Part shown: positions 1-64,000 of the stretch, one piece after another
Numbering within the stretch: the first letter of the stretch is position 1
Layout: each line of letters begins with the position of its first letter
Assembly: GCA_018434945.1 (NCBI GenBank)
Contig: JAHDOI010000029.1
Span: forward strand, 21,133-85,132
Source: Selenomonadales bacterium
GTDB taxonomy: Bacteria; Bacillota; Negativicutes; Sporomusales; UBA7701
Length of the DNA stretch: 64,000 nt
Reading direction: 5' to 3'
Translations under genes and position numbers: made by a program
Notes under the pieces: model-generated
What the model was told of the DNA's origin: nothing
The model's input: only the letters and a program-made list of their open reading frames with translations
Database searches by the model: none

Positions 1-124
1 CTTGCTGCTCGCCACCGGGCGAACCCAAAACGCCTTTACCGACGAAGCCGGTAAGATCATCCGCCTGCCTGCGGCCTACTACGACCGCCTGCAAGCGATG
101 TTCGCCGCGGAGGCAAAACAGTAG
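1..124 (+). CDS. Acyl-CoA thioesterase-like protein, C-terminal end only
   Basis: The last 40 codons of a gene entering from the left edge; the stop is TAG at 122-124. The peptide contains TGRTQNAFTDEAGK followed by IRLP, which resembles the C-terminal strand of YbgC-type (hot-dog fold) acyl-CoA thioesterases. The catalytic part lies outside the window, so the assignment rests on this tail alone. It lies 91 bp upstream of murI on the same strand. Confidence 0.5.
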   Translation, partial: LLLATGRTQNAFTDEAGKIIRLPAAYYDRLQAMFAAEAKQ

Positions 125-215
125 CCGCCGGCTTTACGGCGGCATCGCGCCGCGTGGCTGAAACCGCATAAGATAAATGGCGCCCGGCCGATAATAACCT
201 GGAGGAGGTGGCGCC

Positions 216-1028
216 ATGAACGATGAAGCTGCCATTGGAGTGTTCGACTCCGGCATCGGCGGCCTGACGGTAATCAAAGAATTAACCTGGCTTATGCCTG
301 CGGAGAACTACATCTATTTCGGCGACACCGCCAGGGCGCCCTATGGTTCGCGGCCGCCGGCCCAGATCCTGGGCTTCATGCATCAAATCCTCGGCTTCTT
401 CGCCGACCGGCGGGTGAAGATGGCCGTGTTCGCATGCAACACCATGACGGCTCTCGGCCTGGAGGAAGCCCGCTGCCACTATCCCTTCCCGCTGGTGGGG
501 ATGAACACCGGCGCACGGGTGGCGGTCAGGACGACCCGCAACAAACATATCGGCGTAATCGCCACCCAGGCCACCGTCGCCAGCGGCAAACACGGCAAAG
601 CGATGAAGGCCCTCGACCCCGATGTTACGGTATATCCCCAGGCGTGCCCCAAGTTCGTGCCGTGCATCGAGCAGGGTGTGCTTGACGGCGGCCCGATCGA
701 GGAAGCCGCGCTGGAATACCTGGCGCCGCTTAAGGAAGAGCAGGTCGACACCCTCATCCTCGGCTGCACCCACTACCCGTTTATCAGTCCGCTCATTCGC
801 CGGGTCATGGGTCCGGGGGTAGAACTCGTCGATCCGGCCTGCGAGACGGCGATGGATGCCCGTCGTTGTCTCACCAAACGTGACTCCTTGGCCGGCCCCG
901 GCCGCGGCTCCGTACGTCTGTGCTTTTCCGGCGGGCTCGACAGGGCCGAGCGGTTGGCGGCAACCATCATCGGCGACCGGCTGGCGGAGTTCGAATATGT
1001 CAATTTGCAGGATTACGCCCATCCCTGA
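216..1028 (+). CDS. murI: Glutamate racemase
   Basis: Cytosolic enzyme that makes D-glutamate for peptidoglycan by two-cysteine acid-base catalysis. The FDSGIGG signature is at residues 10-16. The catalytic cysteines are C74 (in ACNTMT) and C184 (in GCTHYP). Length of 270 aa is normal. The ATG follows a strong GGAGGAGG at about 201-208. It is the first gene of a same-strand run, followed 33 bp later by an unknown membrane-anchored protein. Confidence 0.96.
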   Translation: MNDEAAIGVFDSGIGGLTVIKELTWLMPAENYIYFGDTARAPYGSRPPAQILGFMHQILGFFADRRVKMAVFACNTMTALGLEEARCHYPFPLVGMNTGARVAVRTTRNKHIGVIATQATVASGKHGKAMKALDPDVTVYPQACPKFVPCIEQGVLDGGPIEEAALEYLAPLKEEQVDTLILGCTHYPFISPLIRRVMGPGVELVDPACETAMDARRCLTKRDSLAGPGRGSVRLCFSGGLDRAERLAATIIGDRLAEFEYVNLQDYAHP

Positions 1029-1061
1029 CGTATATCCTGTGGTAAGAGAGGAAGATGATAG

Positions 1062-1598
1062 GTGGAATTATTGCTGTTTTTTGCAGTGGCGGCCGCGGCG
1101 CTGGCGGTCGCGGTATGGCTTTTCATCGCCCGCCAGGGCGATGCCGAGTTCGAGTTTCTCGTCGACCAGCGCACCGACTTCAAACTTGAGGAGCTGAGCG
1201 GCAACCGGGCCGTTTTTTCCTGTGTCGTGCCGTTCGTCAACAAAGGCACGCAGGACGGCACGATTATGGACTGTTTTACCCGCCATCTGCTGCCCCAGGA
1301 ACAGTTTGACGCTGTCGAAGCCTTCTCGCGGCTTGAACTGGAGTCGCGCCGGCGCAGCGACGGCTATTTCGAAGCGCTTATCGTTCCCAAAACCGACGGC
1401 AACGCGGTAATCGTCACCGTAGCTTTCGCCGCCAAGCAGGGCGACATCCGGCAGGCTCTCACCGGCATGGTTGATATGCCTGTAGAGATTTACTTTCAGG
1501 TCGTCGCCCGCGGCAAATGGTACGTAGACAAGCAGCGCATCGTAATGATGGCCGATGAAGTGGCCGCAGCGCTCAAACCGGCCTTGGCCGGGGCATAG
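1062..1598 (+). CDS. Membrane-anchored protein of unknown function
   Basis: 178 aa starting at GTG. Residues 1-22 form one hydrophobic helix (ELLLFFAVAAAALAVAVWLF), followed by a soluble domain with no motif I recognise. The domain is rich in beta-type hydrophobic alternation and would face the cytoplasm or the outside depending on topology. No lipobox or signal-peptidase site is clear. It lies between murI and a CofE-like ligase with short gaps, so it is probably co-transcribed. Function unknown. Confidence 0.75.
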   Translation: MELLLFFAVAAAALAVAVWLFIARQGDAEFEFLVDQRTDFKLEELSGNRAVFSCVVPFVNKGTQDGTIMDCFTRHLLPQEQFDAVEAFSRLELESRRRSDGYFEALIVPKTDGNAVIVTVAFAAKQGDIRQALTGMVDMPVEIYFQVVARGKWYVDKQRIVMMADEVAAALKPALAGA

Positions 1599-1610
1599 GA
1601 GGGACAAGCC

Positions 1611-2276
1611 ATGGCAATTGTAGAACTGGTGCCCGTCAAGACCCGCATCCTCACCCCCCAGGACAATATCGTCGAAGCAATCGCCGCCTACGCGGGCGAT
1701 AATATCGGTCCCGACGACGTCGTTTCCGTGGCCGAGAGCGTCGTGGCCATAACCCAGGGCCGCATCGTCAGGCCGGAGGATATGGACCCCTGCTTCCTGG
1801 CCAGGATAATCTGCCGCCTTGTGCCCCAGAAAGGCAGCCTGTCGAGCGCCTATGGCATGCAGGCCGCGATGGACGCCGAAGGCAAGTGGCGGGTAACGTT
1901 CGCCATGATAATGGGCATACTGGCCAAGCTCGTCGGCCGGAACGGCGTCTTCTACGAACTGGCAGGCGAGCAGGCCGCCCTCATCGACGATGTCACCGGC
2001 ACAATGCCGCCATTCGACAAGCACATCGTTTACGGCCCGGACAACCCCAACGGCGTTGCCGAGGCCATAAAGGCGCGGTTCGGCTGCCACGGGGCGGCTG
2101 TGGCCGATGTCAACGACCTCAAAATGGCTGCAATCCTCGGCGTGACCGCCGGCCTGAACCCGGCCGACCTTGCCCAGATCCTCATCGACAACCCTTTCGG
2201 CAACGCCAGCCAAAGGACGCCGATCGTGGTAATTAAAAATTATGCCCAAGCCGCCCGCGAGCTTGCGGCCGGGTAA
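1611..2276 (+). CDS. Coenzyme F420-0:L-glutamate ligase-like protein (CofE family)
   Basis: 221 aa. The N-terminal VPVKTRILTPQDNI and the segment DDVVSVAESVVAITQGRIV match the CofE fold, which in F420 producers adds gamma-linked glutamates with GTP. No other F420 gene is visible here, and in Firmicutes this family is often found without F420 synthesis, so the substrate is open. Start ATG follows GGAGGG. Gap to the preceding gene is 12 bp. A palindromic repeat begins 5 bp after its stop. Confidence 0.8.
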   Translation: MAIVELVPVKTRILTPQDNIVEAIAAYAGDNIGPDDVVSVAESVVAITQGRIVRPEDMDPCFLARIICRLVPQKGSLSSAYGMQAAMDAEGKWRVTFAMIMGILAKLVGRNGVFYELAGEQAALIDDVTGTMPPFDKHIVYGPDNPNGVAEAIKARFGCHGAAVADVNDLKMAAILGVTAGLNPADLAQILIDNPFGNASQRTPIVVIKNYAQAARELAAG

Positions 2277-2280
2277 TTAG

Positions 2281-2403
2281 GCGCCCGTTGATAAGCGCCC
2301 GTCTGCGGCGTTGCTCCTCAGAGCGCTTGCTAGCGTACGCCCATAGTACGCGTCGCGGCGCGCTCTTCCGGTGCGCCTTGCATCTGGGCGCTTCTGAACG
2401 GTC
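2281..2403. repeat. Dispersed palindromic intergenic repeat, copy A
   Basis: About 123 bp, nearly identical to 4196-4317 through the core (GCGTTGCTCCTCAGAGCGC and GCGGCGCGCTCTTCCGG are shared). The ends are inverted: the left side reads CCGTTGATAAG and the right side CTTCTGAACGG, so the whole element can fold as one long imperfect hairpin. It starts 5 bp after the stop of the CofE-like gene and fills the gap to the dehydratase gene. Resembles REP/MITE-type elements; no coding capacity. Confidence 0.85.
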
Positions 2404-2436
2404 GCTGCGCGTTTCATAAGAATTGGGGATACGAAG

Positions 2437-3411
2437 ATGGATAAGATTGGCATTACCACCACCATACCGGCGGAGATCGTCTTCGCTGCCGGGCATACGC
2501 CGGTGGACCTCAACAACATCCTCATCAGCAACCCCGAAGCCGTCCGGTTGACCGAAGCCGCCGAGGAGGCCGGCTACCCCCGCAATATCTGCGGCTGGAT
2601 CAAGGGGCTGTATTCCGTCGTCATCCAGGGCGACATCGACACGGTCATCGCCGTCACTCAGGGGGACTGCAGCAACACCCATGCACTGATGGAGACCTAC
2701 GAGTTGGCCGGCGTCAGAACTATCCCGTTCGCCTACCCTTTCGACCGCGACTACGATCTGCTGAAGCTGCAGATGGAGAAGCTTACGGCCAGTCTCGGAA
2801 CGGACTGGGACGCGGTCAACGCCGTCAAACGCCGCCTGGACGGCGTCAGGGCCAAGGTGGCCGAGATCGACCGGCTCACCTGGCAGGAGGGGACGGTCAG
2901 CGGCTGGCACAACCATCTCTACCAGGTGAGCTGCAGCGACTTCAACGGCGACGTCGACGTGTTCGAACAGGAGATCGACGCGTTCCTGGCCGACGCCCAA
3001 AACGCCGCCGAATACGCCGAGGACGTACGTCTCGGCTTTATCGGCGTGCCGCCCATCCTGACCGATCTTTACGACTATGTCGAGAAGATGGGGGCGAGGA
3101 TCGTTTTCAACGAGGTGCAGCGCCAGTTCGCCATGCCTTTTGACACCGACGACATCGTCGAGCAGTACCGACTCTATACATACCCCTATGGCGTATTCGG
3201 ACGCATCGAGGACATTCGGCGGGAGATCGAGCGCCGCAATATTGACGGTATTATCCATTATGTGCAGAGTTTTTGCTTCCGTCAGATCGAAGACATGATT
3301 TTCCGTGAGAAGCTGGACGTGCCCATCCTCACGATTGAGGGCGACAAGCCGAGCAAGGTGGACGCCCGTACCCGCCTGCGGCTCGACAGTTTCCTGGAAA
3401 TGTTGAGGTGA
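2437..3411 (+). CDS. 2-hydroxyacyl-CoA dehydratase family protein, single subunit
   Basis: 324 aa of the HgdB/FldC/BcrC superfamily, whose members use an iron-sulfur cluster for ATP-driven one-electron reduction of CoA thioesters or other substrates. Only four cysteines are present (C52, C78, C166, C280); C52, C78 and C280 sit where the three cluster ligands usually lie. Members usually come as two different subunits, but only one is present here, directly upstream of its activase. It is shorter than canonical subunits. Substrate unknown; a homodimeric enzyme is likely. Confidence 0.85.
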   Translation: MDKIGITTTIPAEIVFAAGHTPVDLNNILISNPEAVRLTEAAEEAGYPRNICGWIKGLYSVVIQGDIDTVIAVTQGDCSNTHALMETYELAGVRTIPFAYPFDRDYDLLKLQMEKLTASLGTDWDAVNAVKRRLDGVRAKVAEIDRLTWQEGTVSGWHNHLYQVSCSDFNGDVDVFEQEIDAFLADAQNAAEYAEDVRLGFIGVPPILTDLYDYVEKMGARIVFNEVQRQFAMPFDTDDIVEQYRLYTYPYGVFGRIEDIRREIERRNIDGIIHYVQSFCFRQIEDMIFREKLDVPILTIEGDKPSKVDARTRLRLDSFLEMLR

Positions 3412-3416
3412 GGCCG

Positions 3417-4196
3417 ATGTTGTGCGGAATCGATCTCGGCAGCCGCAGCGTCAAGATCGTGCTGATGGCTAACGGACGCATTGTGACTGAGAAAGTGCTT
3501 GAGACTGTCGAATTCTACCGCGACTACGGCCGACGCCAAAATGGGGAGATGGCGGTCGACTTCGCGGCCCTCGGCCTTGGGGAGAGCGAGGCGGTGGTGG
3601 CCACCGGCTACGGACGCAACACGCTGGCCATCGCCGGCGCGACCGTCATCCCCGAGCTTAAGGCCCACGCCATCGGCGCCGTATGGCAGACGGGGCTGAC
3701 CGATTTCACCCTTCTGGACCTCGGCGGCCAGGACAGCAAGGTCATCAAGGTGCGCCGGGGAAAGATGGTCGACTTTCAGACAAACGACAAGTGCGCCGCC
3801 AGCACGGGGCGTTATCTGGAGAACATGGCCGCGGTGCTGGGGATAAGCCTGGAAGAACTCAGCCGCCACAGTGAAAATCCCGTCGAACTCAGCGCCACTT
3901 GTGCGATTTTCGGCGAATCGGAGCTCATTGGCCGCATCGTCGAGGGCTACACCGTGTCAGAACTGGCGGCCGGGGTCAACTATACCATCTTCAAACGGGT
4001 GCGGCCGATGCTGGCCGCCCTCGCCGGCGTGGGCGAAACCGTCGTTTTCACCGGCGGAGTGGCCATCGGCGGAGCTTTGCCGCGGATCATCGAACAGGAG
4101 ATGGGCGTGAAGGTTGTCGTGCCCGAGAGGCCGCAGCTGAACGGGGCGATCGGCTGCGCCGTGCATGCTCTAAGTCTTGTGGTGAAAAAAGAGTAG
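3417..4196 (+). CDS. 2-hydroxyacyl-CoA dehydratase activase (archerase-type ATPase)
   Basis: 259-aa ASKHA-fold ATPase that feeds electrons to the dehydratase upstream by ATP hydrolysis through a [4Fe-4S] cluster shared across the dimer. Phosphate-1 motif GIDLGSRSVK is at the N-terminus. The two cluster cysteines are C126 (NDKCAASTGR) and C162 (SATCAIFGESE). A GTG at 3408 overlaps the upstream stop, but the ATG at 3417 is placed 5 nt after a perfect GAGGTGA and is preferred. A palindromic repeat begins at its stop codon. Confidence 0.92.
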   Translation: MLCGIDLGSRSVKIVLMANGRIVTEKVLETVEFYRDYGRRQNGEMAVDFAALGLGESEAVVATGYGRNTLAIAGATVIPELKAHAIGAVWQTGLTDFTLLDLGGQDSKVIKVRRGKMVDFQTNDKCAASTGRYLENMAAVLGISLEELSRHSENPVELSATCAIFGESELIGRIVEGYTVSELAAGVNYTIFKRVRPMLAALAGVGETVVFTGGVAIGGALPRIIEQEMGVKVVVPERPQLNGAIGCAVHALSLVVKKE

Positions 4197-4317
4197 GCCG
4201 TTGATAAGACCCCATCTGCGGCGTTGCTCCTCAGAGCGCTTGCTAGCGTACGCAACCATGTACGCGTCGCGGCGCGCTCTTCCGGTGCGCCTTGCATCTG
4301 GGGCCTTCTGAACGGCC
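4196..4317. repeat. Dispersed palindromic intergenic repeat, copy B
   Basis: 122 bp, the cleanest copy. Left end GGCCGTTGATAAGACCCC and right end GGGGCCTTCTGAACGGCC form an inverted repeat. The core matches copy A almost base for base. It begins on the last base of the activase stop codon, so it forms the 3' end of that transcript and could act as a terminator or stability element. Confidence 0.88.
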
Positions 4318-4356
4318 TAGTGCAATTAGGGAATTAGCGAGGAAGGGGGGATAACC

Positions 4357-6012
4357 ATGCTGCTGGGCATCGATGTTGGTGGGACGTACACCGACGCGGT
4401 CGTGGTGGCCGGGGGCAAGGTGTTGTCACAGGCCAAGGCGCCGACCACCCACGACGACCTCCTGCACGGCATCCTGGGGGCTCTCGACCAGGTGCTCGCC
4501 GGGGTCGATCCCGCCGCAATAGGGCGGGTGGCCCTGTCCACCACCATTGTCACCAACGCCGTCGTCGAAGGGCGACTGGAAAAGGTGGGGCTTCTTCTTC
4601 TGCCCGGCCCCGGTATGGACATCAGTTCTCTCGTACCCGAGCGCCCCTGGCTGCTGTCGGGTTATATCGACCATCGCGGCCGTGAGACGTCGCCGCCCAA
4701 GGAGGCGGAGGTTGCGGCCGCCTGCCGCGACCTGGCGGATCGCGAGGTTTTCGCTGTCGCTGGCAAATTCGCCATCCGCAACCCCCTCCATGAGCAGGCG
4801 GTTGCCGACTGGCTGCGCCGGCACACTGGACCCGCGCACATAACCCTAGGCTCGGCTGTCGCCGGTTCGCTCAATTTCTGGCGGCGGGCCAATTCGGCGT
4901 ATTACAACGCCGCCGTCTGGCGCCACTTCGGCCGCTTCGCCCGCGCGGCGCAGGCGGCCGTGGCCGGCCGCGGCGTGACCGCGCCTGTCCACATCCTCAA
5001 GGCCGACGGCGGCACCATGCCGCTGGCGGCGGCCGGGTCAAGGCCGGTCGAGGCGGTATTCACCGGCCCGGCGGCCAGCGTGCTCGGCATCATGGCTCTT
5101 GCGGCGCCGCAGGGCGAAGCGGTTTCGCTCGACATCGGCGGCACGACGACCGACATCGCCCTGTGGCGGGACGGCGCACCGCTGTTCGCCGAACGGGGTG
5201 CCAAAATCGGCGATTATCCGACGGCTGTCCGCTCCTTCTGGCTGCGCTCTATCGGCGTGGGCGGCGACAGCTGCGTCCGCCGGGAAGGCGGTCGCCTGAC
5301 CGTAGGGCCCGAACGACGGGGCCCGGCGATGGCGCTGGGCGGCCCTGTCCCCACCGTGTCCGACGCGATGATCGTCGCCGGTGCGGCCGATTTCGGCGAC
5401 AAGGGCAAGGCCATTGAGGCCATGCGTATTACGGCCGCCGGCGGCGAAAGCGTGCAGGACGCGGCGCGGGCCGTGCTGGCGGTGGCTGCCGACGCCATAT
5501 ATACCGCCATCGGAAAAATGATCGACGAACGGGCGGCCGAGCCCGTCTACCGGGTGGAAGACGCCGTCCGCGACCGTCGACCCCAGCCCGCCGTTCTCGT
5601 CGGGGTAGGCGGCGCGTCCGCCGGTCTCGCGCCCCTGGTGGCTGAGCGCCTCGGCGTCCGCTGCAGCGTGCCCGCAGGCGCGATGGTGGCCAATGCGGTC
5701 GGTGCCGCTGCGGCCCGGCCGACGATCGAGGTGACCCTCCGCGCCGACACCGCCCAGGGCTACTACACTGTCGCCGAGCTCGGCCTACGAGCCACCCTGC
5801 CTTCCCGCCGCTTTTCCCTTGCCGACGCGCGGGACCTGGCGTCCAGCCACCTGGCCGAACGCGCCGCCGCCGCCGGCATCCCGGTGGTGGACGTCGAATC
5901 GGTCTATGACGAGGAATTTAACCTGGTACGCGGATTCAGCACAACCGGCAAGATCATCGCCTGCCGGCTGCAGATAAAACCTGGCGTCTTCACCACCCAG
6001 GAGGGAGCGTGA
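4357..6012 (+). CDS. Hydantoinase/oxoprolinase A-family protein
   Basis: 551-aa ATP-dependent amidohydrolase-type protein. The N-terminal MLLGIDVGGTYTDAVVV is the phosphate-binding start of the HydA/HyuA fold, and LDIGGTTTDIALW near residue 250 is the second phosphate loop. Family members open hydantoin or 5-oxoproline rings with ATP, usually together with a HyuB subunit, which is absent here. It is shorter than bacterial HyuA (about 700 aa). ATG follows AGGGGGGAT. It is translationally coupled to the next gene through a TGATG overlap. Confidence 0.88.
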   Translation: MLLGIDVGGTYTDAVVVAGGKVLSQAKAPTTHDDLLHGILGALDQVLAGVDPAAIGRVALSTTIVTNAVVEGRLEKVGLLLLPGPGMDISSLVPERPWLLSGYIDHRGRETSPPKEAEVAAACRDLADREVFAVAGKFAIRNPLHEQAVADWLRRHTGPAHITLGSAVAGSLNFWRRANSAYYNAAVWRHFGRFARAAQAAVAGRGVTAPVHILKADGGTMPLAAAGSRPVEAVFTGPAASVLGIMALAAPQGEAVSLDIGGTTTDIALWRDGAPLFAERGAKIGDYPTAVRSFWLRSIGVGGDSCVRREGGRLTVGPERRGPAMALGGPVPTVSDAMIVAGAADFGDKGKAIEAMRITAAGGESVQDAARAVLAVAADAIYTAIGKMIDERAAEPVYRVEDAVRDRRPQPAVLVGVGGASAGLAPLVAERLGVRCSVPAGAMVANAVGAAAARPTIEVTLRADTAQGYYTVAELGLRATLPSRRFSLADARDLASSHLAERAAAAGIPVVDVESVYDEEFNLVRGFSTTGKIIACRLQIKPGVFTTQEGA

Positions 6013-7334
6013 TGGCCGTCAAACCGTTCGGTCTTGTCTTCTTTCCGGCGTTCGACTGGGCCCTGACGCCGACCCACCCCGAGAGGGAGGAACGGCTGCT
6101 CTACACCCGCGACCAGATCGTCGAGGAGGGGCTGCTCGACATCCCCGGCATCCGCGAATACAAACCCCGTCTGGCGACCCTCCGCGACGCCGACCGGGTC
6201 CACATCGGCGTGCCCGATATCGCCTCGCATATCACCGACGCACACCTGGTATCGGCCGGCGGGGCGATAACCGCCGCCGAGGCGGTGATAAAAGGCGAGG
6301 TTGCGCGGGCGTTCGCCCTCGTGCGTCCGCCCGGACACCACGCCATGCGGGTCGTCCACGGCACGCGGGGCTTCTGCACCATCAACATCGAAGCGGTGAT
6401 GGCCGAGCACCTGCGTCGCCACCACGGCGTGCGGCGGGTGGCGATCGTCGATACCGACGTCCACCACGGCGACGGCACCCAGGACATCTTCTACCACGAC
6501 CCCGACACGCTGTTCATCTCCTTTCATCAGGACGGCCGCACCCTCTACCCCGGCAGCGGGTTCACCGACGAAGCCGGCAGTCCGCGCGCCTACGGCACCA
6601 CTCTCAACCTGCCCCTGCCGCCGGGTACCACCGACGAGGGACTCCACTACGTGCTCGACAACCTGATAATCCCGGTGCTGGAAGATTTCCGCCCCGATAT
6701 CGTTATCAATTCCGCCGGCCAGGACAACCATTACAGCGACCCGCTGGCCAACATGGCCATCACCGCCCAGGGCTACGCCTCGCTGGCCGCCAAACTTAAG
6801 GCCGATATCGCCGTTCTCGAAGGCGGCTACTCGATCGAGGACGCGCTGCCCTACGTCAACACCGGCATCATCCTCGCCATGGCCGGCCTCGATTACAGCC
6901 GGGTGGTCGAGCCCGACATCGCTGCCGCACCGCACGGCCTCACGGACGGCGCCCGGGCTTACCTCAGGGAGTTGGTCGCCAGGCAGTCCGCCCTGTGGCG
7001 GGACCGCGAACAGCTCGGCACCGTTGCTGCCGCCAAGGCGGGCGACTTCTGGACGCGCCGCCGGGGTATCTACTATGACGACAGCGGCATCAGCGAACAG
7101 CAGGTCGAAAAACTGCGCATCTGCCCCCGCTGCCATGGTTACCTCACCGTCGCGAGCGAAGCGGAGGGACACCACTGCGGCTACCAGTCGGCCTTCGCCG
7201 CCGTCGTGCCGCGCGAACCCTGCCCGGCGTGCCGGCAGGGCGCCAAGGATGCGGTGCTGGCAGCCAAACGCCAGGGAAAATATCAGCATTATATCATCCA
7301 GGACAAAGAAAACGACTTGTTGGAGCGGGTCTGA
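6012..7334 (+). CDS. Histone deacetylase-family deacylase with C-terminal zinc ribbon
   Basis: 440 aa. Residues 1-340 are a class II HDAC/AcuC-like Zn-dependent deacylase: RPPGHHA carries the catalytic histidine pair, [10 protein letters not shown] gives zinc ligands, and the third-ligand region reads [12 protein letters not shown]. The last 70 residues add CPRCHG...HHCG...CPACRQG, a zinc-ribbon-like tail not usual in this family. The ATG at 6012 overlaps the hyuA-type stop (TGATG) and sits 6 nt after AGGAGGG. Likely acts on a small acylated amine or amide rather than on protein; substrate unknown. Confidence 0.87.
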
Positions 7335-7351
7335 CCCGCGGGGAGGCAAAT

Positions 7352-8089
7352 ATGACAAGATGCGACGGCCGCCAGGCCCTTGATCTTCGCCGGGTGAAAA
7401 TCGTCCGCAACTATCTGAAATACGCCGAGGGCTCGGTGCTGGTAGAGTTCGGCGACACTAAGGTTATCTGCGCCGCCAGTGTCGAAGAGAGGGTGCCGCC
7501 CTTCCTTAAGGGAACGGGTGAAGGATGGGTGACGGCCGAATACTCGCTCCTGCCGCGCTCCACCCAGGTCCGCAACATCCGCGAGGTGGCCAAAGGCAAA
7601 CCCAGCGGCCGCACCCACGAGATTCAGCGGCTCATCGGCAGGGCTCTGCGCAGCGTCACCGACCTCAAAGCCCTCGGAGAACGTTCCGTGACCATCGACT
7701 GTGATGTCGTCCAGGCCGACGGCGGCACGCGCACCACCTCGATCACCGGCGCATACGTGGCGCTTGTCGACGCCGTGAACACATTCTACGCCCCTGAAAA
7801 ACCCTTTCCGGTGATCGACTTTCTCGCGGCCGTCAGCGTCGGCGTCGTCGACGGCGAAGTGCTGCTCGACCTGTGCTATGAGGAAGATTCCCGGGCGTAT
7901 GTCGACCTAAACCTCGTCATGACCGGCGAGGGCCATTTCGTGGAGGTGCAGGGCACCGGCGAGAAGGCGCCCTTCAGCAAGGAGCAGCTCAAACAAATGC
8001 TGACCGCCGGCGAAAAAGGCGTCACCGAACTCATCGATTACCAGAAAGACGTGCTGGGTCAACTGGCCTGGAGGATTGGGCGGGCATGA
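7352..8089 (+). CDS. rph: Ribonuclease PH
   Basis: 245 aa, the normal length, cytosolic. Phosphorolytic 3'-5' exonuclease that trims tRNA 3' ends. Family landmarks are [15 protein letters not shown] at the start, [13 protein letters not shown], and the phosphate-binding region [15 protein letters not shown]. An open frame extends further upstream, but the ATG at 7352 follows GGGAGG and matches family starts. It overlaps rdgB by 4 bp; rph-rdgB coupling is common in Firmicutes. Confidence 0.96.
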
Positions 8090-8697
8090 CGGCGTTAGTA
8101 GTGGCTACCCGCAACAAGGGCAAGGTAACGGAAATAGCCGCCGTCCTCGCCGCCCTGCCTGTCGAGGTAATGTCCCTCGACGGGTTCCCCGGCGTGCCCG
8201 AGGCGGAGGAAAGCGGCGACACCTTTGCCGCCAACGCCATCCTCAAGGCCACCCACTACGCCCTTCATACCGGTTTGCCGTGTCTGGCCGACGATTCCGG
8301 GCTGGAGGTCGACGCTTTAGGCGGGGCGCCTGGCGTATATTCCGCCCGTTACGCCGGCCCGGAAGCCAGCGACGCCGATTGCAACGCCAAACTGCTGGCC
8401 GAGCTCGAAGGCGTGCCCGACGACCGGCGAACCGCCCGCTTCCGCTGCGTTCTGGCCTATGTCGACCCGGACGGGACACTGCTGACAGCCGAAGGCACCT
8501 GCGAAGGGATTATCCTCAGAGAGCCGCGGGGTTCGGGCGGCTTCGGCTACGATCCCCTCTTTCACATGCCGGGAGCGGAAAAGACGCTGGCCGAAATGAC
8601 GGTGGCGGACAAGAACGCCGTCAGCCACCGCGGCCAGGCGCTCCGCAACATGGCGACTACGCTGGCGAGGTTCTACCATGAGAATAGGCGTGCTTAG
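8086..8697 (+). CDS. rdgB: XTP/dITP diphosphatase (non-canonical purine NTPase)
   Basis: 203-aa HAM1/RdgB enzyme that removes inosine and xanthosine triphosphates from the nucleotide pool. The start [13 protein letters not shown] matches the phosphate-binding N-terminus. [23 protein letters not shown] carries the catalytic aspartates, and [11 protein letters not shown] and SHRGQAL complete the set. Overlaps rph by 4 bp and the next gene by 20 bp, showing a tightly coupled operon. Confidence 0.96.
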
Positions 8698-9151
8698 CGA
8701 CAGCCATGGTTCGCAGTCGGCGATCGCGCGGGCCGTGGCGGCGGCCGGACCGGTGTCTATGTGGCTGCATGCCGGCGACTACAGCCGGGACGCACGCCTC
8801 CTCGCCGCCCTCACCGGCCTGCCGGTGACAACGGTCGCCGGCAACTGCGACGGCGTAACGGACGCAAAAATAGACGAATTCATCGCGGCCGGCGGCCGGA
8901 AAATCTGGCTTACCCACGGCCACCGCTACCAGGCCAAGGAGCGGAGCGGCGAACTCTTATGGTGGGGGCGCCAGTACGGTGTCGACGTCGTCGTATACGG
9001 ACACTCCCACGTTCCCGACGTCAGCCGGCACGACGGCGTGCTGCTCTTCAATCCCGGCGGCGCCGTTCACCCCCGTGGCGGCCACCCGCCCAGCTGCGGC
9101 GTGCTCACCATCGACAGGGACAAAGTCGCGGCCGAGATAATAGAGATTTAG
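8678..9151 (+). CDS. YfcE/MJ0936-family metallophosphoesterase
   Basis: 157 aa, calcineurin-like fold, cytosolic. Metal-binding motifs in order: DSHG (residues 8-11), HAGD, GNCD, LTHGH and GHSH. Family members hydrolyse phosphodiesters in vitro; the biological substrate is uncertain. The start overlaps the end of rdgB by 20 bp, an arrangement common in clostridial and Negativicutes genomes. A short GC-rich hairpin lies between it and the kinase downstream. Confidence 0.93.
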   Translation: MRIGVLSDSHGSQSAIARAVAAAGPVSMWLHAGDYSRDARLLAALTGLPVTTVAGNCDGVTDAKIDEFIAAGGRKIWLTHGHRYQAKERSGELLWWGRQYGVDVVVYGHSHVPDVSRHDGVLLFNPGGAVHPRGGHPPSCGVLTIDRDKVAAEIIEI

Positions 9152-9210
9152 AGATGCGATTTCGTGATCGCCGCTAGGGCGGCGGATCGCGATTATGGGA
9201 CGGAGAAACA

Positions 9211-10521
9211 ATGTCAGTGGAATTGCTCAGGATTGTGAGACGGGAGTATAAATCCATCCTGGTAGTCGTCCTGTTGGTTGGACTGGCCGGCCTCGCCTAC
9301 ATATACCCCTTCCATACCCATTTCCGCTTCACGGTCAGCGTAGCCGTCCTGGCGACGCTGCTTCTCTATTTCCCGCGCCTGCCCATCTTTACGACTGCCG
9401 TCCTCTCCGGTATAGCGATCGCCGTCGGCCGCAGCACCGTCCAGCTCACCTTCGACCCGGTCGGATTCATCGACGTCGTCATGATAAACTCGCCGGCGAT
9501 CATCTACTACATCTCCTATGGGGCCTGCTTCCAGGCCCTTGGCATCCGCCGGATGGTGGACAACCTGCCCGCCCTTGTCCTTCTGCTCAGTGTCAGCGAC
9601 GTTTTCAGCAACCTCGTCGAACTTCTTGCCCGCGGCGACCCCCTCAAGGGCAACCCGGAAACCGTTTTCTCCAGCCTGGTGGGGGTGGCGGTGCTGCGCG
9701 CCGTCCTTGCCGTCGGTGCCTACTACGCGCTCCGTCGTTACCAGACATTCGTCCTGGCCGAGGAACAGGTGGCCCGCTACACCGAGCTGACCGTCATGAT
9801 CGCCCAACTAAAAGCCGAACTCTATTATCTGAAGAAATCCTCCCAGGATATCGAACAGGTCATGGAAGACAGCTACTGGCTGTATAAACGGCTTTACGCC
9901 CGCGACAGCACCGACCAGGATGCCGCCCAGGCACTGGCGGTCGCCCGCAACATCCATGAAGTGAAAAAAGATTACTCCCGCGTGGTGACAGGCATCGAGA
10001 ACATTCTCCACCCCTCATCCACCCTCCATGGGCTCAGCCTTGCGGAGATATTCTTCATCATCGAACAGAACACCAGGCGTTACCTGGCCGGCATCGACAA
10101 GAACATCACCATCTCGTTCGCGCACGAGGTCGATTTCGTAACCGACAAGCACTACGCCATCGTATCAATCCTCGACGACCTGATAATCAATGCCATCGAG
10201 GCCTGCGGCGACACAGGCATGATACGGGTGACCGAGAAGGCGTCGGCAGGGGAAATCGTCTTCACCGTTGAAGATAACGGATGCGGTATCAAGGCAGAGG
10301 ATTTCGACCTGCTGTTCGAGGTGGGCTATTCGACCAAGTTCTGCCCCGCTACCGGCAAAATGTCCACCGGGCTCGGGCTGTCCCACGTGAAAAATCTTAC
10401 CGAAATGCTTGCTGGGACGGTGACAGTCGAGTCGGGCATCGGCCGCCTTACTAAGTTTACGGTGACGCTGCCCCTGCGAAGTATAGCGCGGTCCGGCGAA
10501 TGGACGGGAGGAGGAGACTGA
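9211..10521 (+). CDS. GlnK-type (YcbA-like) membrane sensor histidine kinase
   Basis: 436 aa. Residues 15-175 hold five or six membrane helices with no large external domain. A coiled segment (185-215) leads to NIHEVKKDYSRV with the probable phospho-acceptor H249. The C-terminus is a HATPase domain (NAIEACGD N-box, EDNGCGI G1, TGLGLSHVKN G2). Together with the next gene it matches the B. subtilis GlnK-GlnL arrangement, which senses glutamine; here the ligand is not shown. The stop overlaps the regulator start (TGATG). Confidence 0.9.
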   Translation: MSVELLRIVRREYKSILVVVLLVGLAGLAYIYPFHTHFRFTVSVAVLATLLLYFPRLPIFTTAVLSGIAIAVGRSTVQLTFDPVGFIDVVMINSPAIIYYISYGACFQALGIRRMVDNLPALVLLLSVSDVFSNLVELLARGDPLKGNPETVFSSLVGVAVLRAVLAVGAYYALRRYQTFVLAEEQVARYTELTVMIAQLKAELYYLKKSSQDIEQVMEDSYWLYKRLYARDSTDQDAAQALAVARNIHEVKKDYSRVVTGIENILHPSSTLHGLSLAEIFFIIEQNTRRYLAGIDKNITISFAHEVDFVTDKHYAIVSILDDLIINAIEACGDTGMIRVTEKASAGEIVFTVEDNGCGIKAEDFDLLFEVGYSTKFCPATGKMSTGLGLSHVKNLTEMLAGTVTVESGIGRLTKFTVTLPLRSIARSGEWTGGGD

Positions 10522-11402
10522 TGTCGTTGAGGTTTGTTGTCGTCGACGATGATGTCAGTATACGCAAAATAATCCGCAACATCATCGAGCAAAATGACCT
10601 GGGGACGGTTGTCGCCGAAAGCGCCGAGGGGATTGCGGCCGAGAAGCTCATCGCCGAATACCTGCCTGACATCGCCGTGATCGATCTGCCGCTGCCCGGG
10701 CAGGATGGGGTCGAGCTTATCCGTAAACTTAAGGATCAGGGGCTTACCGCATCGTTCATCATGATTTCCGAATCGCGCAGCCAGCCGATGATAACCCAGG
10801 CCTACCAACACGGCATCGAGTTCTATATACATAAGCCGGTCAACGTATCAGAGATTATCACCGTCATCAACAAGGTCAGGGAGAGCCGCGAATTAAAAAA
10901 AGCAATGTCCCTCATCTCGCAGACCACAGCCCTCTATGCGGCTCCTGCCGCCGGGACGGCCGCGCCGCCTGTCGAGCGCCGGCCCCCGAAAAGCGTACTC
11001 TACAAAGTATTCTCCGACCTCGGCATCCTGGGCGAAGCAGGGGCGAAGAGCATCTACCAGATGGCGAAGCTCCTCGCCGACAGCGGACGCCTGGCCGGCG
11101 ATTTGCCCTATCAGCTCAACGAAATCTACCAGCAGATGGCCCAGGACGCCGGACAGGACACCAAAACCATCGAGCAGCGGGTGAGGCGGGCAATCGCCAA
11201 GGCGCTTCAGAACCTGGCCAACATCGGTATTGAGGATTATCACAACGACCGCTTCCAGACATACAGCACCGCCCTGTTCGACTTCAGCGAGGTGCGCCAG
11301 GAGATGAACTTCGTCCAGGAGAAAAGCCCCTACCACGGCAAGATAAACGTGAAAAAGTTCGTCGAAGGCCTCGTTTTCCTAGCGTCAAGCGAGCGTTCCT
11401 GA
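10521..11402 (+). CDS. GlnL/YcbB-type response regulator
   Basis: 293 aa. Residues 1-120 are a receiver domain (VVVDDD at the N-terminus, phospho-site in VIDLPLPGQDG, conserved K in YIHKPV). A proline/alanine linker leads to a C-terminal YcbB-type DNA-binding domain (about 150-290). The ATG at 10521 overlaps the kinase stop and sits downstream of GGGAGGAGG. A strong terminator follows. Expected to activate transporter or amino-acid genes; no target is evident next door. Confidence 0.9.
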   Translation: MSLRFVVVDDDVSIRKIIRNIIEQNDLGTVVAESAEGIAAEKLIAEYLPDIAVIDLPLPGQDGVELIRKLKDQGLTASFIMISESRSQPMITQAYQHGIEFYIHKPVNVSEIITVINKVRESRELKKAMSLISQTTALYAAPAAGTAAPPVERRPPKSVLYKVFSDLGILGEAGAKSIYQMAKLLADSGRLAGDLPYQLNEIYQQMAQDAGQDTKTIEQRVRRAIAKALQNLANIGIEDYHNDRFQTYSTALFDFSEVRQEMNFVQEKSPYHGKINVKKFVEGLVFLASSERS

Positions 11403-11413
11403 AATAAGGCAAC

Positions 11414-11450
11414 AAAAAAGCGACCTGCGCTTAACGCGCGGTCGCTTTTT
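11414..11450. terminator. Bidirectional intrinsic terminator
   Basis: Stem AAAAAGCGACC / GGTCGCTTTTT with an inner GCGC pair and TTAAC loop. It lies between convergent genes: the GlnL-type regulator (+) and the FadR-type regulator (-). Runs of A on one side and T on the other allow termination in both directions. Confidence 0.9.
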
Positions 11451-11461
11451 GTGTTTAAAGC

Positions 11462-12160
11462 CTACTCGCCGGCTTTGCGGCGTTCCTGATTCTTTTCGCT
11501 CATATGCAGCAGCAGCGTCTGTTCGGCGTTGTCGATGTGTTTGCGGGCCAGTTGCTGGGCTAGGGCCGGGTTGCGCCTGGCCAGCGCCTCGACGATGCGG
11601 CGGTGTTCCTCCAGCGAACGCTTCGCTCGCCCCGGGTATCCGTAGGAGATGGTCCGGAAGACGGTCAATTTTTCCCGCAGATTGCTGATGATGGCGGCCA
11701 GCGTTTTATTGTTGGTGGCGCCATACAGGATATCGTGGAAACGACAGTCGGCCTCGACGATTTTCGCGGTGTCGCCCTTTTCTATGTATTCGCCGATCTC
11801 TACCAGCATTCTTTCCAAATGCTCAAGGTCGTCCTCGCCGATCCGTTCGGCCGCCAGGCCGGCTGCGAGCACCTCGAGGGCGGAGCGGATCTCGAACACC
11901 TCGTTGATGTCGCGGATGGAAATATCGGCGACATAGGTGCCGCGGCGGGGCGCCATGACGACGAACCCTTCCTGCTCAAGCTTGCGGATCGCCTCGCGGA
12001 CCGGGGTGCGGCTGACCCGGAGCTGCTCGGCCAACTGGTTCTCCATGAGGCGCTCCCCGGGCTGCAGCAGGCCGCTGGTGATAGCGTTGCGCAGTACGTC
12101 GAATACGACTTCGCGGAGCGGTTTGTAATTATCGAGATGGATTGGCGACATGCTGCCCAT
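11462..12160 (-). CDS. GntR-family regulator, FadR/FCD subfamily
   Basis: 232 aa. The N-terminal winged helix (NQLAEQLRVSRTPVREAIRKL, shown here by its core LAEQLRVSRTPVREAI at about 45-60) is followed by an all-helical FCD ligand domain whose metal-binding histidines include those in FHDILY and HRRIVEAL. Such regulators respond to carboxylic acids. The start is supported by GAGGAGG on the minus strand. A 21-bp dyad at 12359-12379 resembling FCD operators lies about 200 bp upstream. Target genes unknown; fumarase lies 2.6 kb away. Confidence 0.92.
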   Translation of the reverse strand: MGSMSPIHLDNYKPLREVVFDVLRNAITSGLLQPGERLMENQLAEQLRVSRTPVREAIRKLEQEGFVVMAPRRGTYVADISIRDINEVFEIRSALEVLAAGLAAERIGEDDLEHLERMLVEIGEYIEKGDTAKIVEADCRFHDILYGATNNKTLAAIISNLREKLTVFRTISYGYPGRAKRSLEEHRRIVEALARRNPALAQQLARKHIDNAEQTLLLHMSEKNQERRKAGE

Positions 12161-12358
12161 GGGTTTATTCCTCCTCGGATCGTACGTGCCGGCTTAATCG
12201 CAAATTTCTACAGAAAAATATACAGATATAAAATATCACAGTTTTTCGCCTGCGGTCAACATTTTTGCCGAGTTGGCGGTTTTTGCAACCGGAAATCGCT
12301 TTTGAGACAAGCGAAAGTTATAAAAACTAGAAGAATTATAAATATTAGAACAACGGTA

Positions 12359-12379
12359 TGTTGGTCAGACCGACCAGCA
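12359..12379. promoter_or_regulatory. 21-bp dyad: candidate operator or sigma-54 enhancer site
   Basis: TGTTGGTC AGACC GACCAGCA, symmetric except for two pairs and the centre. The inner TTGGT n3 ACCGA differs at one base from the TTGGT n3 ACCAA half-site pattern of FCD-type GntR regulators. It also lies 130 bp upstream of a sigma-54 -24 box, a normal enhancer distance. Either the FadR-type protein (gene at 12160) or a sigma-54 activator could bind; the sequence does not decide. Confidence 0.55.
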
Positions 12380-12497
12380 GGCGACCCCCTGGCGCCGGCG
12401 GTTGCCCGCAGGCTTGTCACACGGCGGCTTCTATTTTTTATAACTGCGGTCGCGGTAAGGTTCGCCCCAAAGCCTGCAAACACTGAAAAAGTCTTGC

Positions 12498-12513
12498 TGG
12501 CACGCTTTTTGCA
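12498..12513 (+). promoter_or_regulatory. Sigma-54 (-24/-12) promoter
   Basis: TGGCAC GCTTT TTGCA, a complete match to the TGGCAC n5 TTGCW consensus with 10 bp between GG and GC. Transcription would begin near 12524, leaving a leader of about 30 nt before the 63-aa gene at 12556. A sigma-54 activator gene begins 470 bp downstream. Confidence 0.85.
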
Positions 12514-12555
12514 ATATACTGCTGCGAGTTGATTAATGTGGGGAGGGTTTATAGA

Positions 12556-12747
12556 ATGAAGAAAACCCATTGGTGTGAGCATCTCGAGAAAGCATCCAAG
12601 TATACTACGGTAGGATATGATTTCAACGACCGCAGGATGACGCTGAGGGTCCAGACGTGGCTGTGTCCCGAATGCGGGGTTTACGGCGCCCACAGCGAGA
12701 TAATCGATACGCCGCCCGGTGGACGCGACCCGGCCGAAAGGGAGTAA
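12556..12747 (+). CDS. Small zinc-ribbon-like protein of unknown function
   Basis: 63 aa. It has CEH near the start (residues 7-9) and CPECG at about 41-45, suggesting one metal site. The rest is polar with no membrane helix. The ATG at 12556 follows GGGAGGG. It stands alone between a sigma-54 promoter and an intrinsic terminator, so it is a single-gene sigma-54-dependent unit. No recognised family; function unknown. Confidence 0.75.
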   Translation: MKKTHWCEHLEKASKYTTVGYDFNDRRMTLRVQTWLCPECGVYGAHSEIIDTPPGGRDPAERE

Positions 12748-12762
12748 ACGGCAAATCATCCA

Positions 12763-12792
12763 CCTCGCCAACGCAGGTTGGTGAGGTTTTTT
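12763..12792 (+). terminator. Intrinsic terminator
   Basis: Stem CCTCGCCAAC / GTTGGTGAGG (one G:T pair), three to four base loop, followed by six T. It ends the transcript of the 63-aa gene. Confidence 0.9.
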
Positions 12793-13025
12793 ACCGCCGG
12801 AAACATCGTTTCCCCGTAACGGATATAAGCGGCATTCCAGGCCGTTATTCCTGCCCGGGGAGATGCCGCTGACGACATCGCTGACCTAGCTCAACCGCGA
12901 GGCCAGCGTTTTGCTTTCAGTCGCCTCCCCGGCGGCTGGGGGCACGTTCCAAAAAGAACTTTGTTGTCACCGGGTGTAAGGTAAAATATAATGATTTATA
13001 ATAATTAGAACGCAGGAGCTGTGAT

Positions 13026-14732
13026 GTGTACAAAGTTGCAATAATCGGTCTGGGCAAGGGCGGCACGGTTGTGTACCAGACTCTGAAAACAACGAAAAAC
13101 GTCAGCATCCTCGGTGTCGCCGATATAGACCCCGAAGCGCCCGGAGCGTTGCTGGCCCGCCAGGACGGGGTTTTCGTCACAACCGATTTCACCGCGCTCC
13201 TCGCCCTTCCCGACGTTAACATCTACATCGAAGCCACCGGCCGTCCGGAAGTGCGTGAGAAGCTGCTGGCCCGCAAACCGGCAAACGCGGCCATCATGGA
13301 CGGCAAAGCGGCGGAACTGATGCTCACCATCCTTGATGAGACACAGCAGCTGATCGAGATCAAGAACATCAAAGGCCAACTCGACGCTATCCTCAATTCA
13401 GTGCAGGAAGGCATCGAGGTTGCCGACACCGACGGCACGGTAAAATACGTTAACCCCTCATCAGCGAAAATATCCGGCATCAGCGCCGCAGACCGCATCG
13501 GCCAAAACATCTTCCAGGCATCGCCAAACGGGGCGTTGGCCCGCTGCCTCCGCACCCGCCAACCGGTATTCGGCCACCGCAGCGTCATCAGCGGCACGAA
13601 AATCGAAGTCGTCTCCAACGCAGCCCCCATTTACGCCGGCGACGGCGGCGAGGTGGTGGGCGCCGTAGTCGTCTTCCAGCCCCTCACAGACGTCATGCGC
13701 CTCATGGAACAGCTCCAGCGCCAGTCGCGGCTCCTTGAGCGCCTGTCGGTCAAATTCGGCGAAGTGACCAGCGCGAAATACTCCTTCGACGATGTGCTCG
13801 GCACAAACCCCGTGCTGCGGCAGGTCGTCGAGATGGCCCGCAAAATCGCCGATACCAACTCAACGGTGCTCATCATGGGCGAGAGCGGCACCGGCAAAGA
13901 GCTTTTCGCCCACGCCATCCACAACACCAGCAGCCGGCGGAACTTCCCCTTCATCCGCGTCAACTGCGCCGCCGTCCCGGAAACGCTCCTGGAGAGCGAA
14001 TTCTTCGGCTACGAGAAAGGAGCCTTCACCGGAGCCACCGAAAGCAAGATGGGCAAATTCGAACTCGCCAACCGCGGGACGATCTTTCTTGACGAAATCG
14101 GCGACATGCCCCACCAGCTCCAGGGCAAGCTCCTCCGTGTCCTGCAGGAGAGGGAGATCGAAAGGGTGGGAGGCACGCAGCCTAAACCGGTCGACGTCCG
14201 GGTCATCGCCGCCACCAACCGCGACTTGGCAAAACTGATCGCCGCCGGCACCTTCCGCGAGGACCTCTACTACCGACTCAAGGTCATCGAGTTGACCATG
14301 CCGCCCCTCAGGGACCGCAAGGAGGATATCCCCTTGCTGGTCGACAGCGCTTTAGCACGCTTTAACCGTCTGCTCGGCAAACGCATCCGCAGCTTCTCCG
14401 CCGGGGCCCTGGCAGAGATGAAACGCTACGATTGGCCCGGAAACCTGCGTGAGCTGGAAAACGTCGTCGAACGGGCGGTAGTAACCGCGGACGGCGACAC
14501 GATCACCGCCGAGAAGCTCGGACCGCTGGCCGATTTCCCCAAACGCGACCTTAGCCTGCGCGACACCGACGTCATGACCTTCGAAGAAATGGAGCGCCGG
14601 CTGATCGGCCTGGCGATCGCCAAATACGGCCACAACCTCGACGGCAAAAAACAAGCGGCGGGGGCGCTCGGCATCTCTCTGGCCACCCTGTACAACAAAC
14701 TGCGCAAATACGGCCTGGGAGATGCGCAATAA
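13026..14732 (+). CDS. Sigma-54-dependent activator: Rossmann-like + PAS + AAA+ + Fis-type HTH
   Basis: 568 aa. Residues 1-95 look like a dinucleotide-binding domain (VAIIGLGKGGTVVYQTL, then ADIDPEAP and IYIEATGRPE). A PAS domain follows (about 118-235), then the AAA+ domain with Walker A GESGTGKE near 283, the sigma-54 contact loop GAFTGA near 331, and a C-terminal Fis-type helix-turn-helix (KKQAAGALGISLATLYNKLRK). Start is GTG at 13026, 7 nt after AGGAG. It lies just upstream of fumarase genes, which it may control, though no -24/-12 box is visible before them. Confidence 0.92.
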   Translation: MYKVAIIGLGKGGTVVYQTLKTTKNVSILGVADIDPEAPGALLARQDGVFVTTDFTALLALPDVNIYIEATGRPEVREKLLARKPANAAIMDGKAAELMLTILDETQQLIEIKNIKGQLDAILNSVQEGIEVADTDGTVKYVNPSSAKISGISAADRIGQNIFQASPNGALARCLRTRQPVFGHRSVISGTKIEVVSNAAPIYAGDGGEVVGAVVVFQPLTDVMRLMEQLQRQSRLLERLSVKFGEVTSAKYSFDDVLGTNPVLRQVVEMARKIADTNSTVLIMGESGTGKELFAHAIHNTSSRRNFPFIRVNCAAVPETLLESEFFGYEKGAFTGATESKMGKFELANRGTIFLDEIGDMPHQLQGKLLRVLQEREIERVGGTQPKPVDVRVIAATNRDLAKLIAAGTFREDLYYRLKVIELTMPPLRDRKEDIPLLVDSALARFNRLLGKRIRSFSAGALAEMKRYDWPGNLRELENVVERAVVTADGDTITAEKLGPLADFPKRDLSLRDTDVMTFEEMERRLIGLAIAKYGHNLDGKKQAAGALGISLATLYNKLRKYGLGDAQ

Positions 14733-14810
14733 AGAGAGCAGTTAAACTACGCGGGAGAAAATCCGGACAGGGCCTGTGAGGCAATACTGTAAAAGTAAAG
14801 GAGGCCATTC

Positions 14811-15656
14811 ATGCGTACTGTGGAAGCTGGTCAGATCACCGCGGCGGTGGCGAAGCTCGCCATCGACGCCAACTACTACCTGGCCGAGGATATCTTCGGC
14901 GCCTTGAAGAACGGGCAGAATACGGAGGAATCGCCGCTCGGCCGGGAAATCTTCGGACAACTGGTGACGAATGCCTGCATCGCCCGCGAGCAGGATATGC
15001 CCATCTGTCAGGATACCGGCATGGCGGTCGTCTTCATGGAAATCGGCCAGGACGTCCGCATCGTCGGCGGCGACCTCGAAACAGCCGTCAACGCCGGCGT
15101 CGCCGAAGGCTATACCGGAGGCTACCTGCGCAAGTCAGTCGTCGACGACCCGGTTTTCATCCGCAGGAATACCGGCGACAACACGCCCGCCATCCTCCAT
15201 ATCGCCATCGTCCCCGGCGACAAAATCAAAATAACCCTCGCCCCGAAGGGCTTTGGCAGCGAGAACATGAGCGCCCTGAAGATGTTCCCGCCCTCAGCCG
15301 GAGTCGCCGGCATCAAGAAGTTTGCCGTCGACACCGTGAGCGCCGCGGGCTCAAATCCTTGCCCGCCGATCGTTATAGGCATGGGCATCGGCGGCACGAT
15401 GGAAAAGGCGGCCCTGCTGGCCAAAAAGGCTTTGACAAGGCCGATAAGCGAGCGTAATGCCAACCCGGAATACGCTAAACTCGAGACGGAAATTCTCGAA
15501 CTTGTCAACAAGACGGGTGTCGGCCCGCAGGGGTTGGGCGGCACCGTCACCGCCCTGGCGGTCAACATCGAGTATTTCCCAACCCACATCGCCGGCATGC
15601 CGGTCGCGATCAACATCAACTGCCATGCCACCAGGCATGCGGAAATCGAAATATAG
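14811..15656 (+). CDS. Fumarate hydratase class I, alpha subunit
   Basis: 281 aa; [4Fe-4S] fumarase (or related tartrate dehydratase) N-terminal subunit that hydrates fumarate to malate with the beta subunit. CIAREQDMPICQDTGMAVVF holds two of the cluster cysteines, and a third lies in NPCPPIVIGMGIGG. Start follows AAAGGAGG. Gap to the beta subunit gene is 13 bp. Two-subunit fumarases are typical of anaerobes. Confidence 0.94.
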   Translation: MRTVEAGQITAAVAKLAIDANYYLAEDIFGALKNGQNTEESPLGREIFGQLVTNACIAREQDMPICQDTGMAVVFMEIGQDVRIVGGDLETAVNAGVAEGYTGGYLRKSVVDDPVFIRRNTGDNTPAILHIAIVPGDKIKITLAPKGFGSENMSALKMFPPSAGVAGIKKFAVDTVSAAGSNPCPPIVIGMGIGGTMEKAALLAKKALTRPISERNANPEYAKLETEILELVNKTGVGPQGLGGTVTALAVNIEYFPTHIAGMPVAININCHATRHAEIEI

Positions 15657-15669
15657 GGGGACTGAGAGC

Positions 15670-16227
15670 ATGGCCGAACCTATCCGCATCACAACCCCGC
15701 TCAGCGCGGACTTTGCCCGGAAACTGCGGGCCGGCGACAGCGTTCTCATCACCGGTGACATCTATACCGCCCGCGACGCCGCCCACAAACGCATGATCGA
15801 GGCCCTCGACCGGGGGGAAAGGCTCCCCATCGATATGCGTGACCAAGTCATCTACTATGTCGGGCCGAGCCCGGCGAAGCCCGGACAGCCTATCGGTTCG
15901 GCCGGACCGACGACCAGCGGCCGCATGGACGCCTATACCCCCAGGATGCTGGCCGAGGGGCTCAGAGGCATGATCGGCAAAGGATACCGCAGCGCCGAGG
16001 TTGTCGAGGCCATGAAAAAGCACGGCGCGGTCTACTTCGCCGCCACCGGCGGGGCCGCAGCCCTAATCGCCCGCGCGGTTAAGGGTTACGAGGTCGTGGC
16101 CTACCAGGATCTGGGCGCCGAGGCATTTGCCAAAATGACTGTCGAGGATTTCCCGGCAATCGTCGTCATCGACAGCGAGGGACGCAACTATTACGAGGAA
16201 GGTCAGAAACAATACCGACGGCTGTGA
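15670..16227 (+). CDS. Fumarate hydratase class I, beta subunit
   Basis: 185 aa, the C-terminal swivelling domain of class I fumarase as a separate subunit. Family marks are GDSVLITGDIYTARDAAHKR, YYVGPSP and GSAGPTTSGRMD. The ATG at 15670 is chosen over an upstream open frame because it matches family length and follows the alpha gene directly. Active only with the alpha subunit. Confidence 0.94.
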   Translation: MAEPIRITTPLSADFARKLRAGDSVLITGDIYTARDAAHKRMIEALDRGERLPIDMRDQVIYYVGPSPAKPGQPIGSAGPTTSGRMDAYTPRMLAEGLRGMIGKGYRSAEVVEAMKKHGAVYFAATGGAAALIARAVKGYEVVAYQDLGAEAFAKMTVEDFPAIVVIDSEGRNYYEEGQKQYRRL

Positions 16228-16310
16228 TAGCGGCGACCGGCCGGCACCATGAACCTTCTTGCGGCCGACGGTAACTGAGGCAACAACCCGATATTATGTT
16301 TACTTTGCGC

Positions 16311-16340
16311 TTGACACCGCCGCAAACCATATAGTATAAT
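16311..16340 (+). promoter_or_regulatory. Sigma-A promoter for the tRNA-Pro/tRNA-Gly unit
   Basis: Perfect TTGACA (16311-16316) and TATAAT (16335-16340) with an 18-bp spacer, ending 15 bp before the tRNA-Pro 5' end. Confidence 0.92.
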
Positions 16341-16355
16341 ACTTCTTGCGGTTCA

Positions 16356-16432
16356 CGGGGCGTGGCTCAGCTTGGTAGAGCACCTGGCTTGGGACCAGGG
16401 GGTCGCAGGTTCAAATCCTGCCGCTCCGACCA
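16356..16432 (+). tRNA. tRNA-Pro (anticodon TGG)
   Basis: 77 nt including encoded CCA. Acceptor CGGGGCG pairs with CGCTCCG (one G:U), the anticodon loop reads CTTGGGA, and the T-loop is GGTTCAAATCC. Strong promoter immediately upstream; tRNA-Gly follows 13 nt later. Confidence 0.96.
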
Positions 16433-16445
16433 TGCTTTTTACACT

Positions 16446-16519
16446 GCGGGTGTAGCTCAATGGTAGAGCCCCAGCCTTCCAAGCTGGTTGTGTGGGTTCG
16501 ATTCCCATCACCCGCTCCA
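16446..16519 (+). tRNA. tRNA-Gly (anticodon TCC)
   Basis: 74 nt with encoded CCA. Acceptor GCGGGTG / CACCCGC, D-arm GTAGCTCAATGGTAGAGC, anticodon loop CTTCCAA and T-loop GGTTCGATTCC are all standard. Co-transcribed with tRNA-Pro. Confidence 0.96.
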
Positions 16520-16530
16520 ATGTTTCCATA

Positions 16531-16566
16531 AAACCGTCCGGCGATAACCCGGGCGGTTTAGTTATT
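16531..16566 (+). terminator. Intrinsic terminator of the tRNA unit
   Basis: Stem AAACCGTCCGG / CCGGGCGGTTT (one G:T) with a 7-nt loop, followed by TTTAGTTATT. It ends the tRNA-Pro/tRNA-Gly transcript. Confidence 0.8.
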
Positions 16567-16660
16567 ATACAGCCAGTGCGGTTCACGTACTGCGGAAAAG
16601 GGTTTTGAGCGAACGGAGCGAATTAACAATAATAAATAAAGTCGCACGGAGGTGGATGTC

Positions 16661-16852
16661 TTGACGGCTGTGGCGGCGCAAAAGCTCATGATCCAGTTTG
16701 TCTGCCCCAAATGCGGCCGCGACCTCGCCTGGGCGTACGAAAATGCCAGCGTCTACTGCCGGGCCTGCGACCGGTGGATTTTTGCGCGGGAGATGAAGCA
16801 TATCAACCCGGCCAAGATAGATCCGGATCAGGACCAGCTGCAACTCTTCTGA
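16661..16852 (+). CDS. Small zinc-ribbon protein of unknown function
   Basis: 63 aa starting at TTG. CPKCG (about 16-20) and CRAC (about 34-37) form a four-cysteine zinc ribbon; the C-terminus is acidic and glutamine-rich. TTG 16661 is 5-6 nt after GGAGGTG; an in-frame GTG at 16652 overlaps that ribosome site and is less likely. Followed by a bidirectional terminator. Function unknown. Confidence 0.7.
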   Translation: MTAVAAQKLMIQFVCPKCGRDLAWAYENASVYCRACDRWIFAREMKHINPAKIDPDQDQLQLF

Positions 16853-16884
16853 CAATATCCTGGACAATCGGCTCTTGTAATAAT

Positions 16885-16915
16885 AAAAAGCGGGCCGCTG
16901 TAGCGGACCGCTTTT
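16885..16915. terminator. Bidirectional intrinsic terminator
   Basis: AAAAAGCGG...CCGCTTTT with an inner CCGCT/AGCGG pair, between the small zinc-ribbon gene (+) and the chemoreceptor gene (-). Confidence 0.88.
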
Positions 16916-16950
16916 CGCTTGGTCTAATGGCCAGGCCAAATAATAGGATA

Positions 16951-17826
16951 TTAGCCGCCGATACCCGTGCTTTTCTCGGCTACCGCTATCAGATCCTGGC
17001 CGACACTGCGCAAGCCTTCAATCATGCGGGCGATTTCCTGGGTGGATTTGGCCTGTTCCTGGGTAATGATGCTGTTTTGTTCAACATTCTTCAGAACCTG
17101 CTCCACGGATGCCCGGAACTGGTTTAGCATCGCGTTTATCTCTCCGACCGACCGGCTGCTCTCGTCGGCCAGCTTGCGCACTTCGTCGGCGACGACCGCG
17201 AAACCGCGGCCCAGCTCTCCCGCCCTGGCTGCCTCGATAGCGGCGTTCAGCCCGAGCAGGTTGGTCTGTTGGGCGACCCGTTTGATAAGCTCGAGGATTT
17301 CAGTGGTATTATTGACTTTTTCTGAGGCTTCTCTAGACAGTGACGCCGCCTCCTGGCTTGTGGAAGCCAGTTCCTGCGACGAAGCGGATAGCTCCTCGAT
17401 GGCGGCCGCCGCCTGCTCCAACGAAGCATAAAGACTGTTAACCAACATGCTGATCCTGGCTGTAGTTTCTTTATCCTGCAACCGGGAAAGGACGAGGCCG
17501 GCGGCAATCTTAACGATGGGTTCGACGACCTGCGGGTTGCCGGCGATGCCGAAGGAGCCGATTTTCTCCCCGCCGTCCTTGATAGCCATATTCGCGCCTG
17601 GCTTCATTTTGCCGTCGGAAGCAGCGGCGTCTTCTTCGGTGACGATTATTGCATCGATATCCGTTGTCAGTATTTTCTTGGCACCACCGTGCACGGTTCC
17701 GACTCGGGTTTTGGCCGAATCGGCTATTATCGTGCCGGTGGTGTCACAGACAATGGTGTGATACCCCGTCCGGCCGTAAATAAAATCGACCAGTTCGTTG
17801 GCAACAGCTTGATCCATTTTTAGCAT
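16951..17826 (-). CDS. Soluble methyl-accepting chemotaxis-type protein with sugar-diacid recognition domain
   Basis: 291 aa with no membrane helix, so cytosolic. Residues 1-130 ([21 protein letters not shown] and following) resemble the CdaR-type diacid-recognition domain. Residues 140-291 are a short MCP signalling coiled coil with the conserved hairpin tip containing [31 protein letters not shown] at 17826 is preferred over a longer frame because GGGGTGGAG precedes it. It probably senses a cytosolic carboxylate and signals to CheA. Confidence 0.9.
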
Positions 17827-18005
17827 GACTCCACCCCCTCCATATTGGCCATTATATCTAAATTGAGTACTTTTTCGACACGAATACGGTAAACCCTTTC
17901 GTAAGCACACGGTATATCCTGTCTATCAAAAGAAGTTGGTAATACAGGTATCGCCCAGCACTTATGGCACGGCGGCCGGTGGTCAATAATGGCAGCGGGG
18001 CTTTA

Positions 18006-18035
18006 TTGACACGGGTCCGGCAGAAATGCTATAAT
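18006..18035 (+). promoter_or_regulatory. Sigma-A promoter for tRNA-Arg
   Basis: TTGACA (18006-18011), 18-bp spacer, TATAAT (18030-18035); both boxes are perfect. The tRNA begins 41 bp downstream. Confidence 0.9.
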
Positions 18036-18075
18036 CTTTCGGTAAGTACGGGTAACGTGACAGTAATAAACATAT

Positions 18076-18151
18076 GCGCCTGTAGCTCAGGGGATAGAGC
18101 AACGGACTTCTAATCCGTTGGTCGCACGTTCGAATCGTGCCAGGCGCGCCA
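18076..18151 (+). tRNA. tRNA-Arg (anticodon TCT)
   Basis: 76 nt with encoded CCA. Acceptor GCGCCTG / CAGGCGC, D-arm GTAGCTCAGGGGATAGAGC, anticodon stem-loop CGGACTTCTAATCCG and T-arm CACGTTCGAATCGTG. Confidence 0.96.
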
Positions 18152-18163
18152 ATAAGTACAAGG

Positions 18164-18190
18164 CTCCGCGCGATGCGGAGTTTTTGTTTT
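18164..18190 (+). terminator. Intrinsic terminator after tRNA-Arg
   Basis: CTCCGC GCGAT GCGGAG followed by TTTTTGTTTTT. Confidence 0.88.
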
Positions 18191-18232
18191 TACTGGCGTA
18201 CTGGATAACGAGCATCATTACTGGGTAATAAA

Positions 18233-18247
18233 TAATAATTATTATTA
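18233..18247. promoter_or_regulatory. Fur-family (7-1-7) box upstream of ferritin
   Basis: TAATAAT T ATTATTA lies within a 16-bp perfect palindrome at 18231-18246. It differs from the Fur box (TGATAAT n ATTATCA) and from the PerR box (TTATAAT n ATTATAA) at one symmetric pair each, so it could serve either regulator. It ends 18 bp before the -35 element of the ferritin promoter. Confidence 0.65.
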
Positions 18248-18265
18248 AAAAACAGTAAAATGCCA

Positions 18266-18295
18266 TTGCATAATCGTCAACAATCATGCTAAAAT
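18266..18295 (+). promoter_or_regulatory. Probable ferritin promoter
   Basis: TTGCAT (18266-18271), 18-bp spacer, TAAAAT (18290-18295). The ATG of ferritin is 33 bp downstream of the -10. Confidence 0.6.
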
Positions 18296-18328
18296 TATCC
18301 TTGAAAACACACAAGGAGGTAGATACAT

Positions 18329-18814
18329 ATGCTTTCGAAAAAAGTGCAAGATGCTTTCAACGACCAGATTCAGGCTGAGATGGCTTCCGCGTACCTCTAT
18401 CTGTCGATGGCGGCCTACTGTGAAGGGAAAAACCTCAAGGGGTTCGGCCATTGGCTTCGGGCGCAGTACAACGAGGAAGTCAGCCATGCCATGAAGATGT
18501 TCGATTTCGTGCTCGAACGCGGTGGTCAGGTCGCGCTTAAGGCAATCGAAGCTCCCGCGGTTGATTTCGGGACCCCGCTGGCTGTTTTTGAAAAGGTTCT
18601 GGCTCATGAACAGCACGTGACGGCTCGTATAAACAGCCTTTACGAGCTGGCTCTGGCGGAGAAGGACTACCCCAGCCAGATATTCCTGCAATGGTTCATC
18701 ACCGAACAAGTCGAAGAAGAAGCGTCCGCTTCGGAAATCATCGAGAGCATGAAAATTGCCGGCGATAAAGGCAACTCCCTGGTCTGGATGGACAAGGAGC
18801 TCGGCAAGCGCTAA
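18329..18814 (+). CDS. Ferritin (FtnA-type)
   Basis: 161-aa iron-storage ferritin forming a 24-subunit cage. All ferroxidase ligands are present at the expected places: E17, E50, H53, E94, Q127 and E130. No heme-ligand methionine as in bacterioferritin is evident. ATG follows AAGGAGG. Single-gene unit with its own promoter, a Fur-family box and a terminator; regulation by iron or peroxide is inferred from the box. Confidence 0.96.
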
Positions 18815-18838
18815 GATCAAATCGATACTGGTCACGAA

Positions 18839-18896
18839 AAGCTGGGGTGCCGCGGGCAGGTTCGATCAGGCCGCGGGAAAGCCCCGGCTTTTTTCT
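18839..18896 (+). terminator. Intrinsic terminator after ferritin
   Basis: Outer stem AAGCTGGGG / CCCCGGCTT encloses a CCGCGG/CCGCGG inner stem and is followed by TTTTTT. Confidence 0.8.
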
Positions 18897-18996
18897 TTCA
18901 GGCAATTAAAAAGGGAAAAAGAATGACTTGTAGAAAAGAATAATCTATTGATTGAAGGAAAAAAGCGGCGGAAAGCCGCGCGAGGAGATGATCGCA

Positions 18997-19584
18997 ATGT
19001 ATAATGTCGGTATTTTCCTGTTCAAGGATGTCGAACTTCTCGATTATGCCGGTCCCTATGAGGTATTTTCGGTTACGTCCGAACTGAACGAACACAAGCT
19101 GTTCAAAGTCTTCACGGTATCGGAAGACGGGGCGGCGGTGCGGTCGGTCAACGGCCTGCGGGCATTGCCGGATTACAGCTTTGCCGATCATCCGCCGATC
19201 GACATCCTGGTAGTTCCCGGCGGCATCGGCACCAGGATCGCCTATAAAAACGACATGGTCTTGGACTGGATTAAAAATGTATCCGCCAACGCCCAGATAG
19301 TAATGTCCGTATGCTCGGGGGCGAGAATCCTCGGCGCCGTAGGCCTGTTAGACGGGAAGGAAGCCGTTACCCACCACAGTGTGGCCGGCCATCTGCGGGA
19401 GACGGCGCCCGGTGCTATCGTTCTCGATGATAAACGATATACCGATAACGGCAAGGTAATGACTTCCGGGGGGATATCGGCCGGCATCGACCTGTCCCTC
19501 CACATCGTGACGAAGCTTTATGGGCAAGAAATCGCCAACAAAACGATCAAATACATGGAATACGGCGACTGGCGGTCGCTGTAG
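18997..19584 (+). CDS. DJ-1/PfpI-family protein
   Basis: 195 aa, class I glutamine amidotransferase-like fold. The nucleophile elbow is VMSVCSGARILG with C106, and THHSV supplies a histidine. N-terminus VGIFLFKDVELLDYAGPYEVF matches the GATase1_PfpI/AraC-sensor type, but there is no helix-turn-helix domain. ATG 18997 is 9 nt after GAGGAG; an in-frame ATG at 18988 is possible. Likely a hydrolase or glyoxalase of uncertain substrate. Confidence 0.85.
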   Translation: MYNVGIFLFKDVELLDYAGPYEVFSVTSELNEHKLFKVFTVSEDGAAVRSVNGLRALPDYSFADHPPIDILVVPGGIGTRIAYKNDMVLDWIKNVSANAQIVMSVCSGARILGAVGLLDGKEAVTHHSVAGHLRETAPGAIVLDDKRYTDNGKVMTSGGISAGIDLSLHIVTKLYGQEIANKTIKYMEYGDWRSL

Positions 19585-19598
19585 CGCGAAGTCAGAAA

Positions 19599-19634
19599 CC
19601 CGGAAGTCCGCAAGACTTCCGGGCTCTGTTTTTC
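19599..19634 (+). terminator. Intrinsic terminator
   Basis: CCCGGAAGT (loop CCGCAAG) ACTTCCGGG followed by CTCTGTTTTTCTT. Confidence 0.88.
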
Positions 19635-19673
19635 TTCTGCCAGCCGGCTGAATTCGCCTAACCTCCTTATTGC

Positions 19674-20360
19674 CTATAGTCCCAAGTGATGCGGGCATAT
19701 TCTGCGGCATAGATTACAAGCATAGACGAACCCTCCGCCAGGGGTTTGCTTCCCGCACACGCTGCGGCATTTTCGCTGATTGATCGTCACGCCGTCCAGC
19801 GCCTTGGCCGGACAGGCATCCAGGCAGATCCGGCAATCGGGCCTGCACGTCCCGTATGTGGCCACGGGATCGTCCTCAAGCTCCTTGTCGACAAGTACGG
19901 CACCCAGGCAGAGCATGTTGCCTAGTTTGTCGTTAACAAGCAATGTGTTTTTGCCCATTCTGCCCAGGCCCGCCCTTACGGCCGCGTGCTTCAGCGACAA
20001 TATCCCCTGACCGTGCCGTCTGCTATCGTCCCAGTAGTCGTAAGGGTCGCGGGACGGTACTGCCACCGCGCTGCCGCCCAGCCTGTCGAGCTCCGACGCG
20101 ATCCGGTAGGCGATTGCGTCGATCCGGTCGGCAGCCTTGAATATGGCAAAAGTGTACGCCGCTGCCGACGGTGATGCGAGAATGCCTGTGGGAAAACGCT
20201 CCGCGATCACTATCACGCTTCGGCAAGTCCCGAGGACATCGGTAGGGTGGAACCCGGTCGGCGCATCCGCGAACCGTTCCACCGGGGCTATCCCGCAAAG
20301 GTCTGCCCCCAAATCTGCCGTCCGCCGCTTAATGTCGGCCGCATTGATTGCTCTTAACAC
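19674..20360 (-). CDS. QueG-like [4Fe-4S] protein (epoxyqueuosine reductase-related)
   Basis: 228 aa. The C-terminus has two cluster motifs, CRPDCRICLDACP and, after CRSVCG, CNLCRRICPH, as in QueG-type proteins. It is much shorter than QueG (about 370 aa) and lacks the C-terminal HEAT-like part, so it may be a different reductase. GTG at 20360 follows GGGAGGG on the minus strand; an in-frame ATG at 20405 has no ribosome site. It is followed, on the same strand upstream, by a siroheme reductase gene, suggesting a shared redox role. Confidence 0.8.
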   Translation of the reverse strand: MLRAINAADIKRRTADLGADLCGIAPVERFADAPTGFHPTDVLGTCRSVIVIAERFPTGILASPSAAAYTFAIFKAADRIDAIAYRIASELDRLGGSAVAVPSRDPYDYWDDSRRHGQGILSLKHAAVRAGLGRMGKNTLLVNDKLGNMLCLGAVLVDKELEDDPVATYGTCRPDCRICLDACPAKALDGVTINQRKCRSVCGKQTPGGGFVYACNLCRRICPHHLGL

Positions 20361-20501
20361 ACTTTTCCCTCCCGGCAGAGGCAGGATTTCCCCTTGACCT
20401 CCCATGAAATTCCCTGATTATGGCTGTGCCGGGCCTCCATGGAACCTTGAAGTTTGCTAGGCGGCCCCAGCGGACATGCTATCGCTCTATTCGGCAGCCG
20501 C

Positions 20502-21344
20502 TTACAATAATTCCTTCTGAAAGGCAGCGAGCCCGATGCGGTTCACCACGTCGCCGATACGCTCGCCCTTATTAGCAAGGCGATTATAAGCGCAAAGGAT
20601 GCCTTCGATGCAGGAAACGGCTTCCCGCTCCGGGATAAACGGCAAGACCTTGTTGCCGAGCATTGACCTTTTACCGATTTTACCGCCGATATAGACGGCA
20701 TAGCCGTGTTTTTCGACCGCTAAAGCCTGTTTGGGGCAGCTTTTCACGCATAGCCCGCAGCCCACACATTTATCGGCGGAAACTGACGGCACGCATCCGC
20801 TTACCGTCATTGCGCCGACTTTACAGACGGCGACGCAGTTATTGCAGCCGTCGCAGCCGTCAACTACAGCCGGGACAACAACGCCATGCAGGCCGATGTC
20901 GTTAATCTGCGGTTTCGCGCAGGAGTTAGGACAACCGCTCAGAGCGATCTTTGTTTTCCCCGGCTGTTCCCGTCCCACCAATAAGGCATCCAACTGGGCG
21001 GCCAAATCCGTCGTATCGCAGACACCCTGTTTGCATAGAGCTATCCCCGGGCAACCGATCGTAGTCAATATCCGCGGTCCGCGCACCGCGAGAAGCAATC
21101 CCGAATCATGTGTCTCGCGAAAAACGCATGCCAGTTGTTTTTCCTGCACCCAATGAATCTCAACCGACTGCCGGGTTGTAATATGCAGTTGCCCATTGCC
21201 GTACTTATCGGACAGATCCGCCAGCTTACGCATTTGAGCACTGGTCAGGTTACCGGCGATCGTGCGAACCCTCACCGCGAAAAAATCCTTTTGCTGCTGC
21301 TCAAGAAGACCGTGGTGCTTACTGAAGCTGAATTGCCCGTTCAT
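20502..21344 (-). CDS. Small siroheme sulfite/nitrite reductase with fused 2[4Fe-4S] ferredoxin
   Basis: 280 aa. N-terminal ferredoxin-like half-domain (residues 15-90), then the siroheme-[4Fe-4S] signature C98-x5-C104 ... C138-x3-C142 (GCPGIALC and SGCPNSC). An inserted ferredoxin carries C164xxC167xxC170x3C174 and C193xxC196xxC199x3C203. This is a compact AsrC/Dsr-like reductase of the small type found in anaerobes. It would reduce sulfite or nitrite in the cytosol. A dyad and a candidate leader RNA lie upstream. Confidence 0.87.
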   Translation of the reverse strand: MNGQFSFSKHHGLLEQQQKDFFAVRVRTIAGNLTSAQMRKLADLSDKYGNGQLHITTRQSVEIHWVQEKQLACVFRETHDSGLLLAVRGPRILTTIGCPGIALCKQGVCDTTDLAAQLDALLVGREQPGKTKIALSGCPNSCAKPQINDIGLHGVVVPAVVDGCDGCNNCVAVCKVGAMTVSGCVPSVSADKCVGCGLCVKSCPKQALAVEKHGYAVYIGGKIGKRSMLGNKVLPFIPEREAVSCIEGILCAYNRLANKGERIGDVVNRIGLAAFQKELL

Positions 21345-21391
21345 ACCCCTCGAACCCCCAGTAAAGAATTTCTTTTACTGTATAATTGTAA

Positions 21392-21412
21392 CACAACAAT
21401 GGTTATGTTGTG
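21392..21412. promoter_or_regulatory. Perfect 7-7-7 dyad upstream of the siroheme reductase
   Basis: CACAACA n7 TGTTGTG, perfect arms, in the divergent region between the reductase (-) and MFS (+) genes, 48 bp from the reductase start. A plausible operator; the regulator is unknown. Confidence 0.55.
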
Positions 21413-21420
21413 ATGAAGAG

Positions 21421-21510
21421 AAAAAACTCCACGGCGACAGACACGCTAGTGGAGCTTCAGCCAATCTCGGGGAGCATACTTCACCCGCGGTCACCACGGA
21501 CCAAGGAGAT
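21421..21510 (-). ncRNA. Candidate structured leader RNA with terminator (minus strand)
   Basis: Read on the minus strand: ATCTC (510-506 side) pairs with GAGAT (468-464 side), enclosing GGTC-n6-GACC and a GGG/CCC hairpin, which gives a three-way junction. About 10 nt later comes CTCCAC n16 GTGGAG followed by six T, an intrinsic terminator. This aptamer-then-terminator layout precedes the siroheme reductase. It matches no riboswitch class that I can name, and it may instead be part of the MFS leader. Confidence 0.35.
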
Positions 21511-21611
21511 ATTTGTAAATAACGATTATATATGATATATATTTTTATGGGGAATGTATGAGACTGTGGTTGAAGAGAACCGGGTGCAGATAATTAAGCA
21601 AGGAGAAGTTC

Positions 21612-22814
21612 ATGGAGAGAAATCTATCGACGGCAATCAAAATTGTCTTTTGCGGCGGACTGGCGTTTTTCTGCTCATTCATCGACCGACTTTCCTGGCC
21701 GCCGGTCATGCCCATGGCGTCGAGGGAATTGGGCCTCACGGCGGCGCAGGCCGGCGGATTCATGAGCGCCTTTTTTTTGGGGTATTTATTGACCCAGTTG
21801 CCGGGAGGAATGTTGGCCGACCGGCTTGGCACAAGAAAGGTGCTGTTGGGCTCTCTTTTTTTTATGGGAATTTTCACGATTGGAATGGCCTGGATTCCGG
21901 GATACTGGACAGGGACGGTTCTGCGTTTCTTCGCCGGCATCGGGTCAGGGGCGGTACTCGCCGCATCTGTAAAAGGAGTATATGACCATTTCGGCCCCGA
22001 CCGGCGGGCAACGGCGATGGGGTTCTTCATGGCCTCGTCTCCTCTCGGACTACTTATGGCCAATCTTTTGTCTCCGATGATCGCAGCCAGCTATGGCTGG
22101 CGTTCGTCCTTCACGGCAGCCGGAGGCTTTACTTTGCTGGTGCTGGCTATATCCTGGCTGGTTCTCCCCCGGCAGACGAAAGCGCGTCACCAGGCTACGA
22201 GTACTGCCGTTGCCGGCGGGAATACCTTAAGGACACTTGTCGGCAACCGCGATCTGATGCTTACTGCTGCTGCGGGCTTTTTCGCAATGTGGGGGACCTG
22301 GGGAACTTTAACCTGGGCAAATACATACATGAACCAATGTTTAGGACTCTCTTTGCAGCAGTCCGGCCAAATTATGGCCATGTTCGGCCTGGGAGCTTTG
22401 ATCGGCCAACCCTTGGCCGGTTGGCTGGCCGACTTCCTTCCCCGGTCCCGCCGGCAAGTCGGCATGACCATTTTGGCCCTGTTTGCGGTTCTATTATGGG
22501 TGTTCGGCAACAACCAGGATTCGGGACAATTGGTTGTCTTAGCACCGTTGCTGGGCGCAGGAGCATTTGTTTTCGGCCCTGTCATAAACACATTAATAAG
22601 TGAACTGGTTTCAGCGCCCCAGGTCGGTACCGCCATAGGCTTATGTAACGGCGTCTGGCAGCTGGGGTCGGTTATTTCACCGCTAACGGCAGGCTTCTTC
22701 CTGGATATTACCGGTAATTATACCTGGGCGTTTGCGGTGCTGGCAGCCGGTCCGTTCTTGGCAGTCCTGCTGTTTGCCTTTGTTCGGTCCAGCGGAGTAC
22801 ACGAAAGCCGCTAA
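21612..22814 (+). CDS. MFS transporter
   Basis: 400 aa with 12 predicted membrane helices. The loop 2-3 signature GMLADRLGTRKVLL is present, and the partner loop GWLADFLPRSRR begins the second half. N-terminus resembles the anion:cation symporter or OxlT-like branch, but the substrate cannot be read from sequence. Start follows AAGGAGAAG. Its divergent neighbour is the siroheme reductase, so an anion substrate is possible. Confidence 0.9.
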   Translation: MERNLSTAIKIVFCGGLAFFCSFIDRLSWPPVMPMASRELGLTAAQAGGFMSAFFLGYLLTQLPGGMLADRLGTRKVLLGSLFFMGIFTIGMAWIPGYWTGTVLRFFAGIGSGAVLAASVKGVYDHFGPDRRATAMGFFMASSPLGLLMANLLSPMIAASYGWRSSFTAAGGFTLLVLAISWLVLPRQTKARHQATSTAVAGGNTLRTLVGNRDLMLTAAAGFFAMWGTWGTLTWANTYMNQCLGLSLQQSGQIMAMFGLGALIGQPLAGWLADFLPRSRRQVGMTILALFAVLLWVFGNNQDSGQLVVLAPLLGAGAFVFGPVINTLISELVSAPQVGTAIGLCNGVWQLGSVISPLTAGFFLDITGNYTWAFAVLAAGPFLAVLLFAFVRSSGVHESR

Positions 22815-22830
22815 AAGGTTTCGCTAACAA

Positions 22831-22868
22831 AGAACACCCGGAACATTGCTGTTCCGGGTGTTCTTATT
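22831..22868. terminator. Strong bidirectional terminator
   Basis: 15-bp perfect stem AGAACACCCGGAACA / TGTTCCGGGTGTTCT with TTGC loop, between the convergent MFS and spore-protein genes; it overlaps the last codons of the latter. Confidence 0.92.
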
Positions 22869-23067
22869 CCGCGTTCTGATGCGCCAACCCGTTTGCCTTT
22901 GCCTCCTCGGCCATCGCCTGTTCGCCGCGCTGTATCGCTTCCCGTACCATGGAGCCGACCTCGCCTGTGGTCACGTCAGACCAGTCGCCGTCGGCCACCT
23001 TGTCGCCAAACCCCAGGTCATTGGCCAGTTGCACCTTCGTTTGTTCCGACATTACCCCTTCTCCCAT
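22864..23067 (-). CDS. Divergent alpha/beta-type small acid-soluble spore protein
   Basis: 67 aa. LANDLGFGDKVADGDWSDVTTGEVGSMVREAIQ (core read as LANDLGF ... GEVGSMVREAIQ) follows the alpha/beta SASP pattern of two DNA-binding helices. Unlike the second SASP here, the GPR protease site is not standard: the usual E-(I/L/F)-A-x-E is QLAND. GGAGGTG precedes the ATG by 5 nt. Expected to coat DNA in the spore; a non-SASP role is possible given the divergence. Confidence 0.75.
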   Translation of the reverse strand: MGEGVMSEQTKVQLANDLGFGDKVADGDWSDVTTGEVGSMVREAIQRGEQAMAEEAKANGLAHQNAE

Positions 23068-23281
23068 GGTTTCACCTCCAGCGTTTTTTCAGCAGGGGCA
23101 CAAATATAGTATTACCCGGCCCGCGCTTGCTAGCCCCGGTCGATTTTGGACATAATAGCCTGATTATGGCGCCATTAGCATCCCGCGTAGGAAAGGCCCG
23201 GCGCTCACGCCGGGCGGCAGGATGAAACGGTGCGGGTGGCGAAAGATGGTAAACGAAAGCTTTCACATAAGGAGTGGCGGG

Positions 23282-23902
23282 ATGGACAAATTAGCGTACA
23301 GAAAAGGCATTCTGGCAATTTTGGCGGACCTGATGCAGGCGCCCACCGACGAGCTTGTGGGCGAACTGCCGGCGACGGTCAAATATCTTCACGAGGCATT
23401 CTCGGCACTCGATTATCCAGTGCCGATGCTTGCTTACAACGATTGGCCGAGGCTGGCCGGCGACTGCGAAACCCTCGCCCGGGCGTATAACCAGAGCTTC
23501 GTATTCCCGCCGGAAACCCGGGTGGTGCCGGTGGAGTCGGTATACCGGCAATGGACGGGCGACAGCAGCGCCCAGGTGCCCTTTGCCAAAGAGAAAGGCT
23601 ACCTGATGAGCGACGCGGCCCTGCACATGAAGGCGCTGTACGAAAGATACGGCCTGGAAATGCCCCCCGATTTCGGCGCCACACCCGACCATCTGGGGCT
23701 CGAGCTCGAGTTCGCCGGCTTTTTGCTTGAGAATGAAACGGCGGAACGTCAGGCTATTTTCTGGCGGGAGCATCTCGACTGGGTAGATGAACTGACGGCC
23801 GATGCGGAGGAGAAAGGCATTCCCCAGTTCTATCGCCAGGTGCTAAGAGTGATTGCCGCTTTTCTCCGCGCCGACCGGGAGAGCTACGAACAGGGTAAGT
23901 GA
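23282..23902 (+). CDS. TorD/DmsD-family molybdoenzyme chaperone
   Basis: 206 aa, all-helical. The pattern YNQSFVFPPETRVVPVESVYRQW and PDHLGLELEFAGFLL is that of TorD-type redox-enzyme maturation proteins, which hold molybdoenzyme precursors while the cofactor is inserted. ATG 23282 follows AAGGAG. moeA follows 15 bp later. No molybdoenzyme catalytic gene is in the window, so its client is elsewhere. Confidence 0.88.
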   Translation: MDKLAYRKGILAILADLMQAPTDELVGELPATVKYLHEAFSALDYPVPMLAYNDWPRLAGDCETLARAYNQSFVFPPETRVVPVESVYRQWTGDSSAQVPFAKEKGYLMSDAALHMKALYERYGLEMPPDFGATPDHLGLELEFAGFLLENETAERQAIFWREHLDWVDELTADAEEKGIPQFYRQVLRVIAAFLRADRESYEQGK

Positions 23903-23917
23903 TTGGAGGCGAGCCGT

Positions 23918-25132
23918 ATGGCTGTTTCTTTGGATAGTGCTCAGGATAAGCTGCTCAAGACCGTTCGCACGTTGGCTGCCGAGGAGATAGCGCTGGCGGA
24001 TTGCTGGCGACGGGTGCTGGCCGACCAAATTGTGGCCGAAGCAGACTTTCCTCCTTTTGACCGGTCGCCGCTGGACGGCTACGCGCTAATCGCCGCGGAC
24101 GTGGCCGAAGCCACCCCGGAGCGGCCGGCCGTACTCGAGGTAGTCGACGACATTCCGGCGGGCAGTGTGCCGCGTGTCGCGGTGCGGCCGGGCACGGCCG
24201 CCAAGATCATGACCGGTGCGCCGGTGCCGCAGGGGGCGACAGGCGTAGTGCGGCGGGAAGATGTCCGTGAGGAGCAAGGCCGGGCGACCGTTTTCGCCGG
24301 CGCCGGCGCGGCCGCAAACCTCTGCCGGCGCGGCGAGGAGATTGCCGCCGGCGAAAAGGTTCTCGCGGGCGGGACGGTTATCAACGCCGGGGTCATGGGG
24401 CTGCTGGCCCTGCTTGGGATTTCCCGGCCGCGGGTATACAAAAGGCCGCGGGTCGCCCTGCTCGCCACCGGCAGCGAGGTTACCGACATCGAAGCGCCGC
24501 TGCCCCCGGGCGCCATCCGCAATTCCAACAGCTATATGCTCGCCGCCCAGGTGCGCGACGCCGGCGCGGAGCCGATCATGTTCGGCATCGCCCGCGACGA
24601 GGTGGCGGTGATTATCTCCCGGCTGGCGGCAGCCGCCGCCTGCGATATGATCGTCACCACCGGCGGCGTCTCCGCCGGCGATTACGACCTGTTGGCCGAC
24701 GTTTATCGGGAACTGGGCATAAGCGTAATGTTCGACCGGGTAGGGATAAAGCCGGGCATGCCGGTACTGGCCGGCCACAAGGACGGCAAGCTTTACGTCG
24801 GGTTGTCCGGTAACCCGGCCGCGGCCAGCGTGGCATTCGAACAGATCGTCCGCCCGGCATTGCTTAAGATGGGCGGCAGGATCGATTGGTGGCGTCCGCG
24901 GGCTAAAGCTCTGCTGACAGCCCCCTTTACGAAAGCCTCGGGAGCGACGCGCTTCGTATGGGCGAGCTGCCGGCCTGAAAACGGAAGCCTGACGGTCGAA
25001 CCGCTGCCTCTGCAGGGGAACGGGATGCTCAAATCGGCGGTTACCGCCAACGCCATGATCGTTATCCCGGCCGGCAGTCCGCCCCTGGCGGCCGGCACCA
25101 CCGTGGAAGTCTGCCTGCTGGCCGACCTATAA
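23918..25132 (+). CDS. moeA: Molybdopterin molybdotransferase
   Basis: 404 aa; inserts molybdate (or tungstate) into adenylylated molybdopterin. FPPFDRSPLDGYAL near residue 45, RPGTAAKIMTGAPVP and TTGGVSAGDYD are classic MoeA marks. ATG 23918 is 8 nt after GGAGG; a TTG at 23903 is the alternative. Forms a pair with torD. Confidence 0.95.
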   Translation: MAVSLDSAQDKLLKTVRTLAAEEIALADCWRRVLADQIVAEADFPPFDRSPLDGYALIAADVAEATPERPAVLEVVDDIPAGSVPRVAVRPGTAAKIMTGAPVPQGATGVVRREDVREEQGRATVFAGAGAAANLCRRGEEIAAGEKVLAGGTVINAGVMGLLALLGISRPRVYKRPRVALLATGSEVTDIEAPLPPGAIRNSNSYMLAAQVRDAGAEPIMFGIARDEVAVIISRLAAAAACDMIVTTGGVSAGDYDLLADVYRELGISVMFDRVGIKPGMPVLAGHKDGKLYVGLSGNPAAASVAFEQIVRPALLKMGGRIDWWRPRAKALLTAPFTKASGATRFVWASCRPENGSLTVEPLPLQGNGMLKSAVTANAMIVIPAGSPPLAAGTTVEVCLLADL

Positions 25133-25185
25133 ACTTTTTCTAATGTAGGAATAAGAAAATCGATACGCTAATTCCGAGCGATTTA

Positions 25186-25215
25186 TTGACTTTAAACAAG
25201 CGTACGACATACAAT
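25186..25215 (+). promoter_or_regulatory. Sigma-A promoter for the CoA-disulfide reductase gene
   Basis: TTGACT (25186-25191), 18-bp spacer, TACAAT (25210-25215), 36 bp before the ATG. Confidence 0.7.
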
Positions 25216-25250
25216 CGTAGATGAAATCCATCGGCGAAGGGGGTTAATTG

Positions 25251-26930
25251 ATGAATATCGTGATTATCGGCGGCGTCGCCGCCGGGCTTAAGGCTGCGGC
25301 CAAAGCCAGACGCGTCGACCCGAACGCCCGGATTACCGTGGTTGAAAAAGGCAAGATGATTTCTTACGGGGCGTGCGGGCTGCCTTATTATGTGGCCGGC
25401 GACGTCCAGGACATCAACCAACTTATGACTACCCCTGCCGGCGCGGTGCGCAATCAGGCGTTCTTCAAGAGCGTGAAAGATATCGACGTCTTGACCGAGA
25501 CGCTGGCCACCGGCATCGACAGAACCGCCAAGGAAGTAACCGTTAAGGATCTCGCCAGCGGCGAGGAACGGAAACTCCCTTACGACAAGCTGGTGATCGC
25601 CACCGGCGCCGTACCGGTGAAACCGCCGCTGCCGGGGATAGAACTCGGCAACATCTTCCAGCTCTGGCATCCCGATGACGCCAAAACGGTGCGGGCGGGG
25701 CTCGAGCGGGGCAAATTCGAGAACGCCGTCATCATCGGCGCCGGCCTCGTGGGGCTGGAAATGGCCGAAGCCCTCAAATTGTGGGAAGTCAATGTGACCG
25801 TCATCGAAATGCAGCACCAGATATTCCCCGCGTTCCTCGACGAGGAAATCGCCGGCTCGGTGGCCAAATACGCCCGCGAACAGGGCCTGACCCTCCTGAC
25901 CGGCGAAAAAGTCGAGAAATTCACCGGCGACGGTGTTGTGTCAGCCGTGGTCACCGACCAGCGGACCATCCCGGCAGATCTCGTCATCCTCGCCATCGGC
26001 GTTCGGCCGAACGTCGAGCTGGCTAAAAACGCCGGCCTCGCCATCGGCCCGACAGGCGCGATCGCGGTCAACGAAAACCTGCTCACCAGCGACCCCGACA
26101 TCTTCGCCGGCGGCGACTGCGTGGAAAACACCCACATAATCTCCGGCGAGAAGATCTTCACGCCGATGGGCTCCACGGCGAACAAGCACGGCCGGGTGAT
26201 CGGCGATAACCTGCTCGGCGGCGACGAGAAATTCCGCGGCGTCCTCGGCACGGTCGTCGTCAAAGTGCTCGACATGAACGTCGGCAAGACCGGCCTGAGC
26301 GAACGGGACGCCAAACGCCTCGGCTACGATTACGTAACCGCCATGGTAGGCGGCCACGACCGTCCCCACTACATGCCGGGCGCAAAAATCATCACCGTCA
26401 AACTAATCGCCGAAGCAAACACCGGCCGTATCCTCGGCGCCCAGGCATTCGGCGAGGGCGAGATCGCCAAGCGCATCGACATCGTCGCCACCGCCATCAC
26501 TCTCGGCGGGACGGTCGGCGACCTCTTCGACATCGACGTAGCCTACGCACCGCCATTTAACTCGCCGATCGACAATGTGGCGGTCGCCGCGCTGGCCGTT
26601 CTCAACAAGCTGGCCGGCAGGCTCAAGGGCATCACCTCGCTGACGGCCAAAGAGAAGATTGCTGCCGGCAAAACGGTCTTCCTAGATGTCCGCACCCCCG
26701 ACGAATGCAAGCAGCAGGGGCGGTTGGCCTGTCCGAACGTCAAATACATCCCGCTAGGCCAGCTCCGCAGCAGGCTGGCGGAACTCAGCAAGGACGACGA
26801 GATCGTCGCTTTCTGCAAGATAAGTCTCAGGGGCTACGAAGCGGCCCTCATCCTCGAGGGCGAAGAATTCAAGAACGTGCAGGTCATGGAGGGCGGCATC
26901 AACGCCTGGCCCTTCGAGTGCGAGAAATAG
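25251..26930 (+). CDS. CoA-disulfide reductase-type flavoprotein with C-terminal rhodanese domain
   Basis: 559 aa. FAD-binding IIGGVAAGLKAAAKARR, redox cysteine C42 in SYGACGLPYY (single-cysteine type), NADH-binding VIIGAGLVGLEMAEAL, and the FAD motif IFAGGDCVE. After the dimerisation domain comes a rhodanese module (about 465-559) with the active-site loop AFCKISLRG. CoADR-Rhd proteins reduce CoA disulfide or polysulfide/persulfide. A TTG precedes the ATG directly; the ATG matches the family. Confidence 0.92.
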   Translation: MNIVIIGGVAAGLKAAAKARRVDPNARITVVEKGKMISYGACGLPYYVAGDVQDINQLMTTPAGAVRNQAFFKSVKDIDVLTETLATGIDRTAKEVTVKDLASGEERKLPYDKLVIATGAVPVKPPLPGIELGNIFQLWHPDDAKTVRAGLERGKFENAVIIGAGLVGLEMAEALKLWEVNVTVIEMQHQIFPAFLDEEIAGSVAKYAREQGLTLLTGEKVEKFTGDGVVSAVVTDQRTIPADLVILAIGVRPNVELAKNAGLAIGPTGAIAVNENLLTSDPDIFAGGDCVENTHIISGEKIFTPMGSTANKHGRVIGDNLLGGDEKFRGVLGTVVVKVLDMNVGKTGLSERDAKRLGYDYVTAMVGGHDRPHYMPGAKIITVKLIAEANTGRILGAQAFGEGEIAKRIDIVATAITLGGTVGDLFDIDVAYAPPFNSPIDNVAVAALAVLNKLAGRLKGITSLTAKEKIAAGKTVFLDVRTPDECKQQGRLACPNVKYIPLGQLRSRLAELSKDDEIVAFCKISLRGYEAALILEGEEFKNVQVMEGGINAWPFECEK

Positions 26931-26952
26931 AACCTGTCGCTTAAAGCAACGT

Positions 26953-26980
26953 AAAAAAGAGCCGTCAACGGCTCTTTTTT
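26953..26980. terminator. Bidirectional intrinsic terminator
   Basis: AAAAAAGAGCCG TCAA CGGCTCTTTTTT between convergent genes. Confidence 0.93.
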
Positions 26981-26984
26981 GTGC

Positions 26985-27452
26985 TTAAAAATACGGTTCG
27001 GCCACCGGCGCCGCCTGCTGGGGGTCCCAGACGATGGCCGCGGACAGGATGGTAAGGGTCTTCATCTCGGGGGTGTCCTTGACGATATCGAGGACGGCGG
27101 CACGGAATTCGGGCACCTCCATCAGCTTGAGGATGGCGGCCCGCATTTCGGGCGACTGGATGTTTTCCGACAGGGCCTTGACCATCTCCGGCGATTTAAT
27201 CATTTCCGCCAGTCGGGCCTTGCCCTCCGGCGAGCGCAGGTAGAGCATGACCTGGTGCTTGACCGCCGCCTGGACCTCGGGATTGTTGAGGCCTGTTTCG
27301 ATGAGCGCCGCCACCATTTTCTGGTCCGGAGCGACGCGCTGGCCGATGATGAAGGTATTGAAAAAAATGGCTGCCGAAAGCCATAGCCCCAGGGTGACGA
27401 CGAGCCCGGTGGTTAGCCCGGCCGCCAGCCAGGGCGATAATTTCTGCAACAC
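26985..27452 (-). CDS. GerD-like membrane-anchored protein
   Basis: 155 aa starting at GTG, 8 nt after AAAGGAG. One N-terminal membrane helix (residues 8-30), then repeated amphipathic helices with the units SPEMVKAL, SPEMRAAIL, VPEFRAAVLDIV and TPEMKTL. This repeat style resembles the spore germination scaffold GerD, but GerD is a lipoprotein and no lipobox is seen here. The open frame extends far upstream through the rhomboid region without coding meaning. GerD-like role is a guess from pattern. Confidence 0.55.
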   Translation of the reverse strand: MLQKLSPWLAAGLTTGLVVTLGLWLSAAIFFNTFIIGQRVAPDQKMVAALIETGLNNPEVQAAVKHQVMLYLRSPEGKARLAEMIKSPEMVKALSENIQSPEMRAAILKLMEVPEFRAAVLDIVKDTPEMKTLTILSAAIVWDPQQAAPVAEPYF

Positions 27453-27508
27453 AGCGCCAACTCCTTTGCCGTTTGCAGATAGGTTGGCCGGGAAGGGGGC
27501 CGAATATA

Positions 27509-28168
27509 CTACTCCTTGACGAATCTGACCAGTACGAAGCCGGCGGCGAAGCCGCCGATATGCGCCCACCAGGCGATATTCGTGCCGGCCATGAAGAGGG
27601 AAGCGGCACCCTGGTAAAGCTGAAGGAAGAACCACAGCGGCAGGAAGAGCAGGGCAGGTATCTGCAGGATAGGAAAGATGGGGAAAAGGGGTACGAGGGT
27701 GGCGATGCGGGCCCGCGGGAAAAGCATCAGATAGCCGCCCAGCACGCCGGAAATGGCGCCGCTGGCCCCCACAGTGGGGATCGTGGAACCGGGGTCGACG
27801 ACGATCTGGGCCGCGTTGGCGATTACCCCGCACAGAATATAGAAAAGCAGAAAACGGGCCTTGCCCAGCCTGTCTTCGATATTGTCGCCGAAGATCCACA
27901 GATACCACATATTGCCGAGGATGTGCATCCAGCCGCCGTGGAGGAAGAGGTTGGCGAAGAGCGGCACATACGTGGCGGGCTGGAAGGGCTCGCGGATCAA
28001 GCGGGCAATGAAGTCCGCCGGCACGAGGCCCCAGGTGTTGATGAAGCTGGCCAGCGCGGCGTCGCTGAGAATAAGCTCCTGGTAGAAGAAATAAAAGTTG
28101 GCGACGATCAGCGCGACGGTCACCAGCGGCCAGGAGCGGGACGGGATGTTGTCGCGGAGGGGAAACAC
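27509..28168 (-). CDS. Rhomboid-family intramembrane serine protease
   Basis: 219 aa with six membrane helices. Catalytic serine S136 lies in GASGAISG and the histidine H203 in HIGGFAAG; HGGWMHILGNM is the conserved loop-1 motif. Cleaves within membrane helices of unknown substrates. Divergent from the photoproduct-lyase homologue; 56 bp upstream of the GerD-like gene in the same direction. Confidence 0.93.
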   Translation of the reverse strand: MFPLRDNIPSRSWPLVTVALIVANFYFFYQELILSDAALASFINTWGLVPADFIARLIREPFQPATYVPLFANLFLHGGWMHILGNMWYLWIFGDNIEDRLGKARFLLFYILCGVIANAAQIVVDPGSTIPTVGASGAISGVLGGYLMLFPRARIATLVPLFPIFPILQIPALLFLPLWFFLQLYQGAASLFMAGTNIAWWAHIGGFAAGFVLVRFVKE

Positions 28169-28295
28169 AGCTCGAACCTCCTGTCAGGATGCTTATTACT
28201 ATTCTATAGCCCTGCCGGCACTTTCGCCAGTACTGACGGAAATTTTCCTCCCGCAAGGGGATACTATCAGCGAAAAAAGCGCGAGGGGTGGACGC

Positions 28296-29321
28296 ATGCA
28301 ACGCTTTGTTCCCGTCAGGGCCTATTTCGAGCCGGCATCCATGGATTATCCTCTTGGGCGCAAGCTTTACGACAGCCTGCGGTCGGTGAAAGTGCCGGTT
28401 CAGCTGACCGGCTCTCATAACCGGGTGACCGGGATTCCGGGCAAAACCGCCGCGGAGGCCTACCGCGAGGCAAAAAGGACCCTCGTTGTCGGGGTGAGAA
28501 AAAGCGTCGACTTCGCGACCTGCAAGCCGTCGGCCCACTACCAGCTGCCGCTCAACACCAGTTGCCCGGGAATGTGCGAATACTGCTACCTCGCCACCAC
28601 CCTGGGCCGGCGGCCATACCTGAGGGTATACGTCAACATCGGGGAAATCCTGGCCAAAGCCGGCGAATATATTGGGGAGCGTGCCCCGGAAATAACGGTG
28701 TTCGAGGGAGCGGCGACCTCCGACCCCATCCCCACCGAATACCTGACCGGCCTATTGCGCACCACCATCGAACACTTCGGCCGCGAGCCCCTTGGGCGCT
28801 TCCGCTTTGTCACCAAACACGACGACGTAGGGCCCCTTTTGGGCGCCGAGCACAACGGCCACACCCGCTTCCGCTTCAGCCTCAACGCTGCGGCCGTCAT
28901 CCGCCGGTACGAGCATCGCACCCCCGGACTGGAGGAAAGGGTGGCGGCCGCAGCGCAGGTCGCCCGAGCCGGGTACCCGCTGGGCTTCATTATCGCCCCC
29001 ATCTTCCACTACCCCGCCTGGCGGGAGGATTACGCCGACCTTTTCCGCAGCCTGGCCGCGGCTCTGCCGGAGTCGGCCGCGCAGGACCTGACCTTCGAAT
29101 TCATCACCCACCGTTTCACCAAACGGGCCAAGGCCAACATCGCCGCCGTCTTCCCCGAAACCGGCCTGCCCATGGACGAGGAAGAGCGCAAATATAAATT
29201 CGGCCAGTTCGGCTACGGCAAATACGTCTACGACGCCGACACGATGCGCGCCATCCGCGACTTCATGCACGAGCAGGCGGGCCGGTTTTTCCCGGCGGCC
29301 AAAGTAGAATATTTCGTATGA
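28296..29321 (+). CDS. Spore photoproduct lyase homologue lacking the hydrogen-donor cysteine
   Basis: 341-aa radical SAM protein. The cluster motif is C90-x3-C94-x2-C97 (CPGMCEYC), at the same numbering as the Geobacillus enzyme. SPL repairs the 5-thyminyl-5,6-dihydrothymine lesion in germinating spores. Known SPLs carry FEAACTSD, whose cysteine (140 or 141) gives a hydrogen atom back to the substrate; here the segment is FEGAATSD with alanine at 140. The rest of the fold is conserved. ATG 28296 follows GAGGGGTGG. Repair with another H donor, or another function, is possible. Confidence 0.85.
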   Translation: MQRFVPVRAYFEPASMDYPLGRKLYDSLRSVKVPVQLTGSHNRVTGIPGKTAAEAYREAKRTLVVGVRKSVDFATCKPSAHYQLPLNTSCPGMCEYCYLATTLGRRPYLRVYVNIGEILAKAGEYIGERAPEITVFEGAATSDPIPTEYLTGLLRTTIEHFGREPLGRFRFVTKHDDVGPLLGAEHNGHTRFRFSLNAAAVIRRYEHRTPGLEERVAAAAQVARAGYPLGFIIAPIFHYPAWREDYADLFRSLAAALPESAAQDLTFEFITHRFTKRAKANIAAVFPETGLPMDEEERKYKFGQFGYGKYVYDADTMRAIRDFMHEQAGRFFPAAKVEYFV

Positions 29322-29324
29322 AAA

Positions 29325-29350
29325 GAAGCCCTTGCGTCAGCAAGGGCTTC
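29325..29350 (-). terminator. Intrinsic terminator
   Basis: GAAGCCCTTGC GTCA GCAAGGGCTTC; the T run (TTTT) lies on the minus-strand side, so it mainly ends the DUF2680 gene. Confidence 0.8.
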
Positions 29351-29361
29351 ACCTTCAATCG

Positions 29362-29760
29362 CTACTGATTTACGGCCGGCTGCTGCGGCTGCTGGAAGCA
29401 GGGGCCGCGTCCGCCCTGGCCGAAGCCGGGGCCCTTGCCGTGGCCTCTCCCGAAGCCTTTGCCCATCATGCCGGGGCCGTATCCCTGGCTCATGCGCTCT
29501 TTCATCCAGGCTATGCGCTGGTCGGCCTGCTCCTGGGTCATGTAGCCGAAGTTCACATACTTCTGCATGATCTCTTTCCTGGTCTCGAACATCTTTTCAT
29601 AGAGAGGGGCGAGTTCCTTCTTCTGGTCATCGGTCAGGGTGATGGCCTGGCGCTGCGGGCCGAGGGGCGGGTTCTGGCCCGGGGCGGCGCTCGCCACCAG
29701 CGAAGCGGCGACCACCAGAATCATGGCTACGAGGGTGACGATGGCGATAGTTTTTTTCAT
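29362..29760 (-). CDS. Secreted DUF2680-type protein
   Basis: 132 aa. Signal peptide in residues 1-26 (AIVTLVAMILVVAASLVASAA). The mature part has LTDDQKKELAPLYEKMFETRKEIMQKYVNFGYMTQEQAD, read as a DUF2680 helical hairpin, then a Gly/Met/Phe-rich tail with PGMMGKGFGRG and HGKGPG that may bind metal. Start follows AAGGAGG. Similar to small Spy/CpxP-like exported proteins of anaerobes; function unknown. Confidence 0.8.
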   Translation of the reverse strand: MKKTIAIVTLVAMILVVAASLVASAAPGQNPPLGPQRQAITLTDDQKKELAPLYEKMFETRKEIMQKYVNFGYMTQEQADQRIAWMKERMSQGYGPGMMGKGFGRGHGKGPGFGQGGRGPCFQQPQQPAVNQ

Positions 29761-29943
29761 GACATGTTCCTCCTTGAGGTTTATTTGCTTTTATTATAAA
29801 AAACCAATTTGGCGAAAATATGGCGCAGTTGTGACAAAAATGTGAAACATGCGGGCCGGCAGGGAAAAATAACCATGATGCAGGGAATGCGCCGCCCAAA
29901 ACGGAATAATAGACCCATAACACTGCGAAGCGAGGTGGCCCGC

Positions 29944-30327
29944 GTGATAGTGGGTATCGGCATCGACATAATCGAGATCGAGCGCATCGGAGCGGCCGTA
30001 GAGCGGGATGGTTTCGTCCGCCGCGTCTTCACCGCCGCCGAGCGCGAATATTGCGACGGGCGGGGCGTGCAGCGGCCGGCCTCCTACGCCGCCCGTTTCG
30101 CCGGCAAGGAAGCGGTCATGAAAGCCTTCGGCACCGGCCTGTCGGCAGGCACCTGGCAGGACGTCGAGATACTCGCGGATGCAAACGGACGGCCGGAGGT
30201 CAAACTCAGCGGCCGCTTCGGAGAACTGGCCGCGAAAATGAGCGTGTCAGCTGTCCACATCTCACTGACCCATGCCCGCGAATACGCGGCCGCGCAGGCT
30301 GTCCTGCTGGGAGGCGAACAAAGATGA
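29944..30327 (+). CDS. acpS: Holo-[acyl-carrier-protein] synthase
   Basis: 127 aa, trimeric phosphopantetheinyl transferase that activates ACP. Metal ligands lie in GIGIDIIEIERI and RFAGKEAVMKAFG. GTG start at 29944 is 7 nt after GAGGTGG. Overlaps nnr by 4 bp (ATGA). In Bacillus the acpS region also holds alr and the EndoAI/EndoA pair; here the toxin-antitoxin genes follow but alr lies 6 kb away. Confidence 0.95.
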   Translation: MIVGIGIDIIEIERIGAAVERDGFVRRVFTAAEREYCDGRGVQRPASYAARFAGKEAVMKAFGTGLSAGTWQDVEILADANGRPEVKLSGRFGELAAKMSVSAVHISLTHAREYAAAQAVLLGGEQR

Positions 30328-31874
30328 AGGTGGCTACGGCGGCGGAGATGCGCCGGATCGACGAACGGGCCATGAAAGAATACGGCCTCGCCGGCATTGC
30401 CCTGATGGAAAACGCCGGCGGCGAGGTGGCCCGCAGGGTCGCCGCCATCCTCGGCGGCGCGGCCGACAAGAAAGTTTGCATATTCTGCGGAAAAGGGAAC
30501 AACGGCGGCGACGGCTTCGTAGCCGCCCGCCACCTGGCCGCCCGCGGGGCCAAAGTCAAGCTCTTCCTGCTGGGGGCGAAAAGCGCCGTTGGCGGCGACG
30601 CCCTCGCAAACCTCGAAATCCTTCTCAAAATGGGGACCGAGGTCATCGAAATCACCGGCGAGCGCGACTGCGACAAAGCGGCGCTGGCGACAGCCTTCGC
30701 CGACCTCCTGGTTGACGCCCTCCTCGGCACGGGATTCAGCGGCGAAATCAGCGGCGACCTCGCCGCGATTGTAAAGATAATCAACGCTTCCGGCAAGCCC
30801 GTCGTCGCCGTCGACATCCCCACCGGCATCGACGCCGACACCGGCCGCGTTCGGGGAGCGGCCGTCTGTGCGGCCCATACCGTCACCTTCGGACTGCCCA
30901 AACCGGGCCTCATCTTCCAGCCCGGTGCTTCCCATGCCGGCTCACTGACCGTCGCCGACATCGGACTGCCGGCCGCACTCCTCGCCGACGCCGCCATCCG
31001 GCAAAACACCGTCACCGCCGGCCTTGTCCGCCGTCTACTGCCGACTCGCGCCCCCTGGGCCCACAAAGGCACGGGCGGCCGGGCCGCGCTCGTCGCCGGC
31101 TCGCCGGGGCTCACCGGCGCCGCCGCCCTCGCCGCGATGGCGGCGGTGCGCGCCGGGGCGGGCCTTGTCACGCTGGGGATTGCCGCCGGCCTCAACGCCA
31201 TAATGGAAATCAAGCTGACCGAAGTCATGACAAAGCCGCTGCCCGAAGAGACCGACGGCGTCGTCGGGCAGGCGGCCATCGAAGAAATCGCCGTCATGGC
31301 GCAAAATGCCGACGTACTCGCCCTGGGGCCGGGCCTCGGACGTGCCGGGGAAACCTTCGCCGCCGTGCGGGAAATCGTGCGCACCGTCCCCTGCCCGCTC
31401 GTCATCGACGCCGACGGTCTGAATGCCCTTGCCGGCCACACCGAGATCCTGCTCGAAACCGAAGCCATCGCCGTCCTGACACCCCATCCGGGCGAACTTG
31501 CTCGTCTGACGGGGCGCCCCCTGCCCGTCATCAACGCAGACAGGCTCGGGGCTGCACGCGACGCGGCCGCCAGCCTGGGCTCAATCGTCGTACTCAAAGG
31601 GCCGGGCACAGTGATAGCGTATCCTGACGGCGAAGTATTCATCAACACCAGCGGCAACGCCGCCTTGGCCACCGGCGGCACCGGCGACGTACTGACAGGC
31701 GTCATCGCCGCCCTCATCGCTCAGGGCCTCACCAGCCACGACGCTGCCGTCGCCGGCGTATTCCTCCACGGCCTGGCAGGCGAGACGGCATCCAGCGCGG
31801 GACTGGTCGGTATGGCGGCCGGCGACCTTCTCGCGGCCCTGCCGGCGGCTATCGCCTCGCTGCACAACACCTGA
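30324..31874 (+). CDS. nnr: Bifunctional NAD(P)H-hydrate epimerase/dehydratase
   Basis: 516 aa, repairs damaged NAD(P)H hydrates. Residues 1-215 are the YjeF_N epimerase (GNNGGDGFVAARHL); residues 225-510 are the ADP-dependent dehydratase (ribokinase-like: LTPHPGELARL and NTSGNAALATGGTGDVLTG). Start ATG overlaps the acpS stop. Confidence 0.95.
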   Translation: MKVATAAEMRRIDERAMKEYGLAGIALMENAGGEVARRVAAILGGAADKKVCIFCGKGNNGGDGFVAARHLAARGAKVKLFLLGAKSAVGGDALANLEILLKMGTEVIEITGERDCDKAALATAFADLLVDALLGTGFSGEISGDLAAIVKIINASGKPVVAVDIPTGIDADTGRVRGAAVCAAHTVTFGLPKPGLIFQPGASHAGSLTVADIGLPAALLADAAIRQNTVTAGLVRRLLPTRAPWAHKGTGGRAALVAGSPGLTGAAALAAMAAVRAGAGLVTLGIAAGLNAIMEIKLTEVMTKPLPEETDGVVGQAAIEEIAVMAQNADVLALGPGLGRAGETFAAVREIVRTVPCPLVIDADGLNALAGHTEILLETEAIAVLTPHPGELARLTGRPLPVINADRLGAARDAAASLGSIVVLKGPGTVIAYPDGEVFINTSGNAALATGGTGDVLTGVIAALIAQGLTSHDAAVAGVFLHGLAGETASSAGLVGMAAGDLLAALPAAIASLHNT

Positions 31875-31990
31875 GCGCAGCTGGCAATATTTGCGTTTGA
31901 CGGCATAATTTGCGTCTTGCCAATGCATACTTAACCATGATACAGTACAAGCGGATATCCAGCCATTGACAGGCATAAAACGCCTATCCG

Positions 31991-32034
31991 GTATATCAAC
32001 ATCGTTGACATTAGTATATCAATACTCATATAAT
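31991..32034 (+). promoter_or_regulatory. Promoter with direct repeats for the toxin-antitoxin operon
   Basis: TTGACA (32005-32010), 18-bp spacer, TATAAT (32029-32034). Two direct copies of GTATATCAA (31991-31999 and 32014-32022, period 23 bp) lie before the -35 and inside the spacer, well placed for repression by the ribbon-helix-helix antitoxin. Confidence 0.75.
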
Positions 32035-32084
32035 GATTATATATTATGTTTATCTTGTGCATAACCTGAGGCGGGGGTGATGGT

Positions 32085-32360
32085 GTGGCCGAGTTAAAGC
32101 GTATCATGATAAGCATCCCTAACAGCTTGCTCCAGGAAGTCGACGGCTTTATAGCCATGGAGAAGCTTAGCCGCAGTCAATTCGTGCGGGAAGCCATGCG
32201 CCTCTACATCGAGGAACGCAAACGCAAGGCTGTTAGAGATATGATGCGCAAAGGCTACCAGGAGATGGCCGTCATAAACCTGGCCCTGGCTGAGGAAGGC
32301 CTCACCGCCGACGTGGAAGTGTACGAGATGATGCCCACCTTGCTAGTGGAGCGTGAATAG
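32085..32360 (+). CDS. Ribbon-helix-helix antitoxin, EndoAI-type
   Basis: 91 aa starting at [22 protein letters not shown] and [16 protein letters not shown] form the CopG/Arc ribbon-helix-helix dimer unit; the C-terminal half would wrap the toxin. Neutralises the MazF-type toxin downstream and probably represses its own promoter. One base separates its stop and the toxin start. Confidence 0.92.
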
Positions 32361-32361
32361 G

Positions 32362-32712
32362 ATGATCGTTAAGCGCGGGGATATTTATTATGCAAACCTG
32401 AGCCCGGTGGTCGGATCGGAACAGGGGGGGCACCGGCCCGTGCTGGTCATTCAAAACGATGTTGGCAATAAGTACAGTCCCACCGTTATCGTCGCCGCTA
32501 TCACATCCCAGATATCCAAGGCGAAATTGCCGACACACGTTGAGATCAGCGCCAAACAGTTCAACCTCGACAAAGATTCGGTCATACTGCTGGAACAGCT
32601 CAGAACAATCGATAAACGCCGCTTGAAAGAGAAAATCACTCATTTGAGCGAAGAAGTCATGGCAAAAGTCGACGAGGCCACCAGGATAAGCCTGGGGCTC
32701 ATTATGCTTTGA
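32362..32712 (+). CDS. MazF/PemK-type endoribonuclease toxin (EndoA/NdoA)
   Basis: 116 aa. [29 protein letters not shown] is the MazF core with catalytic R of GGHRP, followed by TSQ and [13 protein letters not shown]. Cleaves mRNA at short sequences (UACAU in B. subtilis; specificity here not known). ATG 32362 preferred over an overlapping GTG. Single-operon pair ended by a terminator. Confidence 0.95.
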
Positions 32713-32719
32713 TTTGCGG

Positions 32720-32745
32720 ATAGGCGCTCGTGTGCCTATTTTTTT
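32720..32745 (+). terminator. Intrinsic terminator of the toxin-antitoxin operon
   Basis: ATAGGC n8 GCCTAT followed by TTTTTT. Confidence 0.85.
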
Positions 32746-32822
32746 AATGTCCGCCCGGTTAACACTAATAAGCGATGTATCATAATAAGCTGCCGACAAC
32801 GCAAATACCGAGGAGGAAAAAG

Positions 32823-33692
32823 ATGCAGTTCAGACGAAGCTGGGCATTCGCCCTGGCAGCGCTGGCGCTGTCGCTGGCCATCGCGGCCGGGTGCGGCGCG
32901 CCTGCGGCCGACCGGGCAAAGGTGGACAACCTGGTAGTCAACGTCATCGACGTCGGACAGGGGGACGCCATCCTCATCCGCACCCCCGGTCAGGTCACCC
33001 TGATCGACAGCGGCGACGTTCCGGCCAGGGACAAACTTGTTGCCTACATAAAGAAACAGGGCGTAAAAACCATCGACACACTCATCGTCACCCATCCTCA
33101 CGCCGACCATATCGGCGGGGCCGTCGCCATCCTCGACAACTTTGCAGTCAAGCGGGTTTACGACAGCGGGCAGGTGACGACCAGCAGCCTCTACCGCCAA
33201 TACCTCGCAACCGTGCAGAAAAAGAACATCGCCTTCGCGCTGCTTGCCGACGGCAAAGAAATCGACATCGGCGGCGGCACGCTCAAGATATTGAACCCAC
33301 CCGTGCCGCCTTTCGCAAGCGAAGCCGGCCTCAACAACAACTCGATCGTCGCCCGGCTCGTATACGGCAACTTCGCGCTGCTGCTCGCCGCCGACGCCGA
33401 GCAGGAAGCCGAGGCGGGCATGGTCAAGAAATACGGCTCCGGCCTGAAAAGCCAGGTGCTCAAAAGCGGCCACCATGGCAGCCGCACCTCGTCCTCGCCC
33501 GCCTTCCTTAAGGCTGTCGCCCCCGAAGCGGCCGTAATCTCCGTAGGTGCCAACAACGAGTATCACCATCCCCACCCCTCGGTCCTGAAGCGTTACGGAG
33601 ACCGCAAAATCAAAGTCTACCGCACCGACACCGACGGCGCGGTCACGATCGCCAGCGACGGTAAAACCTATACAATCACCAAGGAGAGATGA
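32823..33692 (+). CDS. ComEC/Rec2-type metallo-beta-lactamase lipoprotein
   Basis: 289 aa. Signal peptide with lipobox IAAGC (cysteine near residue 24), then a metallo-beta-lactamase domain with THPHADHIGG and KSGHHGSRTSS. It matches the soluble hydrolase domain of ComEC without the channel, as exported anaerobe proteins do. Probably a surface nuclease or phosphodiesterase. Start follows GAGGAGG. A DUF3006 gene follows 1 bp later. Confidence 0.92.
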   Translation: MQFRRSWAFALAALALSLAIAAGCGAPAADRAKVDNLVVNVIDVGQGDAILIRTPGQVTLIDSGDVPARDKLVAYIKKQGVKTIDTLIVTHPHADHIGGAVAILDNFAVKRVYDSGQVTTSSLYRQYLATVQKKNIAFALLADGKEIDIGGGTLKILNPPVPPFASEAGLNNNSIVARLVYGNFALLLAADAEQEAEAGMVKKYGSGLKSQVLKSGHHGSRTSSSPAFLKAVAPEAAVISVGANNEYHHPHPSVLKRYGDRKIKVYRTDTDGAVTIASDGKTYTITKER

Positions 33693-33693
33693 C

Positions 33694-33912
33694 ATGCGCG
33701 TAAGGGTGGTACTGGACAGGTTCGAAGGCGACAAGGCCGTGCTCCTCGTCGGCGACGCCGAACAAAGCGTCGCCTGGCCGCGGGCGTTTCTCCCGGACGG
33801 CGCCGCGGAGGGCGACGTCCTGTGGCTGGCGCTGAGCATCGACAGCGAAGCGACCCGCGTAGCCAAGGAGGAGGCGGAAGACCTATTGCGCAAATTATTG
33901 AACGGCGGCTAA
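33694..33912 (+). CDS. DUF3006 domain protein
   Basis: 72-aa small beta-barrel-like protein (VVLDRFEGDKAVLLVGD...PDGAAEGDVLWLAL). DUF3006 genes very often sit next to ComEC-like hydrolases, as here with a 1-bp gap. Function unknown. A palindromic repeat begins 1 bp after its stop. Confidence 0.88.
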   Translation: MRVRVVLDRFEGDKAVLLVGDAEQSVAWPRAFLPDGAAEGDVLWLALSIDSEATRVAKEEAEDLLRKLLNGG

Positions 33913-33913
33913 C

Positions 33914-34108
33914 GGCCGTTGATAAAGCCCCATCTGCTGCGTACCCGCAAGGGGCAGGCCGCAATTCTAAGCGCTGAAGCGCTAAGAATTCGCGCACTTG
34001 CTCCTCCGGTGCGCCCCGCACAAAATTCGTATCGCCAATCGCCACAAGATTTATCGCGCTGGCCAGGCTGACGTAATCAGGACGTGCATCTGGAGCTTTC
34101 TGAACGGC
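33914..34108. repeat. Dispersed palindromic intergenic repeat, copy C (longer form)
   Basis: 195 bp. The 23-bp ends match copies A and B: left GGCCGTTGATAAAGCCCC, right GGAGCTTTCTGAACGGCC, in inverted orientation. The centre differs and is 70 bp longer. It holds its own hairpin, AATTCTAAGCGCT / AGCGCTAAGAATT. It begins right after the DUF3006 stop, the same placement as the other copies. Confidence 0.8.
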
Positions 34109-34166
34109 CTTGGGCTCCGGTGGCAACAAACGCCGGTCGCCCATAAAGCACAATCTGCGGCGCTAA

Positions 34167-34200
34167 GAGGCGGCATTGCCGCCTCCTTATTTTTCCTTTT
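34167..34200 (+). terminator. Intrinsic terminator
   Basis: GAGGCGGC ATT GCCGCCTC followed by CTTATTTTTCC. It ends the ComEC-like/DUF3006 transcript beyond the repeat. The remaining 34201-34324 stretch is AT-richer leader of the amidase gene with two GTAACATAA copies; nothing else seen. Confidence 0.8.
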
Positions 34201-34324
34201 TAGCTTTAAATAAAGAGTTTACAGACAAGTTGTGAGCGTAACATAAAAAATCCGACATGAAACTGGCAGGAATTTGGCTATGGAAGGCGAATTGTAACAT
34301 AACACGTCGCAATAGGGAGGTGTT

Positions 34325-35473
34325 GTGTTGCGCCGCGTCCTCTGTTTCCTGGTAATTTGTGCCGTACTGGCCGTCTCTTCGGCGGGCTACGCGGCCAAGG
34401 CTCCGTCTCCTATGGCCAACCAGCCCGGCAACAGGCTGCTGGCCGTCGTCGGCAAGACTGCCGGTGCCTCGGTCACCCCCGGTGGCCAACAACTCACCCA
34501 GATCCGCTGGGCCAATCACATCGACGCCGTAACCGGCGCCGGCCGGCTTCGCCTTGTCATCGACACGACCGGCCCCGTTCAGGCCAGCGGCAAGGTAACC
34601 GTCTCACCCACGCCACGCCTGGTCGTCAACGTCAAAGGCGCGGTCCCGGGACAGACAGACACCGATATCGACCTCGACGGCCGGATTGCCGACAGTATCA
34701 GCATGAAATCCGAAGACGACCGGAACACCGTCATAACGGTGGAACTGCCGCTTATGGTCGAAGAAGGGGAATACAAGGTATTCACCCTGCCGAAGGACAT
34801 CCCCAACAAGAAACCGAATCGCGTGGTTATCGATATCAACCAGCCCCTGCCCCCTGCGAAATTCAGCTTCACCGCGGGGCTGAAAGACAAACTGATCGTC
34901 CTTGATCCCGGCCACGGCGGCAGCGATCCAGGTGCGGTCGGCCTGGCGGGCAACAGGGAAAAAACCGTCAACCTCGCCGTCGCCCTCAGAGTCAAAGCAC
35001 TGCTCGACAAGGCGGGAGCCAAGGTCATCATGACCCGCCAGGACGACCGCGACGTCTTCGGGCCCAACGCATCGGCCGTCGATGAACTCAAGGCGAGAGC
35101 CACCATCGCCAACGTCAAAAAAGCCGACATATTCGTCAGCATCCACTCCAACGCCGCTACAAACCGCAGCGCCGAAGGCACCTCTACATATTTCTACCAA
35201 AAGACCCGCTACGATTACCTGCTGGCAAACAATCTCCAGGCAGGTATGCTGCAAGCCGGCGGTCTAAAGGACAAAGGAACATTGTCGGCGAATTTCTACG
35301 TGATCAAGCGCACCACCATGCCGGCTGCGCTCGTCGAGATGGCGTTTCTGTCCAATCCGGCCGAGGAAAAACTGCTGGCCGGTCCCCAGTTCCAGCAGAA
35401 GATGGCCGAAGGCATCGTCCGGGGCATCGAGAGTTTCTTCGCCCAGGCAGCCACCAAGGGGGGTGAATGGTGA
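34325..35473 (+). CDS. N-acetylmuramoyl-L-alanine amidase with AMIN domain
   Basis: 382 aa. Signal peptide (residues 1-23), AMIN targeting domain (about 55-165), then a zinc-dependent Amidase_3 domain (about 185-375) with VLDPGHGGSDPGAVG, SIHSNA and VEMAFLSNP. Cleaves the bond between muramic acid and the stem peptide in the envelope. GTG 34325 or TTG 34328 may be the start, both after GGGAGGT. Coupled to the GerM-domain gene by a TGATG overlap. Confidence 0.93.
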   Translation: MLRRVLCFLVICAVLAVSSAGYAAKAPSPMANQPGNRLLAVVGKTAGASVTPGGQQLTQIRWANHIDAVTGAGRLRLVIDTTGPVQASGKVTVSPTPRLVVNVKGAVPGQTDTDIDLDGRIADSISMKSEDDRNTVITVELPLMVEEGEYKVFTLPKDIPNKKPNRVVIDINQPLPPAKFSFTAGLKDKLIVLDPGHGGSDPGAVGLAGNREKTVNLAVALRVKALLDKAGAKVIMTRQDDRDVFGPNASAVDELKARATIANVKKADIFVSIHSNAATNRSAEGTSTYFYQKTRYDYLLANNLQAGMLQAGGLKDKGTLSANFYVIKRTTMPAALVEMAFLSNPAEEKLLAGPQFQQKMAEGIVRGIESFFAQAATKGGEW

Positions 35474-36036
35474 TGTCCAATCGCAGCAGATATATCGCAT
35501 TAGTGGCCATTCTGCTCATCGCGCTGTTCGCGGCAGGCTGTGAACCAGATCAGGCCGTCACCGGACAACCGCCCGCTGTCAAGCCGCCCGAGAAGCTGGC
35601 GGGCCCACCTGCCGCCGAGACGATGTCCGTAACCGTTTACCACGCCACAAAAGACGCCGCATACCTTGTGGCGGAAACCTACACACTCCCGAAAACCGAC
35701 AAACCCGTCCAGGCCGCCGTCGAGCAACTGCTGACCGGGCCGAAAAACCCCGAACTGATCCGCGCCCTGCCTGAAGGAACAAAACTCAAGGGCATAACCG
35801 TCAAGGATCATATAGCCTACGTGGACTTCAACGACAAAATTATCAAGAACGGCAGCGGCGGATCAGCCGGCGAAATCATGGCCGTGAGCGCCATCGTCAA
35901 CACCGTGACCGAGTTCGCTGATATCTACAAAGTCCAGATCATGGTCGAAGGCAGAAAGATACACACCCTCTACGGCCATATGGACACCAGCGAACCGCTA
36001 AGCAGGTCGGAAAAGATCATAAAAAAGTCCTTGTGA
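35473..36036 (+). CDS. GerMN-domain lipoprotein
   Basis: 187 aa. Lipobox LFAAGC (cysteine near 21), proline-rich linker, then a GerMN domain (about 50-170: VTVYHATKDAAYLVAETYTLP ... VAYVDFN-like). In Bacillus, GerM is needed for engulfment and cortex formation; the pairing with a cell-wall amidase supports a peptidoglycan role. ATG 35473 overlaps the amidase stop and sits 7 nt after a GGGGGTGA; the ATG at 35467 lies too close to it. Confidence 0.9.
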   Translation: MSNRSRYIALVAILLIALFAAGCEPDQAVTGQPPAVKPPEKLAGPPAAETMSVTVYHATKDAAYLVAETYTLPKTDKPVQAAVEQLLTGPKNPELIRALPEGTKLKGITVKDHIAYVDFNDKIIKNGSGGSAGEIMAVSAIVNTVTEFADIYKVQIMVEGRKIHTLYGHMDTSEPLSRSEKIIKKSL

Positions 36037-36080
36037 GCAGCATACTCATCTGGTAAAATAATACTGCAACCAAATACCAA

Positions 36081-36163
36081 ACCACTAGGGGAGCGTAATG
36101 CTGAGAGGCGCAAGCCGACCCTTGGAACCTGATTTCTGGTTAATACCAGCGTAGGGAAGTGGG
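36081..36163 (+). promoter_or_regulatory. TPP riboswitch (thi-box)
   Basis: Contains the conserved ACTAGGGGAGC, GCTGAGAGG, GACCCTTGGAACCTGAT, and GTTAATACCAGCGTAGGGAAGT segments in the right order. Binds thiamine pyrophosphate and controls the thiC gene downstream by the terminator at 36181. Confidence 0.97.
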
Positions 36164-36180
36164 TTTCACCAGGCAACTGG

Positions 36181-36216
36181 CAGCCATCTAACCGTTCGTT
36201 GGGTGGCTGTTTTTTA
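36181..36216 (+). terminator. Riboswitch-controlled terminator
   Basis: CAGCCA ... TGGCTG stem-loop followed by TTTTTTATT, 31 bp before thiC. Expected to form when TPP is bound. Confidence 0.88.
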
Positions 36217-36246
36217 TTGCATAAACGAACAGTAGGAGGCTTTGCA

Positions 36247-37548
36247 ATGGCAATTCAGATGAAACTTGCCCGGAGCGGGCAGATTACCCCGGCGATGGCG
36301 GCGGTGGCAAGCGAGGAAGGATTGGCCCCTGAGATTATCCGCGAACGGGTGGCGGACGGCACGGTCACGATATGCGCCAACATCAACCACGCCAGCCTGA
36401 AACCGCGGGGCTTCGGGCTCGGCCTGAAAACAAAGGTCAACGCCAACATCGGCACATCGAGCGCCTTTCCCGCCGTCGAACCAGAACTGGCCAAACTCCG
36501 GGCGGCCATCGACGCCGGCGCCGACGCCGTCATGGACCTTAGCACCGGCGACGACATCGACCACTCCCGCCGAGAGATCATCAAGCACTCTACCGTCCCG
36601 GTCGGTACGGTGCCCATCTACCAGGCCACTGTCGAGGCGATCAAAAACAGAGGTTCGATCGTTGCCATGACAGGCGACGACATCTTCAACACCATCGAAA
36701 AACACGCCAAAGACGGCGCCGACTTCATGACCATCCATTGCGGCATCACCCAGGCCAGCATCGCCAGGCTTCGCCAGCAGGGACGGGTCACCGACATCGT
36801 CAGCCGCGGCGGTTCCTTCATCACCGGCTGGATGCTCCATAACGACAAAGAAAACCCTCTTTACGAGCGCTACGACGAACTGATGGATATCTGCGCCGCT
36901 TACGACGTCACCATCAGCCTCGGCGATGGCCTGCGGCCCGGCTGTCTCGCCGACGCCACCGACCGCGCCCAGCTCGAAGAACTGCTCACCCTCGGCGAAC
37001 TAGTCGATCGGGCGTGGGCCAAAGGCGTCCAGGTGCTTGTCGAAGGTCCTGGCCACGTGCCTTACAATCAGATCGAGGCCAATATCAAACTGCAGAAACA
37101 GATCTGCAAAGGCGCGCCTTTCTATGTCCTCGGCCCGCTCGTCACCGACGTTGCGCCCGGCTACGACCATATAACTGCCGCCATAGGCGGCACGCTGGCC
37201 GCCGCCGCCGGTGCCGACTTCCTCTGCTACGTCACTCCGGCCGAGCACCTCGGTCTGCCCAGCCTCGACGACGTGCGCGAAGGGGTCATCGCCTCCCGCA
37301 TCGCCGGCCACGCCGCCGACATCGTCAAAGGCGTAAAGGGCGCCTGGGAATGGGACCTGTCAATGGCCAAAGCCCGCAAAGCCCTCGACTGGGAAAAACA
37401 GATCGAACTCGCCATCGACCCCGTCAAGGCGGGCCGCTACCGCAAGGAGCGCAACCCCGGCGGCGCCGAGGCGTGTTCGATGTGCGGCAACTACTGCGCG
37501 ATGAAAATAGTGAGCGAGTATCTCGGCAAACCGATCGAAAGGTGCTGA
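36247..37548 (+). CDS. thiC: Phosphomethylpyrimidine synthase
   Basis: 433-aa radical SAM enzyme converting aminoimidazole ribotide to HMP-phosphate for thiamine. [15 protein letters not shown] and [10 protein letters not shown] are family marks. The C-terminal cluster motif is C410-x2-C413-x3-C417 (CSMCGNYC), the spacing seen in clostridial ThiC. ATG 36247 follows AGGAGG; a longer in-frame GTG lies inside the terminator region and is rejected. Controlled by the TPP riboswitch. Confidence 0.97.
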
Positions 37549-37550
37549 TT

Positions 37551-37585
37551 AAAAGAGCGCCCCGCATTTGCGGGGCGCTCTTTTT
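37551..37585. terminator. Bidirectional intrinsic terminator
   Basis: AAAAGAGCGCCCCGC ATTT GCGGGGCGCTCTTTTT between convergent thiC and alr. Confidence 0.94.
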
Positions 37586-37591
37586 CCTTTA

Positions 37592-38704
37592 TTATTCGTT
37601 CACATACACCCGCGGGACCCTCGCGCTTACCGCACAGGCCAGCTCGTAGTTTATCGTCCCGGCCAGATCGGCAAGTTCGGTCAGCGTAATCTCCTCCTTG
37701 CCCTGACGGCCGATGAGGACGGCCTCGTCGCCGACAACCGCATCGCCGTCGGCACCCAGGTCGACCACGACCTGATCCATGCACACCCGCCCAACCACCG
37801 GCCGGCGCTTTTCGCCGATGAGGACGGCGGCCTTGTTCGAAAGGTGGCGGCTATAGCCATCGGCGTAGCCCACCGGGAGCGTGGCGAGGAACGTGGGCCG
37901 TTCGGTCTTGTATGTGCACCCGTAGCTTACAGCTGTGCCGGCCGAAACCTCCTTGATATACGCGATACGGGTCTTAAGCTGCATAGCGGGACGGAGGTCG
38001 AGGGTCCTGTGCATATTGTGGGAAGGCGGCAGGCCGTAGATGACAATGCCCGGCCGGACTGTGTTGAAGCGGCCCTGCGGCAGATCGATGGCGGTGGCGC
38101 TGTTGGCGGCAGAAATATAAGTCAGGTTGGCTTTGGCGGCCAGACGGTCGACAGCGGCCCGGAAGGCGGCGAGCTGTCGCTCCGCGTATGTTTTATCGGC
38201 CGCGTCGGCCGTCGCCAGATGGGTGAAGACACCGACCAGTTCCACGCCTGGACTGGCCTGGATGTACTGGCGGAACTCCTCGAGCTGCACGGGGGCAACG
38301 CCGATGCGCCCCATGCCGGTATCGGTCTTGAGCACGACGCGGCAGCGGCGGCCGGCGTCGCGGGCGGCGTGGGAAAGGGCCCTGATGCTGTCCATGGTGG
38401 CCACCGTAGCCGTAAGATGGTAATCGACAACCAACTTTGCCTGGTCCGGGAGGGTGAGGCCGAGGACGAAGATCGGTACCGCCAGGCCTGCGCTCCTGAG
38501 CTCGGCTCCTTCTTCCGGGATAGCCACCGCCAGGCAGTCGGCCCCGGCCTCCAGGGCCGCGCGGCTTGCCTTGACGGCCCCGTGGCCATACGCGTTCGCC
38601 TTTACGACCGCAACGAGCTTGACACCCGGACCGGCCGCTTCGCGCACCTGGCGAATGTTGTGGCGGATGGCCGCCAGATCGATCTCGGCGTGGGTAGGTC
38701 GCAT
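37592..38704 (-). CDS. alr: Alanine racemase
   Basis: 370-aa PLP enzyme supplying D-alanine. PLP lysine K35 in VVKANAYGHGA; the second catalytic base is the tyrosine in SYGCTYKTERP. Length is normal. Encoded in the same direction and 11 bp downstream of the sigma-54 regulator gene, so the two may be co-transcribed. Confidence 0.96.
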   Translation of the reverse strand: MRPTHAEIDLAAIRHNIRQVREAAGPGVKLVAVVKANAYGHGAVKASRAALEAGADCLAVAIPEEGAELRSAGLAVPIFVLGLTLPDQAKLVVDYHLTATVATMDSIRALSHAARDAGRRCRVVLKTDTGMGRIGVAPVQLEEFRQYIQASPGVELVGVFTHLATADAADKTYAERQLAAFRAAVDRLAAKANLTYISAANSATAIDLPQGRFNTVRPGIVIYGLPPSHNMHRTLDLRPAMQLKTRIAYIKEVSAGTAVSYGCTYKTERPTFLATLPVGYADGYSRHLSNKAAVLIGEKRRPVVGRVCMDQVVVDLGADGDAVVGDEAVLIGRQGKEEITLTELADLAGTINYELACAVSARVPRVYVNE

Positions 38705-38715
38705 GCTAACCCCTT

Positions 38716-40275
38716 CTATCGCTTTTTTTCCCCAATAGACAGTCCGTGTTTACGCAGTTTCTTGAGAACGGCGGTGTGGGAGAGGCCGAGCACGGCCCCG
38801 ATCTGCCGCGAAGTACGGTAGCGTTTTAGGGCTTGCAGCAGCACTTCCCGCTCCACCTCGTCCAACGTTTCCTCCAGCGGACGTTCGGGAACGGCTGGGC
38901 CGCGCGGCAGGGGGATTTGACCATGGTCGAGGACGACATGGCTTGTGAGGATAATCTTGTCGCTGACGATGTTGACCGCCCGCTCGATGACGTTTTCCAG
39001 CTCGCGGATGTTGCCTGGCCAGTGGTAGGCGGTCAGCTTGGCGAGCGCCGTCTCGCTGATGGCGTCGACGGGCTTCTGGAGCTTGGCGGCGAACCTCTTC
39101 AGAAAGTACTGCGCGAGGATGGGGATAACCTCCTGCCGTTCACGTAAAGGCGGGAGAAAAAGGGGGATGACGTTGAGCCGGTAATAAAGGTCTTCGCGAA
39201 AGGCGCCTTTGGCGATCATCTCTTCGAGATGGCGGTTAGTTGCCGCCAGTATCCTGACATTTACGGTATTCTCCCGCGTTCCGCCCAGGCGGCGGACTTT
39301 GCCGTCCTGCAGCACCCGCAGCAGCTTGGCCTGGAGGTGGGACGACAGTTCGCCGATCTCGTCGAGGAAGAGGGTGCCGTTGTTGGCAAACTCGAACAAC
39401 CCCTGCTTGCCGCCCTTGACCGCACCGGTGAAAGAGCCTTCCTCGTAGCCGAACAGTTCGCTCTCCAGCAGCGTGTCGGGGACGGCCGCGCAATTAAGGG
39501 GCACGAACACCTTGTCGGCCCGCGGCGAAGCGGCATGGATGGCGCGGGCGAATAACTCCTTGCCGGTGCCCGTCTCGCCGCGGATAAGCACGGTGGAGTC
39601 GCCGCGGGCGATGGTTTCCGCCACCGCGACCACCTGGCGCATGGCGGCGCTGGTATATAGTATCTCGTCGAAGGTGAACGTCATCTGTCCGGTCACGGTA
39701 TAGACGAGTTCCCGCACATCGCTGATATCCTTGAGGACGGCCACCGCGCCGATAATCCGGCCCCGCGCGCCCATGATGGGGCGGCCGCTGGCCAGATAGT
39801 GGCTCTTCGTCCGTTCGAGGACGATCTCGCGGTTGTTGTAGACCGCTCCCGTCCGCAGCGTCTCCAACAGAGGCAGGTCGGGGGAGATCTTGGCCAGGGG
39901 GCGGCCGATCACTTCCTGGTAGGGGAGGCGGACGATCGTTTCCGCCGCCGGGTTATAGTGGGTAACCTCGCCGTGGTGATTTATAGCGACGATGCCCTCG
40001 CCCACCGAGGCTAGCACCGCCTTGATCTGCTCGGCCTTCTCCTGGTGGGGCATAAGATCGATCTCGACCGCGTCGATGACCTGGGGGATGGATTTGAGGG
40101 CGGCAAGGACGGAGGCCTTGTCGTCCGGCACGGTCATCTCCGTTTCCAGAAAAACGGTGTTGGGCTCGACCTCCATCGTCAGGATATTGAAACGGCGGGC
40201 GGCCAGCACCTGCGAGATATCGAGCACCAGACCGACCCGGTCGATATTGGGGATGCGCAGACGGAGCAGCTGCAT
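38716..40275 (-). CDS. TyrR-like sigma-54 activator (ACT + PAS + AAA+ + HTH)
   Basis: 519 aa. N-terminal ACT domain (residues 1-75, starting MQLLRLRIPNIDRVGLVLDI), a PAS domain (about 80-190), AAA+ with Walker A GETGTGKE and the loop GSFTGA (variant of GAFTGA used by many true activators), and a C-terminal TyrR/Fis HTH (TSRQIGAVLGLSHTAVLKKL). Likely responds to an amino acid through the ACT domain. No -24/-12 promoter is visible near it; targets probably lie outside. Confidence 0.93.
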   Translation of the reverse strand: MQLLRLRIPNIDRVGLVLDISQVLAARRFNILTMEVEPNTVFLETEMTVPDDKASVLAALKSIPQVIDAVEIDLMPHQEKAEQIKAVLASVGEGIVAINHHGEVTHYNPAAETIVRLPYQEVIGRPLAKISPDLPLLETLRTGAVYNNREIVLERTKSHYLASGRPIMGARGRIIGAVAVLKDISDVRELVYTVTGQMTFTFDEILYTSAAMRQVVAVAETIARGDSTVLIRGETGTGKELFARAIHAASPRADKVFVPLNCAAVPDTLLESELFGYEEGSFTGAVKGGKQGLFEFANNGTLFLDEIGELSSHLQAKLLRVLQDGKVRRLGGTRENTVNVRILAATNRHLEEMIAKGAFREDLYYRLNVIPLFLPPLRERQEVIPILAQYFLKRFAAKLQKPVDAISETALAKLTAYHWPGNIRELENVIERAVNIVSDKIILTSHVVLDHGQIPLPRGPAVPERPLEETLDEVEREVLLQALKRYRTSRQIGAVLGLSHTAVLKKLRKHGLSIGEKKR

Positions 40276-40427
40276 CGGCGGACGTCCTTCCCGAAAGGAA
40301 TAATATTACAGAATTAAACAGCGGTCAGGCATAATCCTTCGCCTGGTACAACTTTTTTTGCCGGCGTGGTATACTAGACGGTGAAATGGTAGTATAAACC
40401 AAACACGGATTTTTATGAGACGGTGAT

Positions 40428-41414
40428 ATGATGCATCTCAAGGAAATCGGCGAATTCGGCCTCATTGACCGCATAAAGGAAGGCGCCATCGTCGAGCCGG
40501 CCGACGTCGTGGTGGGGATCGGCGACGATGCCGCCGCGTATCGCCCGGGGCAGGGGCTGCTGCAACTGATCACGACCGACATGCTGGTCGAAAACGTCCA
40601 CTTCCTGCTCGATAAAACGACGCCCTGGCAGCTCGGGTACAAGGCGATCGCCGTCAACCTCAGCGATATCGCCGCCATGGGCGGCCGCCCGCGGCAAGCC
40701 GTCGTCTCCGTCGGCCTGCCCGCACACCTGCCGGTGGAGTTCGTCATCGACCTATATCAGGGAATGAAAGAAATCTGCCGCGAGTTTGCCGTCAACATCA
40801 TCGGCGGCGACACCGTCGCCAGCCCCCGCGGGCTGGTCGTCAACGCCGCCGTCACCGGCGAAGTGGCCCCGGCCGGCCTTTTGAGGCGCTCCGGGTCCCG
40901 ACCCGGCGATCTTGTCGTGGTCACAGGCACCCTCGGTGATTCGGCCTGCGGTCTCGACCTTATCCGCGCACCGGGCTGGGAGGAGCATGAATTCGCCTGG
41001 CCGCTCGTCACCGCCCACCTTACGCCGCGCCCGCAGATCGCCACCGGCCTGCGGCTGGCCGGCTGGGGAGCCACCAGCGCCGACGACATCAGCGACGGCC
41101 TTGCCAGCGAGGCCAACGAACTCGCCAAAGCCGGCGGGGTCGGCATAAAAATCTACGCCGACCGTATCCCCCTTTCCCCGCAGCTTGTCGAGGCGGCGGC
41201 CCTCCTCGGCCGGCAGCCGCTGGAATACGCCCTGTTCGGCGGCGAAGATTTCGAGCTTGTGTTCACCATCGGTCCGGAAAAGTTCGAGCGGATCACCTAC
41301 CGCGGCGGCCTCACGGTAGTCGGCGAGGTTACCGGCCAGGAGCACGGCGTCTCGCTTGTCGCCGGCGGCGCAGCCACTCCCCTTGAACCCCGCGGCTACA
41401 ACCATTTTCGCTAA
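40428..41414 (+). CDS. thiL: Thiamine-monophosphate kinase
   Basis: 328 aa, makes TPP from TMP. GIGDDAAAYRP, TTDMLVENVHF, AVNLSDIAAMGG and DDISDGLASE are the PurM/ThiL-family metal and substrate motifs. First gene of a four-gene run with tsaE, tsaB and rimI; no TPP riboswitch is seen in front of it. Confidence 0.95.
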   Translation: MMHLKEIGEFGLIDRIKEGAIVEPADVVVGIGDDAAAYRPGQGLLQLITTDMLVENVHFLLDKTTPWQLGYKAIAVNLSDIAAMGGRPRQAVVSVGLPAHLPVEFVIDLYQGMKEICREFAVNIIGGDTVASPRGLVVNAAVTGEVAPAGLLRRSGSRPGDLVVVTGTLGDSACGLDLIRAPGWEEHEFAWPLVTAHLTPRPQIATGLRLAGWGATSADDISDGLASEANELAKAGGVGIKIYADRIPLSPQLVEAAALLGRQPLEYALFGGEDFELVFTIGPEKFERITYRGGLTVVGEVTGQEHGVSLVAGGAATPLEPRGYNHFR

Positions 41415-41426
41415 AGGGAGCAAACA

Positions 41427-41897
41427 ATGCTGACAATAAAAACCCACGACCCTGACGCCACGTTTGCGTGCGGCCGCACTCTCGGCCGGCTGCTGGCGGC
41501 CGGCGACGTCCTCTGCCTGACCGGCGACCTGGGGGCCGGCAAAACCGTCCTCGTCCAGGGCATAGCCGCCGGCCTCGACATCGGCGATGACGTAACCAGC
41601 CCGACCTTCACCATCCTGCAGGTATACGAAACCGGGCGCCTGCCCCTCTATCACTTCGACCTTTACCGGCTGGACAACGAAAACCAGCTCGACGATATCG
41701 GCTTCGCCGATTATACCGGCGGCGACGGCGTGGCCGTCGTCGAGTGGGCGGACAAGTTCCCCGCCGCCATGCCGGACGAGCATCTTCTCATCGAACTGAC
41801 AGGCGGCGCCGGCGGCGAATCGGACCGCCTCATCGAACTGACGCCGGTGGGCGGGCGATACCGCCTTATGTGCGAGGAGCTGAGCGACAAATGCTGA
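41427..41897 (+). CDS. tsaE: tRNA threonylcarbamoyladenosine (t6A) ATPase
   Basis: 156 aa. Walker A GDLGAGKTVLVQG (near residue 33), TSPTFTILQVY and HFDLYRLD are TsaE marks. ATPase partner of TsaB and TsaD in t6A37 synthesis. Its stop overlaps the tsaB start by 7 bp. Confidence 0.96.
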   Translation: MLTIKTHDPDATFACGRTLGRLLAAGDVLCLTGDLGAGKTVLVQGIAAGLDIGDDVTSPTFTILQVYETGRLPLYHFDLYRLDNENQLDDIGFADYTGGDGVAVVEWADKFPAAMPDEHLLIELTGGAGGESDRLIELTPVGGRYRLMCEELSDKC

Positions 41898-42595
41898 TAC
41901 TGGCCCTGGACACCGCCACGCTGGTATCGAGCGTGGCCCTGGCCGGCCCCGGAAGACTGCTGGCCGAGCTCACCATCCAGACGAAAAAGACCCACTCCGA
42001 ACGGCTCATGCCGCATATCGAACAGCTTCTCGCCCTCGCCGACACGGACAAATCCGCCGTCGGCGCCATCGCCGCCAGCATCGGACCGGGCTCGTTCACC
42101 GGCCTGAGGATCGGCCTGGCGACAGCCAAAGCTCTGGCTTACGCCCTCAATATCCCGATAGTCGGCGTACCCACCCTGGCCGCGCTGGCCTACGGCTGTC
42201 CCGTTCCCGGAGCAATCCTCGCGCCCACCATGGACGCCCAGAAAGGCAACATCTATATAGCCCTCTACCGGTGGCTGGCCGGCAGCCTCGACGAAGTCGC
42301 GCCGCCGGCCGTCATGACCCGCGACGCTGCCGCCGCCCTGCTGTCAGCACGCCCTGAGCCGGCACTGGTCCTCGGCGAAGCGGCCGAACTCTACGCCGAC
42401 ACCTTCCGCCAGGCGGGGGTCGCCCTGGCCGAGCCTCACGTCGCCATGCCGCGGGCCGGCAGCGTCGCCCTGCTTGGTGCCAGGCTCCTCGCCGGCGGCG
42501 AACCACACGACGTCATGGCCCTCGAACCCTTATACATAAGACGGTCGGAAGCGGAGGAACTATGGGAGAAACGACAGGGCTGCCGGCCGCGCTGA
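41891..42595 (+). CDS. tsaB: t6A biosynthesis scaffold protein
   Basis: 234 aa, ASKHA-fold paralogue of TsaD. ILALDTATLVSSVAL, GPGSFTGLRIGLATAKAL and the central PTMDAQKGNIY are typical. ATG 41891 overlaps the end of tsaE; overlaps rimI by 34 bp. Confidence 0.95.
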   Translation: MLILALDTATLVSSVALAGPGRLLAELTIQTKKTHSERLMPHIEQLLALADTDKSAVGAIAASIGPGSFTGLRIGLATAKALAYALNIPIVGVPTLAALAYGCPVPGAILAPTMDAQKGNIYIALYRWLAGSLDEVAPPAVMTRDAAAALLSARPEPALVLGEAAELYADTFRQAGVALAEPHVAMPRAGSVALLGARLLAGGEPHDVMALEPLYIRRSEAEELWEKRQGCRPR

Positions 42596-43032
42596 ACATC
42601 CGTGCGATGGAAATGACCGACATTGACGCCGTACTGGCTGTGGAAGAGGCGTCGTTCATCACCCCCTGGTCCCGGTCGGCGTTCGTCGCCGAGGTGGAGG
42701 ACAACGACCTCGCCTGCTACCTTGTCGCTGAAGCCGGGGGGAAAGTCGTCGGTTACGCCGGCATGTGGGTAATCCTCGACGAAGCCCACGTCACCAACGT
42801 CGCCCTGCTGCCGGCCTGCCGCGGACAGGGTCTGGGAATGAGGCTTATGAATGCGCTGTGCCGGATCGCCAAAGCACTGGGAGCGGTCCGCATGACCCTG
42901 GAGGTCAGGCCGTCCAACCACGCCGCCCAGCGTCTTTACGGCAAACTGGGCTTCGAAGTCCGGGGAATACGCCCCGGCTACTACACCGACACCAGGGAAG
43001 ACGCCGTCATAATGTGGCTGGACAAGCTGTAG
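42562..43032 (+). CDS. rimI: Ribosomal protein S18 alanine N-acetyltransferase-type GNAT
   Basis: 156 aa. GNAT fold with acetyl-CoA loop CRGQGLGMRL and the RimI segment EEASFITPWSRSAF. The tsaE-tsaB-rimI order is standard in Firmicutes. Starts inside the end of tsaB. Confidence 0.93.
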   Translation: MGETTGLPAALNIRAMEMTDIDAVLAVEEASFITPWSRSAFVAEVEDNDLACYLVAEAGGKVVGYAGMWVILDEAHVTNVALLPACRGQGLGMRLMNALCRIAKALGAVRMTLEVRPSNHAAQRLYGKLGFEVRGIRPGYYTDTREDAVIMWLDKL

Positions 43033-43110
43033 GCAAAAAAACAGCCACTTGACGTGGCTAAGGGGTGATTGTGGTATAGGATATGCCGCCACACCGCCCG
43101 TTGTTACAGG

Positions 43111-43138
43111 AAATATAAAGGGCGGCCGCAGCCGCCCC
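43111..43138 (-). terminator. Intrinsic terminator of the SASP gene
   Basis: On the minus strand: GGGCGGC TGCG GCCGCCC followed by TTTATATTT. Confidence 0.8.
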
Positions 43139-43148
43139 ATTGGAACCT

Positions 43149-43352
43149 TTAGGTGAGGTTATTCGATTCATATTGCTCAATCATTTTGCGGACCATATGA
43201 CCGCCAACGCGGCCGCAGTCGGCCGAGGTCATAGTGTTCCAGCCCTGGGAACGAACGCGCTCGGCAATACCCAGCTCAGAAGCGATTTCGAACTTCATCG
43301 AGTCAAGAGCGTTCTCGGCGGCGGGATTCACGGGTTTTCTCGAGCGTGCCAT
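43149..43352 (-). CDS. Small acid-soluble spore protein, alpha/beta type
   Basis: 67 aa. FEIASELGI contains the GPR protease site (E-I-A-x-E), and SADCGRVGGHMVRKMIEQ is the second DNA-binding helix. Coats and protects spore DNA and is degraded at germination. ATG 43352 follows a GGGGGG stretch on the minus strand. It sits antisense between rimI and tsaD, splitting the t6A gene group. Confidence 0.96.
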   Translation of the reverse strand: MARSRKPVNPAAENALDSMKFEIASELGIAERVRSQGWNTMTSADCGRVGGHMVRKMIEQYESNNLT

Positions 43353-43462
43353 TTGATTCCCCCCTTTCTCGGGCAATCTTGTTTCATGCCCACTAATATT
43401 GTGTGCTTTTTTATCGAGTGGATACGTTGTAAATATTACTACAAAAAAGGAGCGTTCCGCCC

Positions 43463-44479
43463 TTGACCCTGATACTCGGCCTCGAGACAAGCTGCGACGA
43501 AACATCGGCAGCAGTTGTAGCCGACGGACGGACAGTCCTGTCGAACATCATATCTTCTCAGGTGGAGCTGCACCAGCGTTACGGCGGTGTCGTGCCGGAA
43601 ATCGCCTCCCGCAAACACATCGAGAACGTAATGCCGGTTGTTCACCAGGCACTCACTGACGCCGGAGTAAAATTGGCCGACATCGACGCCATCGGCGTCA
43701 CCTATGGTCCTGGGCTGGTAGGAGCCCTGCTTGTAGGGGTGGCGGCTGCCAAAGCTCTTTCCTTTGCAGCCGACAAACCGCTTGTCGGCGTCAACCATCT
43801 GGAGGGCCACGTTTTCGCCAACTTTCTTGCCGACCGCCACCTTGCCCCCCCGCTCATCGCCCTGGTCGTCTCAGGCGGGCACACCTCGCTGGTCGAACTC
43901 GCCGACTACAACACCTTCCGTCTCCTGGGACAGACGCGCGACGACGCCGCCGGCGAAGCCTTCGACAAGGTTGCCCGGGTCCTCAGCCTGCCGTACCCTG
44001 GCGGGCCGGAGATCGAAAGACTGGCCGCCGGAGGCGACCCTGAGGCCATCGCATTTCCGCGCGCCCTGAGCGGCGCCGGCTGTGAATTCAGCTTCAGCGG
44101 CCTCAAATCCGCGGTCCTCAACCACCTCAACGCCGCCCGCCAGAAAGGCGAGGCGGTCAACGAAGCCGACGTCGCCGCGAGCTTTCAGGCCGCCGTCGTC
44201 GAAGTCCTTGTCGCGAAAACCATCCAGGCGGCCAGGGACGCCGGTATCGGCAGAGTCGTCCTCGCGGGAGGAGTGGCGGCCAACGGCCGTCTGCGCGCCG
44301 ACCTCGCCGCCCGCTGCGCCGAGCAAAACATGACGCTCCACTATCCGCCGCCCGTCTACTGCACCGACAACGCCGCCATGATCGCCTGCCGCGCGCACTA
44401 TCAGTTCATCGCCGGGGACCTGGCGGGGCTCAGCCTTAACGCCGTGCCGGCCCTCAGGCTGGGAGAACGCCGCTACTGA
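43463..44479 (+). CDS. tsaD: tRNA N6-adenosine threonylcarbamoyltransferase
   Basis: 338 aa, TTG start 10 nt after [20 protein letters not shown] at the start, metal-binding HLEGH (of [10 protein letters not shown]), [10 protein letters not shown] and GGVAANGRL. Final enzyme of t6A37 synthesis. Its stop abuts a cluster of DnaA-box-like sequences. Confidence 0.96.
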
Positions 44480-44587
44480 TGTGGAAAAAGAATTATCCTA
44501 CAATTGTGGATAAAGTGACTAAAATGTAAAAAAATGACGAGAAACAACGTGATTTTCTGTGGATAACCCTGTGAATTGTGTTGATAA
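44480..44587. promoter_or_regulatory. Cluster of DnaA-box-like sequences
   Basis: Two perfect TGTGGATAA boxes (44505-44513, 44558-44566) and two with one mismatch (TGTGGAAAA at 44480-44488, TGTTGATAA at 44579-44587), all in the same orientation within 108 bp; a TTATCCTACA lies at 44493. AT-rich sequence follows (about 44610-44690). No dnaA or dnaN gene is near. Confidence 0.6.
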
Positions 44588-44837
44588 GCCTGGGATGACT
44601 GGATAGTCATAATGGCGGAGATGTAAAAAATAGCGAACAATAATTATATATGTCCCAATATGTCGATAGAAATGTCATATATTCGCTATCGATGGCGGGT
44701 TTCGCCGGCCGGCAATTCCCCAGGGAGACGGAGCGGCCGGCCTTTGTCATGCCGGTCGATATATTTCAGCCGGCAAACAGGAATTTTGCCGGTCGAAGTT
44801 GAATATTATCAAGCTTAAAACGCCGCAGGAGGTTTCA
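44588..44837. other. Non-coding stretch before the ANTAR kinase
   Basis: The left half is AT-rich with three ATGTC repeats near 44650-44685. The right half is GC-rich with CCGGC-containing inverted segments (44705-44800) that can pair. AGGAGG at 44828-44833 serves the kinase gene. No RNA family recognised. Confidence 0.5.
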
Positions 44838-46256
44838 ATGGGTATCGTCGGTGACGTCTGCCGGAAAACGACCGCACTGACCGCGGAACAGATCGACGCG
44901 CTCGAAATAATCGCCGACGGCCTGCAAATCGCCGCCGACCTGGCCCACGCCCAGGTGACCGTCTACGCCAGGGCCCGAGATACGGCGCTCCTGGTCATAA
45001 TCGCCCAGGCCAAGCCTCACACCAGCTTCATCCAATACAGGCCAAACCTTCTCGGCACTACGGTCAGCGCCACCGAGGAACCCCTTATATGGAGGACCAT
45101 CACCACCGGCGGGCAAATCAGCGGTGAGCGGGAATGGGCGCTTGGCATGGAAGTCCTCGCCATGCACACATTCCCCGTTGCCGACGCCGCCGGCCAAACA
45201 GTCGCCGCCGTAAGCTTCGAATCAGGCATCGAGGACGACGCCGCCGGTGATCACGGCATCCTCGTCGAAACAGCCTACCAGTTCCTTACCTCGTCCCGCG
45301 TCGTCGCCGGCACTGTCTACCGGCCGCTCTCGGCTCGCGAAGGCATCATCATCCTCGACGACCGCGGGCGGGTCGTATACGCCAACACCGCCGCCGCCAG
45401 CATCTACAAACTCTTCGGCGTCGGGCGCATTATCGGCCGGCGCGTCTACGACAGGCATGTCAACCTCCGTCTCGCCCTCAAGGCCGCCAGCACCCGCCAG
45501 CCGCAGGAAAGCGAGCTGGAAATCGGCAGCGTCATCCTCGCCCAGCGGGCTATTCCCATCGTCCGCGGCGGCCAGACGGTACGGACCATCATGATCGTAG
45601 CCGACATAACGGAAGTCAAGAAAAAAGAAAAAGAACTCCTCATTAAATCGGCGGTCATCCAGGAAATACATCATCGCGTGAAAAACAACCTCCAGACCAT
45701 CGCCAGCCTCCTCAGGCTCCAGGCGCGCCGCACCCCGTCGGCGGAAGTCAAGGCGGCCCTGCGCGAAAGCGTCAACCGTATCCTCAGCATATCGGTCGTC
45801 CATGAATTCCTCTCCCAGCAGGACGCCGAATTCATCGACGTATCCGAGGTCGCCAAAAATATCCTCGACCTCGTCATCGAAAACATGCTCGAACCCGACT
45901 TTAACGTCCAGACGGTATTCAACGGCCAACGGATGGTGCTGCCTTCCGACCAGGCGATAAGCCTGGCCCTGGCGATCAACGAACTCATCCAGAACTCCAT
46001 CGAGCATGGTTTCGTCGGACGGCGCGAAGGAGTCATCGGCGTGGAAATCGTCGCCATCAAAGACGCCTACCAGATCGACATCTGGGACAACGGCATCGGC
46101 CTGCCGCCCGATTTCGGCCGGAAAGAGTCCAACAGTCTCGGTCTGCAGATCATCAGGACGCTTGTCGAGAACGACCTTGGCGGCACGTTCCGGCTGCACT
46201 CGCGGAACGGAACCAAGGCAAGCATAATCGTACCGTGCAGCACGGAGGGAGGATAA
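44838..46256 (+). CDS. PdtaS-type histidine kinase (GAF-like + PAS + HisKA_2/HATPase)
   Basis: 472 aa, soluble. An N-terminal GAF-like sensor (about 10-145) and a PAS domain (about 165-270) precede the H-box IHHRVKNNLQTIASLLRLQ of the HisKA_2 class and a HATPase domain (ELIQNSIEHGF, DNGIGLP, SLGLQIIRTL). ATG 44838 follows AGGAGG; the upstream TTG is less likely. Pairs with the ANTAR regulator 1 bp downstream. Confidence 0.92.
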   Translation: MGIVGDVCRKTTALTAEQIDALEIIADGLQIAADLAHAQVTVYARARDTALLVIIAQAKPHTSFIQYRPNLLGTTVSATEEPLIWRTITTGGQISGEREWALGMEVLAMHTFPVADAAGQTVAAVSFESGIEDDAAGDHGILVETAYQFLTSSRVVAGTVYRPLSAREGIIILDDRGRVVYANTAAASIYKLFGVGRIIGRRVYDRHVNLRLALKAASTRQPQESELEIGSVILAQRAIPIVRGGQTVRTIMIVADITEVKKKEKELLIKSAVIQEIHHRVKNNLQTIASLLRLQARRTPSAEVKAALRESVNRILSISVVHEFLSQQDAEFIDVSEVAKNILDLVIENMLEPDFNVQTVFNGQRMVLPSDQAISLALAINELIQNSIEHGFVGRREGVIGVEIVAIKDAYQIDIWDNGIGLPPDFGRKESNSLGLQIIRTLVENDLGGTFRLHSRNGTKASIIVPCSTEGG

Positions 46257-46257
46257 C

Positions 46258-46836
46258 ATGCAACCCTTACGAATCGTCATCGCCGACAATGAATCCATAA
46301 TCCGCATGGATCTTAAGGAACTCCTGGAAGAAGCGGGCCACACCGTCGTGGGCGAAGCGTCGGACGGCGTCAAAGCGATCGAACTGACCCGCCGCCACAA
46401 GCCCGACCTCGTCGTCATGGACATCAAAATGCCCGAAATGGACGGCATCACTGCCGCAAAAATCATCTCCAACGAAAAAATCGCTCCAGTGCTCCTCCTC
46501 ACCGCCTTCAGCCAGAAGGAAATCGTCGAAAAAGCCAAAGACTCCGGCGTACTGGCGTACCTCGTCAAGCCGGTCAAGGAAGCCAACCTCTTCCCGGCTA
46601 TCGAGATTGCCCTGTCGCGCTTCCAGGAGTTCGCCGAACTCGAGCGCGAACTCGAGGAAGTGAAAAACTCCCTCGAGACCCGCAAAATCCTCGACCGGGC
46701 CAAAGGCATCCTCATGGACGCCTACAACCTCAGCGAAAGCGAAGCCTACCGCCGCATCCAGCAATACAGCATGTCCAAACGCAAATCGATCAGGGAAGTG
46801 GCCGAAGCAATCGTCGAAGCCGCAACAAAGAAATAG
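46258..46836 (+). CDS. ANTAR-domain response regulator (PdtaR/EutV-like)
   Basis: 192 aa. Receiver domain (residues 1-120: IADNESIIR, phospho-site VVMDIKMPEMDG, YLVKPV) joined by a coiled coil to an ANTAR RNA-binding domain (about 130-190: ILDRAKGILMDAYNLSESEAYRRIQ). Such proteins stop transcription termination by binding paired hexaloop hairpins. No clear paired-hairpin target was found in this window. Confidence 0.95.
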   Translation: MQPLRIVIADNESIIRMDLKELLEEAGHTVVGEASDGVKAIELTRRHKPDLVVMDIKMPEMDGITAAKIISNEKIAPVLLLTAFSQKEIVEKAKDSGVLAYLVKPVKEANLFPAIEIALSRFQEFAELERELEEVKNSLETRKILDRAKGILMDAYNLSESEAYRRIQQYSMSKRKSIREVAEAIVEAATKK

Positions 46837-46854
46837 CCTTATGAGGTTAATGCT

Positions 46855-47340
46855 ATGAAGCGTCGTTACGAAGTTCATCCCGTCGCCGGCAAAAACTCGC
46901 TGCGCTTCTGGCCCGACGCGGTCAGCCCCCTCAGGGTCATCTGGAACTTCACCATCATCTCCCTCGGCCGCGTGTCGCCCTCCTTCCGGGTCAAAAACTT
47001 CCTCTACCGCCTCCTGGGCGTAAAAATCGGCAAAAACGCGTCCGTCGGTCTCATGGTCATGCTGGACATCTTCTTCCCCGAGACGATCGACATCGGCGAC
47101 AACGTAATCATCGGCTACAATACCACCCTCCTCGGCCATGAATTTCTCAAAGACGAATGGCGCAAGGGCAAAATAATCATCGAAAAAGACGTCGTCATCG
47201 GTGCCAACTGCACCATTCTCCCCGGTGTGGTCATCGGCGAAGGCGCGGTCGTCTCCGCCATGACACTCGTCAACCGCGACATCCCGCCGCGTTCCTTCTT
47301 CGGGGGCGTGCCTGCGCGGGACCTGAGGGCGGGCAAATGA
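46855..47340 (+). CDS. Hexapeptide-repeat acyltransferase
   Basis: 161 aa, left-handed beta-helix. IGDNVIIGYNTTLLGHEF, VIGANCTILPGVVIGEGAVV and GVPARDLR are hexapeptide and C-terminal marks of the maltose/galactoside acetyltransferase group. The acceptor is unknown; a surface polysaccharide or lipid is possible. Overlaps the next gene by 4 bp. Confidence 0.88.
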   Translation: MKRRYEVHPVAGKNSLRFWPDAVSPLRVIWNFTIISLGRVSPSFRVKNFLYRLLGVKIGKNASVGLMVMLDIFFPETIDIGDNVIIGYNTTLLGHEFLKDEWRKGKIIIEKDVVIGANCTILPGVVIGEGAVVSAMTLVNRDIPPRSFFGGVPARDLRAGK

Positions 47341-47930
47341 TCGCCCTCTTCTACCGGCGCTGGTTCCTGCTCGCCCTCGTCGCCGTAAATGCCGCCGGCA
47401 CCGTCTGGGGTATCGTCTGGTACTGGGAGCAGCTCCTCGCCACACCCTGGCACCTGCTGCCGTTCGTCCCCGACTCGCCCGGCCATGCCGCTCTCTTCGG
47501 CGTCTTCGTCTGGTGGCTGGCGGCCGGACGATTGGGGCGTCTCGGCGCCGGACGGACCTTCCTGGCCTGGGCGGGCGTGCTGGGGGTAATCAAATACGGT
47601 CTGTGGACAACCGTCATCATCAGCCAATACCTCATCGCCCAGGGGACCCAGCCCGGCATACAGGACTGGATGCTCTACTTCAGCCACGGCGGCATGGCGG
47701 TCCAGGGACTCGTCTACATGGGACGGCTGCCCAGGGCGGCGATGCCGGCCGCGCTGACCGTGCTGTGGCTGGCGGTCAACGACTTCTTCGACTACATCCT
47801 CTTCACCCACCCGCGGCTGCCGCTTCCCGACCAGGTCGCGGCGGCCGCCTGGACCAATATCATCCTTACAGCCCTGGTGGCGGTACTGGCGTATTGGCTT
47901 ATCAACAGAAAGACAACCGGCAGGGCTTGA
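47337..47930 (+). CDS. DUF1405 membrane protein
   Basis: 197 aa with about six membrane helices. The motif-like stretches YWEQLLATPWHLLPFVPDSP and NDFFDYILFTHPRLP are typical of DUF1405 (YpjA-type). Function unknown. Start overlaps the acyltransferase stop; the gene's own stop codon lies in the loop of a terminator hairpin. Confidence 0.88.
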   Translation: MIALFYRRWFLLALVAVNAAGTVWGIVWYWEQLLATPWHLLPFVPDSPGHAALFGVFVWWLAAGRLGRLGAGRTFLAWAGVLGVIKYGLWTTVIISQYLIAQGTQPGIQDWMLYFSHGGMAVQGLVYMGRLPRAAMPAALTVLWLAVNDFFDYILFTHPRLPLPDQVAAAAWTNIILTALVAVLAYWLINRKTTGRA

Positions 47931-47947
47931 CCCTGCCGGTTTTTTTG
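47915..47947 (+). terminator. Intrinsic terminator overlapping the DUF1405 stop
   Basis: AACCGGCAGGG CTTGA CCCTGCCGGTT followed by TTTTTTG; the TGA stop is inside the loop. Confidence 0.93.
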
Positions 47948-48088
47948 TGCACTTCTGCGGCCGTGCGGGACAATGTCCGGTCCCCCTCCAGCATGCATAA
48001 AATAACCGTCGGGCGAAGAAAATACCAGAGATGTCCCGAACGGGCCAAAAAATGTTGTAAAAAATGCTGATTTTCCCCGCCGCTGCTC

Positions 48089-48117
48089 TTGATTTTCCGC
48101 CGTGAATTATATATCAT
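48089..48117 (+). promoter_or_regulatory. Sigma-A promoter of groESL
   Basis: TTGATT (48089-48094), 17-bp spacer, TATCAT (48112-48117). CIRCE begins 11 bp downstream, at the transcription start. Confidence 0.75.
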
Positions 48118-48128
48118 AATTTATGGAA

Positions 48129-48155
48129 TTAGCACTCGCCGTTGGTGAGTGCTAA
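48129..48155. promoter_or_regulatory. CIRCE operator (HrcA-binding)
   Basis: Perfect TTAGCACTC n9 GAGTGCTAA, the operator through which HrcA represses chaperone genes until heat shock. Confidence 0.98.
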
Positions 48156-48202
48156 CAACAAGCATACATAGTAACACAAATACAGAAGGAGGGTTTTACC
48201 AC

Positions 48203-48487
48203 ATGATCAAGCCGTTAGGCGACAGGGTAGTAATCAAAGTCCTCGAGAAAGAAGAGAAGACCAAGAGCGGCATCGTCCTTCCCGACACCGCCAAAGAAAA
48301 GCCCCAGGAGGGCAAAATCGTAGCGGTCGGCACCGGCAAAGTGCTCGACAACGGTCAGCGCATCGCGCTCGACGTCAAAGAAGGCGACAAGGTCATCTTC
48401 TCCAAGTATGCCGGCACCGAAGTCAAAATCGACGGCCAGGATTATCTCATCCTCAGCGAGCGCGACGTCCTGGCGATTGTTGAGTAA
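48203..48487 (+). CDS. groES: Co-chaperonin GroES
   Basis: 94 aa. [21 protein letters not shown] and the mobile loop [18 protein letters not shown] are classic. ATG 48203 follows AAGGAGGG. Caps the GroEL ring; first gene of the CIRCE-controlled operon. Confidence 0.98.
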
Positions 48488-48500
48488 TATAAGGGGGTAA

Positions 48501-50141
<1,641 letters not shown>

Positions 50142-50173
50142 GTCATAGCCAAAAACCACATGTAGAATAAGAC

Positions 50174-50207
50174 AAAGGGCGGGCAAATAATCATTTGCCC
50201 GCCCTTT
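50174..50207. terminator. Hairpin terminator after groEL
   Basis: Perfect stem AAAGGGCGGGCAAAT AATC ATTTGCCCGCCCTTT; the T run is short but the stem is 15 bp. Confidence 0.85.
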
Positions 50208-50393
50208 CCCATGTGACGATAATTTTTAAGTAAAGCATAGCGTTTTAGATTGGGCTGCGCATGAGTTCGCCAACTTGTGCGCGGCTTCTTATTTTTGCTT
50301 CCTTCGTCACGTGAAGGTAGACTCTGCTGGGAGTAGTCACGGGGCCCAATCCCGGTGCGAAATGGCTGGAGTGGGAGGGGCTGTTCTGCTCGT
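50208..50393. other. Non-coding stretch between groEL and the aroQ remnant
   Basis: 186 bp without an open frame, ribosome site or clear hairpin that I can support. It may contain flanking decay of the aroQ locus. Confidence 0.4.
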
Positions 50394-50538
50394 TTACCGC
50401 TTATCGATAAGCTGCACGGCGGCATCGAGGGCAAGTATGTAACTGTCGGGCGAGGTTCTTCTGTCCGAGCGCCGCAGTTTCCGATCTGCCGAGAAGGTTG
50501 AGGTTAGGTCCATGGATGACTACTACTTTTCGCGGCAA
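50394..50538 (-). pseudogene. aroQ: Remnant of type II 3-dehydroquinate dehydratase with internal deletion
   Basis: On the minus strand a TTG (50538) after AGGAGAGTGA opens PRKVVVIHGPNLNLLGRSE, the unmistakable AroQ N-terminus. After about 25 codons the match stops, and in another frame the sequence PDSYILALDAAVQLIDKR followed by stop matches the AroQ C-terminus (SYlLALdA). Only 145 bp remain of a gene of about 440 bp: roughly 100 codons are deleted and the frame is shifted. Non-functional. Confidence 0.8.
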
Positions 50539-50639
50539 GTTTATCACTCTCCTGGCGTTTTCGTTATGCATTCGGGGAGAAGATTGCGTTATCCTGCTAA
50601 AAACACCGGCGCGCATCTGTAGGTCAAGACGGCGAATTA

Positions 50640-50665
50640 TGCAAAATTTGTTGACAATAGTTGCA
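50640..50665. promoter_or_regulatory. Candidate enhancer (UAS) for the sigma-54 regulator, site 1
   Basis: Perfect spaced dyad TGCAA n3 TTGT n2 ACAA n3 TTGCA, centred 99 bp upstream of the -24 GG of the promoter at 50750. A similar dyad stands at the same distance from the second promoter (54814). Confidence 0.7.
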
Positions 50666-50749
50666 CTGATATGCAATTTGGGGTTGGCTGAGAAGCATTC
50701 CCCGGACTGCGATTGCCGGCAGAGAAGCAATAGCGGCCGCTTCCCGGAG

Positions 50750-50765
50750 TGGCATGTTTCTTGCT
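50750..50765 (+). promoter_or_regulatory. Sigma-54 (-24/-12) promoter 1
   Basis: TGGCAT GTTTC TTGCT with 10 bp between GG and GC; fits TGGCAYG n4 TTGCW. Predicted start near 50776, 35 nt before the ATG at 50811. Confidence 0.8.
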
Positions 50766-50810
50766 TTGACCTATATTGCTCGTAAACATCTATTAGGAGG
50801 CAAATGAAGG

Positions 50811-51131
50811 ATGACAACGATTTCCCATATCCCGGATGAAATTGTCGAACAGGTCCTGCTCGACATCGCGATGCTGGTGGAAACCAAATACGGCCCGATG
50901 TTATCCGAAACGGAACTTTTCAACCTGAACAAATTGGACTCACTGCTTGGGGCACAGTTTATAATTGCCCGGCGAGCCAGGCTTGAAGGATACATGATCC
51001 AGGACTGCGATATGTGCTCGTCCTGGGACAAGGGGTTGCGATACTGCAATTACTACCATTTCCAACAGTCCAGTCAGATCAGGCTCGATTACTATTATCA
51101 GGCTTTATGTCCGGCACTTACGCTTAAGTAA
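50811..51131 (+). CDS. Unknown 106-aa cysteine-containing protein
   Basis: No family recognised. The N-terminal half is helical and acidic; the C-terminal half has C66, C69, C79 and C100 (QDCDMCSSWDKGLRYCNYYHF), which could bind metal. No membrane segment. AGGAGG lies 10 nt upstream. It is the first gene behind sigma-54 promoter 1 and is followed by another small unknown gene, so it is a probable target of the adjacent kinase-regulator pair. Confidence 0.75.
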   Translation: MTTISHIPDEIVEQVLLDIAMLVETKYGPMLSETELFNLNKLDSLLGAQFIIARRARLEGYMIQDCDMCSSWDKGLRYCNYYHFQQSSQIRLDYYYQALCPALTLK

Positions 51132-51152
51132 TACTAATATGAGGTGGAAAAG

Positions 51153-51335
51153 ATGATAGCTAGAGAAAAAGTCTCCGAAATGATAAGAGCTCAGTTGGCC
51201 TTGGCGACGGAAGATGTGGTTAACCGTTTGACTGACGATGTTGTCAGAGAGACCGAGCACACGCTATACTCACTTATAAGACAGTTTGTAGCCCATGAGC
51301 GGGAAATTGCGCTTGTCAAGCCAAAGGATAGGTAG
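51153..51335 (+). CDS. Unknown 60-aa helical protein
   Basis: Charged, wholly helical sequence (MIAREKVSEMIRAQLAL ... TEHTLYSLIRQFVAHERE), no cysteines. The ATG at 51153 is placed 5-6 nt after GAGGTGG; a GTG at 51144 overlaps the ribosome site. Same transcript as the 106-aa gene (21-bp gap). Function unknown. Confidence 0.65.
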   Translation: MIAREKVSEMIRAQLALATEDVVNRLTDDVVRETEHTLYSLIRQFVAHEREIALVKPKDR

Positions 51336-51579
51336 CCAACCGCAGTCGTTGTTTCAGCTCCGGCGGCTGGGGATAAAGCTTCTTAGCCGTGTCAAAGATA
51401 TCGGAGAGGCCGATGCAGAAGCCCCCAAACAAGGGGAAGGTGACAGGCACCGCCAAAACCGCTCCTGCCGGCAGCGCGATAATGGCTGACTTTACCGCCG
51501 GCTTAACCGTCACGGGAACAAGGAGATAATTCACAATGCGGTGAAATAACCTCAAGACAGTCGGCTTTACGGAGGAAAT

Positions 51580-53175
51580 GTGAAACGGTTACTTATTCTG
51601 CTGGTTATTCTGGTCGCAGGGCTTTCCCTTACCGCCGCCTTGGACCGCCTTTACTCCCGAAATGAATACGTCCGCCACCAAAACAACCTGGAATTGCTTA
51701 CAGAGAAATTCCAAAGCGTTGTCATGCATAGCCTGACCGACCTCACCGCGATCGGAGACTTGAAGGCGTTTCTGAACGCCCGCAGCGATCTGCCCGACAG
51801 GGACGCGTTCGATCGCTTCGCCGGTGAAGCGAAGCGATATTATCCTACAGTCACTTATTTCGGCTATGCACGCGAAAGCGGCGAAAGTCTGTATCTGCAT
51901 TTTACGACCGGGCAGCCAGGCTCCGAGAACGATGACCGCCCCGGGCGGTTACGCGCACTCGCAACAGTAGCGGAGGTGCGGAAGATGGCGATTTCAGATC
52001 CGTTTTACGCACGTGACCGACTCATAAGCATTGCCGTAGACCCGATTTACCGCGATGAGGCGCTAATAGGGTTCGCCGAGGTTCACTTCGATGTCGGCGC
52101 GATCTTCGATCAGGCAATGTACAATGTCGGTATCGACGATCAACGGTATTATATTCGTATCGCCGCCCCTGAAGGCAGGGTTTTTTGGGAGAAAGGGCTA
52201 ATTCCGGAAGAAGGCGAAAGTCTGGCCCGTAAGGTACACTTCCCGGTGGGTAACGCGTATTGGGATGCCACCGTATCATGGAAGACGTCGCCGGACAACA
52301 ACCTATACGTCCGCGGCATCATCTGGAGCAGCGGCTGTATCGTTACGTTGCTTCTGCTGGTAATCATTAACGTAGTCTGGCAGCGCCAGGCGTGGCTTAC
52401 CAAACAGGTCGACGAGAAAACGGCGGAGCTGATCCTCAAGAACAAAGCAATTATTGAGGCCAAAGAAGCACAGGTCCGCGTGGAAAAACTCTCATCACTC
52501 GGGTCGATGGCCGCGGGGGTTTCCCACGAGATCAACCAGCCGCTAAATTCGATCAAAATCTTATCAAGCGGTATTCTCTACTCGCTCCATAAAGGCGGGC
52601 GGTTCAATCCTGACGACATACGAAAAGTCGTAGAGGAAATCTCTCGCCAGGCGGACCGCATTTCGAGCATTATCAATCAAATGAGATCATTTATCCGTCG
52701 GGACAACAGCGCCCGGGTACCGTGCAACGTGAATGATGCCGTTAAACAGTCGCTGGGCTTGGTCGGGGCGCAGATTATGAACCATGGCGTCGAGGTGCGT
52801 CAGGAACTGTCTGGCAATCTCCCTGCCGTCCTGGTGCCCCCAACCGCTCTTGAAGAAGTGCTGGTCAACCTGCTTGTCAATGCCATGCAGGCTCTGGACA
52901 AGGTCGAACGGCCGGAAAAACAGATTATAATCCGTACCCGGTTTGAGGACGGGGTAGTGATTGAAGTTGCGGACAACGGCCCCGGGGTCAGCGAGGAAAT
53001 CCTTGATAAAGTCTTCGAACCTTTTGTCACTACTCATACCGGCGGCGACAACTGGGGACTCGGTTTATCGATCGCCCATGCGATAATAACAGCCTGTAAC
53101 GGCAATATCGACGTAAAGACCGGAGAGCGCGGCACAACATTTATGATCAGAATCCCGGCGGTTGCCGAATCGTAA
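51580..53175 (+). CDS. Membrane sensor histidine kinase of a sigma-54 system
   Basis: 531 aa. First membrane helix at about 3-21, an extracytoplasmic Cache-like sensor (about 25-245), second helix at about 248-270, coiled linker, then HisKA with H-box GVSHEINQPLNSIKI and HATPase (NLLVNAMQAL, VADNGPGVSEE, WGLGLSIAHAI). The H-box EINQPL is the DctB-like type, which typically partners sigma-54 regulators. GTG/ATG choice: the start MKRLLILL uses GTG after GGAGG. Ligand unknown. Confidence 0.92.
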   Translation: MKRLLILLVILVAGLSLTAALDRLYSRNEYVRHQNNLELLTEKFQSVVMHSLTDLTAIGDLKAFLNARSDLPDRDAFDRFAGEAKRYYPTVTYFGYARESGESLYLHFTTGQPGSENDDRPGRLRALATVAEVRKMAISDPFYARDRLISIAVDPIYRDEALIGFAEVHFDVGAIFDQAMYNVGIDDQRYYIRIAAPEGRVFWEKGLIPEEGESLARKVHFPVGNAYWDATVSWKTSPDNNLYVRGIIWSSGCIVTLLLLVIINVVWQRQAWLTKQVDEKTAELILKNKAIIEAKEAQVRVEKLSSLGSMAAGVSHEINQPLNSIKILSSGILYSLHKGGRFNPDDIRKVVEEISRQADRISSIINQMRSFIRRDNSARVPCNVNDAVKQSLGLVGAQIMNHGVEVRQELSGNLPAVLVPPTALEEVLVNLLVNAMQALDKVERPEKQIIIRTRFEDGVVIEVADNGPGVSEEILDKVFEPFVTTHTGGDNWGLGLSIAHAIITACNGNIDVKTGERGTTFMIRIPAVAES

Positions 53176-53189
53176 AGCGAGGTGCCTTG

Positions 53190-54665
53190 ATGGACATTCT
53201 AGTTGTCGATGACGACCGTGCGAGCCGTGAAGCGGCGAGCTGGTTCCTAAGCGTTGAAGGCCATCGCGTGACCACCTGCGCGAGTGGGGCCGAAGCCTTG
53301 GCGTTGATGGCCGGCGCCGATTACCCCATGGTGCTGTCGGACATAAAGATGTCGGGGATGTCGGGGCTTGAGCTTCTGGCGGCCATTAAGGCCCTGCCGG
53401 GAGGTTGGCGTACGGACGTCGTACTGTTTACCGGGTTCGGTGACATGGCGTCGGCCATTCAGGCGCTTCGTTCCGGCGCATACGATTACCTGCTTAAGCC
53501 GGTAGACGCCCAGGAACTGGCGGCGACTGCCGAGCGCATAGAGGAACACCAGGCGTTGCTGCGCGAGAACAGATACCTGTCCCAGAACATGGAACATGAG
53601 ATTAAAGCGGCTACCGCGGAAAAAGACCAGGAATTGTTTAGGGCAAAGAAACTCGTAACAGAGTCGTTTTTCGGGCAGATAGGCGTCTTTTCCGATAAAA
53701 TGCGCAGTGTTATCGCCCTTGCCCAAAAATATCATAACGACAGGTCTATCCCTGTCCTGATAGAAGGAGAAACCGGCACAGGCAAAGAGATTATCGCTCA
53801 AATCGTGCATTGGGGCGATATTCAGCGAGGGAATGACCCGGGACCTTTCATCGACATCAATTGCGCCGCCATCGCCCCAAGCCTCTTCGAAAGCGAACTG
53901 TTCGGTTACGAAGCGGGGGCGTACACCGGCGGGCAGAACAGGGGCCAAAAGGGGAAGTTGGACCTTGCTTCGGGTGGTACGCTGTTTCTGGATGAAATCG
54001 CCGAGATATCCCCCGAAATCCAAGGCAAATTGCTCAGGGTAATCCAGGAAAAAGAGTATTACCGGGTTGGCGGGCTGAAGAAGCTGCCGGCCGATGTACG
54101 CGTTATTTGCGCAACCAATGCAGACATGAAAAAAAACATCGAAGAGGGGAAATTTCGCCGCGACCTGTACTACCGCTTCCAGCTCGGCCATATAACCATC
54201 CCCCCCCTGCGCGAACGCCGCGAGGAGATAATACCGCTGGCTAATATGTTTTTGCTGCAGGGAGCCAGACAGCGTGGCCGGAAGTTTAAAGGCATCGGTG
54301 GCGAGGCCGCCAAAATACTGGAAAACTATGATTGGCCCGGAAACGTCAGGGAGTTGAAAAACGCGATTGAATTTGTTGTATTCATGTATGACGATACGGA
54401 AGTACGGCCCCATCACATCCAAAAACTCAACAGGATGACTATCGAGGATAACGCGGGAATAGTATCGCTACAGTCGGAAGAACCTAGGCTGTCCTTGCCT
54501 TTTCCGAAAGAGGGCTTTTCGCTGAAAGATTACACCGATTGCATCATCAAAGAGGTCTTGAACGCCCACAGCGGAAACCAGATGGCGGCCGCCACCTATC
54601 TCGGCATTTCTCTCCGGACTTTGGCTTATCGGATAGCGAAAACGAAAAAAACGGACAACAAGTGA
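53190..54665 (+). CDS. Sigma-54-dependent response regulator with variant GAYTGG loop
   Basis: 491 aa. Receiver domain (VVDDD, phospho-site D51 in VLSDIKMSG, LLKPVD), long coiled linker (110-165), AAA+ domain with Walker A GETGTGKE and GTLFLDEIAE Walker B. The sigma-54 contact loop near 245 is GAYTGG instead of GAFTGA. C-terminal Fis-type HTH (NQMAAATYLGISLRTLAYRIAK). ATG 53190 follows GCGAGGTG. It lies between two matched promoters and probably controls both. Confidence 0.93.
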   Translation: MDILVVDDDRASREAASWFLSVEGHRVTTCASGAEALALMAGADYPMVLSDIKMSGMSGLELLAAIKALPGGWRTDVVLFTGFGDMASAIQALRSGAYDYLLKPVDAQELAATAERIEEHQALLRENRYLSQNMEHEIKAATAEKDQELFRAKKLVTESFFGQIGVFSDKMRSVIALAQKYHNDRSIPVLIEGETGTGKEIIAQIVHWGDIQRGNDPGPFIDINCAAIAPSLFESELFGYEAGAYTGGQNRGQKGKLDLASGGTLFLDEIAEISPEIQGKLLRVIQEKEYYRVGGLKKLPADVRVICATNADMKKNIEEGKFRRDLYYRFQLGHITIPPLRERREEIIPLANMFLLQGARQRGRKFKGIGGEAAKILENYDWPGNVRELKNAIEFVVFMYDDTEVRPHHIQKLNRMTIEDNAGIVSLQSEEPRLSLPFPKEGFSLKDYTDCIIKEVLNAHSGNQMAAATYLGISLRTLAYRIAKTKKTDNK

Positions 54666-54701
54666 CGATACGAATATCTGCAGAAGATATTCGTATTTTC
54701 T

Positions 54702-54726
54702 GCAATTTTTCGCAAAGAACGGTTGC
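54702..54726. promoter_or_regulatory. Candidate enhancer (UAS), site 2
   Basis: Dyad GCAA n3 TTC n5 GAA n3 TTGC, centred about 101 bp upstream of the -24 GG at 54815. Same outer halves and spacing style as site 1 at 50640. Confidence 0.65.
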
Positions 54727-54795
54727 TCTCACAGATGTTATTGGTCGGCGGCAGTATCGGCAACCCCAATAGTATCGCGTACTGAGGGCGTTTTA

Positions 54796-54833
54796 AGCAA
54801 GACGCAGGCTTTATGGCATGCGTCTTGCTTTTT
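54796..54833 (+). terminator. Hairpin terminator that contains sigma-54 promoter 2
   Basis: AAGCAAGACGC (54796-54806) n13 GCGTCTTGCTT (54820-54830) then TTTTAC. Perfect 11-bp arms. The 3' arm includes the -12 element of the promoter at 54814. Confidence 0.8.
54814..54829 (+). promoter_or_regulatory. Sigma-54 (-24/-12) promoter 2
   Basis: TGGCAT GCGTC TTGCT, 10 bp between GG and GC, differing from promoter 1 only in the spacer. Predicted start near 54840, about 95 nt before the Rnk-like gene. Confidence 0.75.
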
Positions 54834-54935
54834 ACATCTAAAGAACCCGGAATGACTGGCGAAAGATCGCAATAGCAGTTGATTTCCCCCGGAAGGATAC
54901 ACGCGACAAGTACAGCGCGAGAAAGGACCGACGAT

Positions 54936-55349
54936 ATGCCAAGAAGGGTGTTCATTACAGATGCGGACAGGTCGAGACTCCTCAAATTCATCGGACGTGA
55001 GAGGGAGTTTGGCGGCGGTGACAGTGAAAACCTGGCGGATTTGGAGTGCGAAATAAAACGGGCGTGCATCTCGGCTACGAAAGATATCCCCCAAGACGCC
55101 GTGACAATGCATTCGACTGTGCAGTTGCGGGACTTGGACAGCGGCGAGGAGGTAATCTACACGTTGGTTTACCCGGCTGAGGCCGACCTGTCGGAAGGCA
55201 GGATATCCGTCCTCGCCCCCGTAGGGACCGCAATCCTCGGTTACCGGGTCGGCGATGTCGTCGAGTGGAATGTACCCGGCGGGATGGTACGCTACAGGGT
55301 TGAAAAGGTCCTATTTCAGCCGGAGGCCGGCGGCAAGCTTTTTCTGTAA
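54936..55349 (+). CDS. Rnk-like GreA/GreB C-terminal domain protein
   Basis: 137 aa. Short N-terminal helical part, then a GreA/GreB-type FKBP-like domain (MHSTVQLRDLDSGEEVIYTLVYP, APVGTAILGYRVGD, WNVPGG). It lacks the long coiled coil of true Gre factors, as in Rnk, which binds RNA polymerase. ATG 54936 follows GAAAGGA. First gene behind sigma-54 promoter 2. Confidence 0.88.
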   Translation: MPRRVFITDADRSRLLKFIGREREFGGGDSENLADLECEIKRACISATKDIPQDAVTMHSTVQLRDLDSGEEVIYTLVYPAEADLSEGRISVLAPVGTAILGYRVGDVVEWNVPGGMVRYRVEKVLFQPEAGGKLFL

Positions 55350-55389
55350 AATATTTCGCCGGAGAAAAATCAACGGGGAGGCAAACGGA

Positions 55390-55755
55390 TTGGCGACTGA
55401 GAGAACCCCCTTGATGCCAGTAACGGATATGAAGGTCAATATCGACTATCTTGTAAACACTCTCGGTTTTAAACTGGACAACGTTTCCGCTGACGGCACC
55501 ACTGCAAAGCTAAGCTGCCAGGCGGCTTTGCTTATGCTGCAGACCGAGGTCGGTGACGGGCCGCCGGCGATGCGGGGGGATTTACCGGAGATCCAGGTAA
55601 GGGTTGAGGAGCTTGCGGAGGTCTACAAGAACGCTTTATCGCGGGGTGCAATCATCAGGCGGTACCTTGAGTTCGCCAAAACAGAAGCGGGCACCGGCAT
55701 AAGGCTTTTCACCGTGTCGTTGCCGGAAGGACAGCGCTTGACAGTAATTGGCTGA
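55390..55755 (+). CDS. VOC-superfamily (glyoxalase/bleomycin-resistance fold) protein
   Basis: 121 aa, TTG start 8 nt after GGGGAGG. PVTDMKVNIDYLVNTLGFKLD is the first beta-alpha-beta unit of a VOC module; LLMLQTE and GIRLFTVSLPEG complete it. Metal ligands are not conserved enough to name a reaction. 40 bp after the Rnk-like gene. Confidence 0.75.
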   Translation: MATERTPLMPVTDMKVNIDYLVNTLGFKLDNVSADGTTAKLSCQAALLMLQTEVGDGPPAMRGDLPEIQVRVEELAEVYKNALSRGAIIRRYLEFAKTEAGTGIRLFTVSLPEGQRLTVIG

Positions 55756-55858
55756 ATGATTCCTGCGACGATGAGGGAGGCGACTTCGGTTACCCGCAGA
55801 TGGAGTAACCTGGCGGCAGTATCGAGAGTCGGCAAATGAAGCAACGAGGAGGCGAAAA

Positions 55859-56026
55859 ATGCTTTGTCCGCCATCTAAGACAGATAATTCCCGAGGTAAC
55901 AAAGCTCGGCTTTCAACCAAGCGCTGCCAAAGTTGGCGTAGGGGCTACAGGCGTCAGTGGCTGGGGGTTCGCCCCAGGAAAATATTTGGGGATAACCATA
56001 CAGAGTCGCAGGACAGGGGTGGCTGA
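55859..56026 (+). CDS. Possible small basic protein
   Basis: 55 codons from ATG 55859 to TGA 56026, very rich in Arg and Lys (SWRRGYRRQWLGVRPRK). GAGGAGG stands 7 nt upstream, and the stop is 2 bp before the hemerythrin start, which fits an operon gene. A 76-aa frame (55836-56066) overlaps it, so this call is uncertain. Could bind nucleic acid. Confidence 0.4.
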   Translation: MLCPPSKTDNSRGNKARLSTKRCQSWRRGYRRQWLGVRPRKIFGDNHTESQDRGG

Positions 56027-56028
56027 AT

Positions 56029-56466
56029 ATGGCGGATACCGGCAGTCTGGTGCGCCAACACGATGAAATAGTTGCGTTGTTCGCGGAACTGGCCAGCCAT
56101 GAACATGACCAGGACATAATGGACAATGCCATGGCGTTATCGTTAACCTTGAGCCAACTCGCCGCGAAAATGTACTTTCATATTCTGGCGGAGGAAAGGA
56201 TTCTGTATTCCGCCTTGCTCCTTAATAAAAGCGAATCTGTTCTGGCGAAGTGCGGAAAGTACTCGGCTGAGATGGACAACATCGTACAGAAGTTCAGAAG
56301 GTATCGGGCCGCATATTCACGCGCCAGCAAAATTATTGCGCGGCCGGACAAGTTTCGCCTTAACACCGCCCTTGTTGCCACAGTCATAATCAAAAGGTTT
56401 GAAAACGAACAACTGGGGCTCTACCCAATTCTGGAACGCCTTTGCCGCAATTACCATGATCTCTGA
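56029..56466 (+). CDS. Hemerythrin-like (HHE) protein
   Basis: 145 aa, four-helix bundle. RQHDEI near residue 10, FHILAEERILY near 57-67 and FENEQLGLYPIL near 127-138 follow the HHE pattern, although the last HxxxH is altered to E-rich residues, so iron binding may be changed. Likely O2, NO or iron-related. 15 bp before the AbrB gene. Confidence 0.75.
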   Translation: MADTGSLVRQHDEIVALFAELASHEHDQDIMDNAMALSLTLSQLAAKMYFHILAEERILYSALLLNKSESVLAKCGKYSAEMDNIVQKFRRYRAAYSRASKIIARPDKFRLNTALVATVIIKRFENEQLGLYPILERLCRNYHDL

Positions 56467-56481
56467 AAAGGGGAGTAATAC

Positions 56482-56739
56482 ATGACATCTACCGGCATTG
56501 TACGGAAATTGGACCGTGTGGGCAGGGTGGTGATACCCCACGAAATTCTTGGCTATTTGGGGATCAAAGTACATGACTTTATTGACATCTCTATCGACAA
56601 CAGCAATGTCGTCCTTCATAAATTTGAACCAGGCTGCGTGTTTTGCGGCAGCCATCGGGTAACAAGTGGCCATAAAGGAAAATTCATCTGCAGGGACTGT
56701 AGAATCCAGATACACTCTATCGCCCAAAATGTTTATTGA
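56482..56739 (+). CDS. AbrB/SpoVT-type swapped-hairpin regulator with zinc finger
   Basis: 85 aa. Residues 1-47 (GIVRKLDRVGRVVIPHEIL) are an AbrB DNA-binding domain; the C-terminal half carries C52xxC55 and C70xxC73, a small zinc finger. Transition-state type regulator; its place inside the run suggests local feedback. ATG follows AAAGGGGAG. Confidence 0.92.
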   Translation: MTSTGIVRKLDRVGRVVIPHEILGYLGIKVHDFIDISIDNSNVVLHKFEPGCVFCGSHRVTSGHKGKFICRDCRIQIHSIAQNVY

Positions 56740-56807
56740 TAAACATGCCACAAAATTGCCGGGGAACCCGGCGCATCCGTTATCAAAAAATGAGGAGGAA
56801 CAAGATC

Positions 56808-58094
56808 ATGAGTAAAGCAAACTATAATGCTTATGCCGAGGCCAAGGCGCAATTCGACCAGGTGGCAGAGAAAATCGGTTTAGACGGTGCAACCCGCGAT
56901 TTTCTGCGGCAACCGATGCGCGAATACCATTTTTCCATACCCGTGAATATGGACGATGGGAGCAAGAAGATCTTCAGAGGATACCGCGTGCAACACAACG
57001 ATGCCAGGGGACCGGCCAAAGGCGGCATAAGGTTTCATCCGCTCGAAACGATCGACACTATCCGGGCGTTGGCAATGTGGATGACGTGGAAGTGTGCGGT
57101 TGTCGATATCCCTCTTGGCGGCGGGAAAGGCGGGATAATCTGCGACCCGCGCGGGATGAGCGACCGCGAGCAGGAGCAGTTGTGCCGCGGCTGGGTAAGG
57201 CAGATAGCCAAGGACATCGGCCCATGTATCGACGTTCCGGCGCCTGACGTCATGACAAACGCCAAGCACATGCTATGGATGCTGGATGAATACGAAACGA
57301 TACACGGCGGCAGATACCCCGGCTTCATCACCGGCAAACCGGTAGGCATGGGCGGTTCTCTCGGGCGGAAAGAGGCCACCGGATTTGGTGTTATCTACGT
57401 GCTCAGGGAAGCCATGAGAGAACTGAACATGAACATCAAAAACAGCACCGCCAGCATACAGGGCTTCGGCAACGTCGCTCAGTACGCGGCAAAGTTATAC
57501 CAACAGCTGGGCGGGAAAGTAATCGCCATATCCAGTTGGGACAACACCGATCAGCAAGCGTATACCTTTCGTAAAAAGGAAGGGTTTGATTCCACCGATT
57601 TGGAAGCCATTACGGATCCCTTCGGGAGCATTGACAAGGAAAAAGCCAGCGGCTTAGGCTACGAGATTCTGCCGGGTGGCGCATGGATCGAGCAGAACGT
57701 GGATGTCCTGATTCCCGCCGCGCTGGAAAACCAGATATCTGCTGAAAACGTCCACCGGATCAGCAAACAGGTCAAGATCGTCGCCGAGGGAGCGAACGGG
57801 CCGACAAGCAGAGATGCCGACAAGGTGCTTGCGGAGCGCGGCATATTTGTTATCCCCGACTTCCTGGCAAACGCGGGTGGAGTCACCTGTAGCTACTTCG
57901 AGCAGGTACAGTCCAATACCAATCACTATTGGGAAAAAGATGAAGTGATTCAAAAACTGGATACCAGAATGACCTCTGCCTTCCAGGCAGTGATAGATCT
58001 GGCCAGGCAGAAAAAAATGCACATGCGCGACGCCGCTTACACGATCGCTATCGACCGCGTCGTATTTGCGATAAAAAGCAGGGGTTGGGTGTAG
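56808..58094 (+). CDS. gdhA: Glutamate dehydrogenase (Glu/Leu/Phe/Val family)
   Basis: 428 aa. PLGGGKGGIICDP includes the substrate lysine, PAPDVMTN the catalytic aspartate region, and IQGFGNVAQYAAKLYQQLGGKV the dinucleotide fold. Interconverts glutamate and 2-oxoglutarate with ammonium. ATG 56808 follows GAGGAGG; the upstream open frame is ignored. Placed in a sigma-54-headed run, consistent with nitrogen or amino-acid control. Confidence 0.95.
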   Translation: MSKANYNAYAEAKAQFDQVAEKIGLDGATRDFLRQPMREYHFSIPVNMDDGSKKIFRGYRVQHNDARGPAKGGIRFHPLETIDTIRALAMWMTWKCAVVDIPLGGGKGGIICDPRGMSDREQEQLCRGWVRQIAKDIGPCIDVPAPDVMTNAKHMLWMLDEYETIHGGRYPGFITGKPVGMGGSLGRKEATGFGVIYVLREAMRELNMNIKNSTASIQGFGNVAQYAAKLYQQLGGKVIAISSWDNTDQQAYTFRKKEGFDSTDLEAITDPFGSIDKEKASGLGYEILPGGAWIEQNVDVLIPAALENQISAENVHRISKQVKIVAEGANGPTSRDADKVLAERGIFVIPDFLANAGGVTCSYFEQVQSNTNHYWEKDEVIQKLDTRMTSAFQAVIDLARQKKMHMRDAAYTIAIDRVVFAIKSRGWV

Positions 58095-58120
58095 AAGTGA
58101 CGGTAGGGAGGCTAGCTCAG

Positions 58121-59005
58121 GTGAAGGGATCCCCTGCCGAGGTGGAAAGCCTGCTCAGCACGCTCAGGGAAAGGGAAAAGGAACTCGACTGTTTATACAA
58201 AGTTGATGAAATACTAAACGACCAACAGCTGCCGTTGCCCGAAATATTCGCGGCACTCGTCGATGTTATCCCTTCGGGCTGGAGATTTCCGGAGCTTTGC
58301 CGGGCAAGTATCACCTTTCAAAATCGCCTCTATCGGGCTGCCGACTTCATCGCCACACCTCTGACCGAGAGCTGCCTGATCAAAACCGACGGACAAGCCG
58401 TTGGCAGCATCGAGGTAATATATCTGGAGAGTGTACCGGAAACTGCCGAAGGGTATTTCCTCGACAAAGAGCGCAAACTTATCAGGACAATCGCGGACCG
58501 AATCGGACAATTCATTTTCTACAGGGACATGAAACTCGTTTTGGATGAACTGAATACCTCCCGAAGTGACCGTACGGCAGGTGACGCGATGTACGGGGAG
58601 TGCGATTACCGGCAGACCGACAGTCAGGAGTGGCGCTGGCGCCAGCACATGGCTGAACGCCTGGCGGCATCGCTCGATTCGCAGCATTTCGGGGTGAAGT
58701 CGGTATACCTGTTCGGCAGCACAAACGACGGAACGGCGGGTCACAGAAGTGATATCGACCTGATAATTCATTTCGAGGGGGCAGAATCGCAAAAGACGGA
58801 ACTTTTCCACTGGCTTGAAGGGTGGAGCCTGTGCCTGGACGAGGTCAACTATTTGAAAACAGGTTACCGCATGAACGGGTTGTTGGACGTACACATGATT
58901 ACCAGCGACGACATCGCCCGGAAGACCTGTTTTGCGATCAAGATCGGCCTCGCCACAGATCCCGCCTGCCGGCTGAAAACGAAAGACGAAGTGTTCTGCG
59001 GTTAG
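58121..59005 (+). CDS. GAF-like sensor fused to a nucleotidyltransferase
   Basis: 294 aa. Residues 1-145 (LREREKELDCLYKVDEIL ... RLYRAADF, IADRIGQFI) resemble the GAF-like sensor found before PEP-synthase-type or kinase proteins. Residues 175-290 carry a polymerase-beta-type nucleotidyltransferase core, VYLFGSTNDGTAGHRSDIDL, with the GS motif and the DxD metal pair. GTG 58121 sits 9 nt after GGGAGG; TTG 58085 (overlapping gdhA) is possible. Might nucleotidylate a protein in response to a small molecule; target unknown. Confidence 0.8.
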   Translation: MKGSPAEVESLLSTLREREKELDCLYKVDEILNDQQLPLPEIFAALVDVIPSGWRFPELCRASITFQNRLYRAADFIATPLTESCLIKTDGQAVGSIEVIYLESVPETAEGYFLDKERKLIRTIADRIGQFIFYRDMKLVLDELNTSRSDRTAGDAMYGECDYRQTDSQEWRWRQHMAERLAASLDSQHFGVKSVYLFGSTNDGTAGHRSDIDLIIHFEGAESQKTELFHWLEGWSLCLDEVNYLKTGYRMNGLLDVHMITSDDIARKTCFAIKIGLATDPACRLKTKDEVFCG

Positions 59006-59047
59006 GCCGGGAAAACCGGACTTTGGGGAGCGGTTCCCATCGACGGC

Positions 59048-59078
59048 AAGCGCCGGGTGTATAATCAGCCGGCGCTTG
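59048..59078. repeat. Inverted repeat (hairpin) after the GAF-nucleotidyltransferase gene
   Basis: AAGCGCCGG n11 CCGGCGCTT without a clear T run; may be a weak terminator or a processing site. Confidence 0.5.
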
Positions 59079-59183
59079 TTAATGTGGGCATGTTGATGTT
59101 ATTATCCATCCATGCCCGCTGAAGTGTTTCGAAATTACTTAATGGTATCGGAGCAGGATGTTGATTGTTTAAGGAGAAAAATA

Positions 59184-59288
59184 ATGATTAGCTGGGAAAT
59201 ATTATCCCGCTGCCTTTCGAGATATGCTGAAAAGCGACCGGACAGGCCGGAAGAAGACCGAATATTGAAGGCTGACTTTGCAGAGTAA
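59184..59288 (+). CDS. Small 34-aa protein
   Basis: ATG 59184 is 7 nt after AAGGAG; stop TAA at 59286. Sequence MISWEILSRCLSRYAEK then an acidic/basic mix (RPEEDRILKADFAE). It stands in same-strand order 34 bp before the flavin-binding protein. No family recognised; the ribosome site and position are the main support. Confidence 0.5.
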   Translation: MISWEILSRCLSRYAEKRPDRPEEDRILKADFAE

Positions 59289-59322
59289 TTCCGCGAATTA
59301 ATTTTCTGTGGGGGTGTACGGG

Positions 59323-59799
59323 GTGAGAAGAAGCGACTTGGCGATGCCGCATGAAGAAGCCTTGGCCCTTGTCGATGCGCAGGAGTACGCGGTGCTGTGC
59401 CTGATCGACCCGACCGGACGACCGTACGGCGTTCCGCTGGACTATGTCCGCAGAGGCGATTTCCTTTACTTCCACGGCGCCCGGGAAGGAAGAAAAACTG
59501 ATTCCATGCTGGCTAATCCCCGGGGTTGCGCGGTGATTATGGGAACGACAACGGTCATTCCCGAAAAGTTCGGCAGGGTGTATCAATCGGCAATTGTCGA
59601 GGGGCCGATCGAACTGATCGACGAACCGGAGCAGAAAAGACAGGTTATGACCTGGGTGGTCGAAAACAGGAGCCCCGGCTACCGCGAAAAGGGACAGGCG
59701 GTCATTGAAAGGATGCTGGACCGCGTCCTTGTATATAAAATGAAAATGGAAAACACCGCTGGGAAACACGGACTTTCAGTGAGTAAGGCTCAGGGCTGA
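59323..59799 (+). CDS. Pyridoxamine 5'-phosphate oxidase-like (NimA-type) flavin-binding protein
   Basis: 158 aa, split-barrel fold. MRRSDLAMPHEEALALVDAQEYAVL, GRPYGVPLDYV and YFHGAREGRK match the NimA/PNPOx-like family. GTG 59323 is chosen because family members start MRRxD and GGGGGTG precedes it by 6 nt. Probably binds FMN, heme or F420; nitro-reducing or redox role. Confidence 0.88.
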   Translation: MRRSDLAMPHEEALALVDAQEYAVLCLIDPTGRPYGVPLDYVRRGDFLYFHGAREGRKTDSMLANPRGCAVIMGTTTVIPEKFGRVYQSAIVEGPIELIDEPEQKRQVMTWVVENRSPGYREKGQAVIERMLDRVLVYKMKMENTAGKHGLSVSKAQG

Positions 59800-59827
59800 A
59801 TTCCGAGATAAGGGGAGGGGTTGGGCA

Positions 59828-60394
59828 ATGAAACCGACAGACATTCTCAAGGAAGAGCATCATGGGGTAAAACTTGCTCTCAAGGTTCTTGGCCGGATAA
59901 ACGAACGGATCGCCGCCAACCCGGGTGCCTTGGACGCTGCGTATGTCAGTGACTGTGCCAAGCTGCTCGATTTTTTCCGCGTCTTTGTCGACAAGTGCCA
60001 TCACGCCAAAGAAGAAGAAGTGCTGTTTCCGGCGCTACTGGAATCCGGGCTACCACGCGAAGGAGGGCCGGTCCAAGCTATGCTTGCCGAACACGACACC
60101 GGCCGGAGGCTGGTCGCTGAGATGTACGCAGCCCTGGCGGACTATCGCTCAGGAACACCGGGCGCCGTAACCGATCTTGCTGCCGCCGCGCAGCGGTACA
60201 CGCAGCTCCTTGTAAATCACATCGCCACAGAAGACAACATCCTTTATCCGTTGGCCGACGCCGGTATTCCGCAACCAGTCCAAGACGGGATGGTAGAAGC
60301 GTTCGAGGAGATAGAGACAGACCGGATCGGCCTGGGGACTCACGAGCAGTTTCACGCCATGCTGAAAGAGTTCAAATCCGCTTATCTCAAGTAG
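59828..60394 (+). CDS. Hemerythrin domain protein
   Basis: 188 aa. Full HHE set: EEHHGVKLAL, KCHHAKEEEVLFPALL, EHDTGRRLV and NHIATEDNILYPLAD, a di-iron four-helix bundle. Role in O2/NO handling or iron traffic. Last gene of the run; a strong terminator follows. Confidence 0.94.
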   Translation: MKPTDILKEEHHGVKLALKVLGRINERIAANPGALDAAYVSDCAKLLDFFRVFVDKCHHAKEEEVLFPALLESGLPREGGPVQAMLAEHDTGRRLVAEMYAALADYRSGTPGAVTDLAAAAQRYTQLLVNHIATEDNILYPLADAGIPQPVQDGMVEAFEEIETDRIGLGTHEQFHAMLKEFKSAYLK

Positions 60395-60407
60395 GTTTCA
60401 TAAACGC

Positions 60408-60440
60408 GGACGGGGTTGAATTATTCAACCCCGTCCTTTT
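60408..60440. terminator. Bidirectional terminator ending the 54.9-60.4 kb run
   Basis: GGACGGGGTTGAA n3 TTCAACCCCGTCC followed by TTTT; overlaps the 3' end of the convergent Crp-family gene. Confidence 0.9.
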
Positions 60441-61140
60441 ACTCTACAAGTTTTGCAAGCTCCTCGATATTGGTAAGCTTCACGCTCGAACGGTAGAAAT
60501 CAATCAATCCCGCGTCGCGCATCCGGCCCATTTCCCTCGACAGGGCGGTCCGGGACACATTGAGGAAATCCGCCAGATCGTTTCGCTTTAGCGGCAGGAG
60601 GAAAGTCTTTTTATCATTACACTTGTACTGCTCGATAAGATAGGCCGCTACCTTTGTACGCATGCTTTTGATCGTCAGGTATTCCACTTTCCTGTTAAGG
60701 GTCAGTGCCTTCTCGGATACGATCAAAAGCATATTCCTGATCAGCCGCTGATGGCCGTCGCAGGCGTGAGGGCAAGCTCCGGTGATTTTCTGCGGCGGGA
60801 GGAAAACAACCGAGCACTCGCTCTGGGCGAAAACGGATGCCGGCCACGTTTTTCGCGACGAGAAAGCGATCATTTCCCCGAACATGTCGCCTGCCCGCAG
60901 CGCCGTTAATACCGAACGGCTCCCGGCGATATTTTCTTTTACCACGGCCGCTTCGCCGGCGAGGAGGATGCCCAGGCCGGTAAACGGCTCACCCGCGGCG
61001 GCGATGAAACTGCCTTTGGCGAAGGATGCCACCCTAGGCTGGAGGCAGTCCAGCATGACGGCCAGCGTATCGGCGGAGATACCTGCAAACAACGCCGACC
61101 CGGCGAGGATGGATACTTTTTTGTTCTTCAGCGCCGCCAC
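60439..61140 (-). CDS. Crp/Fnr-family regulator (HcpR-like position)
   Basis: 233 aa. Cyclic-nucleotide-type sensor barrel (residues 15-125) and a Crp HTH (KRNDLADFLNVSRTALSREMGRM at about 172-195). CPHACDGH near 123-130 adds two cysteines between the domains. No N-terminal Fnr cluster. Divergent from ferredoxin-hcp, the classic place for an HcpR-type NO-responsive activator. GTG 61140 has a weak ribosome site, so the start is uncertain. Confidence 0.88.
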   Translation of the reverse strand: MAALKNKKVSILAGSALFAGISADTLAVMLDCLQPRVASFAKGSFIAAAGEPFTGLGILLAGEAAVVKENIAGSRSVLTALRAGDMFGEMIAFSSRKTWPASVFAQSECSVVFLPPQKITGACPHACDGHQRLIRNMLLIVSEKALTLNRKVEYLTIKSMRTKVAAYLIEQYKCNDKKTFLLPLKRNDLADFLNVSRTALSREMGRMRDAGLIDFYRSSVKLTNIEELAKLVE

Positions 61141-61150
61141 CTCGATTTTT

Positions 61151-61166
61151 GGTAGCCATGGCTACC
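61151..61166. promoter_or_regulatory. Perfect 16-bp palindrome in the crp/ferredoxin-hcp divergent region
   Basis: GGTAGCCATGGCTACC, 11 bp from the regulator start. A likely operator, perhaps for autoregulation. Confidence 0.6.
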
Positions 61167-61180
61167 GATTTCCTGATTTT

Positions 61181-61193
61181 ATTGTAATACAAT
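61181..61193. promoter_or_regulatory. Second dyad in the crp/ferredoxin-hcp divergent region
   Basis: ATTGTA A TACAAT, symmetric around one base. It could be a Crp/Fnr-type site activating ferredoxin-hcp, or overlap the promoter of the regulator. Confidence 0.45.
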
Positions 61194-61234
61194 TTAATTG
61201 GCAAATACAAGCACGGGGAGAAGGGGGTACTGTC

Positions 61235-61945
61235 ATGCTGCGTAAAATGGTATCGATAGACGAAGAAAAGTGCAACGGCTGCGGGTTATGCATAACGGCT
61301 TGCCATGAAGGGGCCTTGCAGCTTGTAAACGGGAAAGCGAAACTGGTCAGCGATTCCTACTGCGACGGCCTTGGTGCCTGCCTGCCCGATTGCCCTACCG
61401 GCGCGATATCGATAATCGAACGCGAGGCTGTTCCTTTTGACGAAGAGGCGGTCAAAATGCATCTCGCCGCCAGAGGCGCCCAACCCAACCCGCCGCAGCC
61501 GCCGTGCGGTTGTCCCGGCTCAAGCGCCAGGGTCATCGCCAAAGACGCCGGCCATGGCCGCGTCGAACTCAAAGAGGCTCGGTCGGAACTACGCCAGTGG
61601 CCATGTCAGCTGAAACTTGTTCCGGCAAACGCCTCGTATTTCGACGGCGCCCAGCTGCTGATCGCGGCCGACTGCACCGCTTTCGCCTACGCCAACCTGC
61701 ACGGGTTCATGCGCAATAAAGTGACCCTGATCGGCTGCCCGAAATTGGACGCTGTGAACTACGCCGAAAAGCTGGCGGAAATCCTTAAACTGCACGACAT
61801 CAAGAGCATCACCGTCCTGCGGATGGAGGTGCCCTGCTGCGGCGGGCTGGTAACAGCGGTTAAAGAGGCGCTGGCCGCCAGCGGCAAGATCATCCCGTGG
61901 CGGGTCGTGATAATCGGCACCGACGGCTCGATCCGCGAGGATTAG
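61235..61945 (+). CDS. 2[4Fe-4S] ferredoxin-domain protein paired with Hcp
   Basis: 236 aa. N-terminal ferredoxin with C13xxC16xxC19x3C23 and a second, looser set (C43, C49, C53); the C-terminal half (120-236) has further cysteines (GCPGSS, VPCCGG). This protein type commonly precedes hcp in clostridia and probably passes electrons to it. ATG 61235 follows AAGGGGG; the frame stays open far upstream through the antisense regulator but that part is not coding. Confidence 0.92.
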   Translation: MLRKMVSIDEEKCNGCGLCITACHEGALQLVNGKAKLVSDSYCDGLGACLPDCPTGAISIIEREAVPFDEEAVKMHLAARGAQPNPPQPPCGCPGSSARVIAKDAGHGRVELKEARSELRQWPCQLKLVPANASYFDGAQLLIAADCTAFAYANLHGFMRNKVTLIGCPKLDAVNYAEKLAEILKLHDIKSITVLRMEVPCCGGLVTAVKEALAASGKIIPWRVVIIGTDGSIRED

Positions 61946-61988
61946 GTGGCCGTTACGCATAAAAATAATAGTAATTGGGGGGTTAACA

Positions 61989-63554
61989 ATGAGTGAAATG
62001 TTTTGCTTCCAGTGCGAACAGACCGCCGGCGGCAAGGGCTGCACGAAGGTAGGGGTGTGCGGTAAAAAGCCCGAAGTCGCCAACAAACAGGACGAACTGA
62101 CCGGAGCCATGATTGGCCTGGCCCGCGCCGCCGCCGGCAAAAATCCCGGCCAGGCAGCCGACAAGCTGATGATGCAGGGGCTGTTCGCCACCATCACCAA
62201 CGTCAACTTCGACGAGAAACGCGTCGACGAGATGATCGCCGCCGTCCGCGCCGAGAAGGCGAAACTGGACGCCGCCGCCCAAGACTTCCCCGCCGCCGAC
62301 CTGTGGTCCGGCAACGAGGACATCGTTTCGCTGCGCTCGACGCTGCTGCTCGGCCTGCGCGGCATGGCTGCCTACGCGTGGCACGCGGCCGCTCTCGGCA
62401 AAACGGACCCCGAAGTTACCGCCTGGTTCTATAAGGGCATGAAGGCCCTCGGCGATGAGCACAGCGCCGAGGAATGGCTCGGCCTGCTGATGGAGTTCGG
62501 CCAGGTCAACCTGAAATGCATGGGCCTCCTCGACGATGCCAACACCTCGGCTTACGGCCATCCGGTGCCGACGACCGTGCCCACCCTTGTTGAAAAGGGC
62601 CCGTTCATCGTCATAACCGGCCATGATCTGCACGACCTCAAACAGCTGCTGGAGCAGACGGCCGGCAAAGGCATCAACATCTACACCCACGGCGAAATGC
62701 TGCCCGCCCACGCATATCCCGAACTGAAGAAATATCCTCACCTCAAAGGTAATTTCGGCACCGCCTGGCAGAACCAGCAGAAAGAATTTGACAACATCCC
62801 CGCCCCGATCCTGTATACCACCAACTGCCTGATGCCGCCGCGCGTCTCCTACGCCGACCGTATATTCACCACCGATGTCGTCGGCTACCCCGAACTCAAG
62901 CACATTACCGGCGAGCACGGCAAAAAGGATTTCGCACCCGTTATCGCCAAAGCCCTCGAACTGGGCGGCTACAAGGAAGACCAGCACTTCACCGGCATCA
63001 ACGGCGGCACCCAACTTGTCACCGGTTTCGCCCGCAACACCGTCATGGGAGTGGCCGGCACGGTGATCGACGCCGTCAAGGCTGGCGCGATCAAGCACTT
63101 CTTCCTCGTCGGCGGCTGCGACGGCGCCAAGCCGGGCCGCAACTACTACACCCGCTTCGTGCAGCAGACCCCGAAAGACACCGTTGTCCTCACGTTGGCC
63201 TGCGGCAAGTACCGCTTCAATGACCTCGACCTCGGCGAGATCGGCGGCATCCCCCGTCTACTCGACATGGGTCAATGCAACGACGCCTACTCGGCCATCC
63301 AGGTGGCTGTCGCCCTGGCCGGCGCCTTCAAGTGCAGCGTCAACGAGCTGCCGCTGACGCTCGTGCTGTCCTGGTACGAGCAGAAGGCGGTGTGCATCCT
63401 GCTCACCCTGCTGGCCCTCGGTATCAAGGACATCTATATCGGGCCGTCGCTGCCGGCGTTCCTGTCAGGCAACGTTCTCAACATCCTGGTGGAAAAATTC
63501 AACCTTCACCCGATAACCACCCCCGAGGAAGACCTAAAAGCCATCCTCGGTTAA
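61989..63554 (+). CDS. hcp: Hybrid cluster protein (hydroxylamine reductase/NO reductase)
   Basis: 521 aa. N-terminal cubane motif C6xxC9-x8-C18-x5-C24 (anaerobe class), and hybrid-cluster ligands in NCLMPP, GGCDGAKPGRNYY, ACGKYRFN and the C-terminal region. Reduces NO or hydroxylamine and protects against nitrosative stress; also linked to S-nitrosylation. Follows its ferredoxin by 43 bp; a strong terminator follows. Confidence 0.97.
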   Translation: MSEMFCFQCEQTAGGKGCTKVGVCGKKPEVANKQDELTGAMIGLARAAAGKNPGQAADKLMMQGLFATITNVNFDEKRVDEMIAAVRAEKAKLDAAAQDFPAADLWSGNEDIVSLRSTLLLGLRGMAAYAWHAAALGKTDPEVTAWFYKGMKALGDEHSAEEWLGLLMEFGQVNLKCMGLLDDANTSAYGHPVPTTVPTLVEKGPFIVITGHDLHDLKQLLEQTAGKGINIYTHGEMLPAHAYPELKKYPHLKGNFGTAWQNQQKEFDNIPAPILYTTNCLMPPRVSYADRIFTTDVVGYPELKHITGEHGKKDFAPVIAKALELGGYKEDQHFTGINGGTQLVTGFARNTVMGVAGTVIDAVKAGAIKHFFLVGGCDGAKPGRNYYTRFVQQTPKDTVVLTLACGKYRFNDLDLGEIGGIPRLLDMGQCNDAYSAIQVAVALAGAFKCSVNELPLTLVLSWYEQKAVCILLTLLALGIKDIYIGPSLPAFLSGNVLNILVEKFNLHPITTPEEDLKAILG

Positions 63555-63565
63555 CCGTCAGAGCG

Positions 63566-63597
63566 AAAGTACCCGGACATTCTCCGGGTACTTTTTG
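63566..63597 (+). terminator. Intrinsic terminator after hcp
   Basis: AAAGTACCCGG ACATTCT CCGGGTACTTTTT. Confidence 0.93.
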
Positions 63598-63679
63598 TTG
63601 ATTATCTTACAGGGGAGCAATCGCAAGAATCCTGCCGGACCTCCGGCTCTAATTACGGTCAGGGATGGAATCCCTGCCG

Positions 63680-63889
63680 CTACATACTGTGCTGGAGCAC
63701 CGGAAAACTAGCCGTTACCGTTGTTCCCGAGGGAGAAGTAGCGAAGCGGATATACCCGCGGTGACGCTCGACAATCCGGTAAGCGACCGCCAACCCCAAG
63801 CCGTTGCCGGTTTTCTTGGTGGTAAAGAAAGGAGTGCCCAGCTTTTCCAGCGCGTCGTAAGTGTCAACGCCGGAAAGAAAGTGACCCAA
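63680..63889 (-). pseudogene. C-terminal fragment of a histidine kinase
   Basis: LEKLGTPFFTTKKTGNGLGLAVAYRIVERHRG is plainly the F-box and G2 end of a HATPase domain (motif core GTPFFTTK and GLGLAV). The upstream DNG.GI G1 motif and N-box are missing: an in-frame TAA occurs before codon 1, and the preceding 20 codons do not match the family. No ribosome site. Probably a decayed gene remnant. Confidence 0.65.
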
Positions 63890-63895
63890 CGCCGG

Positions 63896-64000
63896 TTAGG
63901 AATTGACCCAATCGCCGAGAAGAAAACGCCAGATTGTATCGCCGGTTAAAATTCTTTCGGCGGAATATCGGCCGGCGGTATTGTCGAGACCCCAGATTTG
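63896..64000 (-). CDS. Possible C-terminus of a gene entering from the right edge
   Basis: Open minus-strand frame of 34 codons to the window edge, ending IWRFLLGDWVNS at TAA 63896. No family recognised. It could be the end of a separate gene or an earlier part of the decayed kinase in another frame. Confidence 0.3.
   Translation of the reverse strand, partial: QIWGLDNTAGRYSAERILTGDTIWRFLLGDWVNS

Follow-up and report, generated by a model that had tools for sequence, protein, structure and literature searches.

A predicted auto-activating two-component sigma-54 switch beside a glutamate dehydrogenase cluster in a relative of Sporomusa

Closest described systems

RocR is a one-component activator that lacks a receiver and carries its own sensory domain. 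In the RocR/SigL/rocG system of Bacillus subtilis, as set out in the part of PMC4941409 used here, a sigma-54 activator acts on a glutamate dehydrogenase gene, several -12/-24 promoters lie in one locus, and the RocR site for rocG is found 1.5 kb downstream of the promoter. The two-component sigma-54 systems DctB-DctD and MifS-MifR are also among the closest known systems. A broader comparison is offered by the EBP regulons of Clostridiales, for which the consulted part of PMC6615313 describes 39 groups with the promoter consensus TTGGCATNNNNNTTGCT and a Fis-type HTH, sites mostly 100-250 bp upstream, and targets that usually adjoin the activator; about 10% of these activators (44) belong to two-component systems. 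Neither glutamate dehydrogenase nor Negativicutes appears as a term in the main text of that paper. In Bacillota, glutamate dehydrogenase (COG0334) ranks with the chief predicted targets of sigma-54 (PMC12316311, in part); this is the same enzyme class, but the evidence in that part is a statistical enrichment and no system of the present kind is described there. In the portions of the literature searched, no two-component sigma-54 circuit governing glutamate dehydrogenase was encountered for relatives of Sporomusa.

The locus described here lies in a 64-kb stretch (the window) of the 3.8-Mb genome of a Selenomonadales bacterium, which belongs to a family related to Sporomusa. Its sequence suggests that the locus probably encodes an auto-activating two-component sigma-54 switch for its own operon and for the adjoining glutamate dehydrogenase cluster. 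Similar to RocR/SigL/rocG, a glutamate dehydrogenase gene is predicted to be under a sigma-54 activator, with several -12/-24 promoters in the locus. In contrast to RocR, the proteins form a two-component pair, the regulator has a receiver, and the sites are located upstream of each promoter. The promoter consensus TTGGCATNNNNNTTGCT, the Fis-type HTH, the upstream sites and the position of the activator beside its predicted targets are shared with the Clostridiales EBP regulons. Unlike in DctB/DctD, no dicarboxylate transporter was found among the 10 cluster proteins scanned.

Gene set, carriers and the kinase-regulator pair

All genes of the set are on the forward strand. ORF1 (50811..51131, 106 aa) has four invariant Cys and no family match, and its predicted structure (mean pLDDT 46) was set aside; it is followed by ORF2 (51153..51335, 60 aa; present in three of four carriers), a membrane histidine kinase (51580..53175) and a response regulator (53190..54665). 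Beyond the regulator lie genes for a Rnk/GreA-C-terminal-like protein (54936..55349), a glyoxalase/VOC-like protein (55390..55755; match under the family cut-off), a hemerythrin-like protein (56029..56466), a small protein (56482..56739) with a partial, sub-cut-off SpoVT-N-terminal match that is present in the window alone (1/4), glutamate dehydrogenase (56808..58094) and a nucleotidyltransferase-domain protein (58085..59005). The last gene shares 10 bases with the end of the glutamate dehydrogenase gene, and its product has no solved relative by sequence at E 0.01.

The gene set is carried by four genomes, namely the window genome, G002 and G004, which are of one genus, and G005; these carriers are few and kin to one another, which counts against the switch. 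The order ORF1, kinase, regulator, Rnk, glutamate dehydrogenase, nucleotidyltransferase is preserved in all four, with the nucleotidyltransferase gene split into two pieces in G005. Among 28 genomes of the order, counting that of the window, only the four carriers have this glutamate dehydrogenase at 86-91% identity, the next best match being at 48%. A preliminary description of this DNA had proposed that the regulator drives a run from Rnk to hemerythrin; a promoter-like site does precede the Rnk gene, but the conserved set extends to glutamate dehydrogenase and nucleotidyltransferase, and hemerythrin is present in just two of the four carriers.

Partial resemblances were found elsewhere. G006 and G008 have ORF1 homologues without this kinase-regulator pair and, by eye, without a -24/-12 site upstream. 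In G006, ORF1 is followed by another kinase and regulator (by eye). Genomes in which the kinase was matched in two pieces, G022, G024-G027 and G033 among them, were left out as carriers; such matches have 27-30% identity over the sensor, against 50-54% over the kinase part. The Cloacimonadota contigs L037 and L038, which encode regulator relatives (46-47%), were rejected as instances of the same cluster; among the neighbouring genes no member of the set was found, save kinase-domain matches at 23-27% in L038.

That a kinase and a sigma-54 response regulator lie between the two promoter sites, as the preliminary description held, was confirmed. The kinase has a predicted Cache/CHASE-like outside sensor domain at about residues 27-238. 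None of the listed fold matches names a ligand for the sensor, whose predicted Cache-type fold would suit a small organic acid or an amino acid. The regulator possesses a receiver, a sigma-54 AAA+ domain and a Fis-type HTH, and its Response_reg, Sigma54_activat and HTH_8 matches are all over the Pfam cut-off, giving an NtrC-type domain make-up. Against the curated NCBIfam scores it qualified as none of the named equivalogs compared: AtoC (352.6 of 714 bits), NtrC (325.7 of 558.6), PrdR (302.3 of 795) and ZraR (279.4 of 760). The HTH stretch YLGISLRTL does not differ across the four carriers, which argues for the switch, and one rpoN gene was found in the genome. The sigma-54 contact loop reads GAYTGG in three of the four orthologues and GAYTGS in G005, rather than GAFTGA. 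This departure from GAFTGA counts against the main reading; GAYTGA is described as a working loop variant in the consulted part of PMC6615313, where GAYTGG goes without mention.

Promoters, upstream elements and the hairpin at P2

The predicted sigma-54 promoters P1 (TGGCATGTTTCTTGCT, 50750..50765) and P2 (TGGCATGCGTCTTGCT, 54814..54829), both on the forward strand, have the matching -24 and -12 boxes reported for them, letter for letter. The conservation expected of them in relatives (TGGCAY-N5-TTGCW) holds for P1 in all four carriers and for P2 in three, all of one genus, with G005 lacking P2. The strict pattern TGGCAYGNNNCTTGCW occurs five times in the 3.8-Mb genome and not at all when reversed, and two of the five are P1 and P2, 4 kb apart; a looser pattern yields 16 sites versus 3 in the control.

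Upstream element 1 (50640..50679, forward strand) is a 40-bp block with three TGCAANNTTTG-type sites. It is kept in all four carriers, while its distance to P1 differs from that in the window by 0, 12 and 39 bp in the other three. The conserved core 5' of P1, TTGCR-N6-YGCAA, is the dyad TTGCACTGATATGCAA at 50661-50676. P1 and element 1 form conserved islands amid diverged DNA in the four carriers, in support of the switch. Scored with a leave-one-out matrix, element 1 takes first place in every neighbourhood of 17-19 kb, at 36.4-47.2 bits versus at most 13.8. Furthermore, P0008, a metagenomic reading frame that passes through this region, is compatible upon back-translation with 37 of 40 letters of element 1 as it stands in G004 (next best offset 25) and with 18 of 18 letters of P1 (next 15), with the element 1-P1 spacing of the window to within one base. 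Element 1 lies 80-150 bp upstream of its promoter, the range expected for activator sites, in all four carriers; for element 2 this can be said less firmly. The GCAA..TTGC letters quoted for the two dyads first drawn are present at 50641-50664 and 54702-54726 of the window. The dyad at 50641-50664 retains its outer GCAA/TTGC arms in all four, but its inner TTGT/ACAA arms are exact in two (window, G002).

Upstream element 2 (54672..54711, forward strand) is a pair of TGCAANNTTTG sites that face outward across a gap of 18 bp, the left arm being weak in the window. It overlaps an inverted repeat directly 3' of the regulator stop codon (54668..54696, forward strand), a possible weak terminator. 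Because element 2 sits in this repeat, which could be a mere terminator, its arms are not independent. The half-site matrix took its letters from element 1 only, its 11-base width was set after both elements had been inspected, and the control counts exclude windows that end 400 bp or less from P1 or P2. With this matrix element 2 was found in G002 and G004, where none of 382 control windows each scored as high; in the window element 2 is weaker, which counts against the switch: the left arm reaches 7.2 bits, and scores as high came from 4 of 406 control windows and from 6 of 2000 permuted matrices. The three-genome sum was attained by none of 2000 column-permuted matrices, which counts in favour of the switch. 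Outward pairs of at least 7 bits number exactly two in the 17 kb of G002 and of G004, at elements 1 and 2; four in the 64-kb window, of which three belong to element 1 and the fourth to element 2; and two in G005, both at element 1. Matrices for the 16-bp dyad and the 40-bp element 1 were mixed and unconvincing as finders of element 2, the letter-shuffle fractions at P2 in the window, G004 and G002 being 0.05, 0.24 and 0.87 for the former and 0.03, 0.40 and 0.01 for the latter. The GCAA..TTGC dyad previously placed at 54702-54726 was discarded as a conserved site, being absent in G002 and G004: its GCAA-N3-TTC half is present in all three genomes with P2, but GAA-N3-TTGC in neither of the two same-genus relatives. 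The proposal of two promoters, each with activator sites upstream, survives for P1 and element 1 in four of four carriers and for P2 with motif copies in three of four, but not with the dyads as drawn.

Half-site matches above 10 bits also lie upstream of 3 of the 14 other sigma-54-like sites (L002, L003, L188). These may be further targets of the regulator, in which case the regulon would extend beyond this locus, or may reflect a motif of limited specificity. At least one of them, L002, adjoins another activator gene (by eye), and the three matches count against the main reading. The chemoreceptor gene L003 was set aside as a third target: among the six genomes searched for its relatives, a set without G004 and G005, the closest relative (in G001, which has neither an ORF1 match nor an end-to-end kinase match) has no canonical promoter or sites, which is consistent, but is one case.

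P2 lies within the 3' part of a terminator-type hairpin (54795..54834, forward strand), an overlap that went unremarked in the preliminary description. Positions 54814-54829 form the 3' arm of an inverted repeat of 12 bp that leads into a T run, and 54795-54834 has the stable GC-containing stem and T run of an intrinsic terminator. A pattern scan for terminators did not list it, probably due to a loop limit of 8. The hairpin is strong in all three genomes with P2 (-17.7 to -25.7 kcal/mol) and is the most stable among the 16 sigma-54-like sites of the genome (-25.1, followed by P1 at -17.4 and the next at -12.7). All 36 pair cells are standard and one pair is altered on both sides; this single double change was matched by 179 of 500 shuffles and was dropped as covariation evidence. 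The hairpin is not unique, as P1 of the window (-17.4, z -2.2) and of G005 (-19.6, z -4.3) fold too, but P1 of G004 (z -1.0) and of G002 (z -0.7) do not. Since the P1 of G005 is preceded by element 1 and is also in a strong hairpin, a hairpin on the -24/-12 boxes is no argument against a promoter here.

Alternative explanations and the proposed circuit

It is possible, but rather unlikely, that P2 is no promoter at all, in which case 54795-54834 would be the mere terminator of the kinase-regulator operon, the -24/-12 match would be coincidental, P1 alone would be sigma-54 dependent and the Rnk-to-glutamate dehydrogenase genes would start elsewhere. The stability and unbroken pairing of the hairpin in three genomes, its top rank among the sigma-54-like sites and the lack of P2 in G005 fit this explanation. 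Moreover, hairpin pairing alone could preserve most P2 letters, and sigma-70-like sites lie between the Rnk and glutamate dehydrogenase genes in G005 (11/12) and G002 (10/12), both of which count against the switch, as does a 10/12 site of the window at 51241, which lies after P1 and before the kinase gene; such sigma-70-like matches are not above chance (11 versus 7.5 +/- 3.3). Speaking for P2 as a promoter, ATGG, outside the shared 12-bp stem, is invariant in all three genomes, in contrast to the 5' side of the loop, where just one column is constant; the strict pattern is rare, TGCAANNTTTG sites lie upstream at the distance expected, P1 of G005, which has element 1, is in a similar hairpin, and a search of the regulator-Rnk interval for sigma-70-like sites gave none in any of the four carriers.

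Less probable still is that both are sigma-54 promoters with the local regulator acting at P1 only, P2 being under another activator and its upstream motif copies part of a terminator. The arm gap of 18 bp in element 2 versus 6 bp in element 1 implies that one dimer would not bridge both alike; the 16-bp dyad matrix missed element 2 of G002, and across the genome the core dyad of element 1 is matched exactly at one place and with a single mismatch at three more, all on contig C42 (control 2). The half-site matrix test with its column-permutation control argues against this explanation, as do the letters of element 2, which are mostly preserved across three genomes, even in the loop. That element 1 is instead a piece of a small coding sequence, from an ATG at 50639, is very improbable: the frame stays open in both the window and P0008, but it stops after 23 codons in G004, the changes from genome to genome are not enriched at third positions (by eye), and no ribosome site is seen upstream in the window (by eye).

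In the favoured auto-activating switch, an outside signal would act through the kinase to phosphorylate the regulator. The regulator would then oligomerise on element 1 and engage sigma-54 polymerase at P1 for transcription of ORF1, ORF2, kinase and regulator, creating positive feedback; from element 2 it would activate P2 and thus Rnk, VOC, hemerythrin, the small protein, glutamate dehydrogenase and nucleotidyltransferase. The P2-containing hairpin would halt the P1 transcript and thereby insulate the two units, leaving the output of the enzyme genes to be set by P2 alone. There is perhaps an even chance that one 40-bp stretch does two jobs, serving as RNA to terminate the regulator transcript and as DNA, through its 3' arm and T run, to provide the -24/-12 boxes of the next operon, with one regulator using differently spaced copies of one half-site and with terminator-embedded sigma-54 promoters recurring in the family. 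Such a recurring design is suggested because P1 of G005 has a like hairpin.

For relatives of Sporomusa, the locus offers a two-component sigma-54 circuit around glutamate dehydrogenase that is open to testing and in which the four-cysteine protein ORF1 and a Rnk-like protein would be linked to amino-acid metabolism. The overlap of promoter and terminator, if real, would be a compact means of insulating adjoining operons, and sensor feedback and enzyme output would be separated at the same base pairs where the second operon begins.

Distribution and composition of the gene set

The genes between two predicted sigma-54 promoters, P1 (50750–50765, plus strand, before ORF1) and P2 (54814–54829, plus strand, before the Rnk gene), encode a histidine kinase with HisKA and HATPase_c domains and a response regulator that combines receiver, Sigma54_activat and HTH_8 domains. 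Among the matches listed, an end-to-end kinase match was present in 4 of 60 genomes, which are that of the window (counted here), G002 and G004 from the same genus, and G005 from the same family. All four carriers share one gene order: ORF1, kinase, regulator, Rnk, glutamate dehydrogenase and nucleotidyltransferase. ORF2 and the VOC gene are each present in three of the four, the hemerythrin gene in two, and a small gene at 56482 in one. ORF1 homologues occur in 6 of the 60 genomes, and 380 genomes from the class likewise gave 6, namely the carriers, G006 and G008. The two remaining members of the genus, G001 and G003, have no ORF1 and, among the matches listed, no end-to-end kinase. Cluster-type glutamate dehydrogenase (86–91% identical) is confined to the carriers: of 28 genomes in the order, four have it, and the next best match is 48%. 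This restriction and the distribution over the carriers show that the regulator has its constant partners in the enzyme genes rather than in the hemerythrin gene. The gene groEL lies directly upstream of the set in the window and was not found in the 17–19 kb stretches of the other three carriers; consequently, the set seems to stay together in differing surroundings.

Several observations concern individual genes. The cysteines C66, C69, C79 and C100 of ORF1 (50811–51131) are retained in all 11 aligned sequences and possibly form a metal or iron-sulphur site. In G006, from another family of the order, an ORF1 homologue is arranged head to head with an Rnk-like gene (L126, 6351–6746 and 6845–7357) without the cluster's kinase-regulator pair, indicating that the ORF1-Rnk association is independent of the cluster; at this locus ORF1 is followed by a different kinase and regulator. 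The nucleotidyltransferase-domain gene (58085–59005) shares 10 bases with the glutamate dehydrogenase gene and adjoins it in every carrier, and its product might modify glutamate dehydrogenase. The nucleotidyltransferase protein is matched in G005 as two pieces about 2 kb apart (L118, 10254–10751 and 12894–13424), perhaps through an insertion or because G005 has a second, related gene. Directly upstream of ORF1 in G004 (L116, reverse strand) is a 30-residue fragment (67%) resembling the gene at 59308–59799, which sits downstream of the cluster in the window.

Predicted promoter 1 and its upstream element

Element 1 (50640–50679) is present in all four carriers as a 40-bp sequence, TGCAA-N16-TTGCR-N6-YGCAA plus flank, upstream of the -24/-12 site. 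The centre of its core dyad lies 82.5 bases upstream of the GG of P1 in the window and G004, 94.5 in G002 and 121.5 in G005, and the alignment shows that the DNA between and around element 1 and P1 has diverged. In each of four leave-one-out runs, a matrix built from three elements placed the fourth first in its 17–19 kb neighbourhood (36.4–47.2 bits, with no other site exceeding 13.8). An exact copy of the core dyad occurs once in the window's genome; allowing one mismatch adds three, every one of them on contig C42, where the reversed control gives 2 in the genome. The letters and positions quoted in the preliminary description were correct when rechecked in the window, and the first dyad it proposed (50641–50664) is the left part of the conserved element, with inner arms that are exact in just two of the four carriers.

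A further case comes from P0008, a metagenomic protein whose start lies upstream of ORF1. At its N-terminus it is compatible with 37 of 40 letters of element 1 as present in G004, the next best offset reaching 25, and with 18 of 18 letters of P1 (next 15), and the implied spacing equals that of the window within one base. P0008 thus appears to be a fifth case of element 1 and P1, at reduced resolution.

Predicted promoter 2, its hairpin and element 2

The -24/-12 letters of P2 are shared by the window, G002 and G004 and are absent from G005, where about 138 bases separate the regulator and Rnk genes. In the three genomes, P2 makes up the 3' portion of a hairpin whose shared stem spans 12 bp and is followed by a T run (-25.3, -17.7 and -25.7 kcal/mol in the window, G002 and G004; z-scores -8.5, -4.7 and -5.5). 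All 36 pair cells of the stem are standard and one pair is altered on both sides, a result reached by 179 of 500 shuffles, so the stem is backed by stability rather than covariation. The ATGG of P2, outside the shared stem, is invariant in these genomes, with the 5' side of the loop variable in all but one column; this invariance is not required by a terminator alone. A second inverted repeat directly follows the regulator stop codon. When 16 sigma-54-like sites of the genome were ranked by hairpin stability, P2 came first (-25.1) and P1 second (-17.4, z -2.2), followed by -12.7. P1 of G005 also lies within a strong hairpin (L118, 4535–4585, AGAAGCGTGC / GCATGCTTCT; -19.6, z -4.3) that resembles P2 of the window; folding of P1 gave no strong hairpin in G004 (z -1.0) or G002 (z -0.7). 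A hairpin over the -24/-12 boxes therefore recurs, and in the case of G005 it does so at a promoter having element 1.

The second dyad of the preliminary description (54702–54726) is absent from G002 and G004, and matrices for the 16-bp dyad and the 40-bp element gave unclear results upstream of P2. A half-site matrix built from 12 half-sites of element 1 (consensus TGCAATTTTTG) identified two outward-facing sites with an 18-bp gap, element 2 (54672–54711), scoring 15.2 and 12.2 bits in G002 and G004 and 7.2 and 14.3 bits in the window. Outward pairs of at least 7 bits number exactly two each in 17 kb of G002 and G004, at elements 1 and 2; four in the 64-kb window, of which element 1 holds three and element 2 the other; and two in G005, both at element 1. 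Column-permuted matrices, at a half-site width chosen after both elements had been inspected, reached the three-genome sum in 0 of 2000 cases and the window-alone pair score in 6 of 2000. The pair score was reached in 0 of 382 160-bp control windows for G002, 0 of 382 for G004 and 4 of 406 for the window neighbourhood; the two arms of element 2, which make up an inverted repeat, are not independent of each other. The arm gap differs from that at element 1, and 3 of 14 other sigma-54-like genome sites have half-site matches above 10 bits within 250 bp upstream.

Probable sigma-54 control and alternative starts

P1 and P2 both fit the strict pattern TGGCAYGNNNCTTGCW and are two of its five sites in the 3.8-Mb genome, where the reversed pattern has none; relaxing the pattern raises the number to 16 sites, against 3 for the control. 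One rpoN gene was found. Elsewhere in the genome, a chemoreceptor gene (L003, 259–403) has a strict sigma-54 site and two copies of CGCAAATTT, resembling half-sites of the cluster, that start 114 and 129 bases upstream; its relative in G001 has neither.

As for other starts, the window (10/12 matches at 51241) and G004 have sigma-70-like sites between P1 and the kinase gene, and G005 (11/12) and G002 (10/12) have them between the Rnk and glutamate dehydrogenase genes; such sites are no more numerous than chance would give (11 against 7.5 ± 3.3). Between the regulator and Rnk genes no such site was found in any carrier. The kinase-regulator pair likely needs a basal promoter.

Glutamate dehydrogenase is among the main predicted sigma-54 targets of Bacillota (PMC12316311), and the classic case of such control is B. 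subtilis rocG under RocR (PMC4941409). A Clostridiales survey of 39 activator groups gives the same promoter consensus as found here and classes about 10% of activators as two-component; the term glutamate dehydrogenase is absent from its main text (PMC6615313). Literature searches found no description of the present gene combination. The system is therefore of a known kind; so far as those searches show, the novelty lies in this member, in its predicted targets and in the putative overlap of terminator and promoter. The genes make up a real, conserved two-component sigma-54 locus; the sequence supports auto-activation at P1 well, and the glutamate dehydrogenase cluster is probably under joint control from P2.
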